DNA of 64,000 nt from NCBI RefSeq assembly GCF_901411515.1, contig NZ_CABDUX010000001.1:1798001-1862000 (forward strand). The letters run 5' to 3'. A program made the position numbers and the translations under genes. The notes under the pieces were generated by a model. That model was not told the DNA's origin. It worked only from the letters and a program-made list of their open reading frames with translations, and ran no database searches. Of this stretch, positions 1 to 64,000 are shown one piece after another. Each line of letters starts with the position of its first letter. Position 1 is the first letter of the stretch. The DNA comes from Raoultibacter phocaeensis. Its GTDB lineage: Bacteria > Actinomycetota > Coriobacteriia > Coriobacteriales > Eggerthellaceae.

Positions 1-176
1 TTCAAGTGTAAGCGGCTCGAACCAGGCGCAACATTCCCCGAAATGGCAATCTTTTTCGTTAGGCATACGAAGCGGTTAGTACAAATGGGTTATTAAGCCA
101 TCGTGCGATTTGGAGTACTATAAGCATGGGGATGCCGATGCGGTTTTTCATCGGCTCAGAGTGAGGGGACATCACG
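1..176. other. Upstream region of the two-component operon
   Basis: No gene is recognisable in this edge stretch. A possible -10 hexamer TACTAT lies at 116-121 without a convincing -35. GAGGGG at about 163-168 is a good ribosome binding site for the ATG at 177. Confidence 0.4.
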
Positions 177-1382
177 ATGGAAAGCGTGCCGCTTCGCGCT
201 ACCGAAAACACCGAGGAACGAGAATCGGGGTTCGAGCTTGCTGCAACCGAAGCAGAATTCGTTCAGCAGCAAAGGAGCCTTTCCGCTTTGCTGCACATAA
301 CGCAAGTTGCAAGCAGCACGCTTTCGATGGAAGAGGTTCTCTATAGCATTTCACAGGAAATCATCAATGCAACCGGCGCATGGGGATGCAATTCCTTTTT
401 GTTTCCTGAAAGGTCAAAGCACGGATATTACTACCTGATCGAGCCGGAGCCGTCGCCCGAATACAAAGTGCCCGATCCCCCCGACCTTTTCACGCGCGAG
501 GCGCTCGAAACCGCGAAACCGGTGTTCGCCGAGGACGTTATGGCGGATCCGAGAACCGATAAGCGAACAATGCGGTTTTTCGGTATCAAATCGGCGCTCG
601 CCTTTCCGCTCGTGTTCCACGGCAGTGCGGTTGCCGCGGGCTTCATGTGCTTCGATGAACGTCGGCATATGACCGACGAGGAGATAGAGATCGTCATGGC
701 AATTGCCGGAACCGGCGCCATGGCGGTTGCGAATCTGAAAATGCACCAGTCGGCTGTGCAGCTCGCCGTCGCGCAGGAGCGGAATCGTCTCGCGAAAGAA
801 ATGCACGATGATGCGTGCCAATCGCTTGCAGCCGTCAAAATGAATCTCAACACCTTGTTGCTTACGGAAGAGTTACCCGATCGGACGGTCGAGAAGATAC
901 GGGATGTCATGCATCTTGTAGATGATAGCTACGATGATTTAAGAGATACGATCCATTCGTTTCGTACAGCAGGCATAGCAGGCGAGGAATTCGTCGCATC
1001 GTTCAAGGATTATACGGAAGCATACGAGGATCGGCACGACATCGAAGTCGATTACAAGCTCTCGGAATTCGACATCATGCGTCTTAGCCAGTCGGCGCTT
1101 TTGCAGACGAGCCGTATCCTCGGTGAGGCGCTTGCCAACGTGCGAAAGCACGCAAGCGCTTCTCGGGTGCGCATCGAAAGCCGGGTGCGTGCCGACTGCG
1201 TGGTTATCGAAGTCGAAGACGATGGGATCGGCTTCGACACCGAGGAGCTCGAATCGCGCCGTCAGGGACATTTTGGTCTTTCGATCATGGAGGAGCGTGC
1301 GCGGGATGCGGGGGGCTCTCTTTCGGTGCTTTCCATTGAGCCGCACGGAACTATCGTGCGTTTTACGATCCCATATCGATAG
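177..1382 (+). CDS. GAF-domain sensor histidine kinase (NarX/DegS-type)
   Basis: A 401-residue soluble sensor kinase that should phosphorylate the response regulator encoded next. Residues about 45-185 resemble a GAF sensor domain. The dimerisation/phosphoacceptor segment has the HisKA_3 signature ERNRLAKEMHDD with the likely phospho-histidine near residue 210. The C-terminal HATPase domain shows an N-box (EALANVRKHA), a G1-like DDGIGFD and a glycine-rich lid (GHFGLSIMEERARDAGG). No signal peptide or membrane helix is visible, so it probably senses a cytoplasmic cue. The ATG at 177 follows GAGGGG. The signal is unknown. Confidence 0.9.
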   Translation: MESVPLRATENTEERESGFELAATEAEFVQQQRSLSALLHITQVASSTLSMEEVLYSISQEIINATGAWGCNSFLFPERSKHGYYYLIEPEPSPEYKVPDPPDLFTREALETAKPVFAEDVMADPRTDKRTMRFFGIKSALAFPLVFHGSAVAAGFMCFDERRHMTDEEIEIVMAIAGTGAMAVANLKMHQSAVQLAVAQERNRLAKEMHDDACQSLAAVKMNLNTLLLTEELPDRTVEKIRDVMHLVDDSYDDLRDTIHSFRTAGIAGEEFVASFKDYTEAYEDRHDIEVDYKLSEFDIMRLSQSALLQTSRILGEALANVRKHASASRVRIESRVRADCVVIEVEDDGIGFDTEELESRRQGHFGLSIMEERARDAGGSLSVLSIEPHGTIVRFTIPYR

Positions 1383-1391
1383 GTGGCGACT

Positions 1392-2057
1392 ATGGGCTTG
1401 CCATTGGTTTCTCTCATGATTGTCGATGATCACGCCTTGTTCCGAAAAGGGCTCCGTGCGCTGGTCTCCCAGTGCAGCAAGCTCGAGGTGGTTGCCGAAG
1501 CCGGGAGCGGGGAAGAGGCGCTCGATCTGCTGCACTCGGTTGAACCCGATATCGTATTGATGGACATCAATCTTCCGGGAATCGACGGTATCGAAGCGAT
1601 GAGGCGCATGCATGCGCTTCGGCCTGAGCTTCTTGTCATTATGCTGTCTGCAACCGATTTTGACGATCAGGTTTTTGAGAGCGTCAGTGCGGGCGCTGCA
1701 GGCTATCTCGTGAAAAACCTCGAACCGGAGGAGCTTTTCAGCACCATTGAGACAGTCTATCGGAGCGGTTCGAGCATCAGCAGAATCCATTTGAACCAGA
1801 TCATGAAGACCATGGCTGCAAAATCGAGCAAGCATTCGGAAAGCGGAGCAGATCAAGACTGCCTGTCGGTGCGCGAGTGCGAAGTTTTGGCATTGGTTGC
1901 TTCGGGCTACACCAACAAGGAAATAGCGAGCGAACTGGTGATTGCTCCGAACACGGTCAAGGCGCATATCAGTAAAATCATGGATAAGCTCGGATTGCGC
2001 AACCGCGTCGAACTTGCTTCGTATGCGATATCGAAAGGGTTTGTTTCACGGAGCTAG
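1392..2057 (+). CDS. NarL/FixJ-family response regulator
   Basis: Receiver plus LuxR-type helix-turn-helix, the expected partner of the kinase 9 bases upstream. The receiver has the acidic pair in IVDDH and the phospho-acceptor aspartate in IVLMDINLPGIDG. The output domain (LSVRECEVLALVASGYTNKEIASEL) is a standard GerE/LuxR helix-turn-helix. A GTG at 1383 is also in frame, but AGGTGG at 1381-1386 is placed correctly for the ATG at 1392, so I use the shorter form (221 residues). The target genes are unknown; the divergent CPBP/ABC cluster downstream is only a positional candidate. Confidence 0.9.
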   Translation: MGLPLVSLMIVDDHALFRKGLRALVSQCSKLEVVAEAGSGEEALDLLHSVEPDIVLMDINLPGIDGIEAMRRMHALRPELLVIMLSATDFDDQVFESVSAGAAGYLVKNLEPEELFSTIETVYRSGSSISRIHLNQIMKTMAAKSSKHSESGADQDCLSVRECEVLALVASGYTNKEIASELVIAPNTVKAHISKIMDKLGLRNRVELASYAISKGFVSRS

Positions 2058-2110
2058 AACGGCTGCGGGTGCCGATGCTGCGAATCCCGAAGCAACGCGC
2101 ATGCGGGGAG

Positions 2111-2151
2111 AAAAAGCGCCTGGGTGCGGCGAATCGCAGCGGCCCAGGCGC
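2111..2151 (-). terminator. Intrinsic terminator of the CPBP protease gene
   Basis: GCGCCTGGG (2116-2124) pairs perfectly with CCCAGGCGC (2143-2151). Read on the minus strand the hairpin is followed by TTTTT (2115-2111), a standard intrinsic terminator for the gene ending at 2161. It also sits in the convergent gap with the response regulator. Confidence 0.8.
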
Positions 2152-2160
2152 GCTCAGCAC

Positions 2161-3126
2161 CTATCCTTGCACGGCGTTTGCGCCAGCATCGGTTGCCGTC
2201 CCGTCGAGCATCCGATGCTTCTCGTCTTTGCGCATGAGCGCACAGCACACGATCGCCGCTGCGATAAAGCCGACGCCGCCGATGATGCCGATGGGCATGG
2301 GGCCGATGAACGGATTCCCGCCCGATACCGAAAAGAGTACGGCTGCGCTCACGAAGCCGTTTACGGCGCCGTGGCCGATGACGGCGGGCAGGCAGCTCTT
2401 CGCTTTCAGGGTGAGATAGCTGAACAGCGTTCCGATCACGATGCAGAAGATGCACATGGCGAAAATGCCGAGAAAGGGCCAGCCAGGGTATCCCACGCCG
2501 TAGTTGTGGCCGATTACGGTAAGCGGCGCGTGCCAAAGGCCCCAGATCACACCGGTGACGAGTACGGTGGGGATGAACGGCATCCTCTCGTAGACCTTCG
2601 GTACCAGATAGCCCCGCCAGCCCCATTCCTCACCGAAGCAGGTCAGGCAGTTCAGGATGGGCGAGAGGAAAACCCCCATGGCGAGCTGCGCCCACATCAC
2701 GATCGACACCATGTCAGCCGGCATGGCAGCGCCTCCTTGTGCGGCGGTTGCCTCCTGCAGCATGGCGGTGGCGGCCGTCATTGTCGGGTCGAAATCCCCT
2801 GGGAACACGAGGAAGTACACGGCGGCGCCGATAACCGTGAGCACGGCGGGCCCGAACCAGGCGATCAGGTAGTACTTGAACGTGTGCTTGAAATCGACGG
2901 GCTTGATCATCGCGTTTTTGAAACCCTCTTTGGTTACAAGGCGCGTGATCAGCACGCCGATTGCGGGAACGAACATCATCGATCCCACGATGAACTGTAC
3001 GGCAACCGGTGGCGCGGCGAGTCCGCTTCCCAAACCCGTACCCGTCGCCATCGGAATGACCACGAGGATCTCGAGCGCGTAGGTGAGGGCGAACGTGACG
3101 GCGAGATAGATGACGATCCGTTTCAT
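2161..3126 (-). CDS. CPBP-family intramembrane metalloprotease
   Basis: A 321-residue multi-pass membrane protein of the CAAX protease/bacteriocin-processing (Abi, CPBP) family. The diagnostic motifs are present: EEWGWRGYL (glutamate pair and arginine) and the later HAPLTVIGHNYG histidine motif, both expected inside membrane helices as zinc ligands. GAGG precedes the start on the minus strand. It is divergent from the ABC exporter operon, sharing a promoter region with a perfect inverted repeat at 3179-3199. Bacterial members are implicated in peptide maturation or self-immunity; the substrate cannot be read from the sequence. Confidence 0.87.
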   Translation of the reverse strand: MKRIVIYLAVTFALTYALEILVVIPMATGTGLGSGLAAPPVAVQFIVGSMMFVPAIGVLITRLVTKEGFKNAMIKPVDFKHTFKYYLIAWFGPAVLTVIGAAVYFLVFPGDFDPTMTAATAMLQEATAAQGGAAMPADMVSIVMWAQLAMGVFLSPILNCLTCFGEEWGWRGYLVPKVYERMPFIPTVLVTGVIWGLWHAPLTVIGHNYGVGYPGWPFLGIFAMCIFCIVIGTLFSYLTLKAKSCLPAVIGHGAVNGFVSAAVLFSVSGGNPFIGPMPIGIIGGVGFIAAAIVCCALMRKDEKHRMLDGTATDAGANAVQG

Positions 3127-3178
3127 GATGAGCCTCGTTTCTTTACCTTGGTCTGATCGCTTGCATTGTTGTTCTATC

Positions 3179-3199
3179 TGTTATAGCATAAATATAACA
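3179..3199. promoter_or_regulatory. Inverted-repeat operator between CPBP and ABC operon
   Basis: TGTTATA (3179-3185) and TATAACA (3193-3199) are perfect inverted arms with a 7-base spacer, in the only AT-rich stretch of the divergent intergenic region. Position and symmetry suggest an operator, most simply for the GntR repressor encoded at 5613 in the same operon (inference). Confidence 0.5.
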
Positions 3200-3271
3200 A
3201 CAGGGCAAACGGTACACAAGAGGGAATTCCGAGAATTCCGGATCTTGCGAAATTCAAGAAAGGGAGCAGCT

Positions 3272-3994
3272 ATGAACGAAACAACACCGGTACTTGCAGT
3301 CGAGCATTTTACGAAAACGTTCGGTTCCAAGCGGGCCGTCGACGATGTGAGCCTTGCGGTCATGCCGGGCGATATCTATGGATTCATCGGCCACAACGGA
3401 GCCGGAAAGACCACGCTGATACGCTCGGTAGTCGGGGTGGCCGGATTCGATGGCGGCAGCATCAGCATCGACGGCATGTCGGTAACCGATCGTCCCATCG
3501 CCTGCAAGCAGATCACCGCGTATGTGCCCGATAACCCCGACGTGTACGATTTCCTCACGGGAATTCAGTACCTCGACTACATAGCCGATATATTCGAGGT
3601 GCCCGCCGCCGTGCGCCGCGAGCGCATCGAGCATTACGCCGACAAGCTTGCTCTCACATCGGCACTCGGTGATCTCATTTCGTCGTACTCGCACGGCATG
3701 AAGCAGAAGGTCGTGCTCATCGGCGCGCTTCTCCATGAGCCGAAGCTGCTTGTGTTGGACGAGCCGTTCGTCGGCCTCGATCCGGAGGCATCGTATACGC
3801 TCAAAGGCCTCATGCGCGAGCTGACCGAGCGCGGGTCTGCCATTTTCTTCTCGAGCCACGTGCTCGAAGTGGTGGAAAAGCTCTGCAACAAGGTAGCCAT
3901 CATCAAAGCGGGCAAACTCATCACCGACGGTCCGACCGACACGGTTGTCGGCGACAAGAGCCTCGAAGACGTATTCCTCGGTTTGGGAAAGTAG
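3272..3994 (+). CDS. ABC transporter ATP-binding protein
   Basis: A 240-residue ABC ATPase that would drive the permease encoded 9 bases downstream. Walker A is GHNGAGKTT, Walker B is LLVLDEP, the H-loop is SSHVLE; the signature is SYSHGMKQK, a variant of LSGGQ common in ABC-2-type exporters. An in-frame extension reaches back to 3110, but GGGAG at 3261-3265 and the start of homology support ATG 3272. The order ATPase, permease, YtrA-type GntR matches self-regulated exporter operons linked in other bacteria to antibiotic or cell-envelope stress. Confidence 0.92.
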   Translation: MNETTPVLAVEHFTKTFGSKRAVDDVSLAVMPGDIYGFIGHNGAGKTTLIRSVVGVAGFDGGSISIDGMSVTDRPIACKQITAYVPDNPDVYDFLTGIQYLDYIADIFEVPAAVRRERIEHYADKLALTSALGDLISSYSHGMKQKVVLIGALLHEPKLLVLDEPFVGLDPEASYTLKGLMRELTERGSAIFFSSHVLEVVEKLCNKVAIIKAGKLITDGPTDTVVGDKSLEDVFLGLGK

Positions 3995-4003
3995 GCGTCC
4001 ATC

Positions 4004-5602
4004 ATGAGCAAACTCAAGCTTCTTTTGAAGGTGCAGCTACTCGGTACGTTCGGTATCAACAAAGCCCTCCATGCCGATAAGGCGAAAGCCAAGCGGACGA
4101 TCGGGCTTTTCGTGCTTGCGGCTCTTGCAATCGGTGCGCTCTGCGTGGGCTACAGCGTGGGTGCGGCGTACGGACTTGCGGAATTCGGGCTCGTTGACAG
4201 CATTCCCTTCGTCGCCGTGCTCGTGGGTTCGCTTGCCGGCGCGGTCGCGGCGTTTCTCAAGGCGAACGGCGTATTGTTCGGTTTCAAAGACTACGACCTT
4301 GTGATGTCGCTTCCGGTAACCGCTTCCGCCGTGGTGCTGTCGCGCCTCGCTGCGCTCTACGCGCTTTCGCTCGTGTTCGGCGCGGTGGCCATGCTGCCGG
4401 CCTTCGGGGTCTACGCATCGCTTGCGCACGTCACGTTCGGCTCGGTCGTCATGATGGTTGCCTCGGTGTTTCTGGCGCCGCTGCTTCCCATGACACTCGC
4501 TATCCTGCTTGCGGTGGGCATCTCGGCCCTCGCTGCCCGCATGCGCCACGCCAACATCGTGACGGTCGTGCTCTCCATCGCCGCCGTACTCGTCATCGTT
4601 GTCGTTCCGTATGCGATGATGGGATCGACCGGGGGAGATGATGCGGCGATCACCGCGCTTGCCGCTCAGCAGCTTGTCGCTATGGAGGCGGTGCTGCCGC
4701 CGATCGCATGGGCGAGCGCGGGCATCACAAACGGCGACGCGCTGGTGTTTCTGCTGTTCGCTGCGGTCTCGGTCGTTCCAGCGATTGCCGCGATCGCCCT
4801 CGTTTCTCGTCGCTTCGCAGCCATCAACACGCTTCTCATGGCGCATCGACCGAACGGTTCGTTCTCGTTTGCGGGCAAAGATGGCGAAGCCAGGCTGCTC
4901 AAAGTGCGCAAACCCCTTGCGGCGTTGCTTGCCAAAGAGGCGGCACGCCTTGTTTCGACGCCGATCTACCTGATGAACGCCTGTATCGGCTACGTGCTCG
5001 TGCTCGTTGCCGGCATCGCCGCTATTGCGGCGTCGGTGCTCGGCATGCTGCCCGCCGACCTGTTCGGGGGAGAAATCGGTTCTCTTATCGGGGCGTTCCT
5101 GCCGTGGGCGATGGCCTTTTTCATCGGCATATCCTCGACGACGGCTGCTTCGGTATCGCTCGAAGGAAAAAGCAGGTGGCTTATGTATACGGCGCCCGTG
5201 CCCGCTCGAACGATTCTCGGTGCAAAGGCGCTTTTGAGCCTCGTGATCGGGCTGCCTGTTGTGTCGGTGAGCGGTATGCTGCTCGCGATTGCGTTTGGCG
5301 TCGATTTCGCGTCGGGCATTCTCTGCGTTGCGGTGCCTGCCGCTGTGTCGGTTTTCGTTACCATGTTCGGCCTCATGATCGACGCGCGTCGTCCGCGCTA
5401 TGATTGGAAAAGCGAATACGAGCCGGTGAAGCGTTCGGTTGCCGTTATGGCTACGGTGCTTTTGGGGTTCGCCATTGTCGTGGTCGGCATGCTGGCGACG
5501 GCCTTTCTCGGCGCGATCGGTGGTATCATGCTAGCCGTTGTGTTAGTTGTTTCCGCGTGGCTGATGTTTCGGAATCTGTCGGCGGTGCCGTTGCGAGAAT
5601 AG
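4004..5602 (+). CDS. ABC transporter permease (ABC-2-like)
   Basis: A 532-residue polytopic membrane protein with about 12 hydrophobic segments and no nucleotide-binding motif, immediately after the ATPase, so it is the membrane half of the exporter. A central hydrophilic stretch (about residues 275-310) contains FAGKDGEARLLKVRKP and faces the cytoplasm in a two-half arrangement. Weak similarity to bacteriocin/lantibiotic-type exporters is plausible, but no substrate signature is visible. Confidence 0.85.
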   Translation: MSKLKLLLKVQLLGTFGINKALHADKAKAKRTIGLFVLAALAIGALCVGYSVGAAYGLAEFGLVDSIPFVAVLVGSLAGAVAAFLKANGVLFGFKDYDLVMSLPVTASAVVLSRLAALYALSLVFGAVAMLPAFGVYASLAHVTFGSVVMMVASVFLAPLLPMTLAILLAVGISALAARMRHANIVTVVLSIAAVLVIVVVPYAMMGSTGGDDAAITALAAQQLVAMEAVLPPIAWASAGITNGDALVFLLFAAVSVVPAIAAIALVSRRFAAINTLLMAHRPNGSFSFAGKDGEARLLKVRKPLAALLAKEAARLVSTPIYLMNACIGYVLVLVAGIAAIAASVLGMLPADLFGGEIGSLIGAFLPWAMAFFIGISSTTAASVSLEGKSRWLMYTAPVPARTILGAKALLSLVIGLPVVSVSGMLLAIAFGVDFASGILCVAVPAAVSVFVTMFGLMIDARRPRYDWKSEYEPVKRSVAVMATVLLGFAIVVVGMLATAFLGAIGGIMLAVVLVVSAWLMFRNLSAVPLRE

Positions 5603-5612
5603 GGGTGCTGGC

Positions 5613-6008
5613 ATGCTCGTACGTATCGACCAAAAGTCGAACGAACCGCTGTACCTGCAGCTCCGTTCCCAGATCATCGCCTCCATCGCTCAAGGCGATC
5701 TCGAGCCGGGCGATGCGTTGCCTTCGGTCCGCTCGCTCGCGAGCGACCTCGGCATCAACCTTCACACGGTCAACAAGGCCTACGCTGTTTTGCGCGACGA
5801 GGGCTACGTGGTTATGCGGGGCAGGTCGGGCGCGTACGTAGCGGATCCCTCCGACCACGGCGAAGCCCAAGCCGAAGCGGGGCTTGCCCGCATGGACGCG
5901 GCCATACGGGCGCTCGCGCTCGAGTTCAGGGCGCACGGCGGCTCGAAGGAAGATTTCATTGCGCGTGCGGCTGCGCAGGCGGATAGGGCATACGAGGAGG
6001 AGCGGTAA
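5613..6008 (+). CDS. GntR-family regulator, YtrA subfamily
   Basis: A 131-residue regulator with an N-terminal winged helix (PLYLQLRSQIIASIAQGDLEPGD then LPSVRSLASDLGINLHTVNKAY) and only a short helical C-terminal tail, the YtrA architecture. It is embedded in the operon it probably represses and its stop overlaps the next start (TAATG). The inverted repeat at 3179-3199 is the best candidate operator. YtrA-type proteins generally lose DNA binding when a cell-envelope stress or small ligand is sensed; the ligand here is unknown. Confidence 0.9.
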   Translation: MLVRIDQKSNEPLYLQLRSQIIASIAQGDLEPGDALPSVRSLASDLGINLHTVNKAYAVLRDEGYVVMRGRSGAYVADPSDHGEAQAEAGLARMDAAIRALALEFRAHGGSKEDFIARAAAQADRAYEEER

Positions 6009-7126
6009 TGGGCGAAGCGATGGATGCGACGGTGATGGTGGGGCTCACGCTCGTACTGCTTCCGATCGTCGGCGTGCTTATGGCGCTTACTCCCTACCTC
6101 ATGAAGAAGAGCGAGTGCTTCGCCGTCACCGTGCCCGAGGTCGCTTCGACCGATCCGTATCTTAAAGGCTTGAAGCATCGCTTTCTGATAGAGATGCTGG
6201 CGCTCACGGTGCTTGTTACGGCTATCGGCGTCGCATTCTGGGTTCTGGACAATGCTGGCGGCGTCATCGCGGTCATGATTGCGGGAACGCTGCTGTTGAC
6301 CTTCGGCGGCTACGCGCTCATGCTCTTCAACCGCAAGAAGGTGTCGGCGTACAAGAAGCAGCAGGGCTGGCATGCCGAAGCGCAGGAATCGGTCGCGTTC
6401 GTGGGCGAAGGCAATGCCCCCCGTGCGATTTCGCTTTCGTGGAACCTTCTGTACGTGCCGGTTATGCTTGTGACGCTTGCAATCGGATTCGTCGGATACG
6501 CGCACATGCCCGACATGATTCCCATGCAGATGGGATTCGACGGCGAGGTGAGCAGATACGCGGAGAAATCGCCGCTCGTCGTGCTCATGCCCGTGTTCAT
6601 CCAGTTGTTTTTGGTTGCGTGCATGGTGTTCTCGCACTGGACCATGCTGCGTTCGAAGAAGCCCTCCGACCCCAAGGCCCCGGCGACTTCGGCGCTCGCG
6701 TACGGCATGTTCGCCCGTGCGCAGAGCATTTTCCTGCTCGTCACGGGCATGTCCATCTGCATTGCCATGGTGCTCATGCCCCTGTCGTTCATGGGCGTGG
6801 TCGAGCTCATGCAGGCGGGGGTTGCGATTATGGTCGTCTGTCTCATCATCGTGATCGGTTCGATCGCCATTTCGGTGGTGTACGGGCAGGGAGGTGCGCG
6901 CCTGTTCGCCCGCATGGGCGCGAGCGACGAGCTCTTGGCCGATGACGACGAGCATTGGAGGCTCGGTATCTTCTACTTCAACCGCGACGATCCGAGCCTG
7001 TTTCTGCCCGAGCGCTTCGGCATCGGCTGGACGGCGAACTTCGCGCGTCCGGCCATCTGGGTGATCGGCCTCGGCGGCGTCGTGCTCACCGTCGTGTTCG
7101 TCGTGGTGATCATGTCGATAGCGTAA
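6008..7126 (+). CDS. DUF1648/DUF5808 membrane protein
   Basis: A 372-residue membrane protein starting inside the stop codon of the GntR gene, so probably translationally coupled. Residues about 140-185 (LYVPVMLVTLAIGFVGYAHM and following) match the DUF1648/SdpI-like pattern. The C-terminus has the DUF5808 pattern with FYFNRDDPSLFLPERFGIGW, then a final membrane helix. Proteins of this class usually lie beside a YtrA-type regulator, as here. SdpI-like proteins can give immunity to toxic peptides; immunity or envelope-stress function is inference. Confidence 0.8.
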   Translation: MGEAMDATVMVGLTLVLLPIVGVLMALTPYLMKKSECFAVTVPEVASTDPYLKGLKHRFLIEMLALTVLVTAIGVAFWVLDNAGGVIAVMIAGTLLLTFGGYALMLFNRKKVSAYKKQQGWHAEAQESVAFVGEGNAPRAISLSWNLLYVPVMLVTLAIGFVGYAHMPDMIPMQMGFDGEVSRYAEKSPLVVLMPVFIQLFLVACMVFSHWTMLRSKKPSDPKAPATSALAYGMFARAQSIFLLVTGMSICIAMVLMPLSFMGVVELMQAGVAIMVVCLIIVIGSIAISVVYGQGGARLFARMGASDELLADDDEHWRLGIFYFNRDDPSLFLPERFGIGWTANFARPAIWVIGLGGVVLTVVFVVVIMSIA

Positions 7127-7235
7127 ACGGGCGGATTGCGGTCGGGCGTGCGGTGACGCGGCCGATAGTTGATGAGCCGCGTGCTGGCTGCAGGCTCGGG
7201 TTTCGATGGGCCCGCGTACTTCTCGAGAAATCTTC

Positions 7236-7264
7236 TTGACTCCCGTTTACTTCGGTGGCAGAAT
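7236..7264 (+). promoter_or_regulatory. Promoter of the MarR gene
   Basis: TTGACT (7236-7241), 17-base spacer, CAGAAT (7259-7264). The spacer contains GTTTACTTC (7245-7253), the same half-site as the perfect operator just downstream. Confidence 0.65.
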
Positions 7265-7266
7265 GA

Positions 7267-7291
7267 ATTTACTTCGAGAAAGGAAGTAAAT
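7267..7291. promoter_or_regulatory. MarR-type operator covering RBS and start codon
   Basis: ATTTACTTC (7267-7275) and GAAGTAAAT (7283-7291) form a perfect 9-base inverted repeat with a 7-base spacer. The right arm contains the Shine-Dalgarno bases and runs into the ATG at 7290. With the additional half-site in the promoter spacer this is a convincing autoregulatory site. As RNA the arms could also pair and hide the start. Confidence 0.7.
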
Positions 7292-7802
7292 GCGAGCACC
7301 TGAGAACATCGATGCCTTTCGCCTTGAGGATACGTACTGGGAATTCCTCGACGGCGCGAAGGATCTGTTTACCGCTGAGCGGTGGCAGGGCGTTCTCATG
7401 GACTGTTCGAAGAACGAGCTTCTGGCTCTCGCGCACGTGTACCGCACGGGCGAAACCACGATGTCGCGTATCGCCGAGTACGTGGGCGTGCCGCTCAACA
7501 CGGCTACCGGCATCGCGAACCGGCTTGAAAAGCGCGGCCTCGTCGAGCGGTGGCGCAGCGAAGCGGACAAGCGCGTGGTTTCGGTGCGCATCACCGAACA
7601 GGGCGAACAGCAAATGGCAAAGGTGATCGGAAATGTCGGTGCGCTCGTGGGTGCGCTGTTCGACGATTTGAGCGACGAGGAGCAACGAGTGCTGTTGCGG
7701 GTGCTCGCGCGGGTACCTGAGCTTTTGGCGAAAGGGGCGAAGGACGAACGGGCGCACGGCAGCGATTCGAGGGGTGGCATGAAGCGCATTGCCATCGAGT
7801 AG
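7290..7802 (+). CDS. MarR-family transcriptional regulator
   Basis: A 170-residue winged-helix regulator: RTGETTMSRIAEYVGVPLNT is the recognition region, followed by NRLEKRGLVERWRSEADKRVV, the typical MarR wing. It is the first gene of the ATPase cluster and its promoter carries a perfect inverted repeat. A terminator separates it from the ATPases, which have a separate promoter carrying only a half-site (GGAAGTAAG near 7880). Inducer unknown. Confidence 0.9.
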   Translation: MRAPENIDAFRLEDTYWEFLDGAKDLFTAERWQGVLMDCSKNELLALAHVYRTGETTMSRIAEYVGVPLNTATGIANRLEKRGLVERWRSEADKRVVSVRITEQGEQQMAKVIGNVGALVGALFDDLSDEEQRVLLRVLARVPELLAKGAKDERAHGSDSRGGMKRIAIE

Positions 7803-7819
7803 GTCGGTCGGTTGCGCGC

Positions 7820-7841
7820 GGGCGCGCGAGCGCCCTTTTTT
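7820..7841 (+). terminator. Intrinsic terminator after the MarR gene
   Basis: GGGCGC (7820-7825), GCGA loop, GCGCCC (7830-7835) and TTTTTT. It uncouples the regulator from the ATPase genes. Confidence 0.75.
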
Positions 7842-7869
7842 CGACAAGATAGTTCGGGCAAAGAATAAT
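7841..7869 (+). promoter_or_regulatory. Promoter of the ATPase operon
   Basis: TCGACA (7841-7846), 17 bases, AATAAT (7864-7869). It follows directly on the terminator. A MarR half-site-like GGAAGTAAG overlaps the ribosome binding site further down. Confidence 0.5.
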
Positions 7870-7894
7870 TCGAAACAGGAAGTAAGGTACGGAC

Positions 7895-9076
7895 ATGGCG
7901 AAGATTCGGATATTCACCGGCAAAGGCGGTGTGGGCAAAACGAGCGTCGCGGCGGCGAGCGCCTGGAAGGCGGCAAAAGCGGGCGAACGTACGCTTCTTG
8001 TCAGCACCGATGCGGCGCATAGTGTGGGCGATGTGCTCGATCGGCGCATCGGCCCCGAAGCGGTACCGGTTGAGGAGAACCTCGAAGCGGTCGAGCTCGA
8101 CGCCGATCGCATCATGGAGTGCGAATACGGCGATTTGGTACGGGGCATTACCGCCATGATGGGCAGCATGGAGTTCGGCGGTGAGCCCGACGAGGCGCTT
8201 CCCTCGATGCCGGGCCTCGACGGGCTGTTCTCGCTGCTCAAGCTGCTCGATTATGCGGAAAGCGGCGCGTACGACACGATCGTGGTCGATTGCGCTCCGA
8301 CGGGCGAAACGCTTGCGCTGCTCAAGTTCCCCGAGCTCATGGGCTGGTACGTCGAGAAGTGGCTTCCGCTCGGCAAGGTGGCCATGCGGGTGCTTTCCCC
8401 GGTTTCGAAGAAAATCCTCAAGGTGGAGCTTCCCGACAAGCACGCCATGTCCGATATCGAGCGCCTCTACGCGCGCCTGCTCGATCTGCAGGAGCTTTTG
8501 AAAGACGGCGAGCGCACTTCGGTGCGCATCGTGGCGCTTCCCGAGAAGATGGTGGTGGAGGAAACCAAACGCAACTACCTGTATCTGAATCTGTTCGGCT
8601 ACCGCGTTGACGGCCTGATCGTGAACCGGGTGCTTCCCGCCGAGGCGGGCGAGGGGTTCTTCTCCGAATGGGCTTCGGTGCAGAAGCGCTGCATCGAAGA
8701 GCTATCCCGCGTGTTCGGCAATCTCCCCCAGGCGCAGCTGGCATGGCACGAAACCGACCTATGCGGCCTGCGCGATGTCGCTCGGCTTTCGGACGAACTG
8801 CCCGACGATGCGGTGTTTGCGGCCGCTTTGCAGGTCGAGCATGAACGCTACAGCAGAACCGATGCGGGATGGTGTTTGGAGCTGTTCGTGCCGCTTGCCG
8901 AGAAAGGTGGGATGGAGCTGTACCGCGCGGGAGCCGATCTGGTGGTGCGCATCGGCGCGTTCAACCGCTCGATTCCCTTGCCGAACGCTCTGGCTGGGTT
9001 GGACGTGGTGCGTGCGAAGCTCGACAACGGGGTGCTCGCCGTCGATTTTGCGAAGGAGGAATCTGATGAACGCTGA
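7895..9076 (+). CDS. ArsA/Get3-like ATPase with HSP20-like tail (copy 1)
   Basis: A 393-residue SIMIBI-class ATPase. The deviant P-loop GKGGVGKT is at the N-terminus, the switch I region is STDAAHSVGD, the switch II region is VVDCAPTGET. The last 80 residues (CLELFVPLAEKGGMELYRAG, IPLPNALAGLDV, LAVDFA) resemble the alpha-crystallin/HSP20-like domain found at the end of some ArsA homologues, including the Get3d type. No arsenite pump (ArsB/Acr3), ArsR or ArsD lies nearby, so arsenite export is not supported; client-protein or membrane-protein handling is a possibility. The next gene starts inside its 3' end. Confidence 0.85.
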   Translation: MAKIRIFTGKGGVGKTSVAAASAWKAAKAGERTLLVSTDAAHSVGDVLDRRIGPEAVPVEENLEAVELDADRIMECEYGDLVRGITAMMGSMEFGGEPDEALPSMPGLDGLFSLLKLLDYAESGAYDTIVVDCAPTGETLALLKFPELMGWYVEKWLPLGKVAMRVLSPVSKKILKVELPDKHAMSDIERLYARLLDLQELLKDGERTSVRIVALPEKMVVEETKRNYLYLNLFGYRVDGLIVNRVLPAEAGEGFFSEWASVQKRCIEELSRVFGNLPQAQLAWHETDLCGLRDVARLSDELPDDAVFAAALQVEHERYSRTDAGWCLELFVPLAEKGGMELYRAGADLVVRIGAFNRSIPLPNALAGLDVVRAKLDNGVLAVDFAKEESDER

Positions 9077-9371
9077 ATTCGTTGAGAAGATGGTGGCGGC
9101 TAAGCGCCTTGAGGCACAGGCGTTCGCACTGCTCGTTCCCGAGGGATTGCGCGACGCGGCAGCGTTGGCGGTGCGGGTGTGTTCGGCTGCGGCGCTCGAT
9201 GTGCTCGATGCTTCGAACTCCCCGCACGAAGGTGAGAGCGACGCACCGTGGGCGGGTGCATGTGGAAACGGGGGACAGGTGCGGTCGTCTTCCAAGGCGA
9301 AGGGCGTCCGAAACGCTTCAACGTCGCATGGCGCACGAACATCCGGCTTGCAGTCGATCGTCATTGAGTAG
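9066..9371 (+). CDS. Small protein between the two ATPases, unknown
   Basis: A 101-residue protein whose ATG overlaps the last 11 bases of the first ATPase, indicating translational coupling. The first 50 residues are a likely alpha-helical domain (FVEKMVAAKRLEAQAFALLV, LRDAAALAVRVCSAAALDVL); the rest is low-complexity, Ser/Gly/basic and probably disordered. No family recognised. Position suggests an accessory subunit or adaptor of the ATPase pair. Confidence 0.65.
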   Translation: MNAEFVEKMVAAKRLEAQAFALLVPEGLRDAAALAVRVCSAAALDVLDASNSPHEGESDAPWAGACGNGGQVRSSSKAKGVRNASTSHGARTSGLQSIVIE

Positions 9372-9386
9372 GGAAAGAAGGCAGCT

Positions 9387-10559
9387 ATGAGAATCATCCT
9401 GTACACGGGCAAGGGCGGCGTCGGCAAGACGTGCGTTGCGGCGGCGACCGCGGTGCATCTGGCCGAACGGGGCCGCCGCGTGCTCGTTGCGAGCACCGAT
9501 ATAGCGCATAGCCTGGGCGATGCGTTTGACATCTCTCTGGGAAGCGAACCCGTGCATGTTGCCGAGAACCTCGATGCGCTCGAGATCGATCCGGTTATAG
9601 CGGGTCGCGCCGCGTGGGGGAGGATGCAAAAGTATCTGCGCGAGCTTATGACAACCCATGCGCAAGCCGGCATCGAGGCCGACGAGCTGCTGGTGTTCCC
9701 CGGCCTCGAAGAGCTGTTCGCCCTGCTCACCATATTGGACATCGAGGAAGCGGGCGTCTACGATGTGCTCATTGTCGACTGCGCTCCAACAGGCGAGACG
9801 CTTTCGCTGCTCAAATATCCCGAGCGTCTCGGCTCTTTCATCGAAACCGCGCTTCCCCTCAAACGCAAGGCGCTCAAAGTGGGCCGTCCCGTACTCGAGG
9901 GCATGATGAAGATACCGATGCCCGAAGACTCCCTGTTCGACGAAGCATCCGAACTCATCGGGCGGCTCGAGCGGCTGCGGGCACTTCTGATCGACGACGA
10001 CCGCGTGAGTCTGCGCATCGTCACGACTGCCGAGCGCATCGTCGTCAAGGAGGCGCGGCGTGCGTTTTCGTGGCTGCACCTCTACGGCTACAACGTGGAT
10101 GCTGTGATCGCGAACCGGCTCTATCCCGAAGAAGCCCTAGCCGGCTACTTCGAGCGGTGGACCGAGCTGCAGCGCTCGTCGCTTGACGAGATCGAAAGGG
10201 GATTCGACGGCGTACCCGTGCTTCGCCTCATGCTGCACCACGGCGAGCTTGTGGGGCTGGACGCGCTTTGCGAGGCGGCGGCTGAACTGTACGGCAGCGT
10301 CGATCCCGAAGCGGTGCTCGCGTGCTCCGATCCGCTTGTCCTGACCGAGCGCGACGGCGAATTCGAGCTTTCGTTCGCGGTGCCGTTCTTCGATAAGCGC
10401 GACCTCGACGTGCGCCACGATGGCGAGACCCTCATCGTGGCTCTGGCGAACCAGACGCGTCGCGTCCCGCTGCCCGAGAGCCTTCGTTCATGCGACGTGA
10501 CCGGAGCGCGCTACGAAGACGGCTCGCTTACGATTGCATTTGCGCGAGGCGGGCGATAG
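9387..10559 (+). CDS. ArsA/Get3-like ATPase with HSP20-like tail (copy 2)
   Basis: A 390-residue paralogue of the ATPase at 7895. P-loop GKGGVGKT, switch I-like STDIAHSLGD, switch II-like IVDCAPTGET. The C-terminal domain (FELSFAVPFFDKRDLDVRHD, RRVPLPESLRSCDV, LTIAFARGG) again has an HSP20-like pattern. The two copies are co-directional and close enough for one transcript, so a heterodimer or two-client system is conceivable; mycobacteria also encode a paired Get3/ArsA-like set. No CxxC zinc motif was obvious in either. Confidence 0.85.
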   Translation: MRIILYTGKGGVGKTCVAAATAVHLAERGRRVLVASTDIAHSLGDAFDISLGSEPVHVAENLDALEIDPVIAGRAAWGRMQKYLRELMTTHAQAGIEADELLVFPGLEELFALLTILDIEEAGVYDVLIVDCAPTGETLSLLKYPERLGSFIETALPLKRKALKVGRPVLEGMMKIPMPEDSLFDEASELIGRLERLRALLIDDDRVSLRIVTTAERIVVKEARRAFSWLHLYGYNVDAVIANRLYPEEALAGYFERWTELQRSSLDEIERGFDGVPVLRLMLHHGELVGLDALCEAAAELYGSVDPEAVLACSDPLVLTERDGEFELSFAVPFFDKRDLDVRHDGETLIVALANQTRRVPLPESLRSCDVTGARYEDGSLTIAFARGGR

Positions 10560-10628
10560 CGCATGGTTTCGCGCCTTGGCTGTCTGCTATCATGCTGGTG
10601 ACGAGTATGGACGACCGAGGGAAATGCT

Positions 10629-11096
10629 GTGAAAAAACTGCCGCCTTTTGAAAAAGTGTACGAGGCGTACAGCGCTCTGGCTGACGGGCGCGTGACGCTT
10701 TGCCCTGACGAGCGCCTTGCTACCGTGGTGTCCTCGAACGGCGAGAAATCCTATACGGTTGTTTGGGACGAAGCGCATACGGCGTACTCGTCGAGCGATA
10801 ACGCCACCTATTGGCAGGGGTATGCGGGCTATCCCGTGATTGCCGTGCTTATGGAACAGGGCCTCGTGCCGTTCGATCACGCCGTTGCCGCAGGGTTCGC
10901 GGGCATCGATTGGGCCGAGCTCAACGAGCGCTTCCGTCGCGATTATGCGCAAGCCGCTCGTGCCGTTATAGCCGAACGCCACCTCGATGCCGCGGGGATT
11001 GAGCGTGCGGCGCGCGCAGCCTACGATGCCCTCGCGGCGCTCGACATCGCCATTAAGCGCGGGTCCGCCCGTCCGCCGAAAACGAAGAAGGACTGA
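10629..11096 (+). CDS. Conserved hypothetical protein, 155 aa
   Basis: A soluble protein starting at GTG 10629 after a GAGGGAAA box; an ATG five bases upstream is out of frame and stops at once. The N-terminal half (VTLCPDERLATVVSSNGEKS, YTVVWDEAHTAYSSSDNATY) looks beta-rich; the C-terminal half is helical and ends in a basic tail. A possible -10 (TATCAT) lies near 10588. No domain recognised. It may be the last gene of the ATPase cluster but has its own promoter. Confidence 0.7.
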   Translation: MKKLPPFEKVYEAYSALADGRVTLCPDERLATVVSSNGEKSYTVVWDEAHTAYSSSDNATYWQGYAGYPVIAVLMEQGLVPFDHAVAAGFAGIDWAELNERFRRDYAQAARAVIAERHLDAAGIERAARAAYDALAALDIAIKRGSARPPKTKKD

Positions 11097-11272
11097 GCTT
11101 CTCCCCGCCAAGAGCTGCGCTGCTGCCTAGCCGCGCCTATGGGTTCGGCAGCCCTGCCTCCGAGGCATGGCCGGGGTTCTGAGCCCCTGCCGCCGAGCCG
11201 TAGCCAGAGGATCGGAGTCCTCGGCTCAAGAGCTGCCCGAGAACCGCACGACACTTGCTCGGCACCTTTCCC
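11097..11272. other. GC-rich non-coding stretch before the MATE leader
   Basis: No gene is supported here. The sequence is rich in GCC/CCGAG words with several imperfect inverted repeats (for example CCGAGG/CCTCGG around 11160-11225). It ends at the promoter of the MATE leader. Confidence 0.4.
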
Positions 11273-11300
11273 TTGCAAGAGTGCAGCGATGCGCTACAAT
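11273..11300 (+). promoter_or_regulatory. Promoter of the MATE leader RNA
   Basis: TTGCAA (11273-11278), 16-base spacer, TACAAT (11295-11300). Transcription should begin near 11307, almost 290 bases before the MATE start codon. Confidence 0.65.
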
Positions 11301-11301
11301 G

Positions 11302-11578
11302 GCCCTTGCGCGCTTTCGCAGGAAGCGCGGACGCGGCTTCAAGGGCTCGCGTGCACTCGAAAAGGAAGTGCCATGAAACTCTGCATCGGCTCTGCTCTGT
11401 GCGATAGGAAAACGATGAGACATCGCGCAGGGCTTACCGGATAGGCGAAAATCCTATCCGTTTCTCATCGGAACCGCTCGACGGCGCACGCGCCGCATTT
11501 GCGCATACATGAGTGCAAGGAGAACGGATCCGATGGTCGAACCTCGAAGCCGCAGGCGATATCTCGTCTGCGGCTTTT
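11302..11578 (+). ncRNA. Structured leader with pseudoknot and terminator: riboswitch candidate
   Basis: Consecutive perfect helices can be read. GCCCTTG (11302-11308) pairs with CAAGGGC (11340-11346), enclosing CGCGCTT/AAGCGCG (11309-11315/11323-11329). CTGTGCGAT (11397-11405) pairs with ATCGCGCAG (11422-11430, one G-U pair). The loop of that hairpin holds CGATGAGA (11413-11420), which is fully complementary to TCTCATCG (11463-11470), giving a pseudoknot around the hairpin CGGATAGG/CCTATCCG (11438-11445/11453-11460). The leader ends in an intrinsic terminator 17 bases before the MATE start. This is aptamer-plus-expression-platform architecture. It does not match the FMN, TPP, SAM, cobalamin, c-di-GMP, ZTP or fluoride consensus I know; guanidine-IV, which also precedes MATE genes, is not excluded. 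Confidence 0.65.
11547..11578 (+). terminator. Attenuator-type terminator before MATE
   Basis: AAGCCGCAG (11547-11555) pairs with CTGCGGCTT (11568-11576) and runs into a TTTT tract. It lies between the structured leader and the MATE ribosome binding site (GAGGAGAG), so read-through would decide expression. Confidence 0.8.
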
Positions 11579-11595
11579 ACTTTTCGAGGAGAGAC

Positions 11596-12945
11596 ATGAA
11601 ATCATCGGAACAGGATTTTACGAAGGGGTCGATCCCCCAACAGCTCGTCGCGTTCACACTGCCGCTTTTGGCGGCGAACATGTTGCAATACTGCTATCAG
11701 GCAGCCGATATGATCGTCGTCGGCCAGGTTATGGGAAACAACGGGCTTGTGGCCATCAGCAACGCGTCCATGATCTCGTTTTGCGTCGGGTCGCTTGCGA
11801 TCGGCATGACGGGCGGCGGCACGGTTGCGATCGCGCGGTGCAAGGGCTCGGGCGACACTGAGGGGCAGGGGGCGGTGTCGGCGGCGCTGTTCGCATTGTC
11901 GGCCGTATGCGCCCTTGCGGTTGCCGCGCTCGGCATCGGGTTTGCGCAACCGGTGTTCGAGGCGCTCAACGTGCCCGGCGCTTCGCTTTCCGAGGCGGTG
12001 GCGTACATGGCCATCGTGTGCGGGGGCGCCGTCTTCACGTTCGGCTACAATGCGGCGTGCTCGCTCATGAAAGGCCTCGGCGATGCGCGCGGGCCGCTTG
12101 CCTACATCGCCTTAGCAACCGTGGTGAATATCGCGCTCGATATCGTGCTCGTCGCCGGGTGCGGCTGGGGCGTGGCGGGTGCCGGGTGGGCGACTGTCAT
12201 CGCGCAAGGGTTCTCGTGCGTGCTCGCGATCGGGCATCTCGTGCGCCGCTATCCGCAGGCGCGCCCGCAGCTTGCCGATCGCGCGGCGGTGCGCCGCAGT
12301 GCGGCGGCTATCCTCCGCGTCGGCATACCTTCGGCGTCGCAGATGGTCGTGGTGAACCTATCCTATCTGTTGGTGACCGGCATGCTCAACGGGTTCGGTG
12401 CCGATGTGGCCACCGCTTCGGGGGTGGGACTCAAGATCAGCACGTTCTCGGGACTTCCCTGTTGGGCGATCGGGCAGGCGGTCACGGCGATGACCAGTCA
12501 GAACGCCGGTGCACGCAAGCCCGAACGCATGCGATCGGTCGTCCGTTCGAGTGCGGCGATGTCGGTGGCGGTGATCGGCGTAATAGCCGTCGCGACGCAG
12601 GTCTTCGCCTACGATCTCGCTTTCACGTTCGGGGCTACGGGCGAGGCGGCGATCGAGACAACGGTGCTCTACCTGCGCATTACCTGCTCGTTCAACGCGG
12701 CGTTCTATGCGCTCATGTACTGCTTCGATTCGTTCGCCCTCGGTTCGGGCGCGCCTCGGCTTGCGCTTGTGAACGCGTTTTTCGATGCGGTGGCAATCAG
12801 GTTCGGGCTCGCGTGGCTGCTCGGCTCCGTGCTCGGATTCGGGTTTACCGGCATCTACGTCGCTCAAGCGCTCTCACCGGTGATCCCCGCGCTCATCGGG
12901 CTTGCGTACTACCTGCGCGGCGCCTGGGCGAAGCGGCTGGAATAG
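11596..12945 (+). CDS. MATE-family efflux transporter
   Basis: A 449-residue, roughly 12-helix multidrug and toxin extrusion protein, starting at ATG 11596 after GAGGAGAG. The N-terminus (FTKGSIPQQLVAFTLPLLAA, NMLQYCYQAADMIVVGQVMG) is characteristic of the MATE fold, and an internal repeat begins near residue 235 (RVGIPSASQMVVVNLSYLLV). An in-frame extension to 11509 would cross the terminator hairpin and is rejected. It exports cationic or aromatic compounds by Na+ or H+ antiport; the ligand sensed by the leader RNA may be the substrate. Confidence 0.92.
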   Translation: MKSSEQDFTKGSIPQQLVAFTLPLLAANMLQYCYQAADMIVVGQVMGNNGLVAISNASMISFCVGSLAIGMTGGGTVAIARCKGSGDTEGQGAVSAALFALSAVCALAVAALGIGFAQPVFEALNVPGASLSEAVAYMAIVCGGAVFTFGYNAACSLMKGLGDARGPLAYIALATVVNIALDIVLVAGCGWGVAGAGWATVIAQGFSCVLAIGHLVRRYPQARPQLADRAAVRRSAAAILRVGIPSASQMVVVNLSYLLVTGMLNGFGADVATASGVGLKISTFSGLPCWAIGQAVTAMTSQNAGARKPERMRSVVRSSAAMSVAVIGVIAVATQVFAYDLAFTFGATGEAAIETTVLYLRITCSFNAAFYALMYCFDSFALGSGAPRLALVNAFFDAVAIRFGLAWLLGSVLGFGFTGIYVAQALSPVIPALIGLAYYLRGAWAKRLE

Positions 12946-12957
12946 CGCCCTCGTGCT

Positions 12958-13003
12958 TGCGGGGAACGGCTGATTGCTCTATACTGTATTACACGTAATA
13001 CAG
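12958..13003 (+). promoter_or_regulatory. Autoregulated promoter of the RelB/PIN module
   Basis: TTGCGG (12958-12963), 16 bases, TATACT (12980-12985). CTGTATTAC (12984-12992) and GTAATACAG (12995-13003) form a perfect inverted repeat with a 2-base centre overlapping the -10 and start point, the usual place for a toxin-antitoxin operator. Confidence 0.75.
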
Positions 13004-13015
13004 AAAGGATGTATG

Positions 13016-13300
13016 ATGGAATCGATCCTTACTGTTCGATTGGAGAACGAGGTGAAAGAACAGGGCGTTGCCGTAATGAGGCGCTGCGGCTTCACGCCTT
13101 CGGAAGCGGTTCGCCGTTTGTTCGATTATGCCGTGAAGAACGATTCGCTCCCTTTCGAGCAGCATGAGCGTCCTTCGAAAGACGAGATAAGGCGGCGCAT
13201 TGCAGCGTTTGACGCATGCCACACCAAAAAGCCAAGCGGTATGTCCGATGAAGAAATCCGCGAGGAGCGGCTGAAGGAGCGCTATGGAACTGGTGCTTGA
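13016..13300 (+). CDS. RelB/DinJ-family antitoxin
   Basis: A 94-residue antitoxin with an N-terminal ribbon-helix-helix (LTVRLENEVKEQGVAVMRRC then TPSEAVRRLFDYAVKN) that would dimerise on the operator at 12984-13003. The C-terminal part (PSKDEIRRRIAAFDACHTKK) is acidic/basic and likely wraps the toxin. Two adjacent ATGs exist (13013 and 13016); AAAGGA favours the second. Its 3' end overlaps the toxin start by 17 bases. Confidence 0.85.
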   Translation: MESILTVRLENEVKEQGVAVMRRCGFTPSEAVRRLFDYAVKNDSLPFEQHERPSKDEIRRRIAAFDACHTKKPSGMSDEEIREERLKERYGTGA

Positions 13301-13727
13301 TACCAACATCGTACTCGATCATATCGATCGGCGCGAACCGTTTTACGAGCTTTCGCGTAAAGTGTGCTTGTTGGGGATCGTCGAAGCAGCCAACACGTAT
13401 ATCAGCGTGAACATGCTCACGGATTTGTACTATCTGCTTTGCAAGGATTTCGGAAGCCAGGGCGCTCAGGATATGATCGAGAACAACCTGTCGTTTCTTC
13501 GCTTGGTGGGCATCACGCCGGAAGACGCGCGCAAGGCACTCGCCGCGCGTTGGGGTGATTTTGAAGACTGCCTCGTTGCGCGATGCGCAGAGAAGATCGG
13601 TGCCGACTACATCGTTACGCGCAATGCGAAGGATTTCACCGCCTCGTCTGTCGAGGCGGTGACTCCCGAAGAGCTGTTTGCGCGCCTTGAGGCGCAGGGA
13701 TTCGTGTACGAGGAAATCGACTGGTAG
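13284..13727 (+). CDS. PIN-domain toxin (VapC-like)
   Basis: A 147-residue PIN ribonuclease. Metal-binding acidic residues are visible in LVLDTNIVLD near the N-terminus, in GDFEDCLVARCAEKIGADYI and in the following TRNAKDF. The pairing of a RelB/DinJ-type antitoxin with a PIN toxin is a known hybrid arrangement. Expected activity is cleavage of tRNA or rRNA when released from the antitoxin. Confidence 0.88.
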   Translation: MELVLDTNIVLDHIDRREPFYELSRKVCLLGIVEAANTYISVNMLTDLYYLLCKDFGSQGAQDMIENNLSFLRLVGITPEDARKALAARWGDFEDCLVARCAEKIGADYIVTRNAKDFTASSVEAVTPEELFARLEAQGFVYEEIDW

Positions 13728-14000
13728 GATGCTCTCGTCGGGCTCCAGTCGCGATTGCTCCGGTTTCGCTGCCTGTGGCCGACTCGCGTGCGCGTTTTCG
13801 CATGCCAACCCCGATGCCCGTGCCCGAATCGAGTCTTTGCGCCGGCTCCCACGCTTGCGCCAGACCACACGCTAGCACCAGCCCGTCACGCCGGCCGAGA
13901 ACGTCGACCTCGCGCCACTGCCAAACGCCAACGCCGTCGCATTCCGCACCCACGCCATCGCCGCATGCCAACGCTGCCGCATTCCGCACCGCTTCCTTCA
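13728..14000. other. C-rich non-coding stretch with 24-bp direct repeat
   Basis: No gene is supported. The top strand is strongly C-rich and G-poor. A 24-base unit at 13927-13950 recurs at 13967-13990 with two differences (40-base period). The stretch ends at the parS site. Confidence 0.5.
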
Positions 14001-14016
14001 TGTTTCACGTGAAACA
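14001..14016. promoter_or_regulatory. parS centromere site (ParB binding)
   Basis: TGTTTCACGTGAAACA is a perfect 16-base palindrome identical to the consensus bacterial parS to which Spo0J/ParB binds. It is intergenic and overlaps the -35 region of the following gene (TATACT at 14033-14038). Chromosomal parS sites usually lie in the origin-proximal part of the chromosome; no parAB or dnaA is in this window. Confidence 0.85.
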
Positions 14017-14064
14017 TTTGTTCGTTTTTTGCTATACTGGGTGGAAAGACGAAAGAGGTGCGCC

Positions 14065-14472
14065 ATGCTCATGCCGGATCGGATCGACGCGCGGTTCCTT
14101 GCTCCTTGCGGGGTAAACTGCTTCGTGTGCTATCGGCATCTCGCCGAGAAGAAGCCTTGCCAGGGGTGCCTTGCGTCGGATGAGAACAAGCCGCAGGCGT
14201 GCCGTACGTGCGCTATCAAAGAGTGCTGTGTCGAACGAGGGCATACGCGCTGCTTCGAGTGCCCCGAGTTTCCCTGCAAGGAAAGCAAGCGCATGGAGCG
14301 CAACTACAAGAAGTACGGCGTGAGCTTGATCGGCAACGGTTCGGCGGCACGTGACAGCGGCCTCGAAGCGTTCATGGATGAAGAGCGAGCGCGGTGGACC
14401 TGCCCCGAATGCGGGGGAGCGGTATCGCAGCACCGCCGTATATGCAGCGCATGCGGAAAGGAAGGCGAATGA
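14065..14472 (+). CDS. DUF3795 cysteine-rich protein
   Basis: A 135-residue protein with the DUF3795 cysteine pattern (APCGVNCFVCYRHLAEKKPC, CLASDENK, CRTCAIKECC, CFECPEFPC) and a C-terminal zinc ribbon (WTCPECGG, ICSACGKEGE). The pattern suggests zinc or Fe-S binding; function is unknown. ATG 14065 follows AGAGGTG; the longer TTG start at 14029 would overlap the -10 box. The next gene starts within its stop codon (ATGA), indicating coupling. Confidence 0.8.
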   Translation: MLMPDRIDARFLAPCGVNCFVCYRHLAEKKPCQGCLASDENKPQACRTCAIKECCVERGHTRCFECPEFPCKESKRMERNYKKYGVSLIGNGSAARDSGLEAFMDEERARWTCPECGGAVSQHRRICSACGKEGE

Positions 14473-14717
14473 CTACCGATTTGAAAACGATTCCCGGGGT
14501 AGGCGTGAACATGGAAAAGCGTCTCAAGGCCGTCGGCATTGCGTGCGTCGAAGACCTCGTGGGGGCCGATCCCGAAGAATTGTACGAGCGCGATTGCCTC
14601 GTGCATAAGGAACAGGTCGATCGGTGCTGCCTTTACGTGTACCGCGAGGCGGTCTACTTCGCCGAAACCGAAACGCCCGATCCCGAAAAACTCAGATGGT
14701 GGGCCTGGAAGGATTAG
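14469..14717 (+). CDS. Helix-hairpin-helix protein, Cdd1/pathogenicity-locus family
   Basis: An 82-residue protein beginning with a helix-hairpin-helix (LKTIPGVGVNMEKRLKAVGI) of the kind that contacts DNA backbones non-specifically, followed by a conserved LYERDCLVHKEQVDRCCLYV segment typical of the Cdd1-type small proteins. The name pathogenicity locus is historical; no virulence role is implied. It overlaps DUF3795 by 4 bases. Confidence 0.8.
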   Translation: MTTDLKTIPGVGVNMEKRLKAVGIACVEDLVGADPEELYERDCLVHKEQVDRCCLYVYREAVYFAETETPDPEKLRWWAWKD

Positions 14718-14741
14718 ACGGTTGCCTCTGGTATGCGTCTG

Positions 14742-15668
14742 TTACAGCGTGCTCCCGTCGAGATTGCGCGCGCTCTTCTGCTCGCAAAGCAGCATCCGTT
14801 GGCCGATCGAGTCTTCGAGCCGATGGGCTACGAGATTCGCCATTGCCGAGCCGTCGCGTCCATCGATGTCGCGTACGAACGAATCGATGGCACCGTAGTA
14901 CGCGCCGATGCCCGCTTTGTCGGCTTTGAGACTGATCGGCGGGTATCCTGCTTTCATCAGTTGGAAGTTGAGCACTATGCGCCCCGTTCTCCCGTTCCCG
15001 TCTTGAAAGGGGTGGATATCTTCAAACGCGAGGTGAAACAGTGCAGCGGTTTCGATGGCTGAACACTCGGTGCGATTCGCCCATGCAACCGATGCGTCTA
15101 CGAGTTCGGGAACCCGTGCTGGGGGTGGGGGAAGAATCGGCGAAGAAGAAATGTAGCGTTGATCCCAGCGGTATTCACCCGGTTCGCAGTCTTCGAGGTG
15201 TGCCGCTGCGATTCGATGAAGAACGCATATCGTTGCAGCGGAAAGCGGTTTTTCCTCACGTACGAATTGGACCATCGTATCGAAGGCTGCAGCGATATCG
15301 ATGATTTCGAGGTGTTCGCTGAGGGATTTCCCCGGTATGGTTGCATCCTCTTCGAGAATTAATCCAGTTTCTTTGAGCGAAAGAGTATTGCCCTCGATGC
15401 GGGCGGTGGTGTGTACGAAATCGATCTTTACCGATTCGAAAATGCGGTCTTCATTGGTCGGCTCGAAACCATGATCGGCAAGGATCGCCCTTTGATCCTC
15501 GAGCCGTGCGACGAGCTTTCTGTCCGTGGCAAAAGCGCGTGGTTCGCTGTTGAAACGCTGCAACTGCTTTTGCAGCAAGCATAGATACTCGTAGCGCTCA
15601 TCGGTGACGCCGTACATCTTCTCGTAGCCGGTGGCGTACTCGAGTCCGCTCATGTCTTGTTCCGCCAT
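14742..15668 (-). CDS. Fic-family AMP-transferase, class II
   Basis: A 308-residue Fic protein. The catalytic motif HPFQDGNGRTGR is intact and an N-terminal inhibitory motif of the [S/T]xxxE[G/N] type is present in TTARIEGN, making it a class II, self-inhibited enzyme. It should transfer AMP (or another phosphate-containing group) to a target hydroxyl; the target is unknown. The open frame runs on to 16241, but AAAGGATG and the start of family homology support ATG 15668. Convergent with the HHH gene. Confidence 0.9.
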   Translation of the reverse strand: MAEQDMSGLEYATGYEKMYGVTDERYEYLCLLQKQLQRFNSEPRAFATDRKLVARLEDQRAILADHGFEPTNEDRIFESVKIDFVHTTARIEGNTLSLKETGLILEEDATIPGKSLSEHLEIIDIAAAFDTMVQFVREEKPLSAATICVLHRIAAAHLEDCEPGEYRWDQRYISSSPILPPPPARVPELVDASVAWANRTECSAIETAALFHLAFEDIHPFQDGNGRTGRIVLNFQLMKAGYPPISLKADKAGIGAYYGAIDSFVRDIDGRDGSAMANLVAHRLEDSIGQRMLLCEQKSARNLDGSTL

Positions 15669-15812
15669 GCGGCATCCTTTCGCGTTCGTACAGGGTTTCC
15701 GTACCAGCCTATGATAAAGCGTTGCGAGACTGTTCTGCAATACGGTTACCGGGCGGAGCGATGAGCGCCCTTTGAAGTAGGGCCAGCCGATGAGAGGCGT
15801 TAAACCCGATTT

Positions 15813-15850
15813 CGACTCGGCGCGATGCGGCGCGGTATCGCGCCGAGTCG
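15813..15850. terminator. Perfect 14-bp hairpin between nrdG and the Fic gene
   Basis: CGACTCGGCGCGAT (15813-15826) and ATCGCGCCGAGTCG (15837-15850) are perfect inverted arms around a 10-base loop. It lies after the nrdG stop on the minus strand. There is no T-tract, so it may act as a factor-dependent terminator or transcript stabiliser. Confidence 0.5.
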
Positions 15851-15885
15851 ATCTCAAGAGTTCGATCGAAACCTTCGCCGCATGC

Positions 15886-16764
15886 CTACACACCGCGTAT
15901 ACGGGCGGTGGGAACGATGGGGCGCACAGCTGCCACCAGGGCTTCCAACTCATCGGGTGCGTATCCGCTGAGCGATCCCTCACCTGCGAGTACGGTGTCC
16001 GAATCGACGAATGCTTGGAGGTACCACGCATCGGCCCCCTTGATCCACCGCGCGAGGTCCGTGAGGCCCATCTCGTCGTGGTACTCGCGCACGATGGTCG
16101 TGCGGAACTCGTAGGGGACCGCGCCCGAAAGCAGGTATGCGACGCTCGCTTCCACAGAAGAGAGATCGAACGCAGGCACACCGATCGTCTCGGCATACCG
16201 CGCGGGGCTGTTCTTGGCGTCCATCGCAACGTAATCCACAAGCCCGTCGTCTACGAGTGCGCGCAGGCGGTCGGGTAAGCTGCCGTTCGTGTCGAGCTTG
16301 ACGGCGAAACCCCGCCGTTTGATTTCGGCGCAGAACGCTTCGATGTCGGGTTGCAGAAGCGGTTCGCCGCCCGTTATGCAGATGCCGTCGAGGAGTCCCT
16401 GGCGCTTGTCGAGAAACGAAAAGAACTCCTCTTCGGAAACGGTGGGGAAGGGCTGTTTGGAAAGGTGCGACTCAGAGGTGCTGCCCGCGCATTCGGCGCC
16501 CGCGTTGCGCTCGTCATCCTCAGGGCACTGCGCGTCCGCGCCGCGCCCCTCATCCGCACCGCGCTGTGCGTTCGCGCCGTACGGCGTTTCCTCATTGTTC
16601 CCGCCTTCGCTCTCGTCGCTACCGGCGGCAGGTGCTGCTCCCTGCACCAATTCGGCGTTGTGGCAGAACGGGCAGCGGAAATTGCATCCGGGCGTGAACA
16701 CCGTTGCGGCGGTCTTTCCTGGATAGTCGAGCAACGTGAGTTTTTGAAGGCCTGCGAGTCTCAT
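15886..16764 (-). CDS. nrdG: Anaerobic ribonucleotide reductase activating protein (radical SAM)
   Basis: A 292-residue radical SAM enzyme. CNFRCPFC supplies the CxxxCxxC ligands of the 4Fe-4S cluster, GGEPLL is the SAM-binding GGE motif, and the N-terminus (GLQKLTLLDYPGKTAATVFT) matches the NrdG2-type activases. It should generate the glycyl radical on NrdD (gene at 22327). Odd feature: roughly residues 40-100 are a low-complexity acidic, Gly/Ala/Asn-rich insertion just after the cluster motif. No Shine-Dalgarno sequence; a TACAAT box (16780-16775, minus strand) lies 10 bases before the ATG, suggesting a nearly leaderless mRNA. Confidence 0.87.
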   Translation of the reverse strand: MRLAGLQKLTLLDYPGKTAATVFTPGCNFRCPFCHNAELVQGAAPAAGSDESEGGNNEETPYGANAQRGADEGRGADAQCPEDDERNAGAECAGSTSESHLSKQPFPTVSEEEFFSFLDKRQGLLDGICITGGEPLLQPDIEAFCAEIKRRGFAVKLDTNGSLPDRLRALVDDGLVDYVAMDAKNSPARYAETIGVPAFDLSSVEASVAYLLSGAVPYEFRTTIVREYHDEMGLTDLARWIKGADAWYLQAFVDSDTVLAGEGSLSGYAPDELEALVAAVRPIVPTARIRGV

Positions 16765-16888
16765 GATGCGTTTGATTGTAGCACTCCGCGACGTTTCGCG
16801 GGCCTTCGGCGGGATAGTCGAGCGAAAGCCCGCGCGCAAGCGTAACGCTCTGTGGCGCCTGCGGGCCTTCAGCGCACGACAGCCTATC

Positions 16889-19800
16889 TCAGCGTTCGCT
16901 CCGAGCCCCTCGTCGGACGTGCAATCCAGCGGCTCCCGCCAGCAATGCCGCTGCGCACCCGAGTCCGAACAGAACCGACGCGATCGGTGTATCGCCCGCT
17001 GCGCTGAGATCGGCCGAGGCTTTTCCCCGCTGCCTGTTGGCATCCGAAGGTTCGAGCTTGTCGACGGGAGGCTCGGCCTCGCCACCATCGGGATCTTCGC
17101 CCGGTTCGCTGCCTACCGAGGCCGGCACGTGGCTGTTAGTGATCACCGACATCCCCTCGGCGGTCTCGTACGTTGCAGCGTAGCCTTCCGGAACCGCGGA
17201 CTCGACGACGCTGTAGGCGACGATCGCGCCCGTGTCGGTCTGCTCGGGAAGGTCTTCCCAGCGATGCGTCCAACCCATAGCGCCGTCGAGTTGTACGGGG
17301 TCGCCGAGCGGGGCACCGTCGGCGAGCAGCTGCACCTCGATGAGGGCGGGCCTCAAGCCGTCGGCGTCTTCGTCGTCTGCCCAAATCTTTTGCACCGTAT
17401 GCGCGACAAGCGCTTTACCGTTTTCGACGACGAGCATCGTGTTCGGCTCGCTTCCGTCGATAACGACCGTGCGCTGCGCGGCGGGAATCTCAGGGCTGTA
17501 GCCGATTGGGGCGACCGTCTCGAAAAGCGTGTACGTGCCCGCCGTGAGCGCGAGGGTGCCGGAAGCATCCGCTGCAAGGTAGGGTGCACCGTGTTCATCG
17601 GCTCCTATCTCGCCGAGGTTCGAAAGATCGTCCGTTTCGGAGAGCACGTAGGTGCCCGGATGCGCGGCATCTTCCAAAAGATAGGCGGCGAGAACTGAAC
17701 CGTTCTGTGCAAAGAGCGCGAATTCGGCTCCCGACAGCAGGGAGTCGGGGTCCTCGGCATCGGCTTTCGTGAGGGACACCGTGCCCGTTTTGTATGTGTT
17801 CACGATGGCGTACGCGCCTCCCTCGTGCCGTACGCTCGGGGGATCGTCGGGTGAGGCTATCGTGAAGCTTCCGTCAGGTGCCATCTCGACGGTACATGCG
17901 GGCGCGTCGGCGAACTGTGCTTGCTGGGTTGCCGTGGGGGTTTCGGCAAGCGAATACGAACCGGGGTCGACGGCGGGAAACACGACGCGTCCGTACTCAT
18001 CGCTTACGGCGGTTTGCGGAGCGAGCGAATCGTCGGTGCTGGTCAGGGTGAACGACATGCCCGCTACGCTTCCGCCGCGATCGGTCGTTTTCGTGAACGA
18101 GACGCCGGCACTCGGCGTATCGGCGGCATACAGCGTGGCACCCCTGAGCACGCCGCCTTGGGTGCTTACGGCAACCGGCGGCGGGGTTATGCCCGAGCCC
18201 GCAACCGAGGTGCTGCCATCTGCGGCGACGATGAGCGTGCCTGCAGGCAATCCGGCTGAAAACGCTTGGTCGGCGAACAGTCCGGAATCCCTCACAAACA
18301 CGACCGAGCAGGGTGCGAAGTCGTTGGCATACCCTGAGGGAGGTACGGTTTCTGCGAGCGTGTAGAGCGTATCGTAGGCGAGAAACCAAAACGACGCCGA
18401 CCCGTTCGATTCTTTCGTCACAGCTGTTTTGCCCCGCAGCGTGGCGGCATCGGACCAGGTGCCGGAAACATTGTCCCACTGCTTTGCGGTCCCAAGCGCA
18501 AACGTGGCGTTGCCGATCGCGTGCTCGGGCATGCCCGCTGCATCATCGACCGAGTTCGTGCTGGACTTGGTTACGCTGAGCCACGGGGTTTTCAATGCCG
18601 AAGCGTAGCTGGAAGCATCGAAGTTAGCCGCATTCGTCGGCTGGAACGTCGAGTTGGTCTGCCGGGTGCCGTTTCGGTAGAGTTCGGCGGTATTGGTGAG
18701 CCCCTGTGCGGCAACCGTATCGATGACGAGCGTTTTGAACGTGATGATCAGAGGCTGCTCTTTAAGCGTCGGGGGGACGGTGAATGAAAAACCGTCGCAT
18801 GCCGTATCGAGCGCGAGCGTAGCGATCTCATCTTCTGTGAGCGGTGCGCCAGCTGCGGCAACGCCTCCGCTGTCGATGACGGCTCTCGAGAAGACGAGGG
18901 AATCGAGGTCGAGTTCATAGCACGCAGGCAGGGCGTCTTTGAGTTCTGCGCCTTCCATGTCGCAAGCGTGCTTGTTGAACACGATGGTCCAGTCCGCGTA
19001 GGCGACCGGTCCAAGCGTCGCCTCGTACGGGTTTCCCGATTCGCTTGCGGGATGAAACGTCCCCGATTTGGAGATCGGTTGCGCGTGGACCTTCTGCTCG
19101 GCCCGAGCATTCGCATCGACGGCGGCGTGGGGGATGCCCGCTGCTCCCGTCGCCGATCCGATGACGGTGCCTTTGAGGTTCGCCGCGTTGGCGAGCGTGT
19201 AGGTTTTGCTCGTGTCGGTGAAGGTGGCGGTTCGGTAGTCTTGGTCGACCGTCGTGGTGAAGGTGAACACGAACGCGTCGTCGAACGCGCCCTGGGCATC
19301 TGTTGCCGTGCCAGCTCCTTTCGGCATGAAGGAGAAGATGGCGCTATCGTTTGAATAGCCTGCCGTGCCGGTCGTCTCGGAGGTCGTCATCTCGATGAGG
19401 AACGCGTCTTTCGTGGGGTTCGTAACGGTCGCACCGGTGATCGGTCCCGTTGCGGGATGCGGGGTAATATCGAGGAGGGCCTCGGATCCGTCTGCGGCGA
19501 TGCGCGTGACAGAGAGCAGCTCGTTGAACGTCGTTCCCTCGGGAAGCGAGTCGGTAAGCGTTACAGGATCTGTCACGGCTCCGCCCGTTTCGACGGGGGA
19601 AAGCGCCACGTGGTGGGGATTCACCGTTATCTGCCAGGTAAGTTGGTGGTTTTCGTAATCGTATTCAGTCCCGACGGTGGTGCCGTCAAGCTTCAGGGCG
19701 CGCTTTTCAAGCAAGACGTTCGGAACCGTTTTCGTTGCAGCGTCGGAGACCGAGCGCTGTATTCCCTCTACCGTCAGATCGGCGGCAACCTCGTTGTGCA

Positions 19801-21910
19801 CCGCACCGTTTTTCGGCGCGCTCAATACCGCGGGATCGATCACGGTTGCGGCAAGCTGGAATTCGTACAGATGCGTACCGACTGCATCGATCGAGACTAA
19901 AAGCGAGGTCGTACCCGCCACGGGATCGTTTGCAAGCGTATACCGGGGTGATGCGGCAGGGTTTGCTGCTGCATCGGCCACGGCAGCCCACGAGCCGCCG
20001 TCTACCCGGTAGTGCAGCTCTTTGAACGCCTGCTTGTCGGTATCGAACGTGTCGGTGACGGTTTGCGTACCCGCCCCCAGATCCTCGCCGGCGAGGTTGA
20101 GCTTGATATCCCACACCATCTCGTGCTTGTGCTCATTGTAAGCTCCCGCTGATTTGCGGAGTAGCGAGAATTCGTCGCTGATGTCCTTCTCCACCGAAAA
20201 CGTCGGTGTGGCACCGGTGCCTTCGGGGCCTGTTTGGTATCGCGCCTTATCCCACGCCATGGTCGCATCGTTTTTGAGAGCGACCTGTGCGGTTCCGCCG
20301 GCTGCGGGGTCCGCTTTGACGGTGGTGGCGTAGGTGAGCGTCACCGTCTTGTTGCGCTGCGTCGGATCGGCAAGCGGGACGATCAGCACCGCCTCATCAT
20401 CGGTGCCGTCGCTGTCGGTGTCGTACGAATACGTGACGGCCTGCGTTCCTCCGCTGGTCAGGCTGCTTAATGCCGAAGGCGATATATCGTCGAACCGGAC
20501 CGGCTGTGCTGGCGTGACGACTGCGGCGCTACCCGGTACGGAATCGACGGCATACGCTACGGCACCGCCTGTGCGCGTGTAATCGTGCGTTGTCTCGATG
20601 CCCTGGATGCGGTCGACGAGCCAGACCGATCCGCCGTTCAGGTACGCCGAAGCCTTCAGCGTCCATTCGTACTGATCGCCGTTGACGCCCGTGCGCGTAC
20701 CGCTCTTCGCAAGCGCGCGGCCCTCATCGCCGGTGCCGCCGAACCGCGCATTGGCTGGAAGGGACGTGGTGAGCGGCGCATCCTCGCCCGGTTTGCATAC
20801 GGAGGCGGTGTTCTCGAACGTCGTTGCTCCGCTTGCGTCTCCCGCGAGGAATTCGGCGTAAAGGCTGCCGCTCACGTACGCGTCGATGACGACGGTAGCT
20901 TCGGATACCGCGGCTTGCGGGTCGGTCGCATTCTCCGGCACGAGATACGAGAACGTGCGTGTAGCGGGATCGTAGCGGTAGCATCCTGCGTCCGAACCCT
21001 CGATAAGCGCGTTTCCTGCCTTATCCCGTGCACCTGCAAATTCGAGCCCTGCGGGAAGGGTGTCGGTGATCGTTTTGCCCGCCAGGTTTGCCTTGGCCGA
21101 GGAAGGTTCGGTTCGAGCCGTTATCGCATACGACAGGTTCGGGTCGTTTGCCTCCCGCGCTTTGACGCTCTTCTCGATGGTGTACGTTCCGTCTTCCGGT
21201 TCGTCTCCGATAAAGGACACCGATGCGCCGACCGATCCGTTTTCGGGCGTGAGGGCGACCTCGGGCGTGCCGGTGTGCCCCGCTTCGAGGTCGAGTTGGA
21301 AGTATTCGCCCGCCGTTACGCCCTGATGGCTGTACATGTGCTTGAAGAAGGTCCCCTCAACGCGCAGGCTCGTGCCTTCCGGGACGGGCTCGTAAGTGTA
21401 GCTGCCGATTGTTTCCAGCGATCCGCCGACGGTGACGACGATGTCGTTTTCGGTTGCACCTGAAGGAAGCACAACGGTATCCGAGAGGGCGTATTCGAAA
21501 GCAAAGGATATGGCAACGAGGCCACTGTCGCCGTCGAGTGCGGTATCGATGTCGCCCGGATCGACGTCAGGATGAGCGTCGAGCCAGGTCATCAGGTTTT
21601 CTTGGAGCGCGTCATCATCGAGCGCGAGCTCGAAACCGAGTTCGAGCTTGTGCTGCCCGCCCGCCTCCACAATACGGCCGTGAGCCGTGAGCGAGGCGAA
21701 TACTGCAGGGCGTCCTGCGGCGCTGCCGTCGGGGGTGAGCGTGGCGATGGGGTCTGCGCGTGCGATCAGGTCGATCGACGAGGCAGGTGCGCGTGATGCT
21801 CGATCCGATTGTTCGGCGCGGGCGGTAAGGGGAACCGAACCCGCGATCAGAAGCAAGGCGAACATAAGAGCGCACGCGCGGTGCAGACGGATGGTGGCAG
21901 TCGGTCTCAT
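16889..21910 (-). CDS. Large surface protein with SpaA/Cna-B-type domains
   Basis: A 1673-residue exported protein. Residues 1-32 are a signal peptide (MFALLLIAGSVPLTARA cleavage region). The long middle part consists of beta-sandwich modules with repeated VTDT/TDSLP phrases (TDTLPAGLEF near 280, VTDTFDTD near 620, TDSLPEGTTF near 790), typical of isopeptide-forming fimbrial or adhesin proteins. SpaA-like prealbumin folds follow at about 1265-1350 and 1370-1475, and a Cna-B domain at about 1500-1590 (KIWADDEDADGLRP). The C-terminus has a disordered acidic linker, a hydrophobic helix and a basic tail, but LSAAGD replaces a canonical LPxTG. No sortase is in the window. AAGGA precedes the start. 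Confidence 0.85.
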   Translation of the reverse strand: MRPTATIRLHRACALMFALLLIAGSVPLTARAEQSDRASRAPASSIDLIARADPIATLTPDGSAAGRPAVFASLTAHGRIVEAGGQHKLELGFELALDDDALQENLMTWLDAHPDVDPGDIDTALDGDSGLVAISFAFEYALSDTVVLPSGATENDIVVTVGGSLETIGSYTYEPVPEGTSLRVEGTFFKHMYSHQGVTAGEYFQLDLEAGHTGTPEVALTPENGSVGASVSFIGDEPEDGTYTIEKSVKAREANDPNLSYAITARTEPSSAKANLAGKTITDTLPAGLEFAGARDKAGNALIEGSDAGCYRYDPATRTFSYLVPENATDPQAAVSEATVVIDAYVSGSLYAEFLAGDASGATTFENTASVCKPGEDAPLTTSLPANARFGGTGDEGRALAKSGTRTGVNGDQYEWTLKASAYLNGGSVWLVDRIQGIETTHDYTRTGGAVAYAVDSVPGSAAVVTPAQPVRFDDISPSALSSLTSGGTQAVTYSYDTDSDGTDDEAVLIVPLADPTQRNKTVTLTYATTVKADPAAGGTAQVALKNDATMAWDKARYQTGPEGTGATPTFSVEKDISDEFSLLRKSAGAYNEHKHEMVWDIKLNLAGEDLGAGTQTVTDTFDTDKQAFKELHYRVDGGSWAAVADAAANPAASPRYTLANDPVAGTTSLLVSIDAVGTHLYEFQLAATVIDPAVLSAPKNGAVHNEVAADLTVEGIQRSVSDAATKTVPNVLLEKRALKLDGTTVGTEYDYENHQLTWQITVNPHHVALSPVETGGAVTDPVTLTDSLPEGTTFNELLSVTRIAADGSEALLDITPHPATGPITGATVTNPTKDAFLIEMTTSETTGTAGYSNDSAIFSFMPKGAGTATDAQGAFDDAFVFTFTTTVDQDYRTATFTDTSKTYTLANAANLKGTVIGSATGAAGIPHAAVDANARAEQKVHAQPISKSGTFHPASESGNPYEATLGPVAYADWTIVFNKHACDMEGAELKDALPACYELDLDSLVFSRAVIDSGGVAAAGAPLTEDEIATLALDTACDGFSFTVPPTLKEQPLIITFKTLVIDTVAAQGLTNTAELYRNGTRQTNSTFQPTNAANFDASSYASALKTPWLSVTKSSTNSVDDAAGMPEHAIGNATFALGTAKQWDNVSGTWSDAATLRGKTAVTKESNGSASFWFLAYDTLYTLAETVPPSGYANDFAPCSVVFVRDSGLFADQAFSAGLPAGTLIVAADGSTSVAGSGITPPPVAVSTQGGVLRGATLYAADTPSAGVSFTKTTDRGGSVAGMSFTLTSTDDSLAPQTAVSDEYGRVVFPAVDPGSYSLAETPTATQQAQFADAPACTVEMAPDGSFTIASPDDPPSVRHEGGAYAIVNTYKTGTVSLTKADAEDPDSLLSGAEFALFAQNGSVLAAYLLEDAAHPGTYVLSETDDLSNLGEIGADEHGAPYLAADASGTLALTAGTYTLFETVAPIGYSPEIPAAQRTVVIDGSEPNTMLVVENGKALVAHTVQKIWADDEDADGLRPALIEVQLLADGAPLGDPVQLDGAMGWTHRWEDLPEQTDTGAIVAYSVVESAVPEGYAATYETAEGMSVITNSHVPASVGSEPGEDPDGGEAEPPVDKLEPSDANRQRGKASADLSAAGDTPIASVLFGLGCAAALLAGAAGLHVRRGARSER

Positions 21911-22192
21911 ATGATCTGGTCCTTAGGGCGTATGATGGTACAGGTGGACATCATCGTGCTTAGCTCAGTACGTGGTGGACCTTGTGCCGGTACGTGCGTG
22001 CGCATGCATCTGAGGGATTCGCCGATAGGCAGAACCCATAGATAAGTATAAGATCGTCGGTCATACTTGCCCCTATATTCGTCGCTCCTTCAAGGAGTGG
22101 TTGTACGAGGGACGAAGAGGGCTCGGCACGTTGCCCGTTTGTTGAGAAGGCGTATAGATACGATGACCGTTCTGCGGAGAAAATATCCTACA
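21911..22192. other. Intergenic region between surface protein and nrdD
   Basis: No gene recognised. It carries the upstream region of the surface-protein gene on the minus strand and, at its right end, leads into the NrdR-like boxes of nrdD. Confidence 0.35.
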
Positions 22193-22239
22193 CTACAACA
22201 TATAGTTGCCGCTTACTGAAAAGATTCAAGATATGGTGA
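22193..22239 (+). promoter_or_regulatory. Tandem NrdR-like boxes
   Basis: Two sites resembling the NrdR consensus (core CAATATATAGTG): CAACATATAGTT at 22196-22207 and CAAGATATGGTG at 22227-22238, each with 10 of 12 core matches. Their 31-base offset equals the three-turn spacing of authentic NrdR box pairs. They end just upstream of the -35 of nrdD, supporting NrdR control. Confidence 0.65.
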
Positions 22240-22247
22240 TGTATCCG

Positions 22248-22276
22248 TTGACTTGGCACACGGGCGGGTCTAGGAT
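22248..22276 (+). promoter_or_regulatory. Promoter of nrdD
   Basis: TTGACT (22248-22253), 17 bases, TAGGAT (22271-22276). It immediately follows the NrdR-like boxes and lies 50 bases upstream of the start codon. Confidence 0.65.
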
Positions 22277-22326
22277 AGCGGTACCGCAGACAAGAATACG
22301 TAGCAGAGCATCAAAGGAGCATGTAT

Positions 22327-24792
22327 ATGTACCAGGTGAGGAAGCGCGACGGCAAGATCTCCGATTTCGACATCGTCAAGATTTCGGGAGCGATCGCCAA
22401 AGCATTCGACGCGATGGACAAACAGTACCACCCCTCGACGATCGACCTTCTCGCGCTCAACGTGACGGCCCATTTCGAGCCGAAAATCGTTGATGGCATC
22501 GTCGATGTCGAGACTATCCAGGACAGCGTCGAAGAAGTGCTTTCCACCGCCGGATACGCCGATGTTGCGAAAGCCTACATCCTATACCGCAAGCAGCGCG
22601 AAAAGGTGCGCAACGCTAACGCGACCCTGCTCGATTACAAGGCCATCGTCGACAGTTACGTCAACGTCGAGGATTGGCGCGTGAAGGAAAACTCCACGGT
22701 CACCTACTCCGTCGGCGGCCTCATTCTTTCCAATTCTGGCGCCATCACAGCAAACTACTGGCTTTCCGAAATCTACGACAACGAGGTGGCCGAGGCGCAC
22801 CGCAGCGCCGAAATCCACCTGCACGATCTCTCGATGCTTACGGGGTACTGCGCCGGCTGGTCTTTGAAGCAGCTCATCCAGGAGGGCCTCGGCGGCGTTC
22901 CCGGCAAGATCACCTCGAAGCCCGCAAGCCATCTTTCGAGCCTGTGCAACCAGATGGTCAACTTCCTCGGCATCATGCAGAACGAATGGGCCGGTGCGCA
23001 GGCGTTCTCGAGCTTCGACACCTACCTTGCGCCGTTCGTGAAAGCCGACGGCCTCACGTATGATGAAACCAAGCAGTGCATCGAATCGTTCGTGTTCGGC
23101 GTGAACACCCCGAGCCGCTGGGGCACGCAAGCGCCGTTCTCCAACATCACGCTCGACTGGACCGTGCCCGCCGACATGAAGGACGTGCCCGCCATTGTGG
23201 GCGGCAAGGACATGGAGTTCACTTACGGCGACTGCAAAGCCGAGATGGATATGGTCAACAAGGCGTTCATCGAGATCATGATCGAGGGCGATGCGAACGG
23301 CCGCGGGTTCCAGTATCCCATTCCCACCTATTCGATTACCAACGATTTCGACTGGTCGGAAACCGAGAACAACCAGCTTCTGTTCGAGATGACGTCCAAA
23401 TACGGCACGCCGTACTTCTCGAACTACATCAACTCCGACATGGAGCCCTCGGACGTGCGCTCGATGTGCTGCCGTCTGCGCCTTGATCTTCGCGAGCTGC
23501 GCAAGAAGTCGGGCGGGTTCTTCGGCAGCGGCGAATCCACCGGTTCGGTGGGCGTCGTGACCATTAACATGCCGCGCATCGCCTACCTTTCCGCCGACGA
23601 GGCCGAGTTCTACCAGCGCCTCGATCACCTCATGGATGTTTCCGCACGTTCGCTCAAAACGAAGCGCACCGTTATCACGAAGCTGCTCGACGCGGGGCTC
23701 TACCCCTATACGAAGCGCTATCTCGGCACGTTCGAGAACCATTTCTCCACCATCGGGCTCGTGGGCATGAACGAGGCCTGCCAGAATGCGAAGTGGTTGC
23801 GCGCCGATATGACGAGTCAAACCGCCCAGGAGTTCTCGAAAGACGTGCTCAACCACATGCGCGAGCGCCTGAGCGATTACCAGGAGGAGTACGGCGATCT
23901 GTACAACCTCGAAGCTTCGCCGGCCGAGAGCACCACGTACCGCTTCGCGAAGCACGACAAGGAGCAATTCTCCGATATCATCACCGCAAACGAGAACGGC
24001 AAGCCCTACTACACGAACTCCTCGCACCTGCCGGTGGGCTATACCGAGGACATCTTCAGCGCGCTCGACGTGCAAGACGAGCTCCAGACGCTCTATACGT
24101 CGGGTACCGTGTTCCATGCCTTCCTCGGCGAGAAGCTTCCCGATTGGCGATCCGCCGCAGCGCTCGTGCGCAAGATCGCCGAGAACTACAAGCTGCCGTA
24201 CTACACCATGTCGCCCACCTATTCAGTGTGCAAGAACCACGGCTACATCGCGGGCGAAGTGTACGAGTGCCCCTGCTGTCACGAGGAAACCGAGGTGTAC
24301 AGCCGCATCACCGGATACTACCGTCCTGTCAAGAACTGGAACGACGGCAAATCGCAGGAGTTCCAGGATCGCGTCGTGTACAACATCGGTACATCCAAGC
24401 TCGTGAAGGGCGATGCCCAGGTTGCGGCTGCGGCCCAGGCGGGTGCGCCGGCCGCCGTGCCCGAGCGGGGCGGGGAAGCGGTTGCGGTTTCCGCAGACGA
24501 GCCATCCGAGGTTGCTGGTGCGCCTGCCGCCGAAGCGAGCTCTCTTCCCGCAGGCGTGTACATGGTTGCCACCAAGACGTGCGCGAACTGCAAGCACGCC
24601 GAGCAGCTCATGCAGCAGGCGGGCGTGCCGTTCGAGAAGATCTTCGCCGAGGAGAACCCCGAGCTCGCGCGCCGCTACAACATCATGCAGGCTCCGACGC
24701 TCATCGAGGTCGGGGGAGATGGAAAGGCCAACGTCGTCCGCGGTGCCGCAGCGGTATTCCAGGAGATTCCGAATCTGCAGGTGTTCGCGTAG
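22327..24792 (+). CDS. nrdD: Anaerobic ribonucleoside-triphosphate reductase fused to a redoxin
   Basis: An 821-residue class III ribonucleotide reductase that makes dNTPs without oxygen. Residues 1-95 are an ATP-cone (YQVRKRDGKISDFDIVKISG) for allosteric control. The body ends with zinc-site cysteines (CPCC) and the glycyl-radical motif RITGYYRPVKNWNDGK with the radical glycine near residue 663. After an Ala-rich linker (about 695-740) comes a glutaredoxin/thioredoxin-like domain with CANC near residue 750. This fits the NrdD subclass that uses a redoxin rather than formate as electron donor. AAAGGAG fits ATG 22327 better than ATG 22321. Activated by the radical SAM protein at 15886. Confidence 0.93.
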   Translation: MYQVRKRDGKISDFDIVKISGAIAKAFDAMDKQYHPSTIDLLALNVTAHFEPKIVDGIVDVETIQDSVEEVLSTAGYADVAKAYILYRKQREKVRNANATLLDYKAIVDSYVNVEDWRVKENSTVTYSVGGLILSNSGAITANYWLSEIYDNEVAEAHRSAEIHLHDLSMLTGYCAGWSLKQLIQEGLGGVPGKITSKPASHLSSLCNQMVNFLGIMQNEWAGAQAFSSFDTYLAPFVKADGLTYDETKQCIESFVFGVNTPSRWGTQAPFSNITLDWTVPADMKDVPAIVGGKDMEFTYGDCKAEMDMVNKAFIEIMIEGDANGRGFQYPIPTYSITNDFDWSETENNQLLFEMTSKYGTPYFSNYINSDMEPSDVRSMCCRLRLDLRELRKKSGGFFGSGESTGSVGVVTINMPRIAYLSADEAEFYQRLDHLMDVSARSLKTKRTVITKLLDAGLYPYTKRYLGTFENHFSTIGLVGMNEACQNAKWLRADMTSQTAQEFSKDVLNHMRERLSDYQEEYGDLYNLEASPAESTTYRFAKHDKEQFSDIITANENGKPYYTNSSHLPVGYTEDIFSALDVQDELQTLYTSGTVFHAFLGEKLPDWRSAAALVRKIAENYKLPYYTMSPTYSVCKNHGYIAGEVYECPCCHEETEVYSRITGYYRPVKNWNDGKSQEFQDRVVYNIGTSKLVKGDAQVAAAAQAGAPAAVPERGGEAVAVSADEPSEVAGAPAAEASSLPAGVYMVATKTCANCKHAEQLMQQAGVPFEKIFAEENPELARRYNIMQAPTLIEVGGDGKANVVRGAAAVFQEIPNLQVFA

Positions 24793-24825
24793 GGGCCCGG
24801 CACGCATCTGAGATTGCTGCAGCGC

Positions 24826-24863
24826 AAGCGGGGATTCGGAATCGAAGCGCCGGATCCCCGCTT
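24826..24863. terminator. Hairpin between nrdD and flavoprotein 1
   Basis: AAGCGGGGAT (24826-24835) pairs with ATCCCCGCTT (24854-24863) in the convergent gap. There is no clear T-tract, so termination efficiency is uncertain. Confidence 0.5.
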
Positions 24864-24884
24864 CGTATTGCGGGAAGGTGTTGC
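24864..24884 (+). repeat. 21-bp direct repeat, left copy
   Basis: Identical, in the same orientation, to 28349-28369. The two copies bracket flavoprotein 1 and its LuxR regulator. This copy is 11 bases from the flavoprotein stop codon. Confidence 0.75.
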
Positions 24885-24895
24885 TGCGATTTCGC

Positions 24896-26560
24896 CTACT
24901 TCGCCGCAGCCTGCATTCCGCATGAGCGGCCGAACGTGATCGCCGTTCCGTGCGATGTGGCGACGACGGGGTAAACGGGATACTCGTTGGCATACCGTCC
25001 TCCGGCAACGTTGCCGGCAGCCCACAGGTTCGGCAGGGGGTTGAAGTCGGCATCGATCACACGAAGATTCTCGTCGACCATGACACCGGCGGTCATGAGG
25101 CCGGTGGCGATCAAGCTCGATGCGGCGTAGAACGGTGGGGTCTCGATCGGGTGCATGCGATCGGCCCGTTTTCCGAAATCTTCATCCTTGCCTTTTTTAC
25201 AGAGCTCGTTGTACCGCTCGACGCTCGCCATCGCGGTATCCACGGGGATGCCCATGAAATCGAAGAGCTCTTCTAAGGTGTTGAACCCCGCAAGTGAGGG
25301 CTTCGGCTCTTCGAGTGCCTTATCGAGCGTTGCCTGCTTCGCTTCCATATCCATGGTCGCGGGGTACGGCATGCCGTGGCTGATAGGCTGGTTCTCGATC
25401 ATGTCGCGCCACGATGCATCGAATATCTGATACGCGCATTTTGCAGGCTGCCTCACGATTTGGTTCGTGAACGACTGCCCATCGCAGTCTTCGTTCGCGT
25501 ACCGTTCACCTTTGGCATTGAGACTTAAGGTGGTCGTGTTGCCGATACCCATCATGTCGGCGAACGTATGATCCATGTGGGCATGCGGCGCTGGCTCCAT
25601 CACGCCGCCAGCCCAGATTGCCATCTTGTGGCCGTCGCCGTTCGAAGTCTCGATGGCGATAGGCTGGCCATTGCAATTCCAATAAAACTCAGGGCACAGC
25701 GCTTCGACCATATCGATATTGTGGCCGTAGTCGCCGGTGCAGAGGATGGTGCCCTTTGAGCCTTCGAATTTGACATAGTCGCCTTCGGTGTTTTGCGCGT
25801 AGACGCCGACCACCTCGCCTGCATCGTTTTTCGCGAGCTTGACCGCTTTCGTGCTGAACGCGTATTCGGCCCCCTCGGCTACCGATTTTTCGTACTGCTT
25901 GGTAACTGCAGCTATCCAATCGACGAACTCGATTCCCGTGCAGTACTGCTTGCGCAGCTCGTTTTCGTTATCGTATCCTTCTGGATTCGGCCAAAATTCG
26001 AGGAAGTATGTATCGCTCTCATCGAGGACTTCCGCAAACCAATCGAACGTGCTGCCGCTTTCGGCGGCCCATTTGTTCCACAGTCGCTGGTTGGGCCGGT
26101 TGCCCATGGCGCGGCAGATCTCGTTGACGACTTCCCCCGCATCGTAAACCGCTCCCAGTTCCTGCTGGTAGGTCGAGTTCAACGCACCGAATACCAAACC
26201 GCGTATCGTGGGTGCCTCGCTCTGCTCGACGACGATGACCGATGCGCCTTCTTCGGCGGCAGCACGTGCCGCTGCGATTCCCGCCACGCCTGCTCCGATG
26301 ACGACGACGTCGGTCTGCTTGGTTTCGACGCAGTCGGCATCGCTCACTGAGGGAGCCTCGCCGAGCCAATCTCCTGATTTTTGAGGCTGCTCGGTTGTCG
26401 GTTTTGTTTCTGCTGGGGGGTCGCTTGCTTGCGGCTCTTTCCCTGTCTGATCTGTTTGCGCGCAACCGGCAAGGGCGCTTCCCCCAACGAATGCGGCGGC
26501 CCCCAGCCCCATTGCCTGTAAGAATCGGCGGCGGTCGACCATGGACGCTTTCTCTCCCAT
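24896..26560 (-). CDS. Tat-exported FAD-binding reductase 1 (fumarate-reductase family)
   Basis: A 554-residue flavoprotein. The N-terminus has the Tat motif RRRFLQ, a hydrophobic stretch and a lipobox (LAGC), so the folded enzyme is exported and probably lipid-anchored. The FAD-binding fold is VVVIGAGVAGIAAARAAAEE, and the C-terminal FAD contact region includes AAGNVAGGRYANEYPV. It belongs to the FAD_binding_2/fumarate reductase flavoprotein family, whose Eggerthellaceae members reduce varied double bonds as respiratory acceptors. No heme or FMN-binding domain is present, so electrons must come from a separate cytochrome. Divergent from its LuxR-type regulator. GGAGGG precedes ATG 26560. Confidence 0.88.
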   Translation of the reverse strand: MGEKASMVDRRRFLQAMGLGAAAFVGGSALAGCAQTDQTGKEPQASDPPAETKPTTEQPQKSGDWLGEAPSVSDADCVETKQTDVVVIGAGVAGIAAARAAAEEGASVIVVEQSEAPTIRGLVFGALNSTYQQELGAVYDAGEVVNEICRAMGNRPNQRLWNKWAAESGSTFDWFAEVLDESDTYFLEFWPNPEGYDNENELRKQYCTGIEFVDWIAAVTKQYEKSVAEGAEYAFSTKAVKLAKNDAGEVVGVYAQNTEGDYVKFEGSKGTILCTGDYGHNIDMVEALCPEFYWNCNGQPIAIETSNGDGHKMAIWAGGVMEPAPHAHMDHTFADMMGIGNTTTLSLNAKGERYANEDCDGQSFTNQIVRQPAKCAYQIFDASWRDMIENQPISHGMPYPATMDMEAKQATLDKALEEPKPSLAGFNTLEELFDFMGIPVDTAMASVERYNELCKKGKDEDFGKRADRMHPIETPPFYAASSLIATGLMTAGVMVDENLRVIDADFNPLPNLWAAGNVAGGRYANEYPVYPVVATSHGTAITFGRSCGMQAAAK

Positions 26561-26751
26561 AATGCCCTCCTTAGCATCGTGTTCCTCGGATTCGAGGTCC
26601 TGTAATCTTGAGCCCTGTCTGCTGCGTGCGATAGCCACGGAGTATGTCGATCGGGCGAGGGGTAGACACGTTTTATGTCTATTTGGGGTTGCGGGGCTCG
26701 ATGGGCGAGCTTTTGGTGCGTATAATTGCGGATGGGATAGGGAGGTGTGCA

Positions 26752-28245
26752 GTGTTTGCGTATGTGCGAAGCTTGCAGCCCAGCTGTTTTGGATTCGGGT
26801 TCTTTTGGTCCGTACCTTTGCTGATGATGCTCGGCATTCCCCAAATCGTCTCTCCGAGCGAAGAGTGGCTTGCGTTCACGTGGTCGCAGCAGGTTTTTAC
26901 GCTTGTCTTTCTCGTAGCATGCGTGTTGGCAATGCGTAAAATCGAAGACCGCATACCTGCCGACACTGCATTTTTTGCCGGGTTGATGCTTTCTGCCACT
27001 GCGATGCTCTATCTGCTTGCCTTCTCGTTTGGCTACTTCGCGAACTGGGTGAGCGTGCTGCTGGGCGCGCTTGAGGGACTCGCTTGTGCCGTTTTCTTTC
27101 TCTTGTGGCAGATCGTCTACGCAAGTGAAGGTCAGAACAGATCGGCTATATACCTTCCGCTTTCTTCGCTCATGGTTGTTGTCGTATGCCTGATGCTCCG
27201 TCTTTTGCCGGTTCCTGCGGCTGCGTTTGCTATCGTCGTCGTGTTACCGCTTGCCGCTACGTATACCCTGCGGCGCAGCCTTGCGAGGGTCGATTCTTTT
27301 CCTGCGAGGGATGCCCGCCCGTACGCACGCGTCGTCATCGGCGATATTTGGAAACCGGTCCTGTGCGCTTCGATCGTCTGCTTCGCCTGGGCGCTTTCGA
27401 GCCATATTCCGGCACTGTACGATCATGCTGCAGTAACATCGGCCCTCGTCGGGTTCGGCGCGGCGTCTCTGCTCATTGCCTCGGTCGAGCTGTTCACTTC
27501 GAAAGGGTTTAAGATCCTCGATGTGTACCAGGCTATCTTCCCTATGCTGGGTATTGTGTTGTGCCTTCCGGTTTTCTTCGGAGGTGAATGGGAGAATCTG
27601 CTAACGGGGGCGCTTGCTTTCGGATCGCACCTCGTTAAGCTGCTCATCTTTATTATGGCCGCCACGTATGCTTCGAGAACGCAGTTTTCGCCCGTAGCGA
27701 TATACGGGTTTTGCGTCATTCCTCTGCTCGCTGCGCTCGTCATTGGCGATACGCTCGGGTTCGCTTTGGTCAATGGCGCTCTTGCAACCGATGAGAGGAT
27801 TGTAAGAATCTCGGCGATATGCCTCCTCGCCCTATTCATCGGCGTGGGGCTGGCTTCTTTGGGTCGTCGCTTTAAGGGCTCTGCGGAGCCTGTTGACGAC
27901 ACGCTGGTGATCAATTCTGCGCTGTATGCTGCGTTTGACGAAAACAGGAACTCCCAACGGGTGCGTGCCAAGCAAGAAGTCCTGCCTGATTCGGTGGTGC
28001 AAGCAGAGGAAATCGATGCCCTTGCCGATACGGAACTGGGTCGCGGTCTATCGGCCCGCGAGCTCGAGGTGGTTGCAATGCTTCTGAAGGGCAACAGCGT
28101 CGCTGCCATTTCGAGAAAGCTCTTCATATCGGAGAATACCACGCGTGGGCACACCAAGCGCATCTACCGCAAGCTCGACGTACACAGTCGCCAAGAACTC
28201 ATCGATCTGTTCGAGGGGGAAGATGCCCAAGGTCGGCAGAGGTAA
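26752..28245 (+). CDS. Membrane-bound LuxR-type regulator 1
   Basis: A 497-residue protein with about 12 predicted membrane helices and a cytoplasmic C-terminal LuxR helix-turn-helix (LSARELEVVAMLLKGNSVAA, then ENTTRGHTKRIYRKLDVHSR). This architecture is typical of Eggerthellaceae regulators next to reductase genes and suggests direct sensing of a membrane-permeant or extracellular substrate. I choose GTG 26752 because GGGAGG (26740-26745) is well placed and a TATAAT box at 26721-26726 lies between it and the in-frame ATG at 26644. It is divergent from flavoprotein 1, its likely target. Confidence 0.85.
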   Translation: MFAYVRSLQPSCFGFGFFWSVPLLMMLGIPQIVSPSEEWLAFTWSQQVFTLVFLVACVLAMRKIEDRIPADTAFFAGLMLSATAMLYLLAFSFGYFANWVSVLLGALEGLACAVFFLLWQIVYASEGQNRSAIYLPLSSLMVVVVCLMLRLLPVPAAAFAIVVVLPLAATYTLRRSLARVDSFPARDARPYARVVIGDIWKPVLCASIVCFAWALSSHIPALYDHAAVTSALVGFGAASLLIASVELFTSKGFKILDVYQAIFPMLGIVLCLPVFFGGEWENLLTGALAFGSHLVKLLIFIMAATYASRTQFSPVAIYGFCVIPLLAALVIGDTLGFALVNGALATDERIVRISAICLLALFIGVGLASLGRRFKGSAEPVDDTLVINSALYAAFDENRNSQRVRAKQEVLPDSVVQAEEIDALADTELGRGLSARELEVVAMLLKGNSVAAISRKLFISENTTRGHTKRIYRKLDVHSRQELIDLFEGEDAQGRQR

Positions 28246-28796
28246 AACTATCCGTATAGAGGTGGAATCAGGTAGTTCTGCCGCATTGCGTCGACGGCGC
28301 CGCGGGGGTTCTTCTGGAGGTAGACGATTCCGCTGAACCCCGAGCTCGCGTATTGCGGGAAGGTGTTGCAGGCACCTTCAGTAAAGCGAATCGACGTGAC
28401 AGCCTTCACCAGCCTTCGGACGAAATTAACCGTCCCTACTAACAGATTTTTACGGGTTGTGCACCTTGCGGCGCGAATTGGGGTCGCGATTAAGAGATGG
28501 TAGTTGTATTCGAGTTTCGCGATCTGGAAAAACGCTCTTTATGGAATGCTATCTAGACATGCTGATGCCTTTTTTGCCTCATCTGGTAGACACAAGCCGC
28601 AAATTTCTGCAGCAAGTCGGATGTTTTTCTGCCCGAATACGAATGGTGCGGTCGCTGCCGAGGCAAACATCGCACCGCGTGTGTCGAGCTTCGGTTCCGC
28701 AGACGCATTCTTTTTCTGCGGGATGCCGCAAATCGGCGTTCTGGCAACAATCGGTTGCGAAATGTGTAGTACCCCGCAAAAAAAGTTAACTTTAGC
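28246..28796. other. AT-richer intergenic region with no supported gene
   Basis: About 550 bases with lower GC than the surroundings. It holds the right copy of the 21-bp direct repeat (28349-28369). Short open frames on both strands lack ribosome binding sites and recognisable domains, so I do not call a gene. A perfect palindrome AAAGTTAACTTT lies at 28782-28793, just before the feoA promoter. Confidence 0.45.
28349..28369 (+). repeat. 21-bp direct repeat, right copy
   Basis: Identical to 24864-24884, same orientation, about 100 bases after the LuxR gene ends. Together the copies frame a 3.5-kb flavoprotein/regulator unit. Confidence 0.75.
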
Positions 28797-28848
28797 TTCC
28801 ATTCTGTAAAAGTTTGGTCTATGATACTTTTTGTTACATAGAGCTAAC
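28797..28848 (+). promoter_or_regulatory. feoA promoter with GTTA-N8-TAAC operator
   Basis: Weak -35 TTCCAT (28797-28802), 17 bases, TATGAT (28820-28825). GTTA-N8-TAAC (28833-28848; longer arms TTGTTA/TAACAA) covers the transcription start. The same motif occurs before feoB and at 35781-35796, which points to a shared metal-responsive repressor. Confidence 0.6.
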
Positions 28849-28866
28849 AATGTGAGGTGCAGTGAT

Positions 28867-29151
28867 ATGCAGGAGACCATGGCAGCACAGAGCACGATAT
28901 CCGCAGTACACGAAACGCCCAGTGTCGGCAGGGCTCAGATGCCGTTATCGTTTTTGGGGCGCGGTCGGTCGGCCACCGTCGCAAAAGTGCGCGGCAGGGG
29001 CGATCTTCACCATCATCTCGAGAATCTCGGGTTTGTCGAAGGTGCGGCCGTCACGGTGGTGTCCGAGATGGCTGGGAATCTGATCGTCGAGATCAAGGGT
29101 TCACAGGTTGCCTTGAACAAACAGGTCGCCACGCGCATCATCACGCAGTAA
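28867..29151 (+). CDS. feoA: FeoA-domain protein (first copy)
   Basis: A 94-residue cytoplasmic protein with an SH3-like FeoA domain (MPLSFLGRGRSATVAKVRGR, LENLGFVEGAAVTVVSEMAG, VEIKGSQVALNKQVATRI) after a 30-residue extension. FeoA proteins bind FeoB and are needed for ferrous iron uptake. ATG 28867 follows GAGGTG. First gene of a four-gene Feo operon. Confidence 0.88.
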   Translation: MQETMAAQSTISAVHETPSVGRAQMPLSFLGRGRSATVAKVRGRGDLHHHLENLGFVEGAAVTVVSEMAGNLIVEIKGSQVALNKQVATRIITQ

Positions 29152-29241
29152 CAAGTCGAACGCGGGCGGGTTACTCTCGGCTTTCAGGCGAGTGCTCACC
29201 GTCCAGTTGCAGAGTGTAGGAGCAAAACGGAAGGAAGGAAC

Positions 29242-29481
29242 ATGGCAGAGGCTGTAGGGGCGAAGACCCTGCGCGACGTGAAGATCGGCGAGTCGGCCGT
29301 CGTCCGCAAACTTACGGGCGAAGGCGCGCTGAAGCGCCACATCATGGATATGGGCATCACGAAGGGTACCGATGTGTTCGTACGCAAAGTTGCTCCTCTG
29401 GGTGATCCGATCGAAGTGACCGTGCGCGGTTACGAGCTGTCGCTGAGGAAAAGCGAAGCCGACAGCATTCTCGTCGGTTAG
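29242..29481 (+). CDS. feoA: FeoA-domain protein (second copy)
   Basis: A 79-residue FeoA protein (KTLRDVKIGESAVVRKLTGE, LKRHIMDMGITKGTDVFVRK, GDPIEVTVRGYELSLRKSEA). Two consecutive FeoA genes before feoB are common in anaerobic Gram-positives. GGAAGGAA precedes the ATG. Confidence 0.92.
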   Translation: MAEAVGAKTLRDVKIGESAVVRKLTGEGALKRHIMDMGITKGTDVFVRKVAPLGDPIEVTVRGYELSLRKSEADSILVG

Positions 29482-29585
29482 GGCAGAGTTCTTCTTTGCC
29501 CGCTCGTTAGGATTCGGCGGCATTGCCGCCAGGGGCTTTTCAGGGCCGATGAAGTCGGCATGGGAAGCATTTTTTTGGGATGCGA

Positions 29586-29601
29586 GTTAGCACTGGTTAA
29601 C
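29586..29601. promoter_or_regulatory. GTTA-N8-TAAC site upstream of feoB
   Basis: GTTA (29586-29589), 8 bases, TAAC (29598-29601), in the 184-base gap between the second feoA and feoB. Same motif as at the feoA promoter and before the DtxR-family gene. It implies a second regulated promoter inside the operon. Confidence 0.55.
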
Positions 29602-29665
29602 TTGAAATCGCGGGTCAACCGTGAAGCGACAGGATATGGGTCGCATGAGATAAGAAAGGCTGAAC

Positions 29666-32020
29666 ATGGGAATTCGCATAGCGCTTGCCGGTAATCCGAA
29701 CTGCGGCAAGACGACGATGTTCAACGATCTGACCGGAGCCAACCAATACGTTGGCAACTGGCCGGGCGTGACCGTCGAAAAGAAAGAAGGTAAATACACA
29801 CGCGACAAGGACGTAACGATTACGGACTTGCCGGGTGTCTATTCGCTTTCACCGTATTCTCCCGAAGAGATCGTCACACGCGATTATCTGCTCGATGGCC
29901 GTCCCGATGTGGTGATCAATCTCGTCGATGCAACGAACCTCGAGCGCAACCTGTATCTGACCACGCAGATTCTCGATCTGGGGCTTCCAGTGGTCGTCGC
30001 GCTCAACATGATGGATCTCGTGAAGAAAAATGGCGACAAGATCGATGTCGCGCAGCTTTCCCAAGCGCTCGGGTGCCCCATTGTCGAAACGTCGGCGCTC
30101 AAGGGCTCGGGCATGCAGGAGCTTCTCGATACCGCCATCAAGGCGGGGAAGGGTGGTAGGCCCGCCGCTCCAGAGCTGCGCTACGACGAATCAGTCGAAT
30201 CCGCTCTCGCTGAAATCTCGAAGCTCATCGAAGGCAAGGTTCCCGCCGAAACGCTGCGCTGGTACGCGACGAAGCTGTTCGAGGGCGAAGAGCGGACCAT
30301 CGCGGGCCTGAAGCTTACGGCCTCCGATGTCGCATCGATCGACGCCGTTCGCGAGCGCGTGGAAGAGGCCGAGGACGACGATGCCGAAAGCATCATCACT
30401 TCCGAGCGCTACGATTCCATCGTCGGGCTTGTTTCGTCTGCGGTCAAGGTATCCCGCAAGGGTATGAACACGACCCAGAAGGTCGATCGCATCGTCACGA
30501 ACCGGTGGCTCGGGCTGCCCATCTTCGTTGTGATCATGGCCCTAGTGTACTACCTGGCTATCTCGGTCGGCACAGGCGTCGTCACCGACTGGGCGAACGA
30601 CGGTATATCCGGAGACGGCTGGCTCTACACGGGCGGTGCAGCTTACGAAGAGGCGCTCGGCGATTGGGAGGAACAGGTTGCCGTCGCCGAAGAGGCGGGC
30701 GCAAGCGAAGCGCAGCTCGAGGCCCTCGCCGAAAGCGAGCCCGATCCTGCCGAATTCGGCCTGTTCATTCCTGGATTGACTCCGCTTCTTGCCGACGCTC
30801 TCGCCGCCGTGAACGCCGCGCCGTGGCTGCAGAGCCTTGTGGTCGACGGCATCGTCGCTGGCGTCGGCGCCGTCATCGGCTTCATTCCGCAGATGATCAT
30901 CTTGTTTCTGCTGCTCTCGGTCCTTGAGGCGTGCGGATACATGGCGCGCGTCGCCTTCATCATGGACCGCATCTTCCGCAAGTTCGGCCTGTCGGGAAAG
31001 AGCTTCATACCGATGCTCATCGCTTCAGGCTGCGGCGTGCCCGCTGTGATGGCCACGAAAACCATCGAGAACGAAAAAGACCGCCGCATGACCATCATGA
31101 CCACGACGATGATTCCCTGCGGTGCCAAGATGCCGATTATCGCGCTCGTATTCGGCGCGTTTGCGGGCGGCAACACCGAAACAACCTGGTGGATTGCTCC
31201 GATGTTCTACTTCCTCGGCGTAATCGCGATCATCATCTCGGGTATCATGCTCAAGAAGACCAAGATGTTCGCCGGCGAAGCGAGCCCGTTTGTCATGGAG
31301 CTTCCCCAGTACCATATCCCGGCTGTAAAGACCGTGCTGTTGGCCACGTGGGAGCGCATCAGGAGCTACATCGTCAAAGCCGGTACCATCATTTTCCTGT
31401 CCACCATCGTCATCTGGTTCCTCATGAACTTCGGCATGTACGACGGCCAGTTCGGACTGCTCGATAGCGAGATGGACGGCTATATCCAATACAGTCTCAT
31501 GGCGGGCCTCGGCAACGGTCTCGCATGGATCTTCGCCCCGCTCGGTTTCGGCAACTGGGAATCGACCGTGACCTCGGTCACCGGGCTTGTTGCCAAGGAG
31601 AACGTGGTCGCGACCGTCGGCATCCTTACGAGTCTCGGCGATGTCGGGGAGGCTGACCCCTCGATGTGGTCGGCGTTCGCCCTCATGCTCGGCGGCTCTG
31701 CACCTGCAATCATCGCCTTCTGCGCCTTCAATCTGCTGTGCGCGCCCTGCTTCGCCGCCATCGGCACGATCCGCCGTCAGATGGAAAGCGCCAAGTGGAC
31801 CTGGTTCGCTATCGGCTACATGACGGTGTTCGGGTGGGTCGTCGGCCTGATGGCCTACCAGTTCGGCGGACTCATCACCGGGGAGCTTTCGTTCAACCTG
31901 TGGACGGTTGTCGCTGCAGTGTGCTTGATCGCCATCCTGTTCCAGCTCTTCCGCCCTATGCCGAACTACGATGAGAAGAAGGGCGCGAAGAAGCTCGCAG
32001 CTGAGGGCGGCGCTGCGTAG
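29666..32020 (+). CDS. feoB: Ferrous iron transport protein B
   Basis: A 784-residue Fe2+ transporter. The N-terminal G-domain shows GNPNCGKTT (G1), DLPG (G3) and NMMD (G4); a helical GDI-like region follows to about 270; the C-terminal membrane part has two gate repeats with conserved cysteines (SGCGVPAV and CAPCFAAIG). An unusual acidic, Ala/Glu-rich insertion (about residues 328-365) lies in the first extracytoplasmic loop. Works with the two FeoA proteins. Confidence 0.96.
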   Translation: MGIRIALAGNPNCGKTTMFNDLTGANQYVGNWPGVTVEKKEGKYTRDKDVTITDLPGVYSLSPYSPEEIVTRDYLLDGRPDVVINLVDATNLERNLYLTTQILDLGLPVVVALNMMDLVKKNGDKIDVAQLSQALGCPIVETSALKGSGMQELLDTAIKAGKGGRPAAPELRYDESVESALAEISKLIEGKVPAETLRWYATKLFEGEERTIAGLKLTASDVASIDAVRERVEEAEDDDAESIITSERYDSIVGLVSSAVKVSRKGMNTTQKVDRIVTNRWLGLPIFVVIMALVYYLAISVGTGVVTDWANDGISGDGWLYTGGAAYEEALGDWEEQVAVAEEAGASEAQLEALAESEPDPAEFGLFIPGLTPLLADALAAVNAAPWLQSLVVDGIVAGVGAVIGFIPQMIILFLLLSVLEACGYMARVAFIMDRIFRKFGLSGKSFIPMLIASGCGVPAVMATKTIENEKDRRMTIMTTTMIPCGAKMPIIALVFGAFAGGNTETTWWIAPMFYFLGVIAIIISGIMLKKTKMFAGEASPFVMELPQYHIPAVKTVLLATWERIRSYIVKAGTIIFLSTIVIWFLMNFGMYDGQFGLLDSEMDGYIQYSLMAGLGNGLAWIFAPLGFGNWESTVTSVTGLVAKENVVATVGILTSLGDVGEADPSMWSAFALMLGGSAPAIIAFCAFNLLCAPCFAAIGTIRRQMESAKWTWFAIGYMTVFGWVVGLMAYQFGGLITGELSFNLWTVVAAVCLIAILFQLFRPMPNYDEKKGAKKLAAEGGAA

Positions 32021-32073
32021 GCGTGCTGCTGCTGCGGGCGATTCTCGCTCCGTGAATGCACTGAAAGAACGAT

Positions 32074-32107
32074 TGGTCCGCCTGCATCAGACCCGACGGG
32101 CGGACCA
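32074..32107 (+). other. Hairpin between feoB and the Cys-rich gene
   Basis: TGGTCCGCC (32074-32082) pairs with GGCGGACCA (32099-32107). No T-tract follows. It may stabilise the upstream mRNA or reduce read-through. Confidence 0.45.
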
Positions 32108-32136
32108 GGACTAGAAAACAAGAAAGGGGGCCTGCT

Positions 32137-32340
32137 ATGCAACCGCTGATGCTCAATGCTCCGACGATTATTATCAGCTTGATGATCGTCGCGCTTGCGG
32201 TCCTCGCCGTCCGCCGTATGATGAAGCGCGGACTCTGCGACTGTCACGACGGCGAGTGCCCTTCGGGCGGTTGTTCCGGATGCGGTGCCGTTGACAAGAT
32301 GGTCGCCGATATGGAGCGCGCCGCCAACGCGCAAAAGTGA
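32137..32340 (+). CDS. FeoB-associated Cys-rich membrane protein
   Basis: A 67-residue single-pass membrane protein: N-terminal helix (IIISLMIVALAVLAVRRMM) and a cytoplasmic tail with CDCHDGECPSGGCSGCG, the signature of the small FeoB-associated family. It may accept incoming iron. AAAGGGGG precedes the ATG. Last gene of the Feo operon. Confidence 0.87.
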   Translation: MQPLMLNAPTIIISLMIVALAVLAVRRMMKRGLCDCHDGECPSGGCSGCGAVDKMVADMERAANAQK

Positions 32341-32376
32341 TACCGGGCACGATGGGCCAGGCACGATGAATGCGAA

Positions 32377-32411
32377 GAAGCCGGAGGCTGATACCCCCGG
32401 CTTCTTTCTTT
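32377..32411 (+). terminator. Terminator of the feo operon
   Basis: GAAGCCGG (32377-32384) pairs with CCGGCTTC (32397-32404), followed by TTTCTTTC. It ends the operon in the convergent gap with flavoprotein 2. Confidence 0.75.
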
Positions 32412-32464
32412 CGGCAGGCACCAGACGGCTGATCAGTCGGCACCTGCCAGTTGCGGGAAAACGC

Positions 32465-33985
32465 CTACGCCGCTGGTTCTTCTTTGGCAGCGTTTTGGCC
32501 GGCAATTCGGCCGAGCGTCACGGCGCAGAGCACCGTCGCACCCGCTGCGCAGTTCCATTCGCACACCACGCCCGCAGCGTACAGGCCGGCGATGGGGGCG
32601 GTCAAGCTGCCTTCTTTCGTGGGAGCCATGAGCTTCAGCGCCTGGGCATCGGTGTTCGTCCTGAACCCGCCCATGGTCACCGAAGTGCTCACCGAAATCG
32701 GAGCGGCGTAGAACGGCCCGGTAAGCGGGATCATGAACTCGGCGGGACGTCCGAAGTCATCAGCTTGCCCGGTTTCGCACAGGCTGTTGAACCGATCCAC
32801 CGTGGCCTTCACCTGCGCGCCGTCGAGCCCCACCATCTCGGCGACTTCCTCGACCGTTTCACCGGTTGCCCACTCGATCGGGCGCATGGCGAGCACGGCT
32901 TCGAGTTCGGGGGTAGTGCCGATGAAGGCGACCACCTGCTTGCCCTGCTCGTTTTGCTTGCGTACGATTGCGCGGTGACCGGTGGGGTTCTCGTAGTTGG
33001 TCTCTTCGTTGAAGAACCGCTCGCCGTTGGCATCGAGCCACAGGCCGTGCAAGCGCTCGTAGTAGTTCCAGTTGACGATCGATCCCGACTCGACACCGGC
33101 GAGCGAGCTCATGAGCGGCAGCTCGGCCGCCCTGGCGGTGTAGGCTCCGATAACCATGGCCATCGCGAGGCCGTCGCCCGTAGCCCCGGGATTGGAGCCA
33201 GGCAGAAGATGCGCGCTCTCGGCGTTCAGCTGGGCGAGCATGGAGGGGCTTCCGGCGTAGCTTCCCGTTGCCATGACGACGCCCTTGTTCGCCTTGATCC
33301 GCTTATCTCCCTTTTTCGACGAAGCTGCAACGCCGATGACGCGGCCCTCGTCGTTCGCGATGAGCTTTGTGGCTGCAGTTTCCGTCTCGATGATGGCGCC
33401 GGCCCCTTCCGCGTTCTCTTTCAGGATGCGGATCATTTCGGCACCCTTGCCGTCTACCTGGTGGATCACCGGCAGCTCAGTATAGCCGAAGCGCGGAGCG
33501 ACCTCCTCGACGAACGGCACGCCGATTTCCTGCAGCCAGTCGATCGTCTCGCCGCTCTTATCGGCGAGCAGACGGGCGACCTCGGGGTCTTTCGGGCCGT
33601 ACCACTCGGGATGGCCCATGAACCAGTTGTATACGTCGTCCGCGCTGACGTCGATGCCCTGCGCTTTTGCGAGCTTGGTGCCCCACCCGCCGAGGATGCC
33701 GTCGCACAGCGTCGAATCGCCGCCAATGATGTTGGTCTTTTCGAGCACGATGACGCCTACGCCCGCGCCCGCCGCCTCTACCGCAGCTGCAAGGCCCGCG
33801 CCGCCCGACCCGACAACGATAACGTCGGTTTCCTCGTCCCACGCTTCCTGGTTCGCACCCTGTGTGTCGGAAGCCGCCGGGGCGCTGCTGCATCCGGCAA
33901 GAAACGACGTTGCGGCAACGCCCATGCCTCCCACCAGTGCTGCTCCGACGAAGTTGCGGCGCGTCAGGTTCTTTTCGTTGTGCAT
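32465..33985 (-). CDS. Tat-exported FAD-binding reductase 2 (fumarate-reductase family)
   Basis: A 506-residue exported flavoprotein. The signal has a twin-arginine motif (LTRRNFVG) and lipobox (LAGC). FAD-binding fold VIVVGSGGAGLAAAVEAAGA, then GGDSTLCDGILGGWGT; the C-terminus (GLYAAGVVCEWNCAAGATVL) completes the cofactor site. It differs clearly in sequence from flavoproteins 1 and 3, suggesting another substrate. ATG 33985 follows AAGGGAAT. Its promoter on the minus strand, TTGACA (34060-34055), 18 bases, TATGAT (34036-34031), overlaps an inverted repeat also found at the divergent pseudo-Fic gene. Confidence 0.87.
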   Translation of the reverse strand: MHNEKNLTRRNFVGAALVGGMGVAATSFLAGCSSAPAASDTQGANQEAWDEETDVIVVGSGGAGLAAAVEAAGAGVGVIVLEKTNIIGGDSTLCDGILGGWGTKLAKAQGIDVSADDVYNWFMGHPEWYGPKDPEVARLLADKSGETIDWLQEIGVPFVEEVAPRFGYTELPVIHQVDGKGAEMIRILKENAEGAGAIIETETAATKLIANDEGRVIGVAASSKKGDKRIKANKGVVMATGSYAGSPSMLAQLNAESAHLLPGSNPGATGDGLAMAMVIGAYTARAAELPLMSSLAGVESGSIVNWNYYERLHGLWLDANGERFFNEETNYENPTGHRAIVRKQNEQGKQVVAFIGTTPELEAVLAMRPIEWATGETVEEVAEMVGLDGAQVKATVDRFNSLCETGQADDFGRPAEFMIPLTGPFYAAPISVSTSVTMGGFRTNTDAQALKLMAPTKEGSLTAPIAGLYAAGVVCEWNCAAGATVLCAVTLGRIAGQNAAKEEPAA

Positions 33986-34030
33986 AGGATTCCCTTTCCC
34001 TTTTCCCTCGTGGACGTCTGTCCGAATGCG

Positions 34031-34060
34031 ATCATACGGGGGTGCTCTCATGAGTGTCAA
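34031..34060 (-). promoter_or_regulatory. Promoter of flavoprotein 2
   Basis: On the minus strand: TTGACA (34060-34055), 18-base spacer, TATGAT (34036-34031). The consensus -35 is part of the left arm of the inverted repeat at 34054-34078. Confidence 0.7.
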
Positions 34061-34078
34061 TCTCTAAAAAATTGATAC
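34054..34078. promoter_or_regulatory. Operator candidate at flavoprotein 2
   Basis: GTGTCAAT (34054-34061) and ATTGATAC (34071-34078) match as inverted arms in 7 of 8 positions. The arm sequence is shared with the palindrome at 34200-34218. Confidence 0.5.
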
Positions 34079-34190
34079 TTACGAAATGGAAAGCATTGCG
34101 TTTGATGGCTTTTGAGTGCGATTAAATTACCTGATCAAAAAGCTTTTATGCTGTAGTCTTCATCCCGTGGTCCCCTGAGGTTCAATACGG

Positions 34191-34218
34191 TATACTGTAT
34201 CTATCAATAATTGATAGA
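34191..34218 (+). promoter_or_regulatory. Promoter and palindromic operator of the pseudo-Fic gene
   Basis: A TATACT -10 box at 34191-34196 without a good -35. TCTATCAA (34200-34207) and TTGATAGA (34211-34218) form a perfect 8-base inverted repeat over the expected start point. The TATCAA/TTGATA core matches the arms at 34054-34078. Confidence 0.55.
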
Positions 34219-34240
34219 ATTGCGAACGGGGGACGGGGGC

Positions 34241-35599
34241 ATGGGAACCGAATCGCTATCGAACGAATCCGTAGAGCAGATGATCGCGCTTCTGAAAGAT
34301 CCTGCGTTCTGCGAACTGCGGGGATTGGTGAATGCGCATCCTTTGCCGTGGTCGGAGTTCGAAACCTTGCGAATGCCCGATGGTATCAGCCACGAGCAGG
34401 CATGGCGCATCCTCAATGCGCTCAGGCGTCAAACCGCTATCGACCTGCCGTTTCGCGATGGAGATGGAAGGCGCGGATGGTACTATCCTACGCGCTCCAT
34501 CCTCGACGACCTCGATGACATCGACCGGCGCTGCCATTCGGGGTCCTGGCTCGATTTGGCCATCAAATCCCGCAACACCACCTATTTTCTTGTTGAAGCC
34601 CATGTCGACGGAGCTATCACAACCATTCGGGAAGACGGGCTCGCTATCGGATACGAAAAGGCGCGCGAGGTGCTGCTAGGCGAACGGGAGCCGGAAACCT
34701 CCGTAGAGCAGCTGCTCCTCAACGGCCACCAGGCGATGTGGGATCTGGCCGAATACGCCGACAAGCCCTGTACCCCCGAATTGATTCTCGATCTGTACGC
34801 GCAGGTTTCAAAGGACGTTGCATTTCGGGGGGTGCGGCCGCAGGTGCAGCGATCGGCTCTGTGGAAAGAGAAACGGCTTGACAGCTCGTCGGTGCTTGCG
34901 CTTGCGTCGAATTTGATCAACGGAAGCCGATCGGAGGTTGCCGAGCACCCGCTTATCTTAGGTATGGGTATCCGCCATCTGTTTATGAGTACGCTGCCGT
35001 TGCCCGCCTGGAACGGCATCATGTATTCGCTTCTCATGAAGCTGTTGTTTCGCAAATCGAGTTTGCCGGTGCTTGCGTTCGTGCCTATCGTCAAGGCGTG
35101 CCGCGATTGGGAAAGCGGCGTTATCAAGCCGCCAAACGTTTTGACGTCGCTTGCCGATTCGGAGATGCTCATCGACAACGAGGTCGATTACACGATTTAC
35201 GTGGCGATTGTGGCGCATCTTGTGCGCCAGCGGCTCGATGGGGTAGAAGAGGAGTTGAAGCGCGTGATCAAGCGCGACGAAGCGTTCGTTCAAGCGCTTC
35301 GCGAGGATGTGGAGATCAACCATCGGCAGCGGGCGATCTTGCAGGTTGCGCTCAGCAATCCCGAAGCGGTCTTCAGGATCGAATCGCATCAGAAAACCCA
35401 TCGCGTAGCGTATGCGACGGCGCGTGCCGATCTCATGAAGCTCGTCGACCTCGGTTTTTTGGGATGCGTCCGCACCAAGCGCGCGTTCGAGTTTCCCGTA
35501 ACCCCCGGTCTTCGCCAACGGCTCATGGGGTATGCCGGGCAGGGAGGTAAGCGCACCGCGTCTGCCTTGTCGGGCGAACAAGCCGAGGGCTTCCTCTAA
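34241..35599 (+). CDS. Catalytically dead Fic-fold protein with C-terminal winged helix
   Basis: A 452-residue protein I read as a degenerate member of the Fic/DUF4172-type family. EAHVDGAITTIREDGLAIGY and SVEQLLLNGHQAMWDL align with the inhibitory-helix region of that family. Where an active enzyme has HPFxDGNGR, this one has LPLPAWNGI, losing the catalytic His, the acidic residue and the Arg. The C-terminal winged helix (INHRQRAILQVALSNPEAVF, then THRVAYATARADLMKLVDLG) is well kept. It is divergent from flavoprotein 2 with matching palindromes at both promoters, so it is probably its transcription regulator (inference). ATG 34241 follows a G-rich box. Confidence 0.72.
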   Translation: MGTESLSNESVEQMIALLKDPAFCELRGLVNAHPLPWSEFETLRMPDGISHEQAWRILNALRRQTAIDLPFRDGDGRRGWYYPTRSILDDLDDIDRRCHSGSWLDLAIKSRNTTYFLVEAHVDGAITTIREDGLAIGYEKAREVLLGEREPETSVEQLLLNGHQAMWDLAEYADKPCTPELILDLYAQVSKDVAFRGVRPQVQRSALWKEKRLDSSSVLALASNLINGSRSEVAEHPLILGMGIRHLFMSTLPLPAWNGIMYSLLMKLLFRKSSLPVLAFVPIVKACRDWESGVIKPPNVLTSLADSEMLIDNEVDYTIYVAIVAHLVRQRLDGVEEELKRVIKRDEAFVQALREDVEINHRQRAILQVALSNPEAVFRIESHQKTHRVAYATARADLMKLVDLGFLGCVRTKRAFEFPVTPGLRQRLMGYAGQGGKRTASALSGEQAEGFL

Positions 35600-35764
35600 G
35601 ACAAAGAGCTCGCACAGCCTCTTTTCGCGCGCATGCGCCGCTTCGGCACTGCTCGTCGACAAGCACATCAGCGCCGTTCCGCTACCGCTTTTCTTGCGCG
35701 CGCCGTTTCTGCGAGCGCGAAACCCTGAGTTATGGAGGAATTGTAAACCATGGAAAACTTTCTC
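35600..35764. other. Non-coding stretch downstream of the pseudo-Fic gene
   Basis: No gene is supported. The first part is GC-rich, the last 60 bases are AT-richer and lead into the promoter at 35765. Confidence 0.35.
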
Positions 35765-35796
35765 TTGCGCTTCGGGAATAGTTAGCCTATACTAAC
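35765..35796 (+). promoter_or_regulatory. Metal-regulated promoter (GTTA-N8-TAAC over the -10)
   Basis: TTGCGC (35765-35770), 17 bases, TATACT (35788-35793). GTTA-N8-TAAC (35781-35796) covers the -10; the 19 bases from 35777 also agree at 13 positions with the DtxR/IdeR consensus. Same motif as at the two feo promoters. Confidence 0.6.
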
Positions 35797-35799
35797 ATC

Positions 35800-35945
35800 A
35801 TGCCAAGCGGAAGGCGGCTCAAGCGGAAACGCACAGCAGCCTGAACCTGTGGCAGACCTCCTTTTGCTTATCCGGGTGGTGGAGCTCCTCTCGTCTGGCT
35901 ACCACCACATTTTGCGGGGGGGAAATCCCCCTTTCCCCCGCCGCT
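35800..35945 (+). ncRNA. Structured RNA, unidentified (sRNA or leader)
   Basis: A long hairpin can be drawn: TGCCA (35810-35814) with TGGCA, then AGGCGGCT with AGCAGCCT (one mismatch), then GCG-GAAA-CGC as the apical stem. A second hairpin pairs GTGGTGG with CCACCAC (about 35875-35910). It ends in a dense G/C block (GGGGGGG, AAAT, CCCCC, TTT, CCCCC) that can form alternative stems. The promoter upstream carries the feo-type operator, and a separate TACAAT box lies just before the DtxR-family gene, so this could be an independent metal-regulated sRNA or a long leader. No family match is known to me. Confidence 0.5.
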
Positions 35946-36008
35946 CTCCTCTCTCTGATCCACGAAGTAAATGTAGTACAATGGGAAAAGCGCGTTAGGA
36001 GGCGTTTC

Positions 36009-36395
36009 GTGGAAAAAATCTCAATGTCGCACGAGGATTACCTTGAGGCTATCGTTATGCTCGGGGGAACGACCGAGCAGTCCGTTCGCTCGGTGGATAT
36101 CGCTGCGAAGATGGGCGTGTCGAAGGCTTCGGTCAACAAGGCGGTATCGACACTCAAGGAAAAGCGCCTCGTAGATCAGCCGTACTACGGCGATATCACG
36201 CTTACCGACGAAGGGTACGAGTACGGAACGTCGGTGCTCGGCCGCCATGAGCTTCTTTTGAAGTTCCTTACCAAGAACCTCGGCATCGATCCCGAAGTCG
36301 CCGAGGAGGAAGCGTGCCAGATGGAGCATGCTATCAGCGACGACTCATTCAAAAAATGGGCGGCGTTCATCAAGAAGATCGATTCCAAGAAGTAG
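36009..36395 (+). CDS. DtxR/MntR-family metal-dependent regulator (short form)
   Basis: A 128-residue regulator with a winged helix (SMSHEDYLEAIVMLGGTTEQ, VRSVDIAAKMGVSKASVNKA, LVDQPYYGDITLTDEGYEYG) and the dimerisation/metal-binding helices (GRHELLLKFLTKNLGIDPEV, EEEACQMEHAISDDSFKKW); it lacks the C-terminal SH3-like domain of full DtxR. E-x-x-C-x-x-E-H in EEACQMEH is the usual metal-site stretch. GTG 36009 follows AGGAGG. It is the best candidate to bind GTTA-N8-TAAC (inference). Confidence 0.88.
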   Translation: MEKISMSHEDYLEAIVMLGGTTEQSVRSVDIAAKMGVSKASVNKAVSTLKEKRLVDQPYYGDITLTDEGYEYGTSVLGRHELLLKFLTKNLGIDPEVAEEEACQMEHAISDDSFKKWAAFIKKIDSKK

Positions 36396-36468
36396 CGCGA
36401 TTGCGAGTCTGGCAACGATATCTCTTTTGTATTTCGTAGAATTCGTATTGAACAAATTTGCTCAATAG

Positions 36469-36497
36469 GCAAGCATTGTTGGTTGCTTGCGTTTTTT
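36469..36497 (+). terminator. Terminator of the DtxR-family gene
   Basis: GCAAGCA (36469-36475) pairs with TGCTTGC (36484-36490), followed by GTTTTTT. Confidence 0.85.
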
Positions 36498-36743
36498 GGC
36501 AACCCATAACCGCTTTCTGGTAATTCGTCACCTATTTACCTCATGCCTGTGTTTTTTGTGGCGGCTGATTTTGCCAGCATCGCCGCATACGCCCTCGTCA
36601 ACCTCTGTTCAACATATGGTTTACAAGACCGTGCACGGCCGATCCTGACGTGCGGAGTGTCTGAGATTATGCTATCCTGCGATCAGCTTCTAGCATTGAA
36701 CACACCACACACGAACCAAGATGCTGAGAGGGGCACCGTTCCG
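36498..36743. other. Upstream region of the FtsB-like gene
   Basis: No separate gene is supported. CTGACG (36645-36650), 17 bases, TATGCT (36668-36673) is a likely promoter. It lies downstream of the first two possible in-frame starts of the next gene, so those are unlikely to be used. Confidence 0.45.
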
Positions 36744-37946
36744 TTGGTTGCACAGGCGAAGATAGTCTCGTTTGACGAGGCGAAGACCGTGGCGGGTAAA
36801 ACCCGTCCGTCTGCCGCTGCATTCAGGCGTCCCTCGGTGAAAACGGCGGCTCCCAAGAATGCAAAATCTTCGTCGACCAAAGCAGCGTCGAAGCCGAGCG
36901 TGAAAGCCAAGCCGAAGAGCTCGAAGCTTTCGGCAAAGTCTTCAGCACCGCAATCCGCGAAGAAAACGAATGCGGTTGCGAAACCGAGGACGGCACCCAA
37001 GCCCGCATCGACGGTGAAATCAAAGAGCGCAGCGAAACCCAAAGCTTCGATACGCTCCCAATCTGCGTCGCCATCGAAGTCGTCGGCAGCTCGATCAAAG
37101 TCGAATGCGAAACCCTCGTTAGTATCCCAGAAAAGCGGATCCCGCACGTCGCAGCGCACCTTCGCTTCTTCAGGCGTGCGCAGCACCTCGTCGCGCGATC
37201 GGCAGGCTTTCAAGCAGCCCGCTCAAAAGCAGGTCTCAACGAAACGAGCTTCTGCGAGCACCGGTCGCGAATCTGACGCGGTGATTCGCACGAGCTGGGA
37301 CGAAGAGCCCGAAGTCGATGATTTCGAAGAAACCAAGACTTCGCGGATCGATAAGCTTAAACGCAGCGTCGCCAAGAACAAGGCCGGCAAAGCGTTCACG
37401 AGGCAGTTCGGCAGCGGCGATTCCGATGCGTCATCGGGAGGCAGCAGGGCTGCGCTCTATAAAGGCGAAATGGGCAAAAAGCACAAGCAGGCATCGAGGA
37501 TGCAGGGAAACCCCGGCAAGTCGATGGGCGCCTCCAAAAAGCGCTTCTCGGGAATCAGCCTGAACCCCCGCTCCCCGAAATTCGTCGCAAGCCTGATGGT
37601 TGCCGCATGCCTCGTGCTTTCGTGCGTGTTTCTGTATCCGACGGCGCAGCAGTACTATGTAGCCGTTCGCGAGCGCGATCAGCTTCAGGCAGAGTACGAT
37701 GCGCTCCAGCAGCGCAACCAGACCATCAAGGCCGAGGTCGACAACCTTTCGACCGATGCCGGCATCGAGGATCGCGCACGCAGGGAGTTCGGCTGGGTCA
37801 AGCAAGACGAGCATGCAGCCAACGTGTACGGGATCGATGCCGCCGAAGACGAATCGACGTACAACAAGGCAATCACGCCCGGCAGCATCGATGCGCCCGA
37901 AACGTGGTATTCTCCGATACTGGACGTCGTCTTCGGCGTCGAATAG
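36744..37946 (+). CDS. FtsB/DivIC-like septum formation protein with basic N-terminal tail
   Basis: The C-terminal third has a membrane helix (FVASLMVAACLVLSCVFLYP), a coiled coil (RERDQLQAEYDALQQRNQTI, KAEVDNL) and the following RARREFGWVKQDE, the DivIC/FtsB pattern of divisome scaffolds. The 260-residue cytoplasmic N-terminus is a low-complexity Lys/Ser/Ala-rich tail, similar to basic tails of some actinobacterial division proteins. The frame is open back to 36543, but the promoter at 36645-36673 and the GAGAGGGG box favour the TTG at 36744 (400 residues); start uncertain. Confidence 0.75.
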   Translation: MVAQAKIVSFDEAKTVAGKTRPSAAAFRRPSVKTAAPKNAKSSSTKAASKPSVKAKPKSSKLSAKSSAPQSAKKTNAVAKPRTAPKPASTVKSKSAAKPKASIRSQSASPSKSSAARSKSNAKPSLVSQKSGSRTSQRTFASSGVRSTSSRDRQAFKQPAQKQVSTKRASASTGRESDAVIRTSWDEEPEVDDFEETKTSRIDKLKRSVAKNKAGKAFTRQFGSGDSDASSGGSRAALYKGEMGKKHKQASRMQGNPGKSMGASKKRFSGISLNPRSPKFVASLMVAACLVLSCVFLYPTAQQYYVAVRERDQLQAEYDALQQRNQTIKAEVDNLSTDAGIEDRARREFGWVKQDEHAANVYGIDAAEDESTYNKAITPGSIDAPETWYSPILDVVFGVE

Positions 37947-37973
37947 GCACGGACTAAGGTAAAAAGGAAGACC

Positions 37974-38918
37974 ATGCAGAGTAAACGCTATGCTGCAATC
38001 GACATCGGCACCGTTACGTGTCGTTTGCTCGTTGCGGATGCCGACGAAACGGATCTGAATGAGCTGCGGCGCGAGGTTGTCATCACAAACCTTGGCGAAG
38101 GTGTCGATGCGACGGGGGTCTTGAAGCCCGAAGCCATGGAACGGGTTGCCGCGCAGATGAAGCGGTTTCTCGCCATTATCGAAGAATACAAAACGCCCGA
38201 GCACCCCGAGGTCGTCGTGATCGCCATGGCGACCTCGGCTTCACGGGATGCGAAAAACTCCTCCGAGTTTGCGGCGATGCTCGACGGAATCGGCATTCGG
38301 CTGACCGTGATACCGGGCGAGCGGGAGGCGGCGCTTTCGTTCCTAGGCGCTTCGAGCGATTTTCTCGGGGAAGACCTTCTGGTTGTCGATATCGGGGGAG
38401 GTTCGACCGAGGTTATCGCGGGAACAGGCGGCTGCGAACCGGTATTCAAGCACTCGTTTGATATTGGGTGCCGTCGAGTGACCGAGCGCTTCTTGGCCGC
38501 CGACCCGCCGACCGCAGGTGAACTCTACGCTGCGAAAACGTGGACGAAGCACTCGATGGCTCCGAAGTTCGACGAGCTTGCGGCAACGGGATTCAAGCCG
38601 AGCCGCATGATTGCCGTCGCGGGTACGGCTACGAGCATCGTGTCCATCGACGAGCGTATGGAGGTTTACGACAGCGAGCGGGTCCACAAAACCGTCGTGC
38701 CTTTGTCGGTTCTCGAAAAGGTGTACGCGCACCTTCGCAGCGTGCCGCTCGCCGAGCGCAAAGAGATCGTCGGACTCGACCCGGGCCGCGCGAGCGTGAT
38801 CGTGGCGGGAATGGTGATCGTGGAAACCGTCATGGAGCTTGCCCGCATGAAGGAGTTCACGGTGAGTGAAACCGATATCTTGCAGGGAATCATCCTCGAT
38901 GCGGCGAGAAACGGTTAA
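37974..38918 (+). CDS. Ppx/GppA-family phosphatase
   Basis: A 314-residue ASKHA-fold enzyme. YAAIDIGTVTCRLLVADADE is the first phosphate loop and LLVVDIGGGSTEVIAGTGG the second, with FDIGCRRVTERFL following, as in exopolyphosphatase and guanosine pentaphosphatase. Length corresponds to the catalytic half only. It would degrade polyphosphate or pppGpp. Follows the FtsB-like gene by 27 bases, so probably cotranscribed. Confidence 0.92.
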   Translation: MQSKRYAAIDIGTVTCRLLVADADETDLNELRREVVITNLGEGVDATGVLKPEAMERVAAQMKRFLAIIEEYKTPEHPEVVVIAMATSASRDAKNSSEFAAMLDGIGIRLTVIPGEREAALSFLGASSDFLGEDLLVVDIGGGSTEVIAGTGGCEPVFKHSFDIGCRRVTERFLAADPPTAGELYAAKTWTKHSMAPKFDELAATGFKPSRMIAVAGTATSIVSIDERMEVYDSERVHKTVVPLSVLEKVYAHLRSVPLAERKEIVGLDPGRASVIVAGMVIVETVMELARMKEFTVSETDILQGIILDAARNG

Positions 38919-38988
38919 TTGTTTCTGCGCACGGCCTCGTCTTTTGCTATCATGATGCACGTTCGGTGCGGGCGCGAAGCCCGCATAC

Positions 38989-39073
38989 GGGGGCGTGGCG
39001 GAATTGGCATACGCAGCGGACTTAAAATCCGCCGACTTCGGTCTTAAGGGTTCGAGTCCCTTCGCCCCTACCA
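38989..39073 (+). tRNA. tRNA-Leu (anticodon TAA)
   Basis: An 85-base class II tRNA: acceptor GGGGGCG/CGCCCCT (G-U at the first pair), D arm, anticodon stem GCGGA/TCCGC with loop CTTAAAA (anticodon TAA), long variable arm (GAC TTCG GTC), T arm AAGGG-TTCGAGT-CCCTT, and an encoded CCA end. Confidence 0.96.
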
Positions 39074-39112
39074 TACGCTACCCGTCCGGCACCCGGAGAC
39101 TGCTCCGATAGA

Positions 39113-39170
39113 CATTGTCGCCCGAAAAACGCGGTTTCGGCGGCAATTCCATGTTTTTCGGGCGACAATG
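39113..39170. repeat. Perfect 18-bp inverted repeat next to tRNA-Leu
   Basis: Arms 39113-39130 and 39153-39170 are perfectly complementary around a 22-base centre, starting 40 bases after the tRNA. The stem contains AAAAAC/GTTTTT. It might be a terminator for both directions or an end of a small mobile/repetitive element. Confidence 0.7.
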
Positions 39171-39221
39171 CGTGTGTATTGCCTGCCGAGTGCGGCAAAG
39201 CGCGGTGCCGCACGGTGTCCG

Positions 39222-40280
39222 CTACACCTCTATTCCCACGAACAGGTCCTCGAGGCGCAGCACGGCATCGAAATCCCCCCAAACCTTGAGGGTGCCGTTG
39301 AGCAGCGCATCGGAGATAGACGTATCGCCGGAAACGATACGCTTCCAGAGGGCGACATCGGCCTCGATGCGCGCAGCCGCCCGCTCATCGGGCGCCGGTT
39401 CGATAGTGCAGGACGAGGTTTCACACAGAAGAGCGGCTTGGCTGCGCTCGTCGGAGAACGCGAATTCTATCGTGAGGGCTCGCTCGGGTTCCGGATCCTC
39501 TCGGTAGCGGGCGACAAACGCTGCAAGCACGGCATGCGCCTGAGGTGACGGCCGAGCACCCATCCAGTCGGGGGCGGGCGTTTCGGCTATGGCTGCAAGA
39601 CGGTTCACCACGGCCATGTACCGATCGGGATCATAGACCGGTATGCTCAGGGCGCGTTCGGTGTCGCGGGCGATCGTGCCGCTTACGGTATAATCAGCGC
39701 CTACGTTTTGCACCTCTTCGAGCCGCTTGCGCGCCGCGCTTCCCAGATGATCGGTGGCGAACGCACCGCCGGCAGGGCAGAGGATTTTCGAAACCCTGTC
39801 GTCGCAGAGTAGATCGAACTGGAGCGCAATCGCCTCGAAGTTGCGCTCCGACTCCTGAAACCCGCATGTGGAAACAAGCACGTGACGCTGGGCCGCCGCG
39901 TCGTAGCGTTGCGGGTGCCTCACGCCTCCCTTCCGTTTTTCGAACAGGGGGCTGTTGTTCGGCATGAGACGGTCGAGGAAAGCCTTCATTGTCGACGGCA
40001 TGCCGAAGTAGTACAGCGGCATCGACCAGACGACTACATGGGCCCGCCGAAACAGCGGCAGCAGGCTGTCCATGTCGTCGCGGATGACGCACGTTCCCGG
40101 CGTAGCATGCCAACATCCGAAACAGCCGCGACACGGCGCGATCGCCTTCTCGTACAGGGTGATTTCGTCGATGATGCTTTCCGGAACTGTTTTGAGCATG
40201 CCCTCAACGAAAGCATCTGCGAGTTTCTTCGTTGCACTCGCCTGTTTTCGGGGACTGCCGTTCAGGTACAGGATGTTCAT
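39222..40280 (-). CDS. Flavodoxin-like NADPH-dependent FMN reductase fused to an SCP2-like domain
   Basis: A 352-residue protein. Residues 1-200 are an NAD(P)H-dependent FMN reductase/flavodoxin fold: LYLNGSPRKQASATKKLADA is the FMN phosphate loop, CRGCFGCWHATPGTCVIRDD is typical of the iron-sulfur-flavoprotein-like subgroup, and MPLYYFGMPSTMKAFLDRLM follows. The last 100 residues (AALLCETSSCTIE, ADVALWKRIVSGDTSI, LKVWGDFDAVLRLEDLF) resemble an SCP2 sterol-carrier/lipid-binding domain. The open frame extends to 41333 over another gene; AGAAAGGAAG supports ATG 40280. Confidence 0.8.
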   Translation of the reverse strand: MNILYLNGSPRKQASATKKLADAFVEGMLKTVPESIIDEITLYEKAIAPCRGCFGCWHATPGTCVIRDDMDSLLPLFRRAHVVVWSMPLYYFGMPSTMKAFLDRLMPNNSPLFEKRKGGVRHPQRYDAAAQRHVLVSTCGFQESERNFEAIALQFDLLCDDRVSKILCPAGGAFATDHLGSAARKRLEEVQNVGADYTVSGTIARDTERALSIPVYDPDRYMAVVNRLAAIAETPAPDWMGARPSPQAHAVLAAFVARYREDPEPERALTIEFAFSDERSQAALLCETSSCTIEPAPDERAAARIEADVALWKRIVSGDTSISDALLNGTLKVWGDFDAVLRLEDLFVGIEV

Positions 40281-40520
40281 AGGATGTCTTCCTTTCTGCA
40301 TCCATTGAACCATGCAAACGGGGAAACATCGCCCGCGCGGACTCGACGCTCCGTAGAGTTTCTGCGGCATCGGTTGGTCGCGTATCCTGAGAGCATTTTG
40401 TGGTGCTTCTGCAACGATAAACGAAAAATCGGGTCCGAAAAGGTACCGTTTCCTTGCATGCGCGGCACTTGTGGTACCATTCCGTGAAGTATGCGAACGA
40501 AGACGGATAAGAAAGCATCC

Positions 40521-41570
40521 ATGAACAACATCAACGAGATCGTGGCATCGGTGCAAAAGCAGCCCGAAAGTTTCGAAGAGTACCTTATCTCCTATGCGGA
40601 CGAAGTTGGCGATCTCGTCAACTCGTATATTCCGCAAGGCACGCATCCCGATATGGATCGGTACCTGTACCGGCCGCTTGTGGAGTACAGCAGAAACGGC
40701 GGCAAGCGCCATCGTCCGCTCATCTGCTTCGCGGCGTGCCAAGCGGTTGGCGGCGATATGTCGAAGGCGACGTCGGCGGCGGCCGCGATCGAGCATTTCC
40801 ATACCGCGGCGCTTATCCACGACGACATCGCCGATGAGGCCGAACTGCGGCGCGGAGAGCCCTGCATGCATCTGACCGAGGGGATCGGGCTTGCCATCAA
40901 CGCAGGCGATCTTGCGCTTTCCCTGGTCAACGGCACGGTTATGAACGACCCGCTGCTTGATGACGCCACGAAGGTGCGGGTGGTCACCGAGCTTGTCAAC
41001 ATGACGCAGCATACGATCGAGGGCCAGGCACTCGATATCGGCTGGGCGCGCGACGGACGCTACGACCTGACGCCTGAGGATTACCTTGTCATGGCCACGC
41101 ATAAGACGGCGCACTATTCGGGTGCTGTTCCGCTTGCCGTGGGTGCGATCATCGGCGGCGGAACCGAAGCCGAAATCGAGGCGCTGCGCAACTACGGTCT
41201 CGATACGGGCCTCGCGTTCCAGATTCAAGACGATCTTTTGAACCTCGTCGGTTCCGAAGAGAGCATGAAGAAGGATTTCCGCAACGACATTACGGAAGGC
41301 AAACGTACGCTCATCGTCGTGCATGCGCTGCAAAACTCGCCTGAGCGTGATCGTCTCGTCGACATCCTCTCTTCGAAAGAGAAGGATACAGGCGTGCTCG
41401 CCGAAGCCGTTGCCATCATGGAGGCCTCGGGCAGCGTCGAGTATGCGCGCAACTACGCAGAAAACCTTACGAGCATCGCGAAGAATCGCCTCATCGACAT
41501 GGTGAAGCCCTCGCCCTCGCGCGACCTGCTCGTATCGATGGCTGACTGGTTCGTCAACCGTTTAAAGTAG
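40521..41570 (+). CDS. Polyprenyl diphosphate synthase
   Basis: A 349-residue all-helical isoprenoid synthase. The first aspartate-rich motif is DDIADEAELRR, and FQIQDDLLN is the second, reading DDLLN where many enzymes have DDxxD. GGKRHRP is the conserved substrate-binding region. It condenses IPP onto allylic diphosphates; product length (quinone side chain or lipid carrier) cannot be set. ATGs at 40491 and 40521 are possible; the second follows GGATAAGAAAG. Confidence 0.9.
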   Translation: MNNINEIVASVQKQPESFEEYLISYADEVGDLVNSYIPQGTHPDMDRYLYRPLVEYSRNGGKRHRPLICFAACQAVGGDMSKATSAAAAIEHFHTAALIHDDIADEAELRRGEPCMHLTEGIGLAINAGDLALSLVNGTVMNDPLLDDATKVRVVTELVNMTQHTIEGQALDIGWARDGRYDLTPEDYLVMATHKTAHYSGAVPLAVGAIIGGGTEAEIEALRNYGLDTGLAFQIQDDLLNLVGSEESMKKDFRNDITEGKRTLIVVHALQNSPERDRLVDILSSKEKDTGVLAEAVAIMEASGSVEYARNYAENLTSIAKNRLIDMVKPSPSRDLLVSMADWFVNRLK

Positions 41571-41647
41571 CGGGCAAAGCGAGAAGCTTTTCTACCCGAT
41601 TTGTGAACGCCCTCGGGTTGGCTTTTCCTGTGCGCTACAATACCGCC

Positions 41648-42547
41648 ATGGATACGATTCGCAGACACGATACCGGGGCCGCAGTAGAAGACGTGCAACA
41701 GCGTCTTTGTCTGCTTGGCATCCTCGATGAAAGCCAGGTCACGGGTACATACGACGATGCAACGGCGTTGGGTGTGCGCACCTTTTCCGAAAAGGGAGGG
41801 CTGGGGGCGCTCGATGAAGTGAACGAGAAGGTGTGGGCGGCGCTTGTCGATGCCACGTTCTGCCTCGGCGACCGTACCTTGTATTTGCGCATGCCGTATT
41901 TTCACGGCAACGATGTGCGCGAACTGCAACGCGCGCTCGGAGCGCTCGGATTCGCCTGCGGTGTAAACGACGGCATTTTCGGTGCGTACACCGAGCTGGC
42001 GCTTCGTAAGTTCCAAATGAACCTCGGGCTTCCGTCCGACGGCATCGCCGGTGCTATGACCTATGAGGCCATCCACAACCTTCAGCATTCCTGGCAGGGC
42101 AAGGAGGCGTCTCCCGTTGCGGCGTATCTCGGCTTCGCGCGTGCGGCCGATGTGCTCGAGCGCAATGCGCTGTGCCTGTTCGGTACCCAGGAGTTCACGC
42201 GCAGCGTCGCTTCGCGCATGTCGAACCTCGCGCTTGCAACCAATCCCGCATCGAAAATACTGTCGGCCGATACGCTGCTTGTTGCACCCGACGAGTCGAT
42301 GCTGCTCGTGCACATCGTGCTGCCCGACGAGCTGGTCAAAAAAAACATCCCGCGCGTCGGGTACGAGGATGACGAGACGCTTGCCCTGCGTTTGGCTTCG
42401 GCCATCGAGGCGGCCGCCATGCATCCCGCGCGCATCGCCGTCGAGCTTCCCGGCACGGTGTGGGAAGAGGCGGGCGCGGGCCGATCCGCCCAGCATTTCG
42501 CGATCACGCTGCTCGATGCCCTTTGCACTGCGCTCGCGCGCCGATAG
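41648..42547 (+). CDS. Peptidoglycan-binding protein, leaderless mRNA likely
   Basis: A 299-residue protein with two PGRP/PG_binding_1-type repeats: residues about 5-55 (HDTGAAVEDVQQRLCLLGIL) and about 80-140 (GNDVRELQRALGALGFACGV, LALRKFQMNLGLPSDGIAG). The C-terminal half is an uncharacterised alpha/beta domain (LSADTLLVAPDESMLLVHIV, IAVELPGTVWEEA) that could be a degenerate amidase. No signal peptide is seen. TACAAT at 41636-41641 ends 6 bases before the ATG and there is no Shine-Dalgarno sequence, so transcription should begin at the start codon. Confidence 0.78.
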   Translation: MDTIRRHDTGAAVEDVQQRLCLLGILDESQVTGTYDDATALGVRTFSEKGGLGALDEVNEKVWAALVDATFCLGDRTLYLRMPYFHGNDVRELQRALGALGFACGVNDGIFGAYTELALRKFQMNLGLPSDGIAGAMTYEAIHNLQHSWQGKEASPVAAYLGFARAADVLERNALCLFGTQEFTRSVASRMSNLALATNPASKILSADTLLVAPDESMLLVHIVLPDELVKKNIPRVGYEDDETLALRLASAIEAAAMHPARIAVELPGTVWEEAGAGRSAQHFAITLLDALCTALARR

Positions 42548-42870
42548 CTCTCGGCCGCCTCAGCGCGCGTCTCGCCTGTGCCCGATGGGCCGTTCAGCGT
42601 TCGACCGCAGCCCGCTCGATACGCTCTTCCCGATGTTCGTTAAGTGCCGACGCCTGTTTTTGCGTGGCTGCCGTCAGCACCGCTTTCGCTGCGAACCGTA
42701 AGGGAATCATCGGTTTGATGACGCTTTTGGGCGCGGTTGCTCTACATCAGCATAGTTTCATATACTGCAAGCATACGTAAGCCGTGCGAATCGGCGCGTT
42801 CTGCTTGCCCGGCTTGCATGTCCATGGACTCCAGGCAAACAGAACGTCCATACGAGAAAGGGTCCAAGCC
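42548..42870. other. Intergenic region with leader stem-loop
   Basis: No gene is supported. TTGCTC, 18 bases, TATACT near 42738-42767 is a likely promoter for the next gene. Arms 42798-42809 and 42834-42845 are inverted with one mismatch (GTTCTGCTTGCC versus GGCAAACAGAAC) and enclose the palindrome GTCCATGGAC, a strong leader stem-loop. Confidence 0.45.
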
Positions 42871-43326
42871 ATGACCGATGAAAACACCACCCCCGAGTCT
42901 CCCTCACCCCAGCCGCAACCTGCACCGCAGCCGCAGCCTCAACCGCAACCTGCGCCGCAGCCGCAGGCCGCACCCGAGCCCCCTCGACCGCAGCAGCCCC
43001 AGCCTCAGCCGATGTACGGCCAGCCCATGCCTCAGCCGATGTACGCACCGGCTCCGCTCATGCAGCTCACCGGCGGCATGAAGTTTGGGTGGCTCGTGAT
43101 CGGCGCCCTCATGGGTATTCCGGGCATCGTGCTCGCATGGCTCGTGAATGCCGATAAAGTGCCGCAGGTTAAAAACGATGCGCTTAAGTTCGCCATCATC
43201 GGGTTCGTCATCTGGATCGTGCTCGGCATCATCTTGAGTCTTGCGATCACCGGCATGGTTACCGCCATCGTAGCGGGCGCCGTGGGCTCGATGGGCGGCG
43301 GCTACCATTACGGCAGCTCCTGGTAA
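42871..43326 (+). CDS. Pro/Gln-rich membrane protein
   Basis: A 151-residue protein. Residues 10-70 are a low-complexity PQ tract with near-repeats of PQPQPAPQPQ and PMYGQPMPQPMYAP. Two membrane helices follow (WLVIGALMGIPGIVLAWLVN and FAIIGFVIWIVLGIILSLAI) and a Gly-rich end (GSMGGGYHYGSSW). No catalytic motif. Probably an envelope protein with an exposed flexible arm. AAAGGG precedes ATG 42871. Confidence 0.75.
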   Translation: MTDENTTPESPSPQPQPAPQPQPQPQPAPQPQAAPEPPRPQQPQPQPMYGQPMPQPMYAPAPLMQLTGGMKFGWLVIGALMGIPGIVLAWLVNADKVPQVKNDALKFAIIGFVIWIVLGIILSLAITGMVTAIVAGAVGSMGGGYHYGSSW

Positions 43327-43634
43327 GACGATACGCCGGCGGTTGTCGGACGCACGGAAGCGATGGGAACGGTTTTTGCGCATTGCGGTCGCCGAACGCG
43401 TGGAAGCGGCCGCTGTCCAGTCGAAGCGCCTCGCAATCGACGCTTCTCGCCATGTGTGCTCAGTCGGCTGCGCGCGGCGTTCAGCGCTTTCCGCCACGCG
43501 TACCCAGGCCGCCGCGCGCTGTACCGGCGAATGCATATGTAAATACCTTGTTGCGAGAAGGGCCTTGTCGAGGCCCTTCTCGTATGCGATGGTACAATGA
43601 TCGAGTTTCCCGAATATATAAGGAGTAGCGCATA
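43327..43634. other. Leader region of leuCDB
   Basis: No gene is supported. CGAGAAGGGCCT (43554-43565) and AGGCCCTTCTCG (43571-43582) form a perfect 12-base hairpin with a 5-base loop, just before a TACAAT box (43593-43598). The hairpin has no T-tract; it may terminate upstream transcripts or act as an operator. No leucine-codon leader peptide or T-box was seen. Confidence 0.5.
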
Positions 43635-44903
43635 ATGGCACGTCCCATGACTATGGCGGAGAAGATCTTAGCCGCCCATGCAGGACTCGATGAGGTCGAG
43701 CCCGGCCAACTCATCGAATGCGATCTCGATCTGGTATTGTCCAACGACGTTACCGCGCCGATCGCCATCCGCGAGTTCGAGAAGATCGGCACTGGCACCG
43801 TGTTCGACCCGACGAAGATCGCACTGGTTCCCGATCACTACGTTCCCAACAAGGACATCAAGAGCGCCGAGCAGGCGAAGATTGTCCGCGACTTCGCGCA
43901 CGAGCAGGGCATTACGCACTATTACGAAGTCGGCTGCATGGGCGTGGAGCATGCGCTTCTGCCCGAGCAGGGCGTCGTGGGCGCGGGCGATCTCATCATC
44001 GGCGCCGACAGCCATACCTGCACCTACGGTGCGCTCGGCGCGTTTGCCACAGGCGTCGGCTCAACCGATGCGGGCGTGGGCTATGCGACCGGCAAGGCGT
44101 GGTTCAAAGTTCCCGAATCGATCCTGTTCAACATCGAGGGCGAACTTGCCCCCGGCGTTGTGGGCAAAGACGTTATCCTGCACATCATCGGTATGATCGG
44201 CGTGGACGGCGCGCTGTACCAAGCGATGGAGTTCGCCGGCAGCGCGATTGCGGGCATGTCGATGGAAGAGCGCATGTCCATCTCGAACATGGCCATCGAG
44301 GCGGGCGGCAAAGCCGGGCTCATCGAGGTCGACGATATCACGCGTGCCTACCTGGACGGCCGTACCGAGCGCCCCTATACCGAATACCATTCCGATGCAG
44401 ACGCGGTGTACGCGAAGGTATACGACATCGACGCCGCCGACATCGTGCCGACGGTATCGTTTCCGCATCTGCCCTCCAACACAAAGCCTGCTTCCGAAGC
44501 GCGCGACATCCGCATAGACCAGGCTGTCATCGGCTCGTGCACCAACGGGCGCATCGAGGACATGCGCCAGGCTGCCGAGGTGTTTCGCGGACGCACCGTG
44601 CATCCGGATGTTCGCTGCATCGTCATTCCGGCAACCCAGCTCGTGTACCGCCAGTGCATGGAAGAGGGCCTTATGGAAATCTTCCTCGACGCCAACTGCG
44701 CGGTTTCCACGCCGACCTGCGGACCGTGTCTCGGCGGCTACATGGGTATCCTCGCCGCGGGCGAGCGCGCCATCGCCACGACGAACCGCAACTTCGTCGG
44801 ACGTATGGGCGATCCGACGAGCGAGGTGTACCTCTCTTCGCCGGCTGTGGCCGCGGCGAGCGCCGTACTCGGCCACATCGGTTTGCCCGAAGATCTGGAT
44901 TAA
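43635..44903 (+). CDS. leuC: 3-isopropylmalate dehydratase large subunit
   Basis: A 422-residue aconitase-family subunit of the shorter, archaeal/homoaconitase-like type. Cluster ligands are visible in [12 protein letters not shown] and [30 protein letters not shown] is the active-site loop. With LeuD it isomerises 2-isopropylmalate to 3-isopropylmalate in leucine synthesis. AAGGAG precedes the start; the small-subunit gene follows after 11 bases. Confidence 0.95.
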
Positions 44904-44914
44904 GGAGCAGCTCT

Positions 44915-45409
44915 ATGAAATTCAAAGGAACCGCGCACCGCTACGGGCGCGATGTCGATACCGACGTCATCATTCCCGCGCGCTACCTGAACACTTCCGA
45001 TCCCGCCGAGCTTGCGAAGCACTGCCTTGAGGATCTCGATAGCGAGTTCGTGAACAAGGTGCAACCCGGTGACATCATCGTGGCTGACGAGAACTTCGGC
45101 TGCGGATCGTCACGCGAGCATGCGCCGATCGCCATCAAGGCCGCCGGCGTCGATGTGGTCATCGCGAAGAGTTTCGCCCGCATCTTCTACCGCAACTCCA
45201 TCAACACAGGCCTCGCCATCATGGAGTGCCCCGAGGCGGTTGATGCGATTGCCCTCGGCGATACGGTGAGCGTTGACGCCGATGCGGGCGTAATCGTGAA
45301 CGAGACGACGGGCAAGACTTTCACGGCGCAGCCGTTTCCTCCGTTCATTAAAGAGATCATCGAGGCGGGCGGGCTCATCAACCGCACGAAGGCTAAGCTG
45401 GGCAACTGA
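44915..45409 (+). CDS. leuD: 3-isopropylmalate dehydratase small subunit
   Basis: A 164-residue swivel domain of the aconitase family (DVDTDVIIPARYLNTSDP, ENFGCGSSREHAPIAIKAAG, FARIFYRNSINTGL). Completes the active site of LeuC. ATG 44915 follows AAGGAG; the upstream open frame is the LeuC shadow. Confidence 0.95.
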   Translation: MKFKGTAHRYGRDVDTDVIIPARYLNTSDPAELAKHCLEDLDSEFVNKVQPGDIIVADENFGCGSSREHAPIAIKAAGVDVVIAKSFARIFYRNSINTGLAIMECPEAVDAIALGDTVSVDADAGVIVNETTGKTFTAQPFPPFIKEIIEAGGLINRTKAKLGN

Positions 45410-45475
45410 CCGTTCGAGAGCAGGGGTGCGGCGTGTGCGTTCGCGCCCTTTTCACGTGTACCAAGGAGCGACATC

Positions 45476-46585
45476 ATGACGAAAACTTACAAGATATGCC
45501 TGCTTCCCGGCGATGGCATCGGACCTGAGATCATCACCGAAGGCGTGAAAGTGCTCGATGCGGTGGGGGCGAAGTTCGATGCATCGTTCGAGTACACCGA
45601 GGCGCTTCTGGGTGGCGTTGCCATCGACGAGACGGGCGAGGCTCTGCCGAAAGACACGCTGCGCGTGGCCGAAGCATCCGATGCCGTGTTGCTCGCCGCG
45701 GTGGGCGGCCCGAAATGGGATACCACCGACCCCGAGAAACCTCGCCCCGAACAGGGGCTTTTGGGAATCCGCAAAGCGCTTGGCCTGTACACCAACCTGC
45801 GTCCCGTTCAGATATTCACGGCGCTCGCCGATGCGTCGACGCTCAAGCCGGAAATCGTGGACGGCGTGGACATGATGATCGTGCGCGAGTTGACGGGTGG
45901 CCTGTACTTCGGGCGCCGCGAGCGCTTCTATGATGAAGAGGGTTGCGGCGCGCACGGCGCTGCCGGCCAGCGCGCCTACGATACGCTCGAATACCGCGAG
46001 TACGAAGTCGAGCGCATTGCACGCCAAGCCTTCGAAGCCGCACGCAAGCGCCGCAACAAAGTGACCAGCGTCGACAAGGCGAATGTGTTGGAGACGAGCC
46101 GTATGTGGCGCGAGATCGTGCACCGCATCGGTGCCGAGGAATACCCCGATGTGGAGCTTGAGGACCTGCTGGTGGATAACACGGCCATGCAGCTGATCAG
46201 CCGCCCGGTCGACTTCGACGTGGTGGTGACCGAGAACATGTTCGGCGATATCCTGTCCGACGAGGCAGCGCAGATCACGGGCTCCCTCGGCATGCTCGCA
46301 AGCGCGAGCCTGGGCGACGGAACGGCGCTGTATGAGCCGAGCCACGGCAGCGCTCCCGATATCGCGGGCAAGGGCATTGCGAACCCGCTTGCGCAGATAC
46401 TCTCGGTCGAGATGATGCTGCGTTACAGCTTCGACATGCAGGATGCGGCCGATTCCATCCGCCGCGCGGTGACTGCCGTGCTCGACGAAGGCTGGCGCAC
46501 GGGCGACATCGCCAATGCGAATACGCCTGCCGACAAGGTAGTCGGCACGGTTGCCATGGGCGATCTGGTGGTTTCGAAGCTGTAG
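45476..46585 (+). CDS. leuB: 3-isopropylmalate dehydrogenase
   Basis: A 369-residue decarboxylating dehydrogenase: GDGIGPEI at the N-terminus, [15 protein letters not shown] for substrate binding, [15 protein letters not shown], and the metal/NAD site [20 protein letters not shown] followed by [20 protein letters not shown]. Third enzyme of the leucine pathway here; leuA is not in this window. Confidence 0.96.
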
Positions 46586-46605
46586 GCTACTCCCATTGCC
46601 ATACG

Positions 46606-46640
46606 AGCACCCGCACGGTATGCCCGGCGGGTGCTTTTTT
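46606..46640 (+). terminator. Terminator of leuCDB
   Basis: AGCACCCGC (46606-46614) pairs with GCGGGTGCT (46627-46635), followed by TTTTT. Confidence 0.88.
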
Positions 46641-46841
46641 ATGGGCTCGCCCGTTCGAGCCGTTTGGCAAAATCGATCCATATGGATGTCGCTCGTGCGA
46701 GGATACTGTCGTGTTCCAGAACCATTAAGTCTGTGACCAGGCACAATCTATTCAGGTGTTCTTCCCGTGCAAAGAGAGCGTGCCGATCGTGTCGAACATC
46801 AATCCATATGGACGACAATCCGCCCGTAGCCCTTTCCCAAA
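46641..46841. repeat. Region with duplicated CCATATGG element
   Basis: No gene is supported. A palindromic ATCCATATGGAT lies at 46676-46687, and a related 20-base unit recurs at 46798-46817 (ATCCATATGG at 46802-46811), giving two similar copies 126 bases apart. The units could be binding sites or remnants of a repeat family. Confidence 0.45.
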
Positions 46842-46876
46842 TATATGTTGACAACATATACGCCAAGGTATATGTT
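46842..46876 (+). promoter_or_regulatory. PadR-type operator array over a promoter
   Basis: TATATGTTG (46842-46850) and CAACATATA (46852-46860) are perfect arms around one base; ACATATAC (46854-46861) and GTATATGT (46868-46875) form a second overlapping repeat. They contain the promoter TTGACA (46848-46853), 17 bases, TATGTT (46871-46876). ATGT...ACAT spacing fits PadR-family binding, so the next gene probably autoregulates. Confidence 0.65.
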
Positions 46877-46991
46877 AGCGTCATATAGATGATACCGACA
46901 AAGCAGTGTTGCGGGTTGTCGGGCGCATGCGCCACCGTGCAAGCGCACGGCACCGCACAACAAACGCGACCGATGAGAAAGGTGACAGCAT

Positions 46992-47447
46992 ATGCCGATG
47001 GGCGATTGTTCGGATAACGAAAGCCGCAAGCCGTGCTGCCGCCGTCGGGGCGGGGGAGGCGGTGCGCTCGTTGAGCCGGCGGCGCTTGCTGCGCTTCTGT
47101 ATGCGGGCGGATACGGCTACGACCTTCGCCGCACTATTCTCGAAATGAGCGACGGGCAGGTGGATGCCGATGTCGGCGGGCTGTACCGTACGCTTCGCAG
47201 AATGGAGGAAGAGGGGTCGGTGGTATCACGCTGGTGCGAAGAGGGCGCAGGTCCTCGCAGGCGCGAATACGAACTCACCGTGCAGGGTATCGAACTCGCC
47301 GAGCAATGGACCCGTGCGCTGCGCGAACGCGAGCGCTTGGACGGATTGCTCGCATCGATGGTGGAAAACGGGCTTGCCCATCTCAAGGAGACGAGATCAG
47401 ACGGTCCGCATAACGATACGGGAGCTGCTCCCGGAAAGGAAGGATAG
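46992..47447 (+). CDS. PadR-family transcriptional regulator
   Basis: A 151-residue winged-helix regulator (AALAALLYAGGYGYDLRRTI, VDADVGGLYRTLRRMEEEGS, RRREYELTVQGIELAEQWTR). The N-terminal 25 residues are unusual: several cysteines (CSDNESRKPCC) and a Gly tract, suggesting metal or redox sensing. It is followed after 4 bases by a NifX-like protein, a pairing repeatedly found in anaerobes. Confidence 0.85.
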   Translation: MPMGDCSDNESRKPCCRRRGGGGGALVEPAALAALLYAGGYGYDLRRTILEMSDGQVDADVGGLYRTLRRMEEEGSVVSRWCEEGAGPRRREYELTVQGIELAEQWTRALRERERLDGLLASMVENGLAHLKETRSDGPHNDTGAAPGKEG

Positions 47448-47451
47448 GATC

Positions 47452-47832
47452 ATGAGCGAAACCATGAAGTTGGCGGTGCCTTCGATGGGCGAAGGCGGCC
47501 TCGACGCCGAGCGGTCCGGCCATTTCGGCCATTGCGACTGCTTCACGATCGTCGACATCGCAGATGGGGAGATCAAGGAAACGTCGATCCTCGCCAACCC
47601 GCCGCACGAAGAAGGCGGTTGCCTGCGTCCGGTCGGGCTTTTGGCCGAGCGGGGTGTGGATGCTATCGTTGCCGCCGGCATGGGCGGAAGGCCCCTCATG
47701 GGCTTCAACGACGCGGGCATCACCGTGTACTTCGAGAACGCGACGCCGAATGTCGGCGACGCGGCGAAGCTCGTTGCGCAGGGAACCGTTCCGATCATGG
47801 GCGTGGAGAACACCTGCCAGCATCACCACTAG
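47452..47832 (+). CDS. NifX/NafY-like cofactor-binding protein
   Basis: A 126-residue protein of the dinitrogenase iron-molybdenum cofactor-binding fold (KLAVPSMGEGGLDAERSGHF, GHCDCFTIVDIADGEIKET, GVDAIVAAGMGGRPLMGFND). There are no nitrogenase genes here, so a general Fe-S or metal-carrier role is more likely. His/Cys-rich start (GHFGHCDC) and end (CQHHH) could bind metal. GGAAGGATAGG region precedes ATG 47452. Confidence 0.85.
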   Translation: MSETMKLAVPSMGEGGLDAERSGHFGHCDCFTIVDIADGEIKETSILANPPHEEGGCLRPVGLLAERGVDAIVAAGMGGRPLMGFNDAGITVYFENATPNVGDAAKLVAQGTVPIMGVENTCQHHH

Positions 47833-47925
47833 GAACCGGGCTGGATTGCGTGCTCGATCGCGCGTGATCACGTGGAGTCGAGCGGATGCCGTACGCGTTC
47901 GGCCCCGCCTTTCTTCGATCTGCGC

Positions 47926-47971
47926 TATACTGTCTGCTTGAGCGACCCGCTTTGACGCGGGTCGCAGTTTT
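47926..47971 (+). promoter_or_regulatory. Promoter with immediate 5' hairpin
   Basis: A TATACT box (47926-47931; no clear -35) is followed by GCGACCCGC (47942-47950) pairing perfectly with GCGGGTCGC (47957-47965) and AGTTTT. The hairpin would form at the very 5' end of the transcript or terminate transcription from upstream. Confidence 0.45.
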
Positions 47972-47997
47972 GCCTACGAGGATACGAAGGACGGCGA

Positions 47998-48177
47998 ATG
48001 GAAGCGGAACCAGCCAAGCAGCCGCAGCATGATGCAGAAGCACTCGAAAGGGCGCTTGCCGTGGATGCCGAATCGTCGGCAACGGGCATCATGCGGCTTG
48101 TCGAAATCGCGGCCGCGTCCGATCAGCCGCTTGCGGTGAAAGCGTGCCCGCCGCCGGGCGTGGGCAGATCGGAATAG
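47998..48177 (+). CDS. Possible small protein, 59 aa
   Basis: ATG 47998 to TAG 48177, preceded by AAGGACGG. Codon choice is GC-rich at third positions like the neighbours. The product is Ala/Glu-rich (ALERALAVDAESSATGIMRL, VEIAAASDQPLAVKA) and would be helical. No family recognised; it could be a spurious frame. Confidence 0.4.
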   Translation: MEAEPAKQPQHDAEALERALAVDAESSATGIMRLVEIAAASDQPLAVKACPPPGVGRSE

Positions 48178-48233
48178 CTTTCGATTGTCCTCGCAACTCT
48201 GGTATCCTTGAACGTATCGGAAAGGCGGAAGCG

Positions 48234-50948
48234 ATGGGCGATAACGGAAGCACGGACAACGGCATCTTCGAAGCAAGCAAAGCGAGCTTGCTTCTTGCGA
48301 CGAGGCGCGAGCTTCCCGATGCCATGCCGCCGTGTGCCGGGTTCGTCCCGCAAAATCCTTACGGGTGGGTAAGCAACGCACTGCCCGCACCCGGTAAAGA
48401 CGAGAAGTACATCGTGGAATTCCTTGGGAAGACCACCTACCGCATCATTGCTTACCTCGACAAGTACGCTCGCGTGTTCGCGACCGATCACCCGATCACC
48501 TGCCCGCCCGCAACGGCTCCGACTCTTTCGGTTGCTCGCTACGCCGACGAATCGACTGACTCGTGCGAGCGGGGATGCATCCAGGTGCTCGAGGCGGACG
48601 GATCCCAGCGGCTTGTTGCGGAGTACCGCTTCGAGCACGGTCGATACTCCATCGAAGGCTCGTGGTTCAACTTCGGATCTCACGCGCAGGGACTTCTCTA
48701 TGAGGAATTCGTCACGCGCGCCTATCTTGCGTTCGTGTATCGGCCTGCGCTGTGCAACACGCAGCCGCCGCTCTACGGGATCGGCAACGTCGGTGCCGAG
48801 CTCGAGAAGGCTCGACCGCTTGACGCGTTCGAGCGGATCGGTGCTGCGGTTGCCGGGGCCGATGCCGATCCGGCGCTTACGGCACCCGGCCTTGAGCGAT
48901 GCTTGGTGCGTTGGCTGGGCGAAGCGGGACTTGGCAGCGAACAGGCTGGAAGCTTGAAACGGCTAGCGAGTGGCGATCCGCTTCGCCTTGTGCGGACGAA
49001 GCGCTATGCCGACACCTACTATCTTGGCACGAACGACGAAGAGGCGGCAGCTTCGTATCGGCGCATGATATGGGCACTCGAAGGCGCACTCAACCGATTT
49101 CTACTCACGTCGGAATCGCTCGGCGACCGCGTCGACAGCGCGTTCGAGCACGAGGCTGCGCAGTGGGACTACTACCTCATCGAATCCATCGCAAAGCAGA
49201 TGCCCTTTGCCGAAAACCCGGCCGACATCCAGGGCGAAACAGCCGGGGAATGGGCTGTGCGCAAAGGGATTGCCAGCGCGGTAGAGCGGTTGCGCCTTCC
49301 GTTTCGGTTAACGGCCGACTTTCGGGTGAATGCGAAGGGCGGTATCGCAGCGTTTGACGCCGTCGTCCCGTCCGCATCGATCATGCCGCATACGCGCTGG
49401 CCTGAAGGTGCGCCCACGTGGTCCGAGGTGCCGTTGGTCGAGCGCGAGGCTCAGGCCGGTCGCTATGCAATGCGCCTCGCCATCATGCTCGCTGCTATCG
49501 CGTTTTCTCAGAGCAAGGCGATCGAGCGTGTTGTCGTTGCTGCGCGGCCCGTTTCAGACCGATCCGAAACCGTCGAGGGCTCAAGTGAGTTTCCGCAGGA
49601 AGACGAGCTGCCCCGTATGGTTTCGGTTGAGTTCGAGCGATCGGCTTTCTGCGCGAACGGCGCGTACCGTCAAGCCGCAGAGGGCGATCCGGCGTGGTTT
49701 TTCACCTGGTTCAACGCTTTGATCGGGAGGGCTGACATCCCTTCTCCGCTCGAAGACGGGCGCTTGGCGGCTCCCGAGCGCGCGCTCATGCCCGAACTGT
49801 CGGATGATGCCGTACCTGCGTTCGCGCACGCCGCACTCGGTGCGAAGAGCGTGTCCGACCTTGCGGTCAACTACAACGCGAAACGGCGCCACATCGCCGA
49901 GCAGATGGCCGATGACATAGCTCAGGCGGCGACCACAACCGAACGCGTCCGCATCGTATCGGCGGTTAAGGATAAAACGCCCGATCTTGATGTGCAGGAT
50001 GCGTGCACGAGGCTCATGGTGGCGCTCACGGCCGACGAGATCGATCCCGGTGATCAGAACGCCATCGTGAACAGGTTCCTCGGCGAAGATGAGCTCATGA
50101 CCGCCCTTGCCGCAGCGCGTTCGGCCGCAGAGCGGGGAGACGGGGCCGAGGCGGTTTCGCTGCTTGCGCAGGCGATTGGACAAGCCGAGCTTTCCGGCAG
50201 GTTCGCCGATACGGCCGAGACCGCGTTTCGCTGCTTCGATTCGTACGCATCGCGCGTAGTGTACAACCGCGCGCGCCAGGCGGGCGGTGGGGCTCCCGGT
50301 GCGAGCAGCGTGCCCGCTTTCGCACACGATGCCGGCCGTACGGTCGAGCTTGCTCCCGATTCCCTCTACTTCTGCTGCCTCGAAGCGGTGAAGCTGCTCG
50401 AGCATTCGTTCGACCGCACCGAGGAGGCGCTCGGTTACGGCAAGCGCTGCATTGAACTCGCTCCAGTAAGCGGGCCGGGGTACCTGCAGACGGCGCGCGC
50501 CTACATGCTCGTCGGCGACATGGACAACACGATCGCCACCATCAACCGCTATCTCGAAGTCGCACTGCTTCCCAACGAGATCGCGATGGGATACTATCAG
50601 CTCGCGTATGCGCAATGGAAAGCGGGGCGGCTACAGGCGGGCGTTGCGGGATACTTGAAGTCGATGACCACCTCGCCTCTGGTGTACGATCAGGCGCGCC
50701 TCGAACTCGAAGAGCTCTTGAACGAGCCTGAGGCAAATCTCATACCTGCCGACGAGATCGACGGAGTGCTCGAAGAAAACGGCGTCGTCGTCGCTCCCGC
50801 GGAAGCGTTGTTCGAACAGCTGCTCGAGGCGTCCGAGGCTGCAGTGGACGCGGGCTTGTTCGTCGTCGCGCGCAGCGTGCTCGCCGCATACTGCCAGCAT
50901 CGTCCCGACGATGCCCTTGTTAACGTACTTCGCTCGTTGGGCGATTAA
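48234..50948 (+). CDS. Large TPR-containing protein, unknown
   Basis: A 904-residue cytoplasmic protein with no signal peptide. The first 600 residues have no family I recognise; they include a compact beta-rich start (EKYIVEFLGKTTYRIIAYLD) and a mid domain with LTADFRVNAKGGIAAFDAVV. The C-terminal 200 residues contain TPR-like helical repeats (ALGYGKRCIELAPVSGPGYL, ARAYMLVGDMDNTIATINRY, MGYYQLAYAQWKAGRLQAGV). It lies 16 bases before hisS, probably in one operon, which links it loosely to translation. AAAGGCGGAA favours ATG 48234 over the in-frame 48144. Confidence 0.75.
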   Translation: MGDNGSTDNGIFEASKASLLLATRRELPDAMPPCAGFVPQNPYGWVSNALPAPGKDEKYIVEFLGKTTYRIIAYLDKYARVFATDHPITCPPATAPTLSVARYADESTDSCERGCIQVLEADGSQRLVAEYRFEHGRYSIEGSWFNFGSHAQGLLYEEFVTRAYLAFVYRPALCNTQPPLYGIGNVGAELEKARPLDAFERIGAAVAGADADPALTAPGLERCLVRWLGEAGLGSEQAGSLKRLASGDPLRLVRTKRYADTYYLGTNDEEAAASYRRMIWALEGALNRFLLTSESLGDRVDSAFEHEAAQWDYYLIESIAKQMPFAENPADIQGETAGEWAVRKGIASAVERLRLPFRLTADFRVNAKGGIAAFDAVVPSASIMPHTRWPEGAPTWSEVPLVEREAQAGRYAMRLAIMLAAIAFSQSKAIERVVVAARPVSDRSETVEGSSEFPQEDELPRMVSVEFERSAFCANGAYRQAAEGDPAWFFTWFNALIGRADIPSPLEDGRLAAPERALMPELSDDAVPAFAHAALGAKSVSDLAVNYNAKRRHIAEQMADDIAQAATTTERVRIVSAVKDKTPDLDVQDACTRLMVALTADEIDPGDQNAIVNRFLGEDELMTALAAARSAAERGDGAEAVSLLAQAIGQAELSGRFADTAETAFRCFDSYASRVVYNRARQAGGGAPGASSVPAFAHDAGRTVELAPDSLYFCCLEAVKLLEHSFDRTEEALGYGKRCIELAPVSGPGYLQTARAYMLVGDMDNTIATINRYLEVALLPNEIAMGYYQLAYAQWKAGRLQAGVAGYLKSMTTSPLVYDQARLELEELLNEPEANLIPADEIDGVLEENGVVVAPAEALFEQLLEASEAAVDAGLFVVARSVLAAYCQHRPDDALVNVLRSLGD

Positions 50949-50964
50949 TAGAGAAAGGACCACC

Positions 50965-52338
50965 ATGGCACTGCAAGCTCCTGAAGGAACGCGAGACCTC
51001 TTACCCGACGAGTCGAGGTTCTGGAGCCATTTCAAGCAGACGGCGGCCGACGTGTTCGGACGCTACGGCTACCTGCCCATCGAGACGCCGATGTTCGAGC
51101 AGACCGAGTTGTTCGTACGCGGCATCGGCGAGGCGACCGACGTGGTGTCCAAGGAGATGTTCCAGGCGATATCGGGCGAGAACATGAAGAAACTGCTGGC
51201 AGGCGAAAGCATCAAAAGCAAGAGCCGCCTTTCCCTGCGCCCGGAGGGAACGGCGGGCGTTGTGCGTGCAGTGGTGCAGCACGATCTCGTGCCCCAGGGT
51301 GCGCCGCCGGTGAAGCTCATGTACGCAGGTCCGATGTTTCGCGCCGAGCGTCCGCAGAAGGGGCGCTACCGCCAGTTCAACCAGATCGGCGTGGAGTGCC
51401 TCGGCGCCGAAGACCCTACCACCGATGCCGAAGTCATCATCATGCTCATGCGGTTTTTCACAGCGATCGGTATTCCCGAAACCTCGATGCGCCTGCTGGT
51501 GAACTCCATGGGGTGCGATGAGTGCCGTCCCATCTACCGCGAACGGGTGCGAACGTACATGGAAGAGCATGCAAGCGAGCTCTGCGACGAGTGCATGCGC
51601 CGTGCCGAAATCAATCCGCTGCGTGCCTTCGACTGCAAGAACCCGTCATGTTCGGCGGTCATGGACGCAGCACCGAAGATCACCGACTACCTGTGTGACG
51701 AGTGCAAAGAGCACTACGCTGCCGTGAAATCGCTCCTCGACGGCGCAGGCATCGAGTACACGCAAGACACGCGGCTCGTGCGCGGCCTCGACTACTACAC
51801 GAGAACGGTGTTCGAAGTGCAGGTGATCGACGGACTCGGTTCGCAGAACGCCATCGGCGGCGGCGGGCGCTACGATAAGCTCGCCGAAGAAGTCGGGGGC
51901 AGAGCGACTTCGGGCCTCGGGTTCGCGCTCGGCTACGAGCGCTGCCTACTCGCGCTTCAGGCTGCGGGATTCGAGCTTCCTTCGGCCGGTCGCTGCGACC
52001 TGTTCATCGCCTGCGTCGACGATTCGATGCGCGCCGCTGCATTCGGGCTTTTGCAGATGGCGCGCGATGCAGGGCTTGTATGCGAGATGGACCATCAGGG
52101 CCGAAGCCTCAAAAGTCAGTTCAAGCTTGCTGATAAGCTGGGCGCCTTGCGTGTTGCCATCCTCGGTCCCGACGAGCTTGCAGCGGGCAAGCTAAAGATC
52201 CGCGACATGGCCACGCGCCGCGAAGCGCTCGTCGACCTCGAAGCGGCGAAAAAGCTCCTCGCACACTTCAGCGGGCTGCCCTTTGGCGGCAAGGTGCCGA
52301 AGATAGAGGATGTGTTTCCGATGGGGGATGAGGAATAG
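50965..52338 (+). CDS. hisS: Histidyl-tRNA synthetase
   Basis: A 457-residue class II aminoacyl-tRNA synthetase. LQAPEGTRDLLPDE is the family start, RAERPQKGRYRQFNQIG is motif 2, VRGLDYYTRTVFEV the histidine-specific loop, and GGGRYDKLAEEVGG leads into motif 3. The C-terminal anticodon-binding domain follows (LFIACVDDSMRAAAFGLLQM). An insertion with several Cys pairs (CDECRPIY, CDECMRRA, CDECKEHY) may bind zinc. AGAAAGGACC supports ATG 50965. Confidence 0.96.
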   Translation: MALQAPEGTRDLLPDESRFWSHFKQTAADVFGRYGYLPIETPMFEQTELFVRGIGEATDVVSKEMFQAISGENMKKLLAGESIKSKSRLSLRPEGTAGVVRAVVQHDLVPQGAPPVKLMYAGPMFRAERPQKGRYRQFNQIGVECLGAEDPTTDAEVIIMLMRFFTAIGIPETSMRLLVNSMGCDECRPIYRERVRTYMEEHASELCDECMRRAEINPLRAFDCKNPSCSAVMDAAPKITDYLCDECKEHYAAVKSLLDGAGIEYTQDTRLVRGLDYYTRTVFEVQVIDGLGSQNAIGGGGRYDKLAEEVGGRATSGLGFALGYERCLLALQAAGFELPSAGRCDLFIACVDDSMRAAAFGLLQMARDAGLVCEMDHQGRSLKSQFKLADKLGALRVAILGPDELAAGKLKIRDMATRREALVDLEAAKKLLAHFSGLPFGGKVPKIEDVFPMGDEE

Positions 52339-52405
52339 CCGACGACTCGGCCGTGCGGAAGGGCTTGCTTGTCAACCGCCTTACAGGAAAATCGATACAG
52401 GTGTA

Positions 52406-52437
52406 TTGGAAAGAGCCCGAGACTGGGCTCTTTCCAA
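52406..52437. terminator. Bidirectional terminator between hisS and flavoprotein 3
   Basis: TTGGAAAGAGCCC (52406-52418) and GGGCTCTTTCCAA (52425-52437) are perfect 13-base arms with a 6-base loop in the convergent gap. Confidence 0.75.
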
Positions 52438-52461
52438 GGGCAATGCTCTAGAGATTCCGAG

Positions 52462-54207
52462 TTACCCGAGATACGCTCCGACCGACTTGCCGCACTCGCG
52501 GCCGAGCGTGATGGCCATACCTAAGCTGCAGCCGGGGATGGGGGTTATGTACTCATAGCCGAAGCGGCGCCCGCAATCGTTGCCCGAAACGTAGAGGCCA
52601 CTGATAGGCTCGAAGTTCTCATCGAGCGCGTTCTGGTCGCCGTCGGTGATGATGCCGCCGCACGTGACCATCGTCTCGCCGAGTACCGGATCGAACGTGC
52701 AGGCGTAAAACGGAGGCTCCTTAACGGGGAAGAGCACCGCCGCGTCGCGACCGAATTCCTGATCGGCTCCTGCTTCGCAATAGGCGTTGTAGTTGGCGAT
52801 CGTTTCGACGAAATTCGTTGCCGCTTCGCCGGTTAGGCCAAGCTGGCCAGCCAAGCCCTCGAGTGTGTCGTCGGCGATAAACTCGACTGCGGTCATGGGG
52901 CCGCCGCCTCCTGGTCCGCCTTCGCCCTCTTCTTTCTCGGGCTCTTCGTAGATTCCCTTGAAAATCGCATACGCCTTGTCAAGCGACTCCTGGAGCGATG
53001 CGATGTTTTCCTCGGTTGCCGTGAACCCGGCATGCTGCGGAATGGTGTACTGGCGGTACTCGGGGAAATTGGCATCGCATACGGCGAACTTGGTCTTGCG
53101 GCTTTTGTACACGGTGGCAAGGCCGCGCTGCTCGGAGGTGGCATAGTATTCGTTGCAGAAGCGCTTGCCGTTCTCGTCGATCCAGACTGATTGCGGCAGG
53201 CAGTTCATCTTGCCGGGAAGCGAAAGGCCCTTCATGTTCATGCCGGGGATGGGGCAGGTTTCGAGGTGCGCGCCCGCCCAGTAAGCCATCTGCACGCCGC
53301 GGCCGTCGTTGGCCGACATGGAGGTGAGCTGCTCATCGCCGACGAGCGCATGGTACATATCGGGCATGAGGTCGGCCATCATCTCGGGGTTGCCGCCGAA
53401 ACCACCGCAGGCGATGACCACGGCTTTGGCGTTGAGCTTCAGGTTGCCGTCGGCGTTTTTGGCGGCGAGGCCCGCAACGTTGCCGTCGTCCATGATGACG
53501 TAGAGGGCTTCGGTGCCGAAGAGGAATTCGGCACCCTTTTCCTGCGCGACGGCTCGGTTGTATTCGTGTATCTTGGTCTGGTTGCAGTCGCCGTAGAAGC
53601 TACAGACGCTTGGCCAGAACTTGATGGGTCCGATGTTGTCGAGCTGGTGTTCGGTCTTGGGAAAGAAAGCCGTCGTCATGGTGGCGAAGTCCTCTTCGGA
53701 AAGCTCCGAAAGATACCAGTCGGAGTTCTCGCCCGAGTGCTGGGCGAACTTCATGACAAGCTCCTGGTTGGGGTAGTTACCGGTGACGGTCATCCAGTTC
53801 TGGAAGAATTCCACGGGGTCGATCTCGGGAACGCCGCGTTCTTTGAGGATCGAGGCGTTGAGCGCCGCAAACTCGTTGCCCACGGCGGCGTAGGTGTCTT
53901 CGGGCTGCTTTTCGACGAGGATCACCTTGTAGCCTTCTTCGGCGAGCTCGCGGCATGCGGTGATGCCGGCAAACCCGTGGCCGCATACGACTACGTCGCA
54001 GTCGTACTCTTTGGCGAAGTCGGTGATTTCCGCAGGCGGAGTCTTCCAGCTTGACTCCGCAGCTGCCGGCCCCTGCTCGGCTTGGGCGGTCCCGCTTGCG
54101 CTCGATGCAGGCGAGCAGCCCGCGAGTCCGGCTCCTGCGGCGACGGCGGCCGTCGCACCGAGGCCGAGAAACGCACGCCGCGAGATTCCTGATTTCATGA
54201 TGGTCAT
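52462..54207 (-). CDS. Tat-exported FAD-binding reductase 3 (fumarate-reductase family)
   Basis: A 581-residue exported flavoprotein with a Tat motif (SRRAFLGLGATAAVAAGAG) and lipobox (LAGC). FAD-binding fold DVVVCGHGFAGITACRELAE; the C-terminus (YVSGNDCGRRFGYEYITPIP, GCSLGMAITLGRECGKSVG) is typical of the family's FAD-contact end. An acidic/Gly-rich loop (EEPEKEEGEGGPGGGGP) interrupts the capping region. GGGAGG directly precedes ATG 54207. Divergent from a membrane LuxR-type regulator. Substrate unknown. Confidence 0.88.
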   Translation of the reverse strand: MTIMKSGISRRAFLGLGATAAVAAGAGLAGCSPASSASGTAQAEQGPAAAESSWKTPPAEITDFAKEYDCDVVVCGHGFAGITACRELAEEGYKVILVEKQPEDTYAAVGNEFAALNASILKERGVPEIDPVEFFQNWMTVTGNYPNQELVMKFAQHSGENSDWYLSELSEEDFATMTTAFFPKTEHQLDNIGPIKFWPSVCSFYGDCNQTKIHEYNRAVAQEKGAEFLFGTEALYVIMDDGNVAGLAAKNADGNLKLNAKAVVIACGGFGGNPEMMADLMPDMYHALVGDEQLTSMSANDGRGVQMAYWAGAHLETCPIPGMNMKGLSLPGKMNCLPQSVWIDENGKRFCNEYYATSEQRGLATVYKSRKTKFAVCDANFPEYRQYTIPQHAGFTATEENIASLQESLDKAYAIFKGIYEEPEKEEGEGGPGGGGPMTAVEFIADDTLEGLAGQLGLTGEAATNFVETIANYNAYCEAGADQEFGRDAAVLFPVKEPPFYACTFDPVLGETMVTCGGIITDGDQNALDENFEPISGLYVSGNDCGRRFGYEYITPIPGCSLGMAITLGRECGKSVGAYLG

Positions 54208-54490
54208 GATTCCTCCCTTGTCTCCTTGGTTTTGGTCTATCTGCGCTCGCCTTCGAGATCTGCTTCCGAGCTTCGTCGGGCGCGAGCGCTCCGAGTGCAC
54301 TCTACGATGCGCCACGATGCTCGAAAATCGCTGCGATGGGGGAATCTTTGAAAACGAGGTCGCCCGAAACCGCGATGGCGGCGGGAAGCACCCTCGCGGT
54401 TTTGGGGTAGTTGCAGCAAAGCGGCAGGTAGGTAGGTGCCATTGGGGTATACTGTGAGCGGAAACGGCCGAGTGCGACGGAGGTGAAGGT

Positions 54491-55975
54491 TTGCGCTTTT
54501 CGCAGGAGTTCAAGCTCGAAACGTTGGCGTTCATTGCGTTTTTCGCAACGCTGCCGCTCTATTCGCCCAACCTCGTCCTGTTTTCGGAATACGGTGCCGC
54601 TGAGACTCTCATGCCGCCGTTCGTGAATACGATGATGGTGGTCGCTGCTGTAGCGGGGGCGGTTTCGGCGTGGTTCGCTTTTCGCCGCAATGCTTCGCTG
54701 TTTGCAACCCCGCAGCTTGTCATCGCCGCTTCCGTTCTCTATATCGGCGGGTTCGCCCTGTTCGTCGCAGGGCTCGGACTTGAGGGGTTCGGTTCCGAAG
54801 GCTTGATGATTGCCGCAGGGGCAGCGGTTGCCTGCGGCATGGTTCCCCTCTGCATCGCCTGGGGAACCTACCTCGCCCTGTTCGACTTGCGCCAGGCGCT
54901 GTTTTATCTGACCATCATGGTGGGTGCGGCTTCGCTCATCGCGCTCATGCTCTCGTCGGTTGCCATCGAACCGGGGCTGGTCGCGTTCGGGCTGCTCGTG
55001 CTGATCGGCGTGGCGCTTCCCTGCGCAAAGTCGATAGGGGGGAAGCTCGATTGCGGCGATGTCGCCGTTTCGGGCCGTGGCGGCGACCGGGAGCTCGGCT
55101 ACCTCGTCGGCGATACGTCGGCATTGCCGACCGGTACGAAAACCGGTACTCGCGAGATGCTTTCCAACGTGCGCAGGATGGCTTCGGTTGCCGCATTGCC
55201 GTTCATCGGCCTGCTCGTGTTCGCGTTCGTGATGGGCGTGCGCAAGTTCATGGTGTTCGACGCGTTCTACGTCGAGACGCTCGGCGGCATCGTGGCGGCG
55301 GTCGTGGTGCTTCCCTTGAGCCTTCTCAAGATCGACCGTCCGCTCATGTCGTTCGTGTATCAGGTGTTTCTTCCCGTATGCGCCATCGTGCTCGTCGTCC
55401 TCAACGCCTTTCCCTTCGGAACGACCGCTCAGTGGCTCGCGGCGACGCTCTCGTATGTGTTTTACGGCATCATCGGCATTCTTGCGCTATCGAGCCTGTG
55501 TGCAATGGCGCATGCCCGTGAATTCTCGCCGCCCTTCATCTACGGGTTAACGGTCGCGTGTTTCATGGTTGCTTCGTTTCTCGGCATATCGTTCGGGTCG
55601 GTTTCCGTACTGTCTGAAAACGCGGGGCCTATCCTGCTTGTCATCAGCACGATGTATTTCGGATTCGTCGTGCTGGCTCCCTTACTCTCGTCGTGGAGGC
55701 GAGAGGGCGCATCCGAGCGGGGGGTGCATAGGGACGGAGGCGGTGAGGCGCAAAGCGAGCTCTCGCAGCGCATCGAGGCCGCCGCCGTGCGCTTCGAGCT
55801 TTCGCCGAGGGAGGCTGAAACGCTTTCGTACCTCGGCCGCGGGCACGGCATCGTGTTCATCGCCAAGACGCTCGTCATCTCCGAAAGCACGGTGCGCACT
55901 CACGTGAAGAGCATCTACCGCAAGCTCGACGTCTCTTCGCGCGAGGAGCTGCTCGAGATGATCGATCGGGGGTAA
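54491..55975 (+). CDS. Membrane-bound LuxR-type regulator 2
   Basis: A 494-residue protein with about 12 membrane helices and a C-terminal LuxR helix-turn-helix (LSPREAETLSYLGRGHGIVF, SESTVRTHVKSIYRKLDVSS). Same architecture as the gene at 26752. It starts at TTG 54491 after GGAGGTGAAGG. A TATACT box near 54450 is preceded by GGTAGGTAGGTG rather than a -35, suggesting activator dependence. Likely controls flavoprotein 3. Confidence 0.85.
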   Translation: MRFSQEFKLETLAFIAFFATLPLYSPNLVLFSEYGAAETLMPPFVNTMMVVAAVAGAVSAWFAFRRNASLFATPQLVIAASVLYIGGFALFVAGLGLEGFGSEGLMIAAGAAVACGMVPLCIAWGTYLALFDLRQALFYLTIMVGAASLIALMLSSVAIEPGLVAFGLLVLIGVALPCAKSIGGKLDCGDVAVSGRGGDRELGYLVGDTSALPTGTKTGTREMLSNVRRMASVAALPFIGLLVFAFVMGVRKFMVFDAFYVETLGGIVAAVVVLPLSLLKIDRPLMSFVYQVFLPVCAIVLVVLNAFPFGTTAQWLAATLSYVFYGIIGILALSSLCAMAHAREFSPPFIYGLTVACFMVASFLGISFGSVSVLSENAGPILLVISTMYFGFVVLAPLLSSWRREGASERGVHRDGGGEAQSELSQRIEAAAVRFELSPREAETLSYLGRGHGIVFIAKTLVISESTVRTHVKSIYRKLDVSSREELLEMIDRG

Positions 55976-56024
55976 GGGGCTTCGCCGTTTCGTCCGGATG
56001 AGGTTGGCATACCTTGCTCTACGC

Positions 56025-56051
56025 TTTGCATGCATGTAGAATGCACGCAAA
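56025..56051. promoter_or_regulatory. Operator of the FitAB/VapBC-like module
   Basis: TTTGCATGCAT (56025-56035) and ATGCACGCAAA (56041-56051) are inverted arms with one mismatch and a 5-base centre, immediately upstream of the antitoxin gene. Confidence 0.6.
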
Positions 56052-56076
56052 GAGCATGATCGAGAAAGGACGCGCT

Positions 56077-56460
56077 ATGCCGGCATTGCAGGTACGCGAT
56101 TTTCCGGAAAAGCTATACGAAGAACTCAAGGTGTACGCTGATCGCCACCATCGCAGTATCGCTCAGCAGACGATTGTCGCGGTGGAAGAAATGCTCGAGC
56201 GTCACAATGCGTCGTATTTCTGGGATGGGAGGCAGTTGCATCGTCCCGCATGCCCGAGCGCTCTTAGTTTTGATACCGAAGCACAGCGTGCCGAGCGCAT
56301 CGAGAAGCGCAAAGCGTTGTTTGATGAGATCGATGCGTTGCAGTGGCATGGGCCTGAGCCGACCGCGGATGAAATCGTTGCGCTCGTGCGCGAAGGCCGG
56401 CGAGAGCGCGATCGCCAGATAAGCGATGCTCTCGGTTTGCCGCACGACGAAGAGGTGTGA
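56077..56460 (+). CDS. FitA-like ribbon-helix-helix antitoxin
   Basis: A 127-residue antitoxin. The N-terminus (MPALQVRDFPEKLYEELKVY, ADRHHRSIAQQTIVAVEEML) is the FitA-type ribbon-helix-helix. The C-terminal half carries an acidic/aromatic segment (ALFDEIDALQWHGPEPTADE) expected to bind the PIN toxin. GAAAGGACG supports ATG 56077. Toxin gene follows after 1 base. Confidence 0.82.
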   Translation: MPALQVRDFPEKLYEELKVYADRHHRSIAQQTIVAVEEMLERHNASYFWDGRQLHRPACPSALSFDTEAQRAERIEKRKALFDEIDALQWHGPEPTADEIVALVREGRRERDRQISDALGLPHDEEV

Positions 56461-56461
56461 A

Positions 56462-56872
56462 ATGATCGTCCTCGACTGCAACGCCGCCATCAACATGCTC
56501 GCCAAGACTCCTGAGGGAAAGGGACTTGTGGCGTTGCTGCTCGAGGGTGAAGCCGTCGTTGCACCTGCTTTCTTGTGCGCAGAGGTTACGCATGTGCTGG
56601 AAAAGCGGGTTCGGGGCGGCTACGCGAGTAAGGGGGAGGCGCAAGCCATGGGTCGCATGTGCCTTGCCCTTGTCGATGAGTTCGTTCCCGATGCCGATTT
56701 GTGGGAAGAGGCCTTGACGGAATCGCTTCGCTTGAAGCATTCGTCGTACGATCTGTTCTATTTCGTCCTCGCCCGGCGTAAAGGGGCTACCTTGTTTACA
56801 CTCGATCGCAGATTGCAGGAGCTCTGCCTGGATAACGGGGTAGACTGCGTGTTCTCTGACACGAAGTTCTAG
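56462..56872 (+). CDS. PIN-domain toxin (VapC/FitB-like)
   Basis: A 136-residue PIN ribonuclease: IVLDCNAAINML supplies the first acidic residue, SSYDLFYFVLARRKGATLFT the central one, and LDRRLQEL the last. Its 3' end lies inside the left copy of a 65-base direct repeat. Confidence 0.87.
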   Translation: MIVLDCNAAINMLAKTPEGKGLVALLLEGEAVVAPAFLCAEVTHVLEKRVRGGYASKGEAQAMGRMCLALVDEFVPDADLWEEALTESLRLKHSSYDLFYFVLARRKGATLFTLDRRLQELCLDNGVDCVFSDTKF

Positions 56873-56926
56873 CAGGTGCGATTGTATTCGTTTTCCATGA
56901 AAAGATGCTCTCGGGGGTTGGTTTGT
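56862..56926 (+). repeat. 65-bp direct repeat, left copy
   Basis: Matches 57992-58056 at 64 of 65 positions, same orientation, 1130 bases apart. Includes the last bases and stop codon of the PIN toxin gene. Confidence 0.88.
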
Positions 56927-57078
56927 ACCCATTCCCAAGTACGGTATCTTTTTTTTCGCAGCCGAATAGCGCTGCTTGATATCCTCGCACTGTCCGTTTA
57001 GGGGGACAGACGGGCGAGTGCAGTCTGCTACTCTTTTCACCAACGGCGTTTCGGGCATCGACGTAAGTGAGGATGAAG

Positions 57079-57267
57079 ATGGAAGAAATGACAGATGAAG
57101 AGATGACAAGAGAAGAAATGCAGAGGTTTCTCAACCTGTGGCATTGCGAGGGGCATTCCGAGCTGAAGGCTTATAGGGACCTCATGGAAATCATCGGCAT
57201 AGCATTTCCTGGAAGGCCCCAAGGCGACGAGGAAGATGTGGACGATGCTGACGAAAATGCAAAGTAA
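57079..57267 (+). CDS. Small acidic hypothetical protein
   Basis: A 62-residue protein (EEMTREEMQRFLNLWHCEGH, SELKAYRDLMEIIGIAFPGR) with a very acidic end (GDEEDVDDADENAK). GAGG at 57069-57072 fits ATG 57079. No family recognised; it lies in the segment bracketed by the 65-bp repeats. Confidence 0.55.
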   Translation: MEEMTDEEMTREEMQRFLNLWHCEGHSELKAYRDLMEIIGIAFPGRPQGDEEDVDDADENAK

Positions 57268-57311
57268 GGTTGGCTTGTTCCGCCGACACCAAAGCGACTT
57301 GCCGCAGAAAA

Positions 57312-57626
57312 CTACGTGCGTTCGGATTGGACCAACTTGGCATAGTCTTGCCTTTGATGAAACAGATGCGCTATCACGACGACATCGTCTTCGATGTAGT
57401 AGAGAAATAGGTACTTCCCCACAAGGGCGCAACGGTATCCAAGCTGTGCGAGCTCAGGCATGCGGGACAGCCCGTACTCCACGGTTTCCGAGCAGATGAG
57501 ATCCAGCTGCAACTCGTACTCGTCCAGGAAGGCTTTCGCGGCATCTTTGTTGTATCCAGCCAGATAGGCGACTATCTGGCTCAGCTCGCGATCGGCGCTT
57601 TCAAGAATACGAGGCCTATATGCCAT
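57312..57626 (-). CDS. RelE/ParE-family toxin
   Basis: A 104-residue RelE/ParE-fold protein (RPRILESADRELSQIVAYLA, AAKAFLDEYELQLDLICSET, RCALVGKYLFLYYIEDDVVV, HLFHQRQDYAKLV). The C-terminal strand pattern and HxxR-like end fit mRNA-cleaving RelE relatives. Start overlaps the antitoxin end by 11 bases. Confidence 0.87.
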   Translation of the reverse strand: MAYRPRILESADRELSQIVAYLAGYNKDAAKAFLDEYELQLDLICSETVEYGLSRMPELAQLGYRCALVGKYLFLYYIEDDVVVIAHLFHQRQDYAKLVQSERT

Positions 57627-57885
57627 AGTGCGCTCTCAGCGAGGCGATAGAATCCTCGGCACTCGTATGGGAGCCCGCTGCCCGTTCTCGCTCGGCTACC
57701 AGCATGCGCTCCATAATGCGGTTTTTCGCCTGGAGTTCCCGTATCTCGTCGTAGTCGCTGCTGCGAATGACAACGAACTGATCGTAGCCGTTCTTCGTGA
57801 CAATGACGGGCCCGGGCGATGTCTCCACAAGCTCGGCGAACGCTGCTGTGTCTCGTATGTCCTTGATCGGTATGCAGGTTGGCAT
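57616..57885 (-). CDS. Phd/YefM-family antitoxin
   Basis: An 89-residue antitoxin: IPIKDIRDTAAFAELVETSP then GPVIVTKNGYDQFVVIRSSD is the Phd/YefM DNA-binding fold; the C-terminus is the toxin-binding helix. AAGGAGA precedes the ATG. On the minus strand a TATAAT box lies at 57914-57909; CATAAT (57906-57911) and ATTATG (57921-57926) are a likely operator. Confidence 0.87.
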   Translation of the reverse strand: MPTCIPIKDIRDTAAFAELVETSPGPVIVTKNGYDQFVVIRSSDYDEIRELQAKNRIMERMLVAERERAAGSHTSAEDSIASLRAHYGI

Positions 57886-57991
57886 GTTGTCTCCTTCTGA
57901 TTGGACATAATTATAGCATCATTATGCGCATTCTTAAAGGCTATCGAGCCAGCCTGGGTTGTCCTGACCTCTGCGCCTTTGCTCTTCAAGG

Positions 57992-58056
57992 CGAAGTTCT
58001 AGCAGGTGCGATTGCATTCGTTTTCCATGAAAAGATGCTCTCGGGGGTTGGTTTGT
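57992..58056 (+). repeat. 65-bp direct repeat, right copy
   Basis: Right copy of the repeat at 56862-56926. Its last bases (TTGGTT, 58048-58053) form the apparent -35 of the aspS promoter, with TACAAT at 58070-58075 outside the repeat. Confidence 0.88.
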
Positions 58057-58075
58057 TCTCGCTAGCTTGTACAAT
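58048..58075 (+). promoter_or_regulatory. Promoter of aspS
   Basis: TTGGTT (58048-58053), 16 bases, TACAAT (58070-58075). The -35 is inside the right repeat copy. Confidence 0.55.
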
Positions 58076-58162
58076 GACTAGGTTTGAGTGACATATCGCT
58101 GCTGTCGGAGCTTGGTGCTTCGCGTGGCGAATACAGATAGCAACGCTGAGGAGCAAGAACAG

Positions 58163-59941
58163 ATGACGGACTTTATGAACGAGTACTGCATGCACACCGC
58201 CACGTGCGGCGAGCTGCGAGCTGAGGATGTGGGCCGCGAGGTCGTGCTGACCGGCTGGGCATGGCACAACCGCGACCACGGCGGGCTGATCTTCATCGAC
58301 CTGCGCGATCGTGCAGGTTACACGCAGGTGGTCGTCGACCCCGATTGCGTGAGTGCCGATGACTTTGCCAAAGCCGAGCACTTGGGACGCGAATACGTGC
58401 TCAAGATTACGGGTACGGTGCGTGATCGCGGAGCCGAAGCGGTAAACCCGAATATGGCCACCGGCGATATCGAGGTGCTCGCCAACTCCGTCGAAGTGCT
58501 CAACACGAGCGTGACGCCGCCGTTCTCCATCGAAGACGGCATCGAAACCGATGAGACCACGCGCATGAAGTGGCGCTATCTCGACCTGCGCCGCCCCGAG
58601 ATGTATCAAGCCATGCACCTGCGCCATACGGTTGCCCAAGCCATGCGCACGGCTTTGAACGAGCGCGGTTTCCTCGAGGTCGAAACGCCCATCCTCGCCA
58701 ACTCCACGCCCGAGGGCGCGCGCGACTACATCGTGCCATCGCGTCCGAACCCGGGCCGGTTTTACGCGCTTCCGCAGAGTCCCCAGCAGTTTAAGCAGAT
58801 GCTCATGGTGGGCGGCATCGAGCGCTATTACCAGATCGCACGGTGCTTCCGCGACGAGGATCTGCGTGCCGATCGTCAGCCCGAGTTCACGCAGGTCGAT
58901 ATCGAGATGAGCTTTGTCGAAGAAGACGATGTCTTGCAGCTCATGGAAGATGTTATGGCCGAAGTGCTTTCCGCTGTCGGCGTCGAGCACGAATTCCCGC
59001 TTGAGCGTATGCCCTACGCCGAGGCGATGGACCGCTTCGGGAACGACCGTCCCGACACGCGCTTCGGTATGGAACTGGTGAACGTGACCGACATCGTGAA
59101 GGATTCGGGCTTCAAGGTGTTCTCGAGCGTGGCTCAATCGGGCGGCATCGTGAAGGCCATCAACGCGAAGGGCGCGGGCGATTGGAGCCGCGGCGAGGTC
59201 GAGAAGCTCGCCGACATCGCTGCCGAGAACGGCGCGAAGGGTATGGCCTGGATCGCGTTCACCTCGGACGGCAATGAGAAGAGCCCCATCATCAAGTTTT
59301 TCTCCGACGAAGAATTCGCGGCGCTCAAAGAGGCGCTCGCCGTTGAGCCGGGCGACCTCGTACTGTTCGCGGCCGACAAGCCCGAGGTGGCGAACGCCGT
59401 GCTTTCCGCGCTGCGCCTGCATATGGCCGATGCGCTCGACGTGCCGCGCGAGGGCCACAAGCTTCTGTGGGTCGTGAATTTCCCGATGTTCCGCTACGAT
59501 GAGGATGAGAAGAAGTACGCGGCCGAGCACCATCCGTTCACGCAGGTGCGTGTGGAGGATGTCGACAAGATCGAAGACGCGCCGCTCGAGTGTGGCAGCT
59601 ATTCTTACGACCTTATCATGGACGGATTCGAAGCGGGTGGCGGCACCATCCGTATCCACAACGCCGAGATGCAGCGCCGCGTGTTGCGCAGGCTCGGGCT
59701 CACCGACGAGGAGATCGACGAGAAGTTCGGCCACCTCATCCACGCGCTCGAACTCGGCGCGCCTCCGCATGGCGGCATCGCGCTCGGCCTCGACCGCGTG
59801 GTCATGCTGCTCGGGCACAAGAAATCGATCCGCGACGTCATCGCGTTCCCGAAGACGTCGAGCGCCTCCGATCCGATGACCGGATCCCCGAGCTCCGTGA
59901 CGGCGCGTCAGCTCAAAGAAGTGAACCTGCGCACGCTGTAA
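58163..59941 (+). CDS. aspS: Aspartyl-tRNA synthetase
   Basis: A 592-residue bacterial-type class II synthetase: N-terminal OB fold ([20 protein letters not shown]), motif 2 ([20 protein letters not shown]), the bacterial GAD insertion domain (about residues 300-430), and motif 3 ([20 protein letters not shown]). GAGGAG precedes ATG 58163; an in-frame GTG/ATG further upstream is not supported. hisS and aspS are adjacent in many bacteria; here about 5.8 kb lies between them. Confidence 0.96.
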
Positions 59942-59968
59942 AAGGTTCGCGTTCTGCAAAACCTACGA

Positions 59969-60000
59969 CGGGTCGCATCGATGAGGTGCGGCCCGTTTTG
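59969..60000 (+). terminator. Terminator of aspS
   Basis: ACGGGTCGCATC pairs with GGTGCGGCCCGT (two mismatched positions) followed by TTTTGG, about 30 bases after the stop. Confidence 0.65.
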
Positions 60001-60218
60001 GTTCGGGATATTTTTGCGGGAGCCTTCGACAAGCCGTTTGCTTCCGCATACCGCATCCGGGGTAGTATTCGGCACTATCCGTGAAAAAATATAATCGATT
60101 CGAATAGATTTAACCGTTCGTGCTTGCGATCGAGCCCCTTGCCCCTCATGATGTGAGTAAGATAAGCAAGCCGTTGGTGCCGTCCGGGTTTCTGTCCCAA
60201 GAGAGAAACGAGAGCCGC

Positions 60219-61079
60219 ATGAAAATCGTCGCCGATTCATCGGTTATGTTCGATATCGAACAAGGAAGGGCGCGAGGAATCGAGATCCTTCCCCTTGCGG
60301 TTTCGATCGGGGGAGAGACGTGGGCCGAGTACGAGCAGATCAGCGCCGCTGAGTTTCTCGCTCGCGTGCGCGAAGGCGCTTTGCCCCAGAGCTCGTCGCC
60401 CTCGCCGTCGGCGACGCTTTCCGCCTACGACACCGAGGAAGAGATCGTGCACCTTGCCATGGCCGATGGACTGTCGGGTGCATACGAGGTTGCGCACGGT
60501 CTCGTCAAACAGGCGAAGCATCCCAAGCGGGTACAGGTGGTCAACTCGAAAACCCTCTGCGTACCCCATAGGGCGCTTGCGCTCAGTGCGGTCGAACTCG
60601 CCAAGCAGTGCAAGAGTGCGAAGGAGGTCGTCGAGTGCCTGATGCCGATGATCGAGAGCGCGCATTCGTATCTTATCCCCGAGGATTTCGACTATCTGCG
60701 CCGCGGTGGACGCCTGACACCGCTTGCTGCGAAGTTCGCCCATCTTCTCAAAGTGGTGCCGGTGATGATGCAGACCGATGACGGTACAAGGCTTGAGCGC
60801 TTGACGGTGGCGAGAAGCTTCAGAAAGGCGATGGATGCGATAGCGGCCGACCTGACGAAACGTGAGATAACTGACGCGTATTACCTGGGGATAAGCCATG
60901 CCGACAACCTCGAACAGGCGCAGATGGCGCAAAGAATCCTACTCGAAGCGTTTCCTGGATGCAAAAGCGGCATCTTCGAACTCGGTCCCGCTTTTATTAC
61001 GCAGGGCGGCCCGGAGTGCATTGCTGTCCAGGTCATCGACCTTTCTTCGAGTCCGGAAATCTCGCTTTGTAACGCGTAG
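60219..61079 (+). CDS. DegV-family fatty-acid-binding protein
   Basis: A 286-residue protein of the DegV/FakB fold (MKIVADSSVMFD, ILPLAVSIGGETWAEY, SSPSPSATLSAY for the lipid head-group loop, HSYLIPEDFDYLRRGGRLTP). Such proteins hand exogenous fatty acids to a FakA kinase. The acyl carrier protein gene lies just downstream on the other strand. ATG 60219 starts the family homology. Confidence 0.9.
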   Translation: MKIVADSSVMFDIEQGRARGIEILPLAVSIGGETWAEYEQISAAEFLARVREGALPQSSSPSPSATLSAYDTEEEIVHLAMADGLSGAYEVAHGLVKQAKHPKRVQVVNSKTLCVPHRALALSAVELAKQCKSAKEVVECLMPMIESAHSYLIPEDFDYLRRGGRLTPLAAKFAHLLKVVPVMMQTDDGTRLERLTVARSFRKAMDAIAADLTKREITDAYYLGISHADNLEQAQMAQRILLEAFPGCKSGIFELGPAFITQGGPECIAVQVIDLSSSPEISLCNA

Positions 61080-61100
61080 TCCTTGCCGATCGTATGGCGA

Positions 61101-61142
61101 AGGCCCCCGACTCTGAACTTACACAGATTCGGGGGCCTTTTT
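61101..61142 (+). terminator. Terminator of the degV gene
   Basis: AGGCCCCCGA (61101-61110) pairs with TCGGGGGCCT (61129-61138), followed by TTTT. It may also serve the convergent ACP gene. Confidence 0.88.
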
Positions 61143-61164
61143 GTATCTTGTTGGGTTCGCGCTG

Positions 61165-61383
61165 CTAGAGGCTGTCGACGTACTTTACCAGATCGCCGAC
61201 GGTGGAAAGGCCCTCGGGCTCGCCGAAGTCGATCTCGCATTTCTCCTCGAGATCGCAGATCAGCTCCACCATGTCGAGCGAATCCACGCCGAGCGAGTCG
61301 AACGTCGAATCCTCGTTTACCTGATCGGGTGCTATGTCGAGATTCTCCTGCAGGATGTCTTTGACGGTATCGATGGTTTCCAT
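61165..61383 (-). CDS. acpP: Acyl carrier protein
   Basis: A 72-residue ACP with the phosphopantetheine attachment serine in FDSLGVDSLDMVEL. It carries acyl chains as thioesters in fatty-acid or lipid synthesis. GAGGAGG precedes ATG 61383; the long upstream frame is a shadow. It stands alone, without fab genes nearby. Confidence 0.92.
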   Translation of the reverse strand: METIDTVKDILQENLDIAPDQVNEDSTFDSLGVDSLDMVELICDLEEKCEIDFGEPEGLSTVGDLVKYVDSL

Positions 61384-61569
61384 TGCGTAGTACCTCCTCA
61401 TCTTCGATACCGTCCATTGTACTAGAGCGGACACGGTCGCGAGTCGTGAACGATTCGGGGATTCGCCGTCCAGCATGCAACAAACATTTTCGCAGGCGCA
61501 TAGTTCGTCGGATAAACGGCATGATACGTATGCCGCAAAGCATGCATCTCGCCGACGTGACGAATCCCC

Positions 61570-61599
61570 TTTTGGCCCGTGTGCTACCATGGGCCAAAA
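61570..61599. promoter_or_regulatory. Inverted repeat at the ybaK-like promoter
   Basis: TTTTGGCCC (61570-61578) and GGGCCAAAA (61591-61599) are perfect arms with a 12-base centre that contains a TACCAT -10-like box (61585-61590). An operator or a 5' hairpin. Confidence 0.45.
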
Positions 61600-61626
61600 C
61601 TGCGTTTGCATCGAAAGGAACGAATC

Positions 61627-62100
61627 ATGGCGATCGAGAGGGTCAAAGAGTATTTTCGGGAGCGGGGCATCGAGGGTAGAATCCGAGAATACGACACCTC
61701 GAGCGCAACCGTCGAACTTGCAGCCCAAGCTGCGGGATGCGAACCCGCCCGCATCGCGAAAACGCTTTCGTTTCATGGGGATGGCGAGGTTGTGCTCGTC
61801 GTCGCTGCGGGCGATGCGCGCATCGATAACCAGAAGTACAAGGCGCGGTTCGGCTGCAAGGCCAAGATGCTCGCATTTGAAGAGGTCGAACCAGCGATAG
61901 GCCATGCGGTCGGCGGCGTGTGCCCGTTCGCCGTCAATGAAGGCGTGTCCGTGTATTTGGATGAATCGCTTCGCCGTTTCGAGACGGTGTTTCCCGCCTG
62001 CGGAAGCGACAACAGCGCCATCGAGCTCTCGATTCCCGAGCTCGAAGACCTGTCGCGTGCGTGCGGATGGGTGAATGTCTGCAAGCTTCGGGAAGCATAG
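61627..62100 (+). CDS. YbaK/EbsC-family aminoacyl-tRNA editing protein
   Basis: A 157-residue YbaK-domain protein (VKEYFRERGIEGRIREYDTS, ARIAKTLSFHGDGEVVLVVA, AGDARIDNQKYKARFGCKAK, GHAVGGVCPFAVNEGVSVYL). The family hydrolyses mischarged tRNAs such as Cys- or Ala-tRNA(Pro). GAAAGGAAC supports ATG 61627. The next gene follows after 8 bases. Confidence 0.9.
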   Translation: MAIERVKEYFRERGIEGRIREYDTSSATVELAAQAAGCEPARIAKTLSFHGDGEVVLVVAAGDARIDNQKYKARFGCKAKMLAFEEVEPAIGHAVGGVCPFAVNEGVSVYLDESLRRFETVFPACGSDNSAIELSIPELEDLSRACGWVNVCKLREA

Positions 62101-62108
62101 GGTGCACT

Positions 62109-62777
62109 ATGGCCGATAACGTGGTTTTCTCTGTCGTTCGCCATGGGCAGACGCTCTTTAACGAGCTGCAAAAGGTCCAAGGATGGTGCGATTCGCCGCT
62201 GACCGAGCAGGGGATCGCCGATGCGCAGGCGCTCGGACAGAGGCTTGCGGACACCAGGTTTACCGCTGCGTATTCGAGCGACAGCGGCAGAGCTGTGGCA
62301 ACGCTTCGCGAAGTGCTCGACCTGAACCCGCACGCGCCGAGCGCTCAATCTGATTGGCGGCTTCGCGAGTGGTGCTACGGCGATCTCGAAGGAGGTCCGG
62401 GGTCGGAACTCCATGATGCGCTTGTTCAGGGATTCGGTGCCGATCTGCCGATGGCGAGGCTCAATGCCATGATGCCTGAAATAGCCGATGTGCTCGCCGA
62501 TCGTGATCGTTCGGGAAGATCCGAGCGGTTCGACGCGATCGAGCGCCGCATCACCTCGTTTTTCGAGGAAAAGGGAGCCGAAGCGTACGCAGCGGGTGGC
62601 GGAAGGGTCCTCGTGGTCACGCATGCGTTCGTCGTGAAAACGCTCGTGTATCTGTTCGCTTCCGATCGGGTGAACGAGAAGCCCAAGATTGAAAACGCGA
62701 GCGTGACCGAGCTGGTCTACGATGGCAGCGGATTTGCGATCGGCGGAATCGGCCTTGTTGGGGTATCATCTTCTTGA
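62109..62777 (+). CDS. Histidine phosphatase (phosphoglycerate mutase-like)
   Basis: A 222-residue branch 1 histidine phosphatase. VVRHGQTLFNELQKVQGWCD holds the catalytic RHG, LREWCYGDLEGGPG is the second conserved region, and VLVVTHAFVVKTL the downstream histidine. Substrate could be a sugar phosphate, nucleotide or cofactor precursor. Downstream of the YbaK-like gene, probably cotranscribed. Confidence 0.9.
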   Translation: MADNVVFSVVRHGQTLFNELQKVQGWCDSPLTEQGIADAQALGQRLADTRFTAAYSSDSGRAVATLREVLDLNPHAPSAQSDWRLREWCYGDLEGGPGSELHDALVQGFGADLPMARLNAMMPEIADVLADRDRSGRSERFDAIERRITSFFEEKGAEAYAAGGGRVLVVTHAFVVKTLVYLFASDRVNEKPKIENASVTELVYDGSGFAIGGIGLVGVSSS

Positions 62778-62796
62778 AGAAACGCAAGGAGGCTGC

Positions 62797-64000
62797 ATGG
62801 TCAGATCGGGTATCCGATCGTATTTCGGCATCGTCAAGCAACAGGTACGCGAATCGCCCGCGTCGTGGCTCGCGTTCGCGACGCTGCTTGCCTGGATGTT
62901 CGGGTTGTATTGGAGCGATCTGTTCGTGGGCCGCTCGGCTACGGTACATCTCGATTTCATCCAACTGAGGGCGTTGTGGCTCGCCGTAGAAGCGACGACG
63001 CTCCTCGTTTCGTTTTTCCTTATGCGGGTTTTCGGCGTGCGCGTGTTCGCCGTCGCCCTCGGGGCGGGAGCGCTTCTGTTCGCGGGCACGGTAGTGGTGC
63101 TGTTCGCCCCTGCCGAAGCTTCCGCCGATGGGCTGAGAATCGGGGGCGTGGCGCTTACGGGCATCGGAAGCGCGCTGCTGCTTTCGCTGCAAGGAGTCGA
63201 GTTTGCGCGAAGGGGCCCGAAGCCGCTGCTCGTCAACGTGGCGCTTGCTTTGGCGGTTGCTTCGCTCCTCGATTCGGTGCTGCTGTTTCTGCCCGACGAT
63301 TTCCAGGCGATGGCCGTCTCGCTTTTGCCTGCGCTGTGCATCGTGCTGCTTGTCGTGTCGTTGCGCGGTCGGGCTTCAAGTGGCGGACCCGAGCGAGATG
63401 GCGCTTCCGCTCCCGTCTTGGCCTGGGAGGCGGTGGCGTATGGGGCAAATGACCCTGCCGATGGGCCGGCGTCTGAGAAAAGGGCCGCCGCGATCCGCGT
63501 TGTCGTCTTGCCGCTTGTCGTGGGGCTTGCTTACGGGCTCATGCAGCGATTGACGGGTGACGCGTATACGGCGGGGCCGACCGAAGTGAATGCTGCCACC
63601 ATCGCATCGTTTTTCCTGTCGGCGGTGTTCATCGCGCTTGCGGCGCTCTTCTTCGATTCGCGCAAGCTCATCAAGCTCGTGTGCTTTGCTGCCATCCCCA
63701 CCATTGGCATCGCATTCGTGATGCTACCGTTGTTCGAGAACGCCCGCGAGGCTGCTCAGGCAATCTGCATCATCGGCTTCAACAGCTTCTATTTTATGGT
63801 CTGGGCGCTGTGGGCAGGGGAGGGCGGGGGAATCGCCCTCGCAAAACGATTCGTGCTCGGCTTGTTCGTGCTCGTCGGGGCCGAATCGCTCGGCTCGGTG
63901 ATCGGGCTTCGGGTGGTATCGGCGGCAGGCGATTCGTCTTCGGCGCTCGCGGTCGTTTCCCTCGTTGTCGTATACCTGCTGCTAATGGCCGGTATTTTCT
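62797..64000 (+). CDS. Membrane protein, probable N-terminal part of a LuxR-type regulator (truncated by window)
   Basis: An open frame from ATG 62797 (after AAGGAGG) to the window end without a stop, 401 codons. It has about 11-12 hydrophobic helices and soluble loops, including a hydrophilic stretch near residues 195-225. Segment order (LIKLVCFAAIPTIGIAFVML, AAQAICIIGFNSFYFMVWAL) is close in style to the membrane regulators at 26752 and 54491. A C-terminal LuxR helix-turn-helix would lie beyond the window, so the family assignment is inference. Confidence 0.65.
   Translation, partial: MVRSGIRSYFGIVKQQVRESPASWLAFATLLAWMFGLYWSDLFVGRSATVHLDFIQLRALWLAVEATTLLVSFFLMRVFGVRVFAVALGAGALLFAGTVVVLFAPAEASADGLRIGGVALTGIGSALLLSLQGVEFARRGPKPLLVNVALALAVASLLDSVLLFLPDDFQAMAVSLLPALCIVLLVVSLRGRASSGGPERDGASAPVLAWEAVAYGANDPADGPASEKRAAAIRVVVLPLVVGLAYGLMQRLTGDAYTAGPTEVNAATIASFFLSAVFIALAALFFDSRKLIKLVCFAAIPTIGIAFVMLPLFENAREAAQAICIIGFNSFYFMVWALWAGEGGGIALAKRFVLGLFVLVGAESLGSVIGLRVVSAAGDSSSALAVVSLVVVYLLLMAGIF

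Follow-up and report, generated by a model that had tools for sequence, protein, structure and literature searches.

The leader analysed here lies within a 64,000-nucleotide stretch of the Raoultibacter phocaeensis genome (the window) and precedes a gene for a MATE family efflux transporter. Upstream of the leader are two adjacent ArsA/GET3-type ATPase genes (7895-9076 and 9387-10559, + strand), the latter additionally bearing an ArsA HSP20-like domain, and a similar coding region adjoins the MATE locus of the sister genome, G001. Just 3' of the MATE gene, a small antitoxin-like ORF and, after it, the gene of a PIN-domain protein (PF13470) probably form a toxin-antitoxin pair (13017-13727, + strand). 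A long ORF at 14742-16241 (- strand) has a Fic-like motif in its translation (HPFQDGNGRTGR). The MATE reading frame also has an ATG at 11509 and stays open from there through the terminator (11509-11595, + strand), so gene finders could misplace the MATE start. The leader and its gene comprise the following features:

11273-11300 (+), sigma-70-like promoter TTGCAA-16-TACAAT, from a consensus scan
11363-11369 (+), Shine-Dalgarno site of the upstream ORF (uORF), AGGAAG region, read and scored
11373-11444 (+), uORF of 23 codons encoding the leader peptide MKLCIGSALCDRKTMRHRAGLTG and ending in a stop codon; runs through P1
11394-11433 (+), P1 hairpin of 12 bp (11394-11405/11422-11433, two G-U pairs), with covariation and a uup-like core
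11413-11420 (+), loop strand of the pseudoknot, CGAUGAGA, from complementarity, a shuffle test and covariation
11417-11435 (+), 5' strand of the predicted antiterminator, with partners in the terminator 5' arm and loop
11438-11460 (+), P2 hairpin of 8 bp (11438-11445/11453-11460), read and folded; contains the uORF stop (11442-11444)
11463-11475 (+), X strand, predicted to pair with the loop (OFF) or with Y (ON)
11526-11535 (+), Y, partner of X, from a complementarity test
11542-11589 (+), outer helix CCUCGA/UCGAGG enclosing the terminator, able to hide the MATE Shine-Dalgarno site
11546-11577 (+), intrinsic terminator (attenuator) with a U-rich tail, from a consensus scan
11596-12945 (+), MATE family efflux transporter, the regulated gene (PF01554, E-value of 1.7e-36; TIGR00797, 175 bits, over cutoff)

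The original prediction had bounded the leader by a promoter and a terminator, and consensus scans found both. From the promoter position, transcription is expected to start near 11307. Homologous leaders have the same promoter arrangement 5' of them (TTGAC...TATGCT/TATAAT), and most end in terminators of a similar kind. The leader folds at -133.6 kcal/mol (z = -5.15), a stability that none of 200 shuffled sequences reached. The stem first described as 9 bp (11397-11405/11422-11430) is real and longer than claimed, as listed above. Likewise, the complementarity that had been noticed between eight loop bases and a strand downstream, enclosing an 8-bp hairpin, proved to be perfect: the loop strand pairs over 8 bp with 11463-11470 (UCUCAUCG), better than with shuffled downstream sequence (z = -3.8, p = 0.005).

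A comparison with Rfam returned no riboswitch match in the leader at the gathering threshold. Guanidine-IV RNAs (mepA motif) occur 5' of MATE genes and end in a terminator. The leader resembles them in both respects and had no Rfam match to them up to an E-value of 10. In a relaxed search, the best match was to a known motif, uup RNA (RF03060), at 28.3 bits against a gathering cutoff of 36.8 (E-value of 0.0017, 451 nt). This match covers 11385-11433 and all model positions 1-48, and it is the sole one at an E-value of up to 1 in the 3.86-Mb genome. Of 138 Eggerthellaceae genomes searched, 16 had a sub-cutoff uup match, immediately 5' of a MATE gene in at least 14 cases; none of the 138 contained an over-cutoff uup RNA, and G001 had no RF03060 match at an E-value of up to 1. 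The 48-nt Rfam model includes no uORF, pseudoknot, antiterminator or terminator. uup RNA has been described as being of unknown function, with no further evidence of riboswitch action, and as associated with Uup-type ATPases, whose biochemical function is itself called unknown (PMC11477304).

We gathered uup RNAs by a contig pattern scan and model searches, from Lachnospiraceae, other Clostridia, Bacilli, Aeromonas and Chromobacterium; all but one of the first 12 scored over the Rfam cutoff. A BLAST search of the 48-nt consensus against plasmids returned one Aeromonas record, without annotation. Like these RNAs, the window has a full-length P1 with the conserved loop CGAUGA(A)GCAU (12 bp, loop ACGAUGAGACAU), followed by X and a terminator. 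It differs in its core, CGAUGAGACAU, and in its score. The gene downstream in the window encodes a MATE transporter and not a Uup/ABC-F ATPase, a context shared with ten over-cutoff uup RNAs found 5' of MATE genes in Bacillota. Leaders of the orthologous MATE genes in Gordonibacter and Enteroscipio contain the exact uup core CGATGAAGCATCGCACGGAGC and link the window, through a shared core, X, terminator and target gene, to over-cutoff uup RNAs whose downstream MATE genes are related (43-46% identity). On this chain of sequence similarity, we regard the leader as a divergent relative of uup RNA and, because it scores below Rfam's own threshold, not as a formal member.

The element recurs 5' of MATE orthologues across Eggerthellaceae. 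Genes 3' of 62 loci comprised 25 MATE transporters, 25 ABC-F proteins, four Mef-like MFS transporters and five class I SAM methyltransferases; three contigs ended too early. In Bacillota, over-cutoff uup RNAs stand before MATE, ABC-F and Mef-like MFS genes, and in Gammaproteobacteria before ABC-F or methyltransferase genes. The four MFS proteins strongly resemble Mef macrolide exporters, with scores under the corresponding cutoffs. The best model for the ABC-F proteins, which are cut short at the locus ends, was NF000355 (ribosomal-protection-like), also below cutoff. This gene content suggests that the targets have protection against ribosome-acting compounds in common. In five Aeromonas and Chromobacterium loci (L085, L087, L126, L127 and L128), an over-cutoff uup RNA is followed by an uncharacterised Methyltransf_11 class I SAM methyltransferase gene, possibly an unrecognised resistance gene.

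The original prediction had proposed asking homologues whether the stems covary, and P1 and the pseudoknot do. Both sides changed in 14 of their 18 pairs, a result reached by none of 500 shuffles, although many of the compared sequences are closely related and such counts overstate independent events. Standard pairs filled 91% of cells across 49 distinct sequences, a percentage biased upward because the X strand was picked as the best partner within range; slid controls leave this bias in place. The covariation signal was lost when the partners were slid. These pairing tests used anchored segments. The pseudoknot on its own showed both-side changes in five of seven pairs, for example from CCGAUGA/UCAUCGG to CCGGUGA/UCACCGG. 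It is weak in G001 (p = 0.375) and merely 5 bp long in one Eggerthellaceae subgroup. Two sub-cutoff uup-like leaders (L119 and L090) have loops without CGAUGA and retain the uORF, and L119 also retains the antiterminator pairing, which suggests that the loop and pseudoknot can degenerate.

P1 lies inside the uORF. A Shine-Dalgarno site and start codon open into P1 in 51 of 60 non-redundant loci, where dinucleotide shuffles would give 17.1, and the distance from start to P1 recurs (41 nt in 21 loci, 22 nt in nine). In the window, codons 1-10 read ATG AAA CTC TGC ATC GGC TCT GCT CTG TGC. Four of these differ in G001, three of them synonymously (AAG, CTT, ATT), so that the peptide begins MKLCIGSALC in the window and MKLCIGRALC in G001. 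Across 22 leaders of Eggerthellaceae MATE orthologues the uORF opens with M[K/I]LC, or with MRPLC in L038, and several Eggerthellaceae uORFs extend fully through P1 and X (MKLCRAAAPRVIADEASHGAGTDIVIGIGRRAA). Differences in Eggerthellaceae uORF codons 2-5 are biased towards the third position (0, 52 and 119 at positions 1, 2 and 3). The corresponding counts in Aeromonas and Chromobacterium are 16, 4 and 25, and LYASDQRVTR is retained in both with mostly synonymous changes.

No shared stalling motif is evident among the leader peptides, which are not conserved between clades. The conserved uup 5' flank, GaAAACUuAG, encodes (R)KLS in peptides such as MMNTQHRIYIRKLSSVQMYTMKHCAELNQEA. An earlier reading of this flank (GAAAACUUAG) as a tripeptide, MKT-stop, was dropped, as in real uup RNAs it encodes (R)KLS within a longer uORF. 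Clades differ in the frame in which the loop is read (TMKHC.E versus ADEASHGA) and certain uORFs end directly after the P1 5' arm, which indicates that downstream of this arm the RNA is conserved. A conserved peptide was discarded as the cause of loop conservation for the same reasons.

Alternative partners exist for the stem and for the pseudoknot strand. X is complementary to Y in the window (11466-11472/11529-11535; -22.6, p = 0.015), and this complementarity reaches p ≤ 0.05 in most loci, with z about -7 in L077 and L080. The P1 3' arm and loop are complementary to the terminator 5' arm and loop. In the window, this predicted antiterminator has 14 pairs between 11417-11435 and 11547-11565, in three helices (11417-11420/11562-11565, 11422-11426/11556-11560 and 11431-11435/11547-11551). 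Real segments gave more antiterminator than the shuffled mean in 51 of 56 leaders and no more than shuffles in L007, L090, L102 and L127; the excess in the window is modest, as three of 25 shuffles reached it.

A stalled ribosome was mimicked by holding 11358-11407 single-stranded, with the polymerase placed just before the terminator 3' arm. In the free window transcript, the computed probability was 0.99 for P1 and 0.00 for the antiterminator. Under the mask, the antiterminator rose to 0.95 and partial terminator pairing was gone; a control mask at 11480-11525 had no effect on the window transcript. Masking the P1 5' arm raised the antiterminator in 54 of 56 leaders and lowered it in none. 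As computed, the anti-antiterminator, the antiterminator and the intrinsic terminator of the leader exclude one another, with P1 as the anti-antiterminator in the model proposed below. RNAfold does not model pseudoknots, and X/Y pairing appears in both states. The full-length equilibrium fold is the terminator, even with P1 masked, so the switch must be kinetic, like other attenuators. The outer helix, which is also present in the sister genome and was seen in this genus only, has a pairing probability of 0.23 in the free transcript and 0.96 with the P1 5' arm masked, and the direction of its effect is ambiguous. It is possibly a second, translational layer of control.

Our preferred reading of the leader, which we consider probable, is a translation-coupled transcription attenuator that works by ribosome stalling and is a divergent member of the uup RNA lineage. 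From the elements described above, we infer the following stalling, switching and inducer. Ribosomes running freely along the uORF would let P1 re-form behind them and its loop pair with X in the pseudoknot, whereupon the terminator would form and transcription would end before the MATE gene. A ribosome held at roughly uORF codons 4-10 would cover the P1 5' arm, and the P1 3' arm and loop would then pair with the terminator 5' arm, X would pair with Y, and the polymerase would continue into the MATE gene. The signal is likely translation inhibition by a ribosome-targeting compound, as this fits the genes that follow the element elsewhere, and it would induce the MATE exporter.

The same RNA could also be read as a true metabolite or drug riboswitch, in which the pseudoknot of P1, loop and X is an aptamer that, on binding the exported compound, releases or blocks the terminator with no ribosome involved. 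A compact covarying pseudoknot, a terminator and an exporter downstream would fit this, and uup RNA entered the literature as a candidate cis-regulatory motif and is discussed beside riboswitches (PMC11477304). We nevertheless judge it unlikely. The uORF recurs with its Shine-Dalgarno site and codon-like substitution, loop and spacer lengths vary, and the pseudoknot and antiterminator pairings mostly explain the conserved loop, so that little of the conserved sequence stays unpaired to form a ligand pocket. Moreover, what the ABC-F ribosome protection, Mef-like, MATE and methyltransferase targets share is ribosome-targeting drugs, not one metabolite. The structured, pseudoknotted, terminator-ending cis-regulatory leader of the original prediction stands, while its new riboswitch sensing the exported compound finds no support, given the RF03060 match, the position of P1 inside a translated-looking uORF and the pairings of the loop. 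That first reading had overlooked the short Shine-Dalgarno-led uORF through the stem and the alternative pairings of the stem and pseudoknot strand.

Two further explanations keep the uORF. A translation-coupled attenuator unrelated by descent might resemble uup RNA through convergence on short hairpins, as the sub-cutoff score of the window and the missing match in G001 would allow. The exact core in the orthologous Gordonibacter and Enteroscipio leaders, bridging to over-cutoff uup RNAs, and the similar terminators and X sites make this very improbable. Leader peptide, competing hairpins and terminator are also the architecture of biosynthetic attenuators of the trp/his type, where ribosomes await charged tRNA on the uORF. 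Amino-acid starvation is, however, a very unlikely signal here: the uORFs have no run of a single amino acid, their peptides vary by clade, and none of the 59 classified loci has a biosynthesis or amino-acid transport gene downstream.

If ribosome-stalling attenuation holds, uup RNA, an orphan candidate, would gain a concrete mechanism, namely leader-peptide attenuation with a pseudoknot, and its targets a common denominator in defence against ribosome-targeting compounds. The comparison further suggests that translation stress induces MATE exporters, among them those of gut Eggerthellaceae. More tentatively, uup RNA might be a portable sensor of ribosome speed in which the RNA, not the peptide, is the conserved part. 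The pseudoknot itself may then set the timing or slow the ribosome, because the peptides vary from clade to clade while the nucleotides of the loop and P1 persist under two different reading frames. One such cassette could perhaps serve unrelated resistance-type genes (ABC-F, several MATE lineages, Mef-like MFS and methyltransferase) and has possibly spread across Actinomycetota, Bacillota and Pseudomonadota. A partial literature search found no prior proposal of a uORF or attenuation for uup RNA, which does not prove priority.

Like the leaders of vmlR, cplR and msrD, the window has a uORF with a Shine-Dalgarno site that reaches the anti-antiterminator. The closest layout is that of vmlR in Bacillus subtilis, for which an anti-antiterminator/antiterminator model was proposed (PMC9226507). 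Both have a uORF within the anti-antiterminator hairpin, an antiterminator, an intrinsic terminator and a layer sequestering the Shine-Dalgarno sequence. Unlike the window, vmlR has a three-codon uORF (MIN), an ABC-F target, known inducers and no mention of a pseudoknot (PMC9226507). In Clostridioides difficile, stalling on the cplR uORF induces a resistance gene restrained by a terminator hairpin, as we propose here, but the uORF has three codons (MRI), the hairpin lies directly over it and the target is again ABC-F (PMC10201436). The RNA of mefA/msrD is unrelated, and its short peptide MsrDL (MYLIFM) stalls at the stop codon (PMC10314930). Still, this system is a macrolide-responsive leader-peptide attenuator of an efflux gene together with an ABC-F gene, and genes of both kinds, Mef-like and ABC-F, occur 3' of uup RNAs too.
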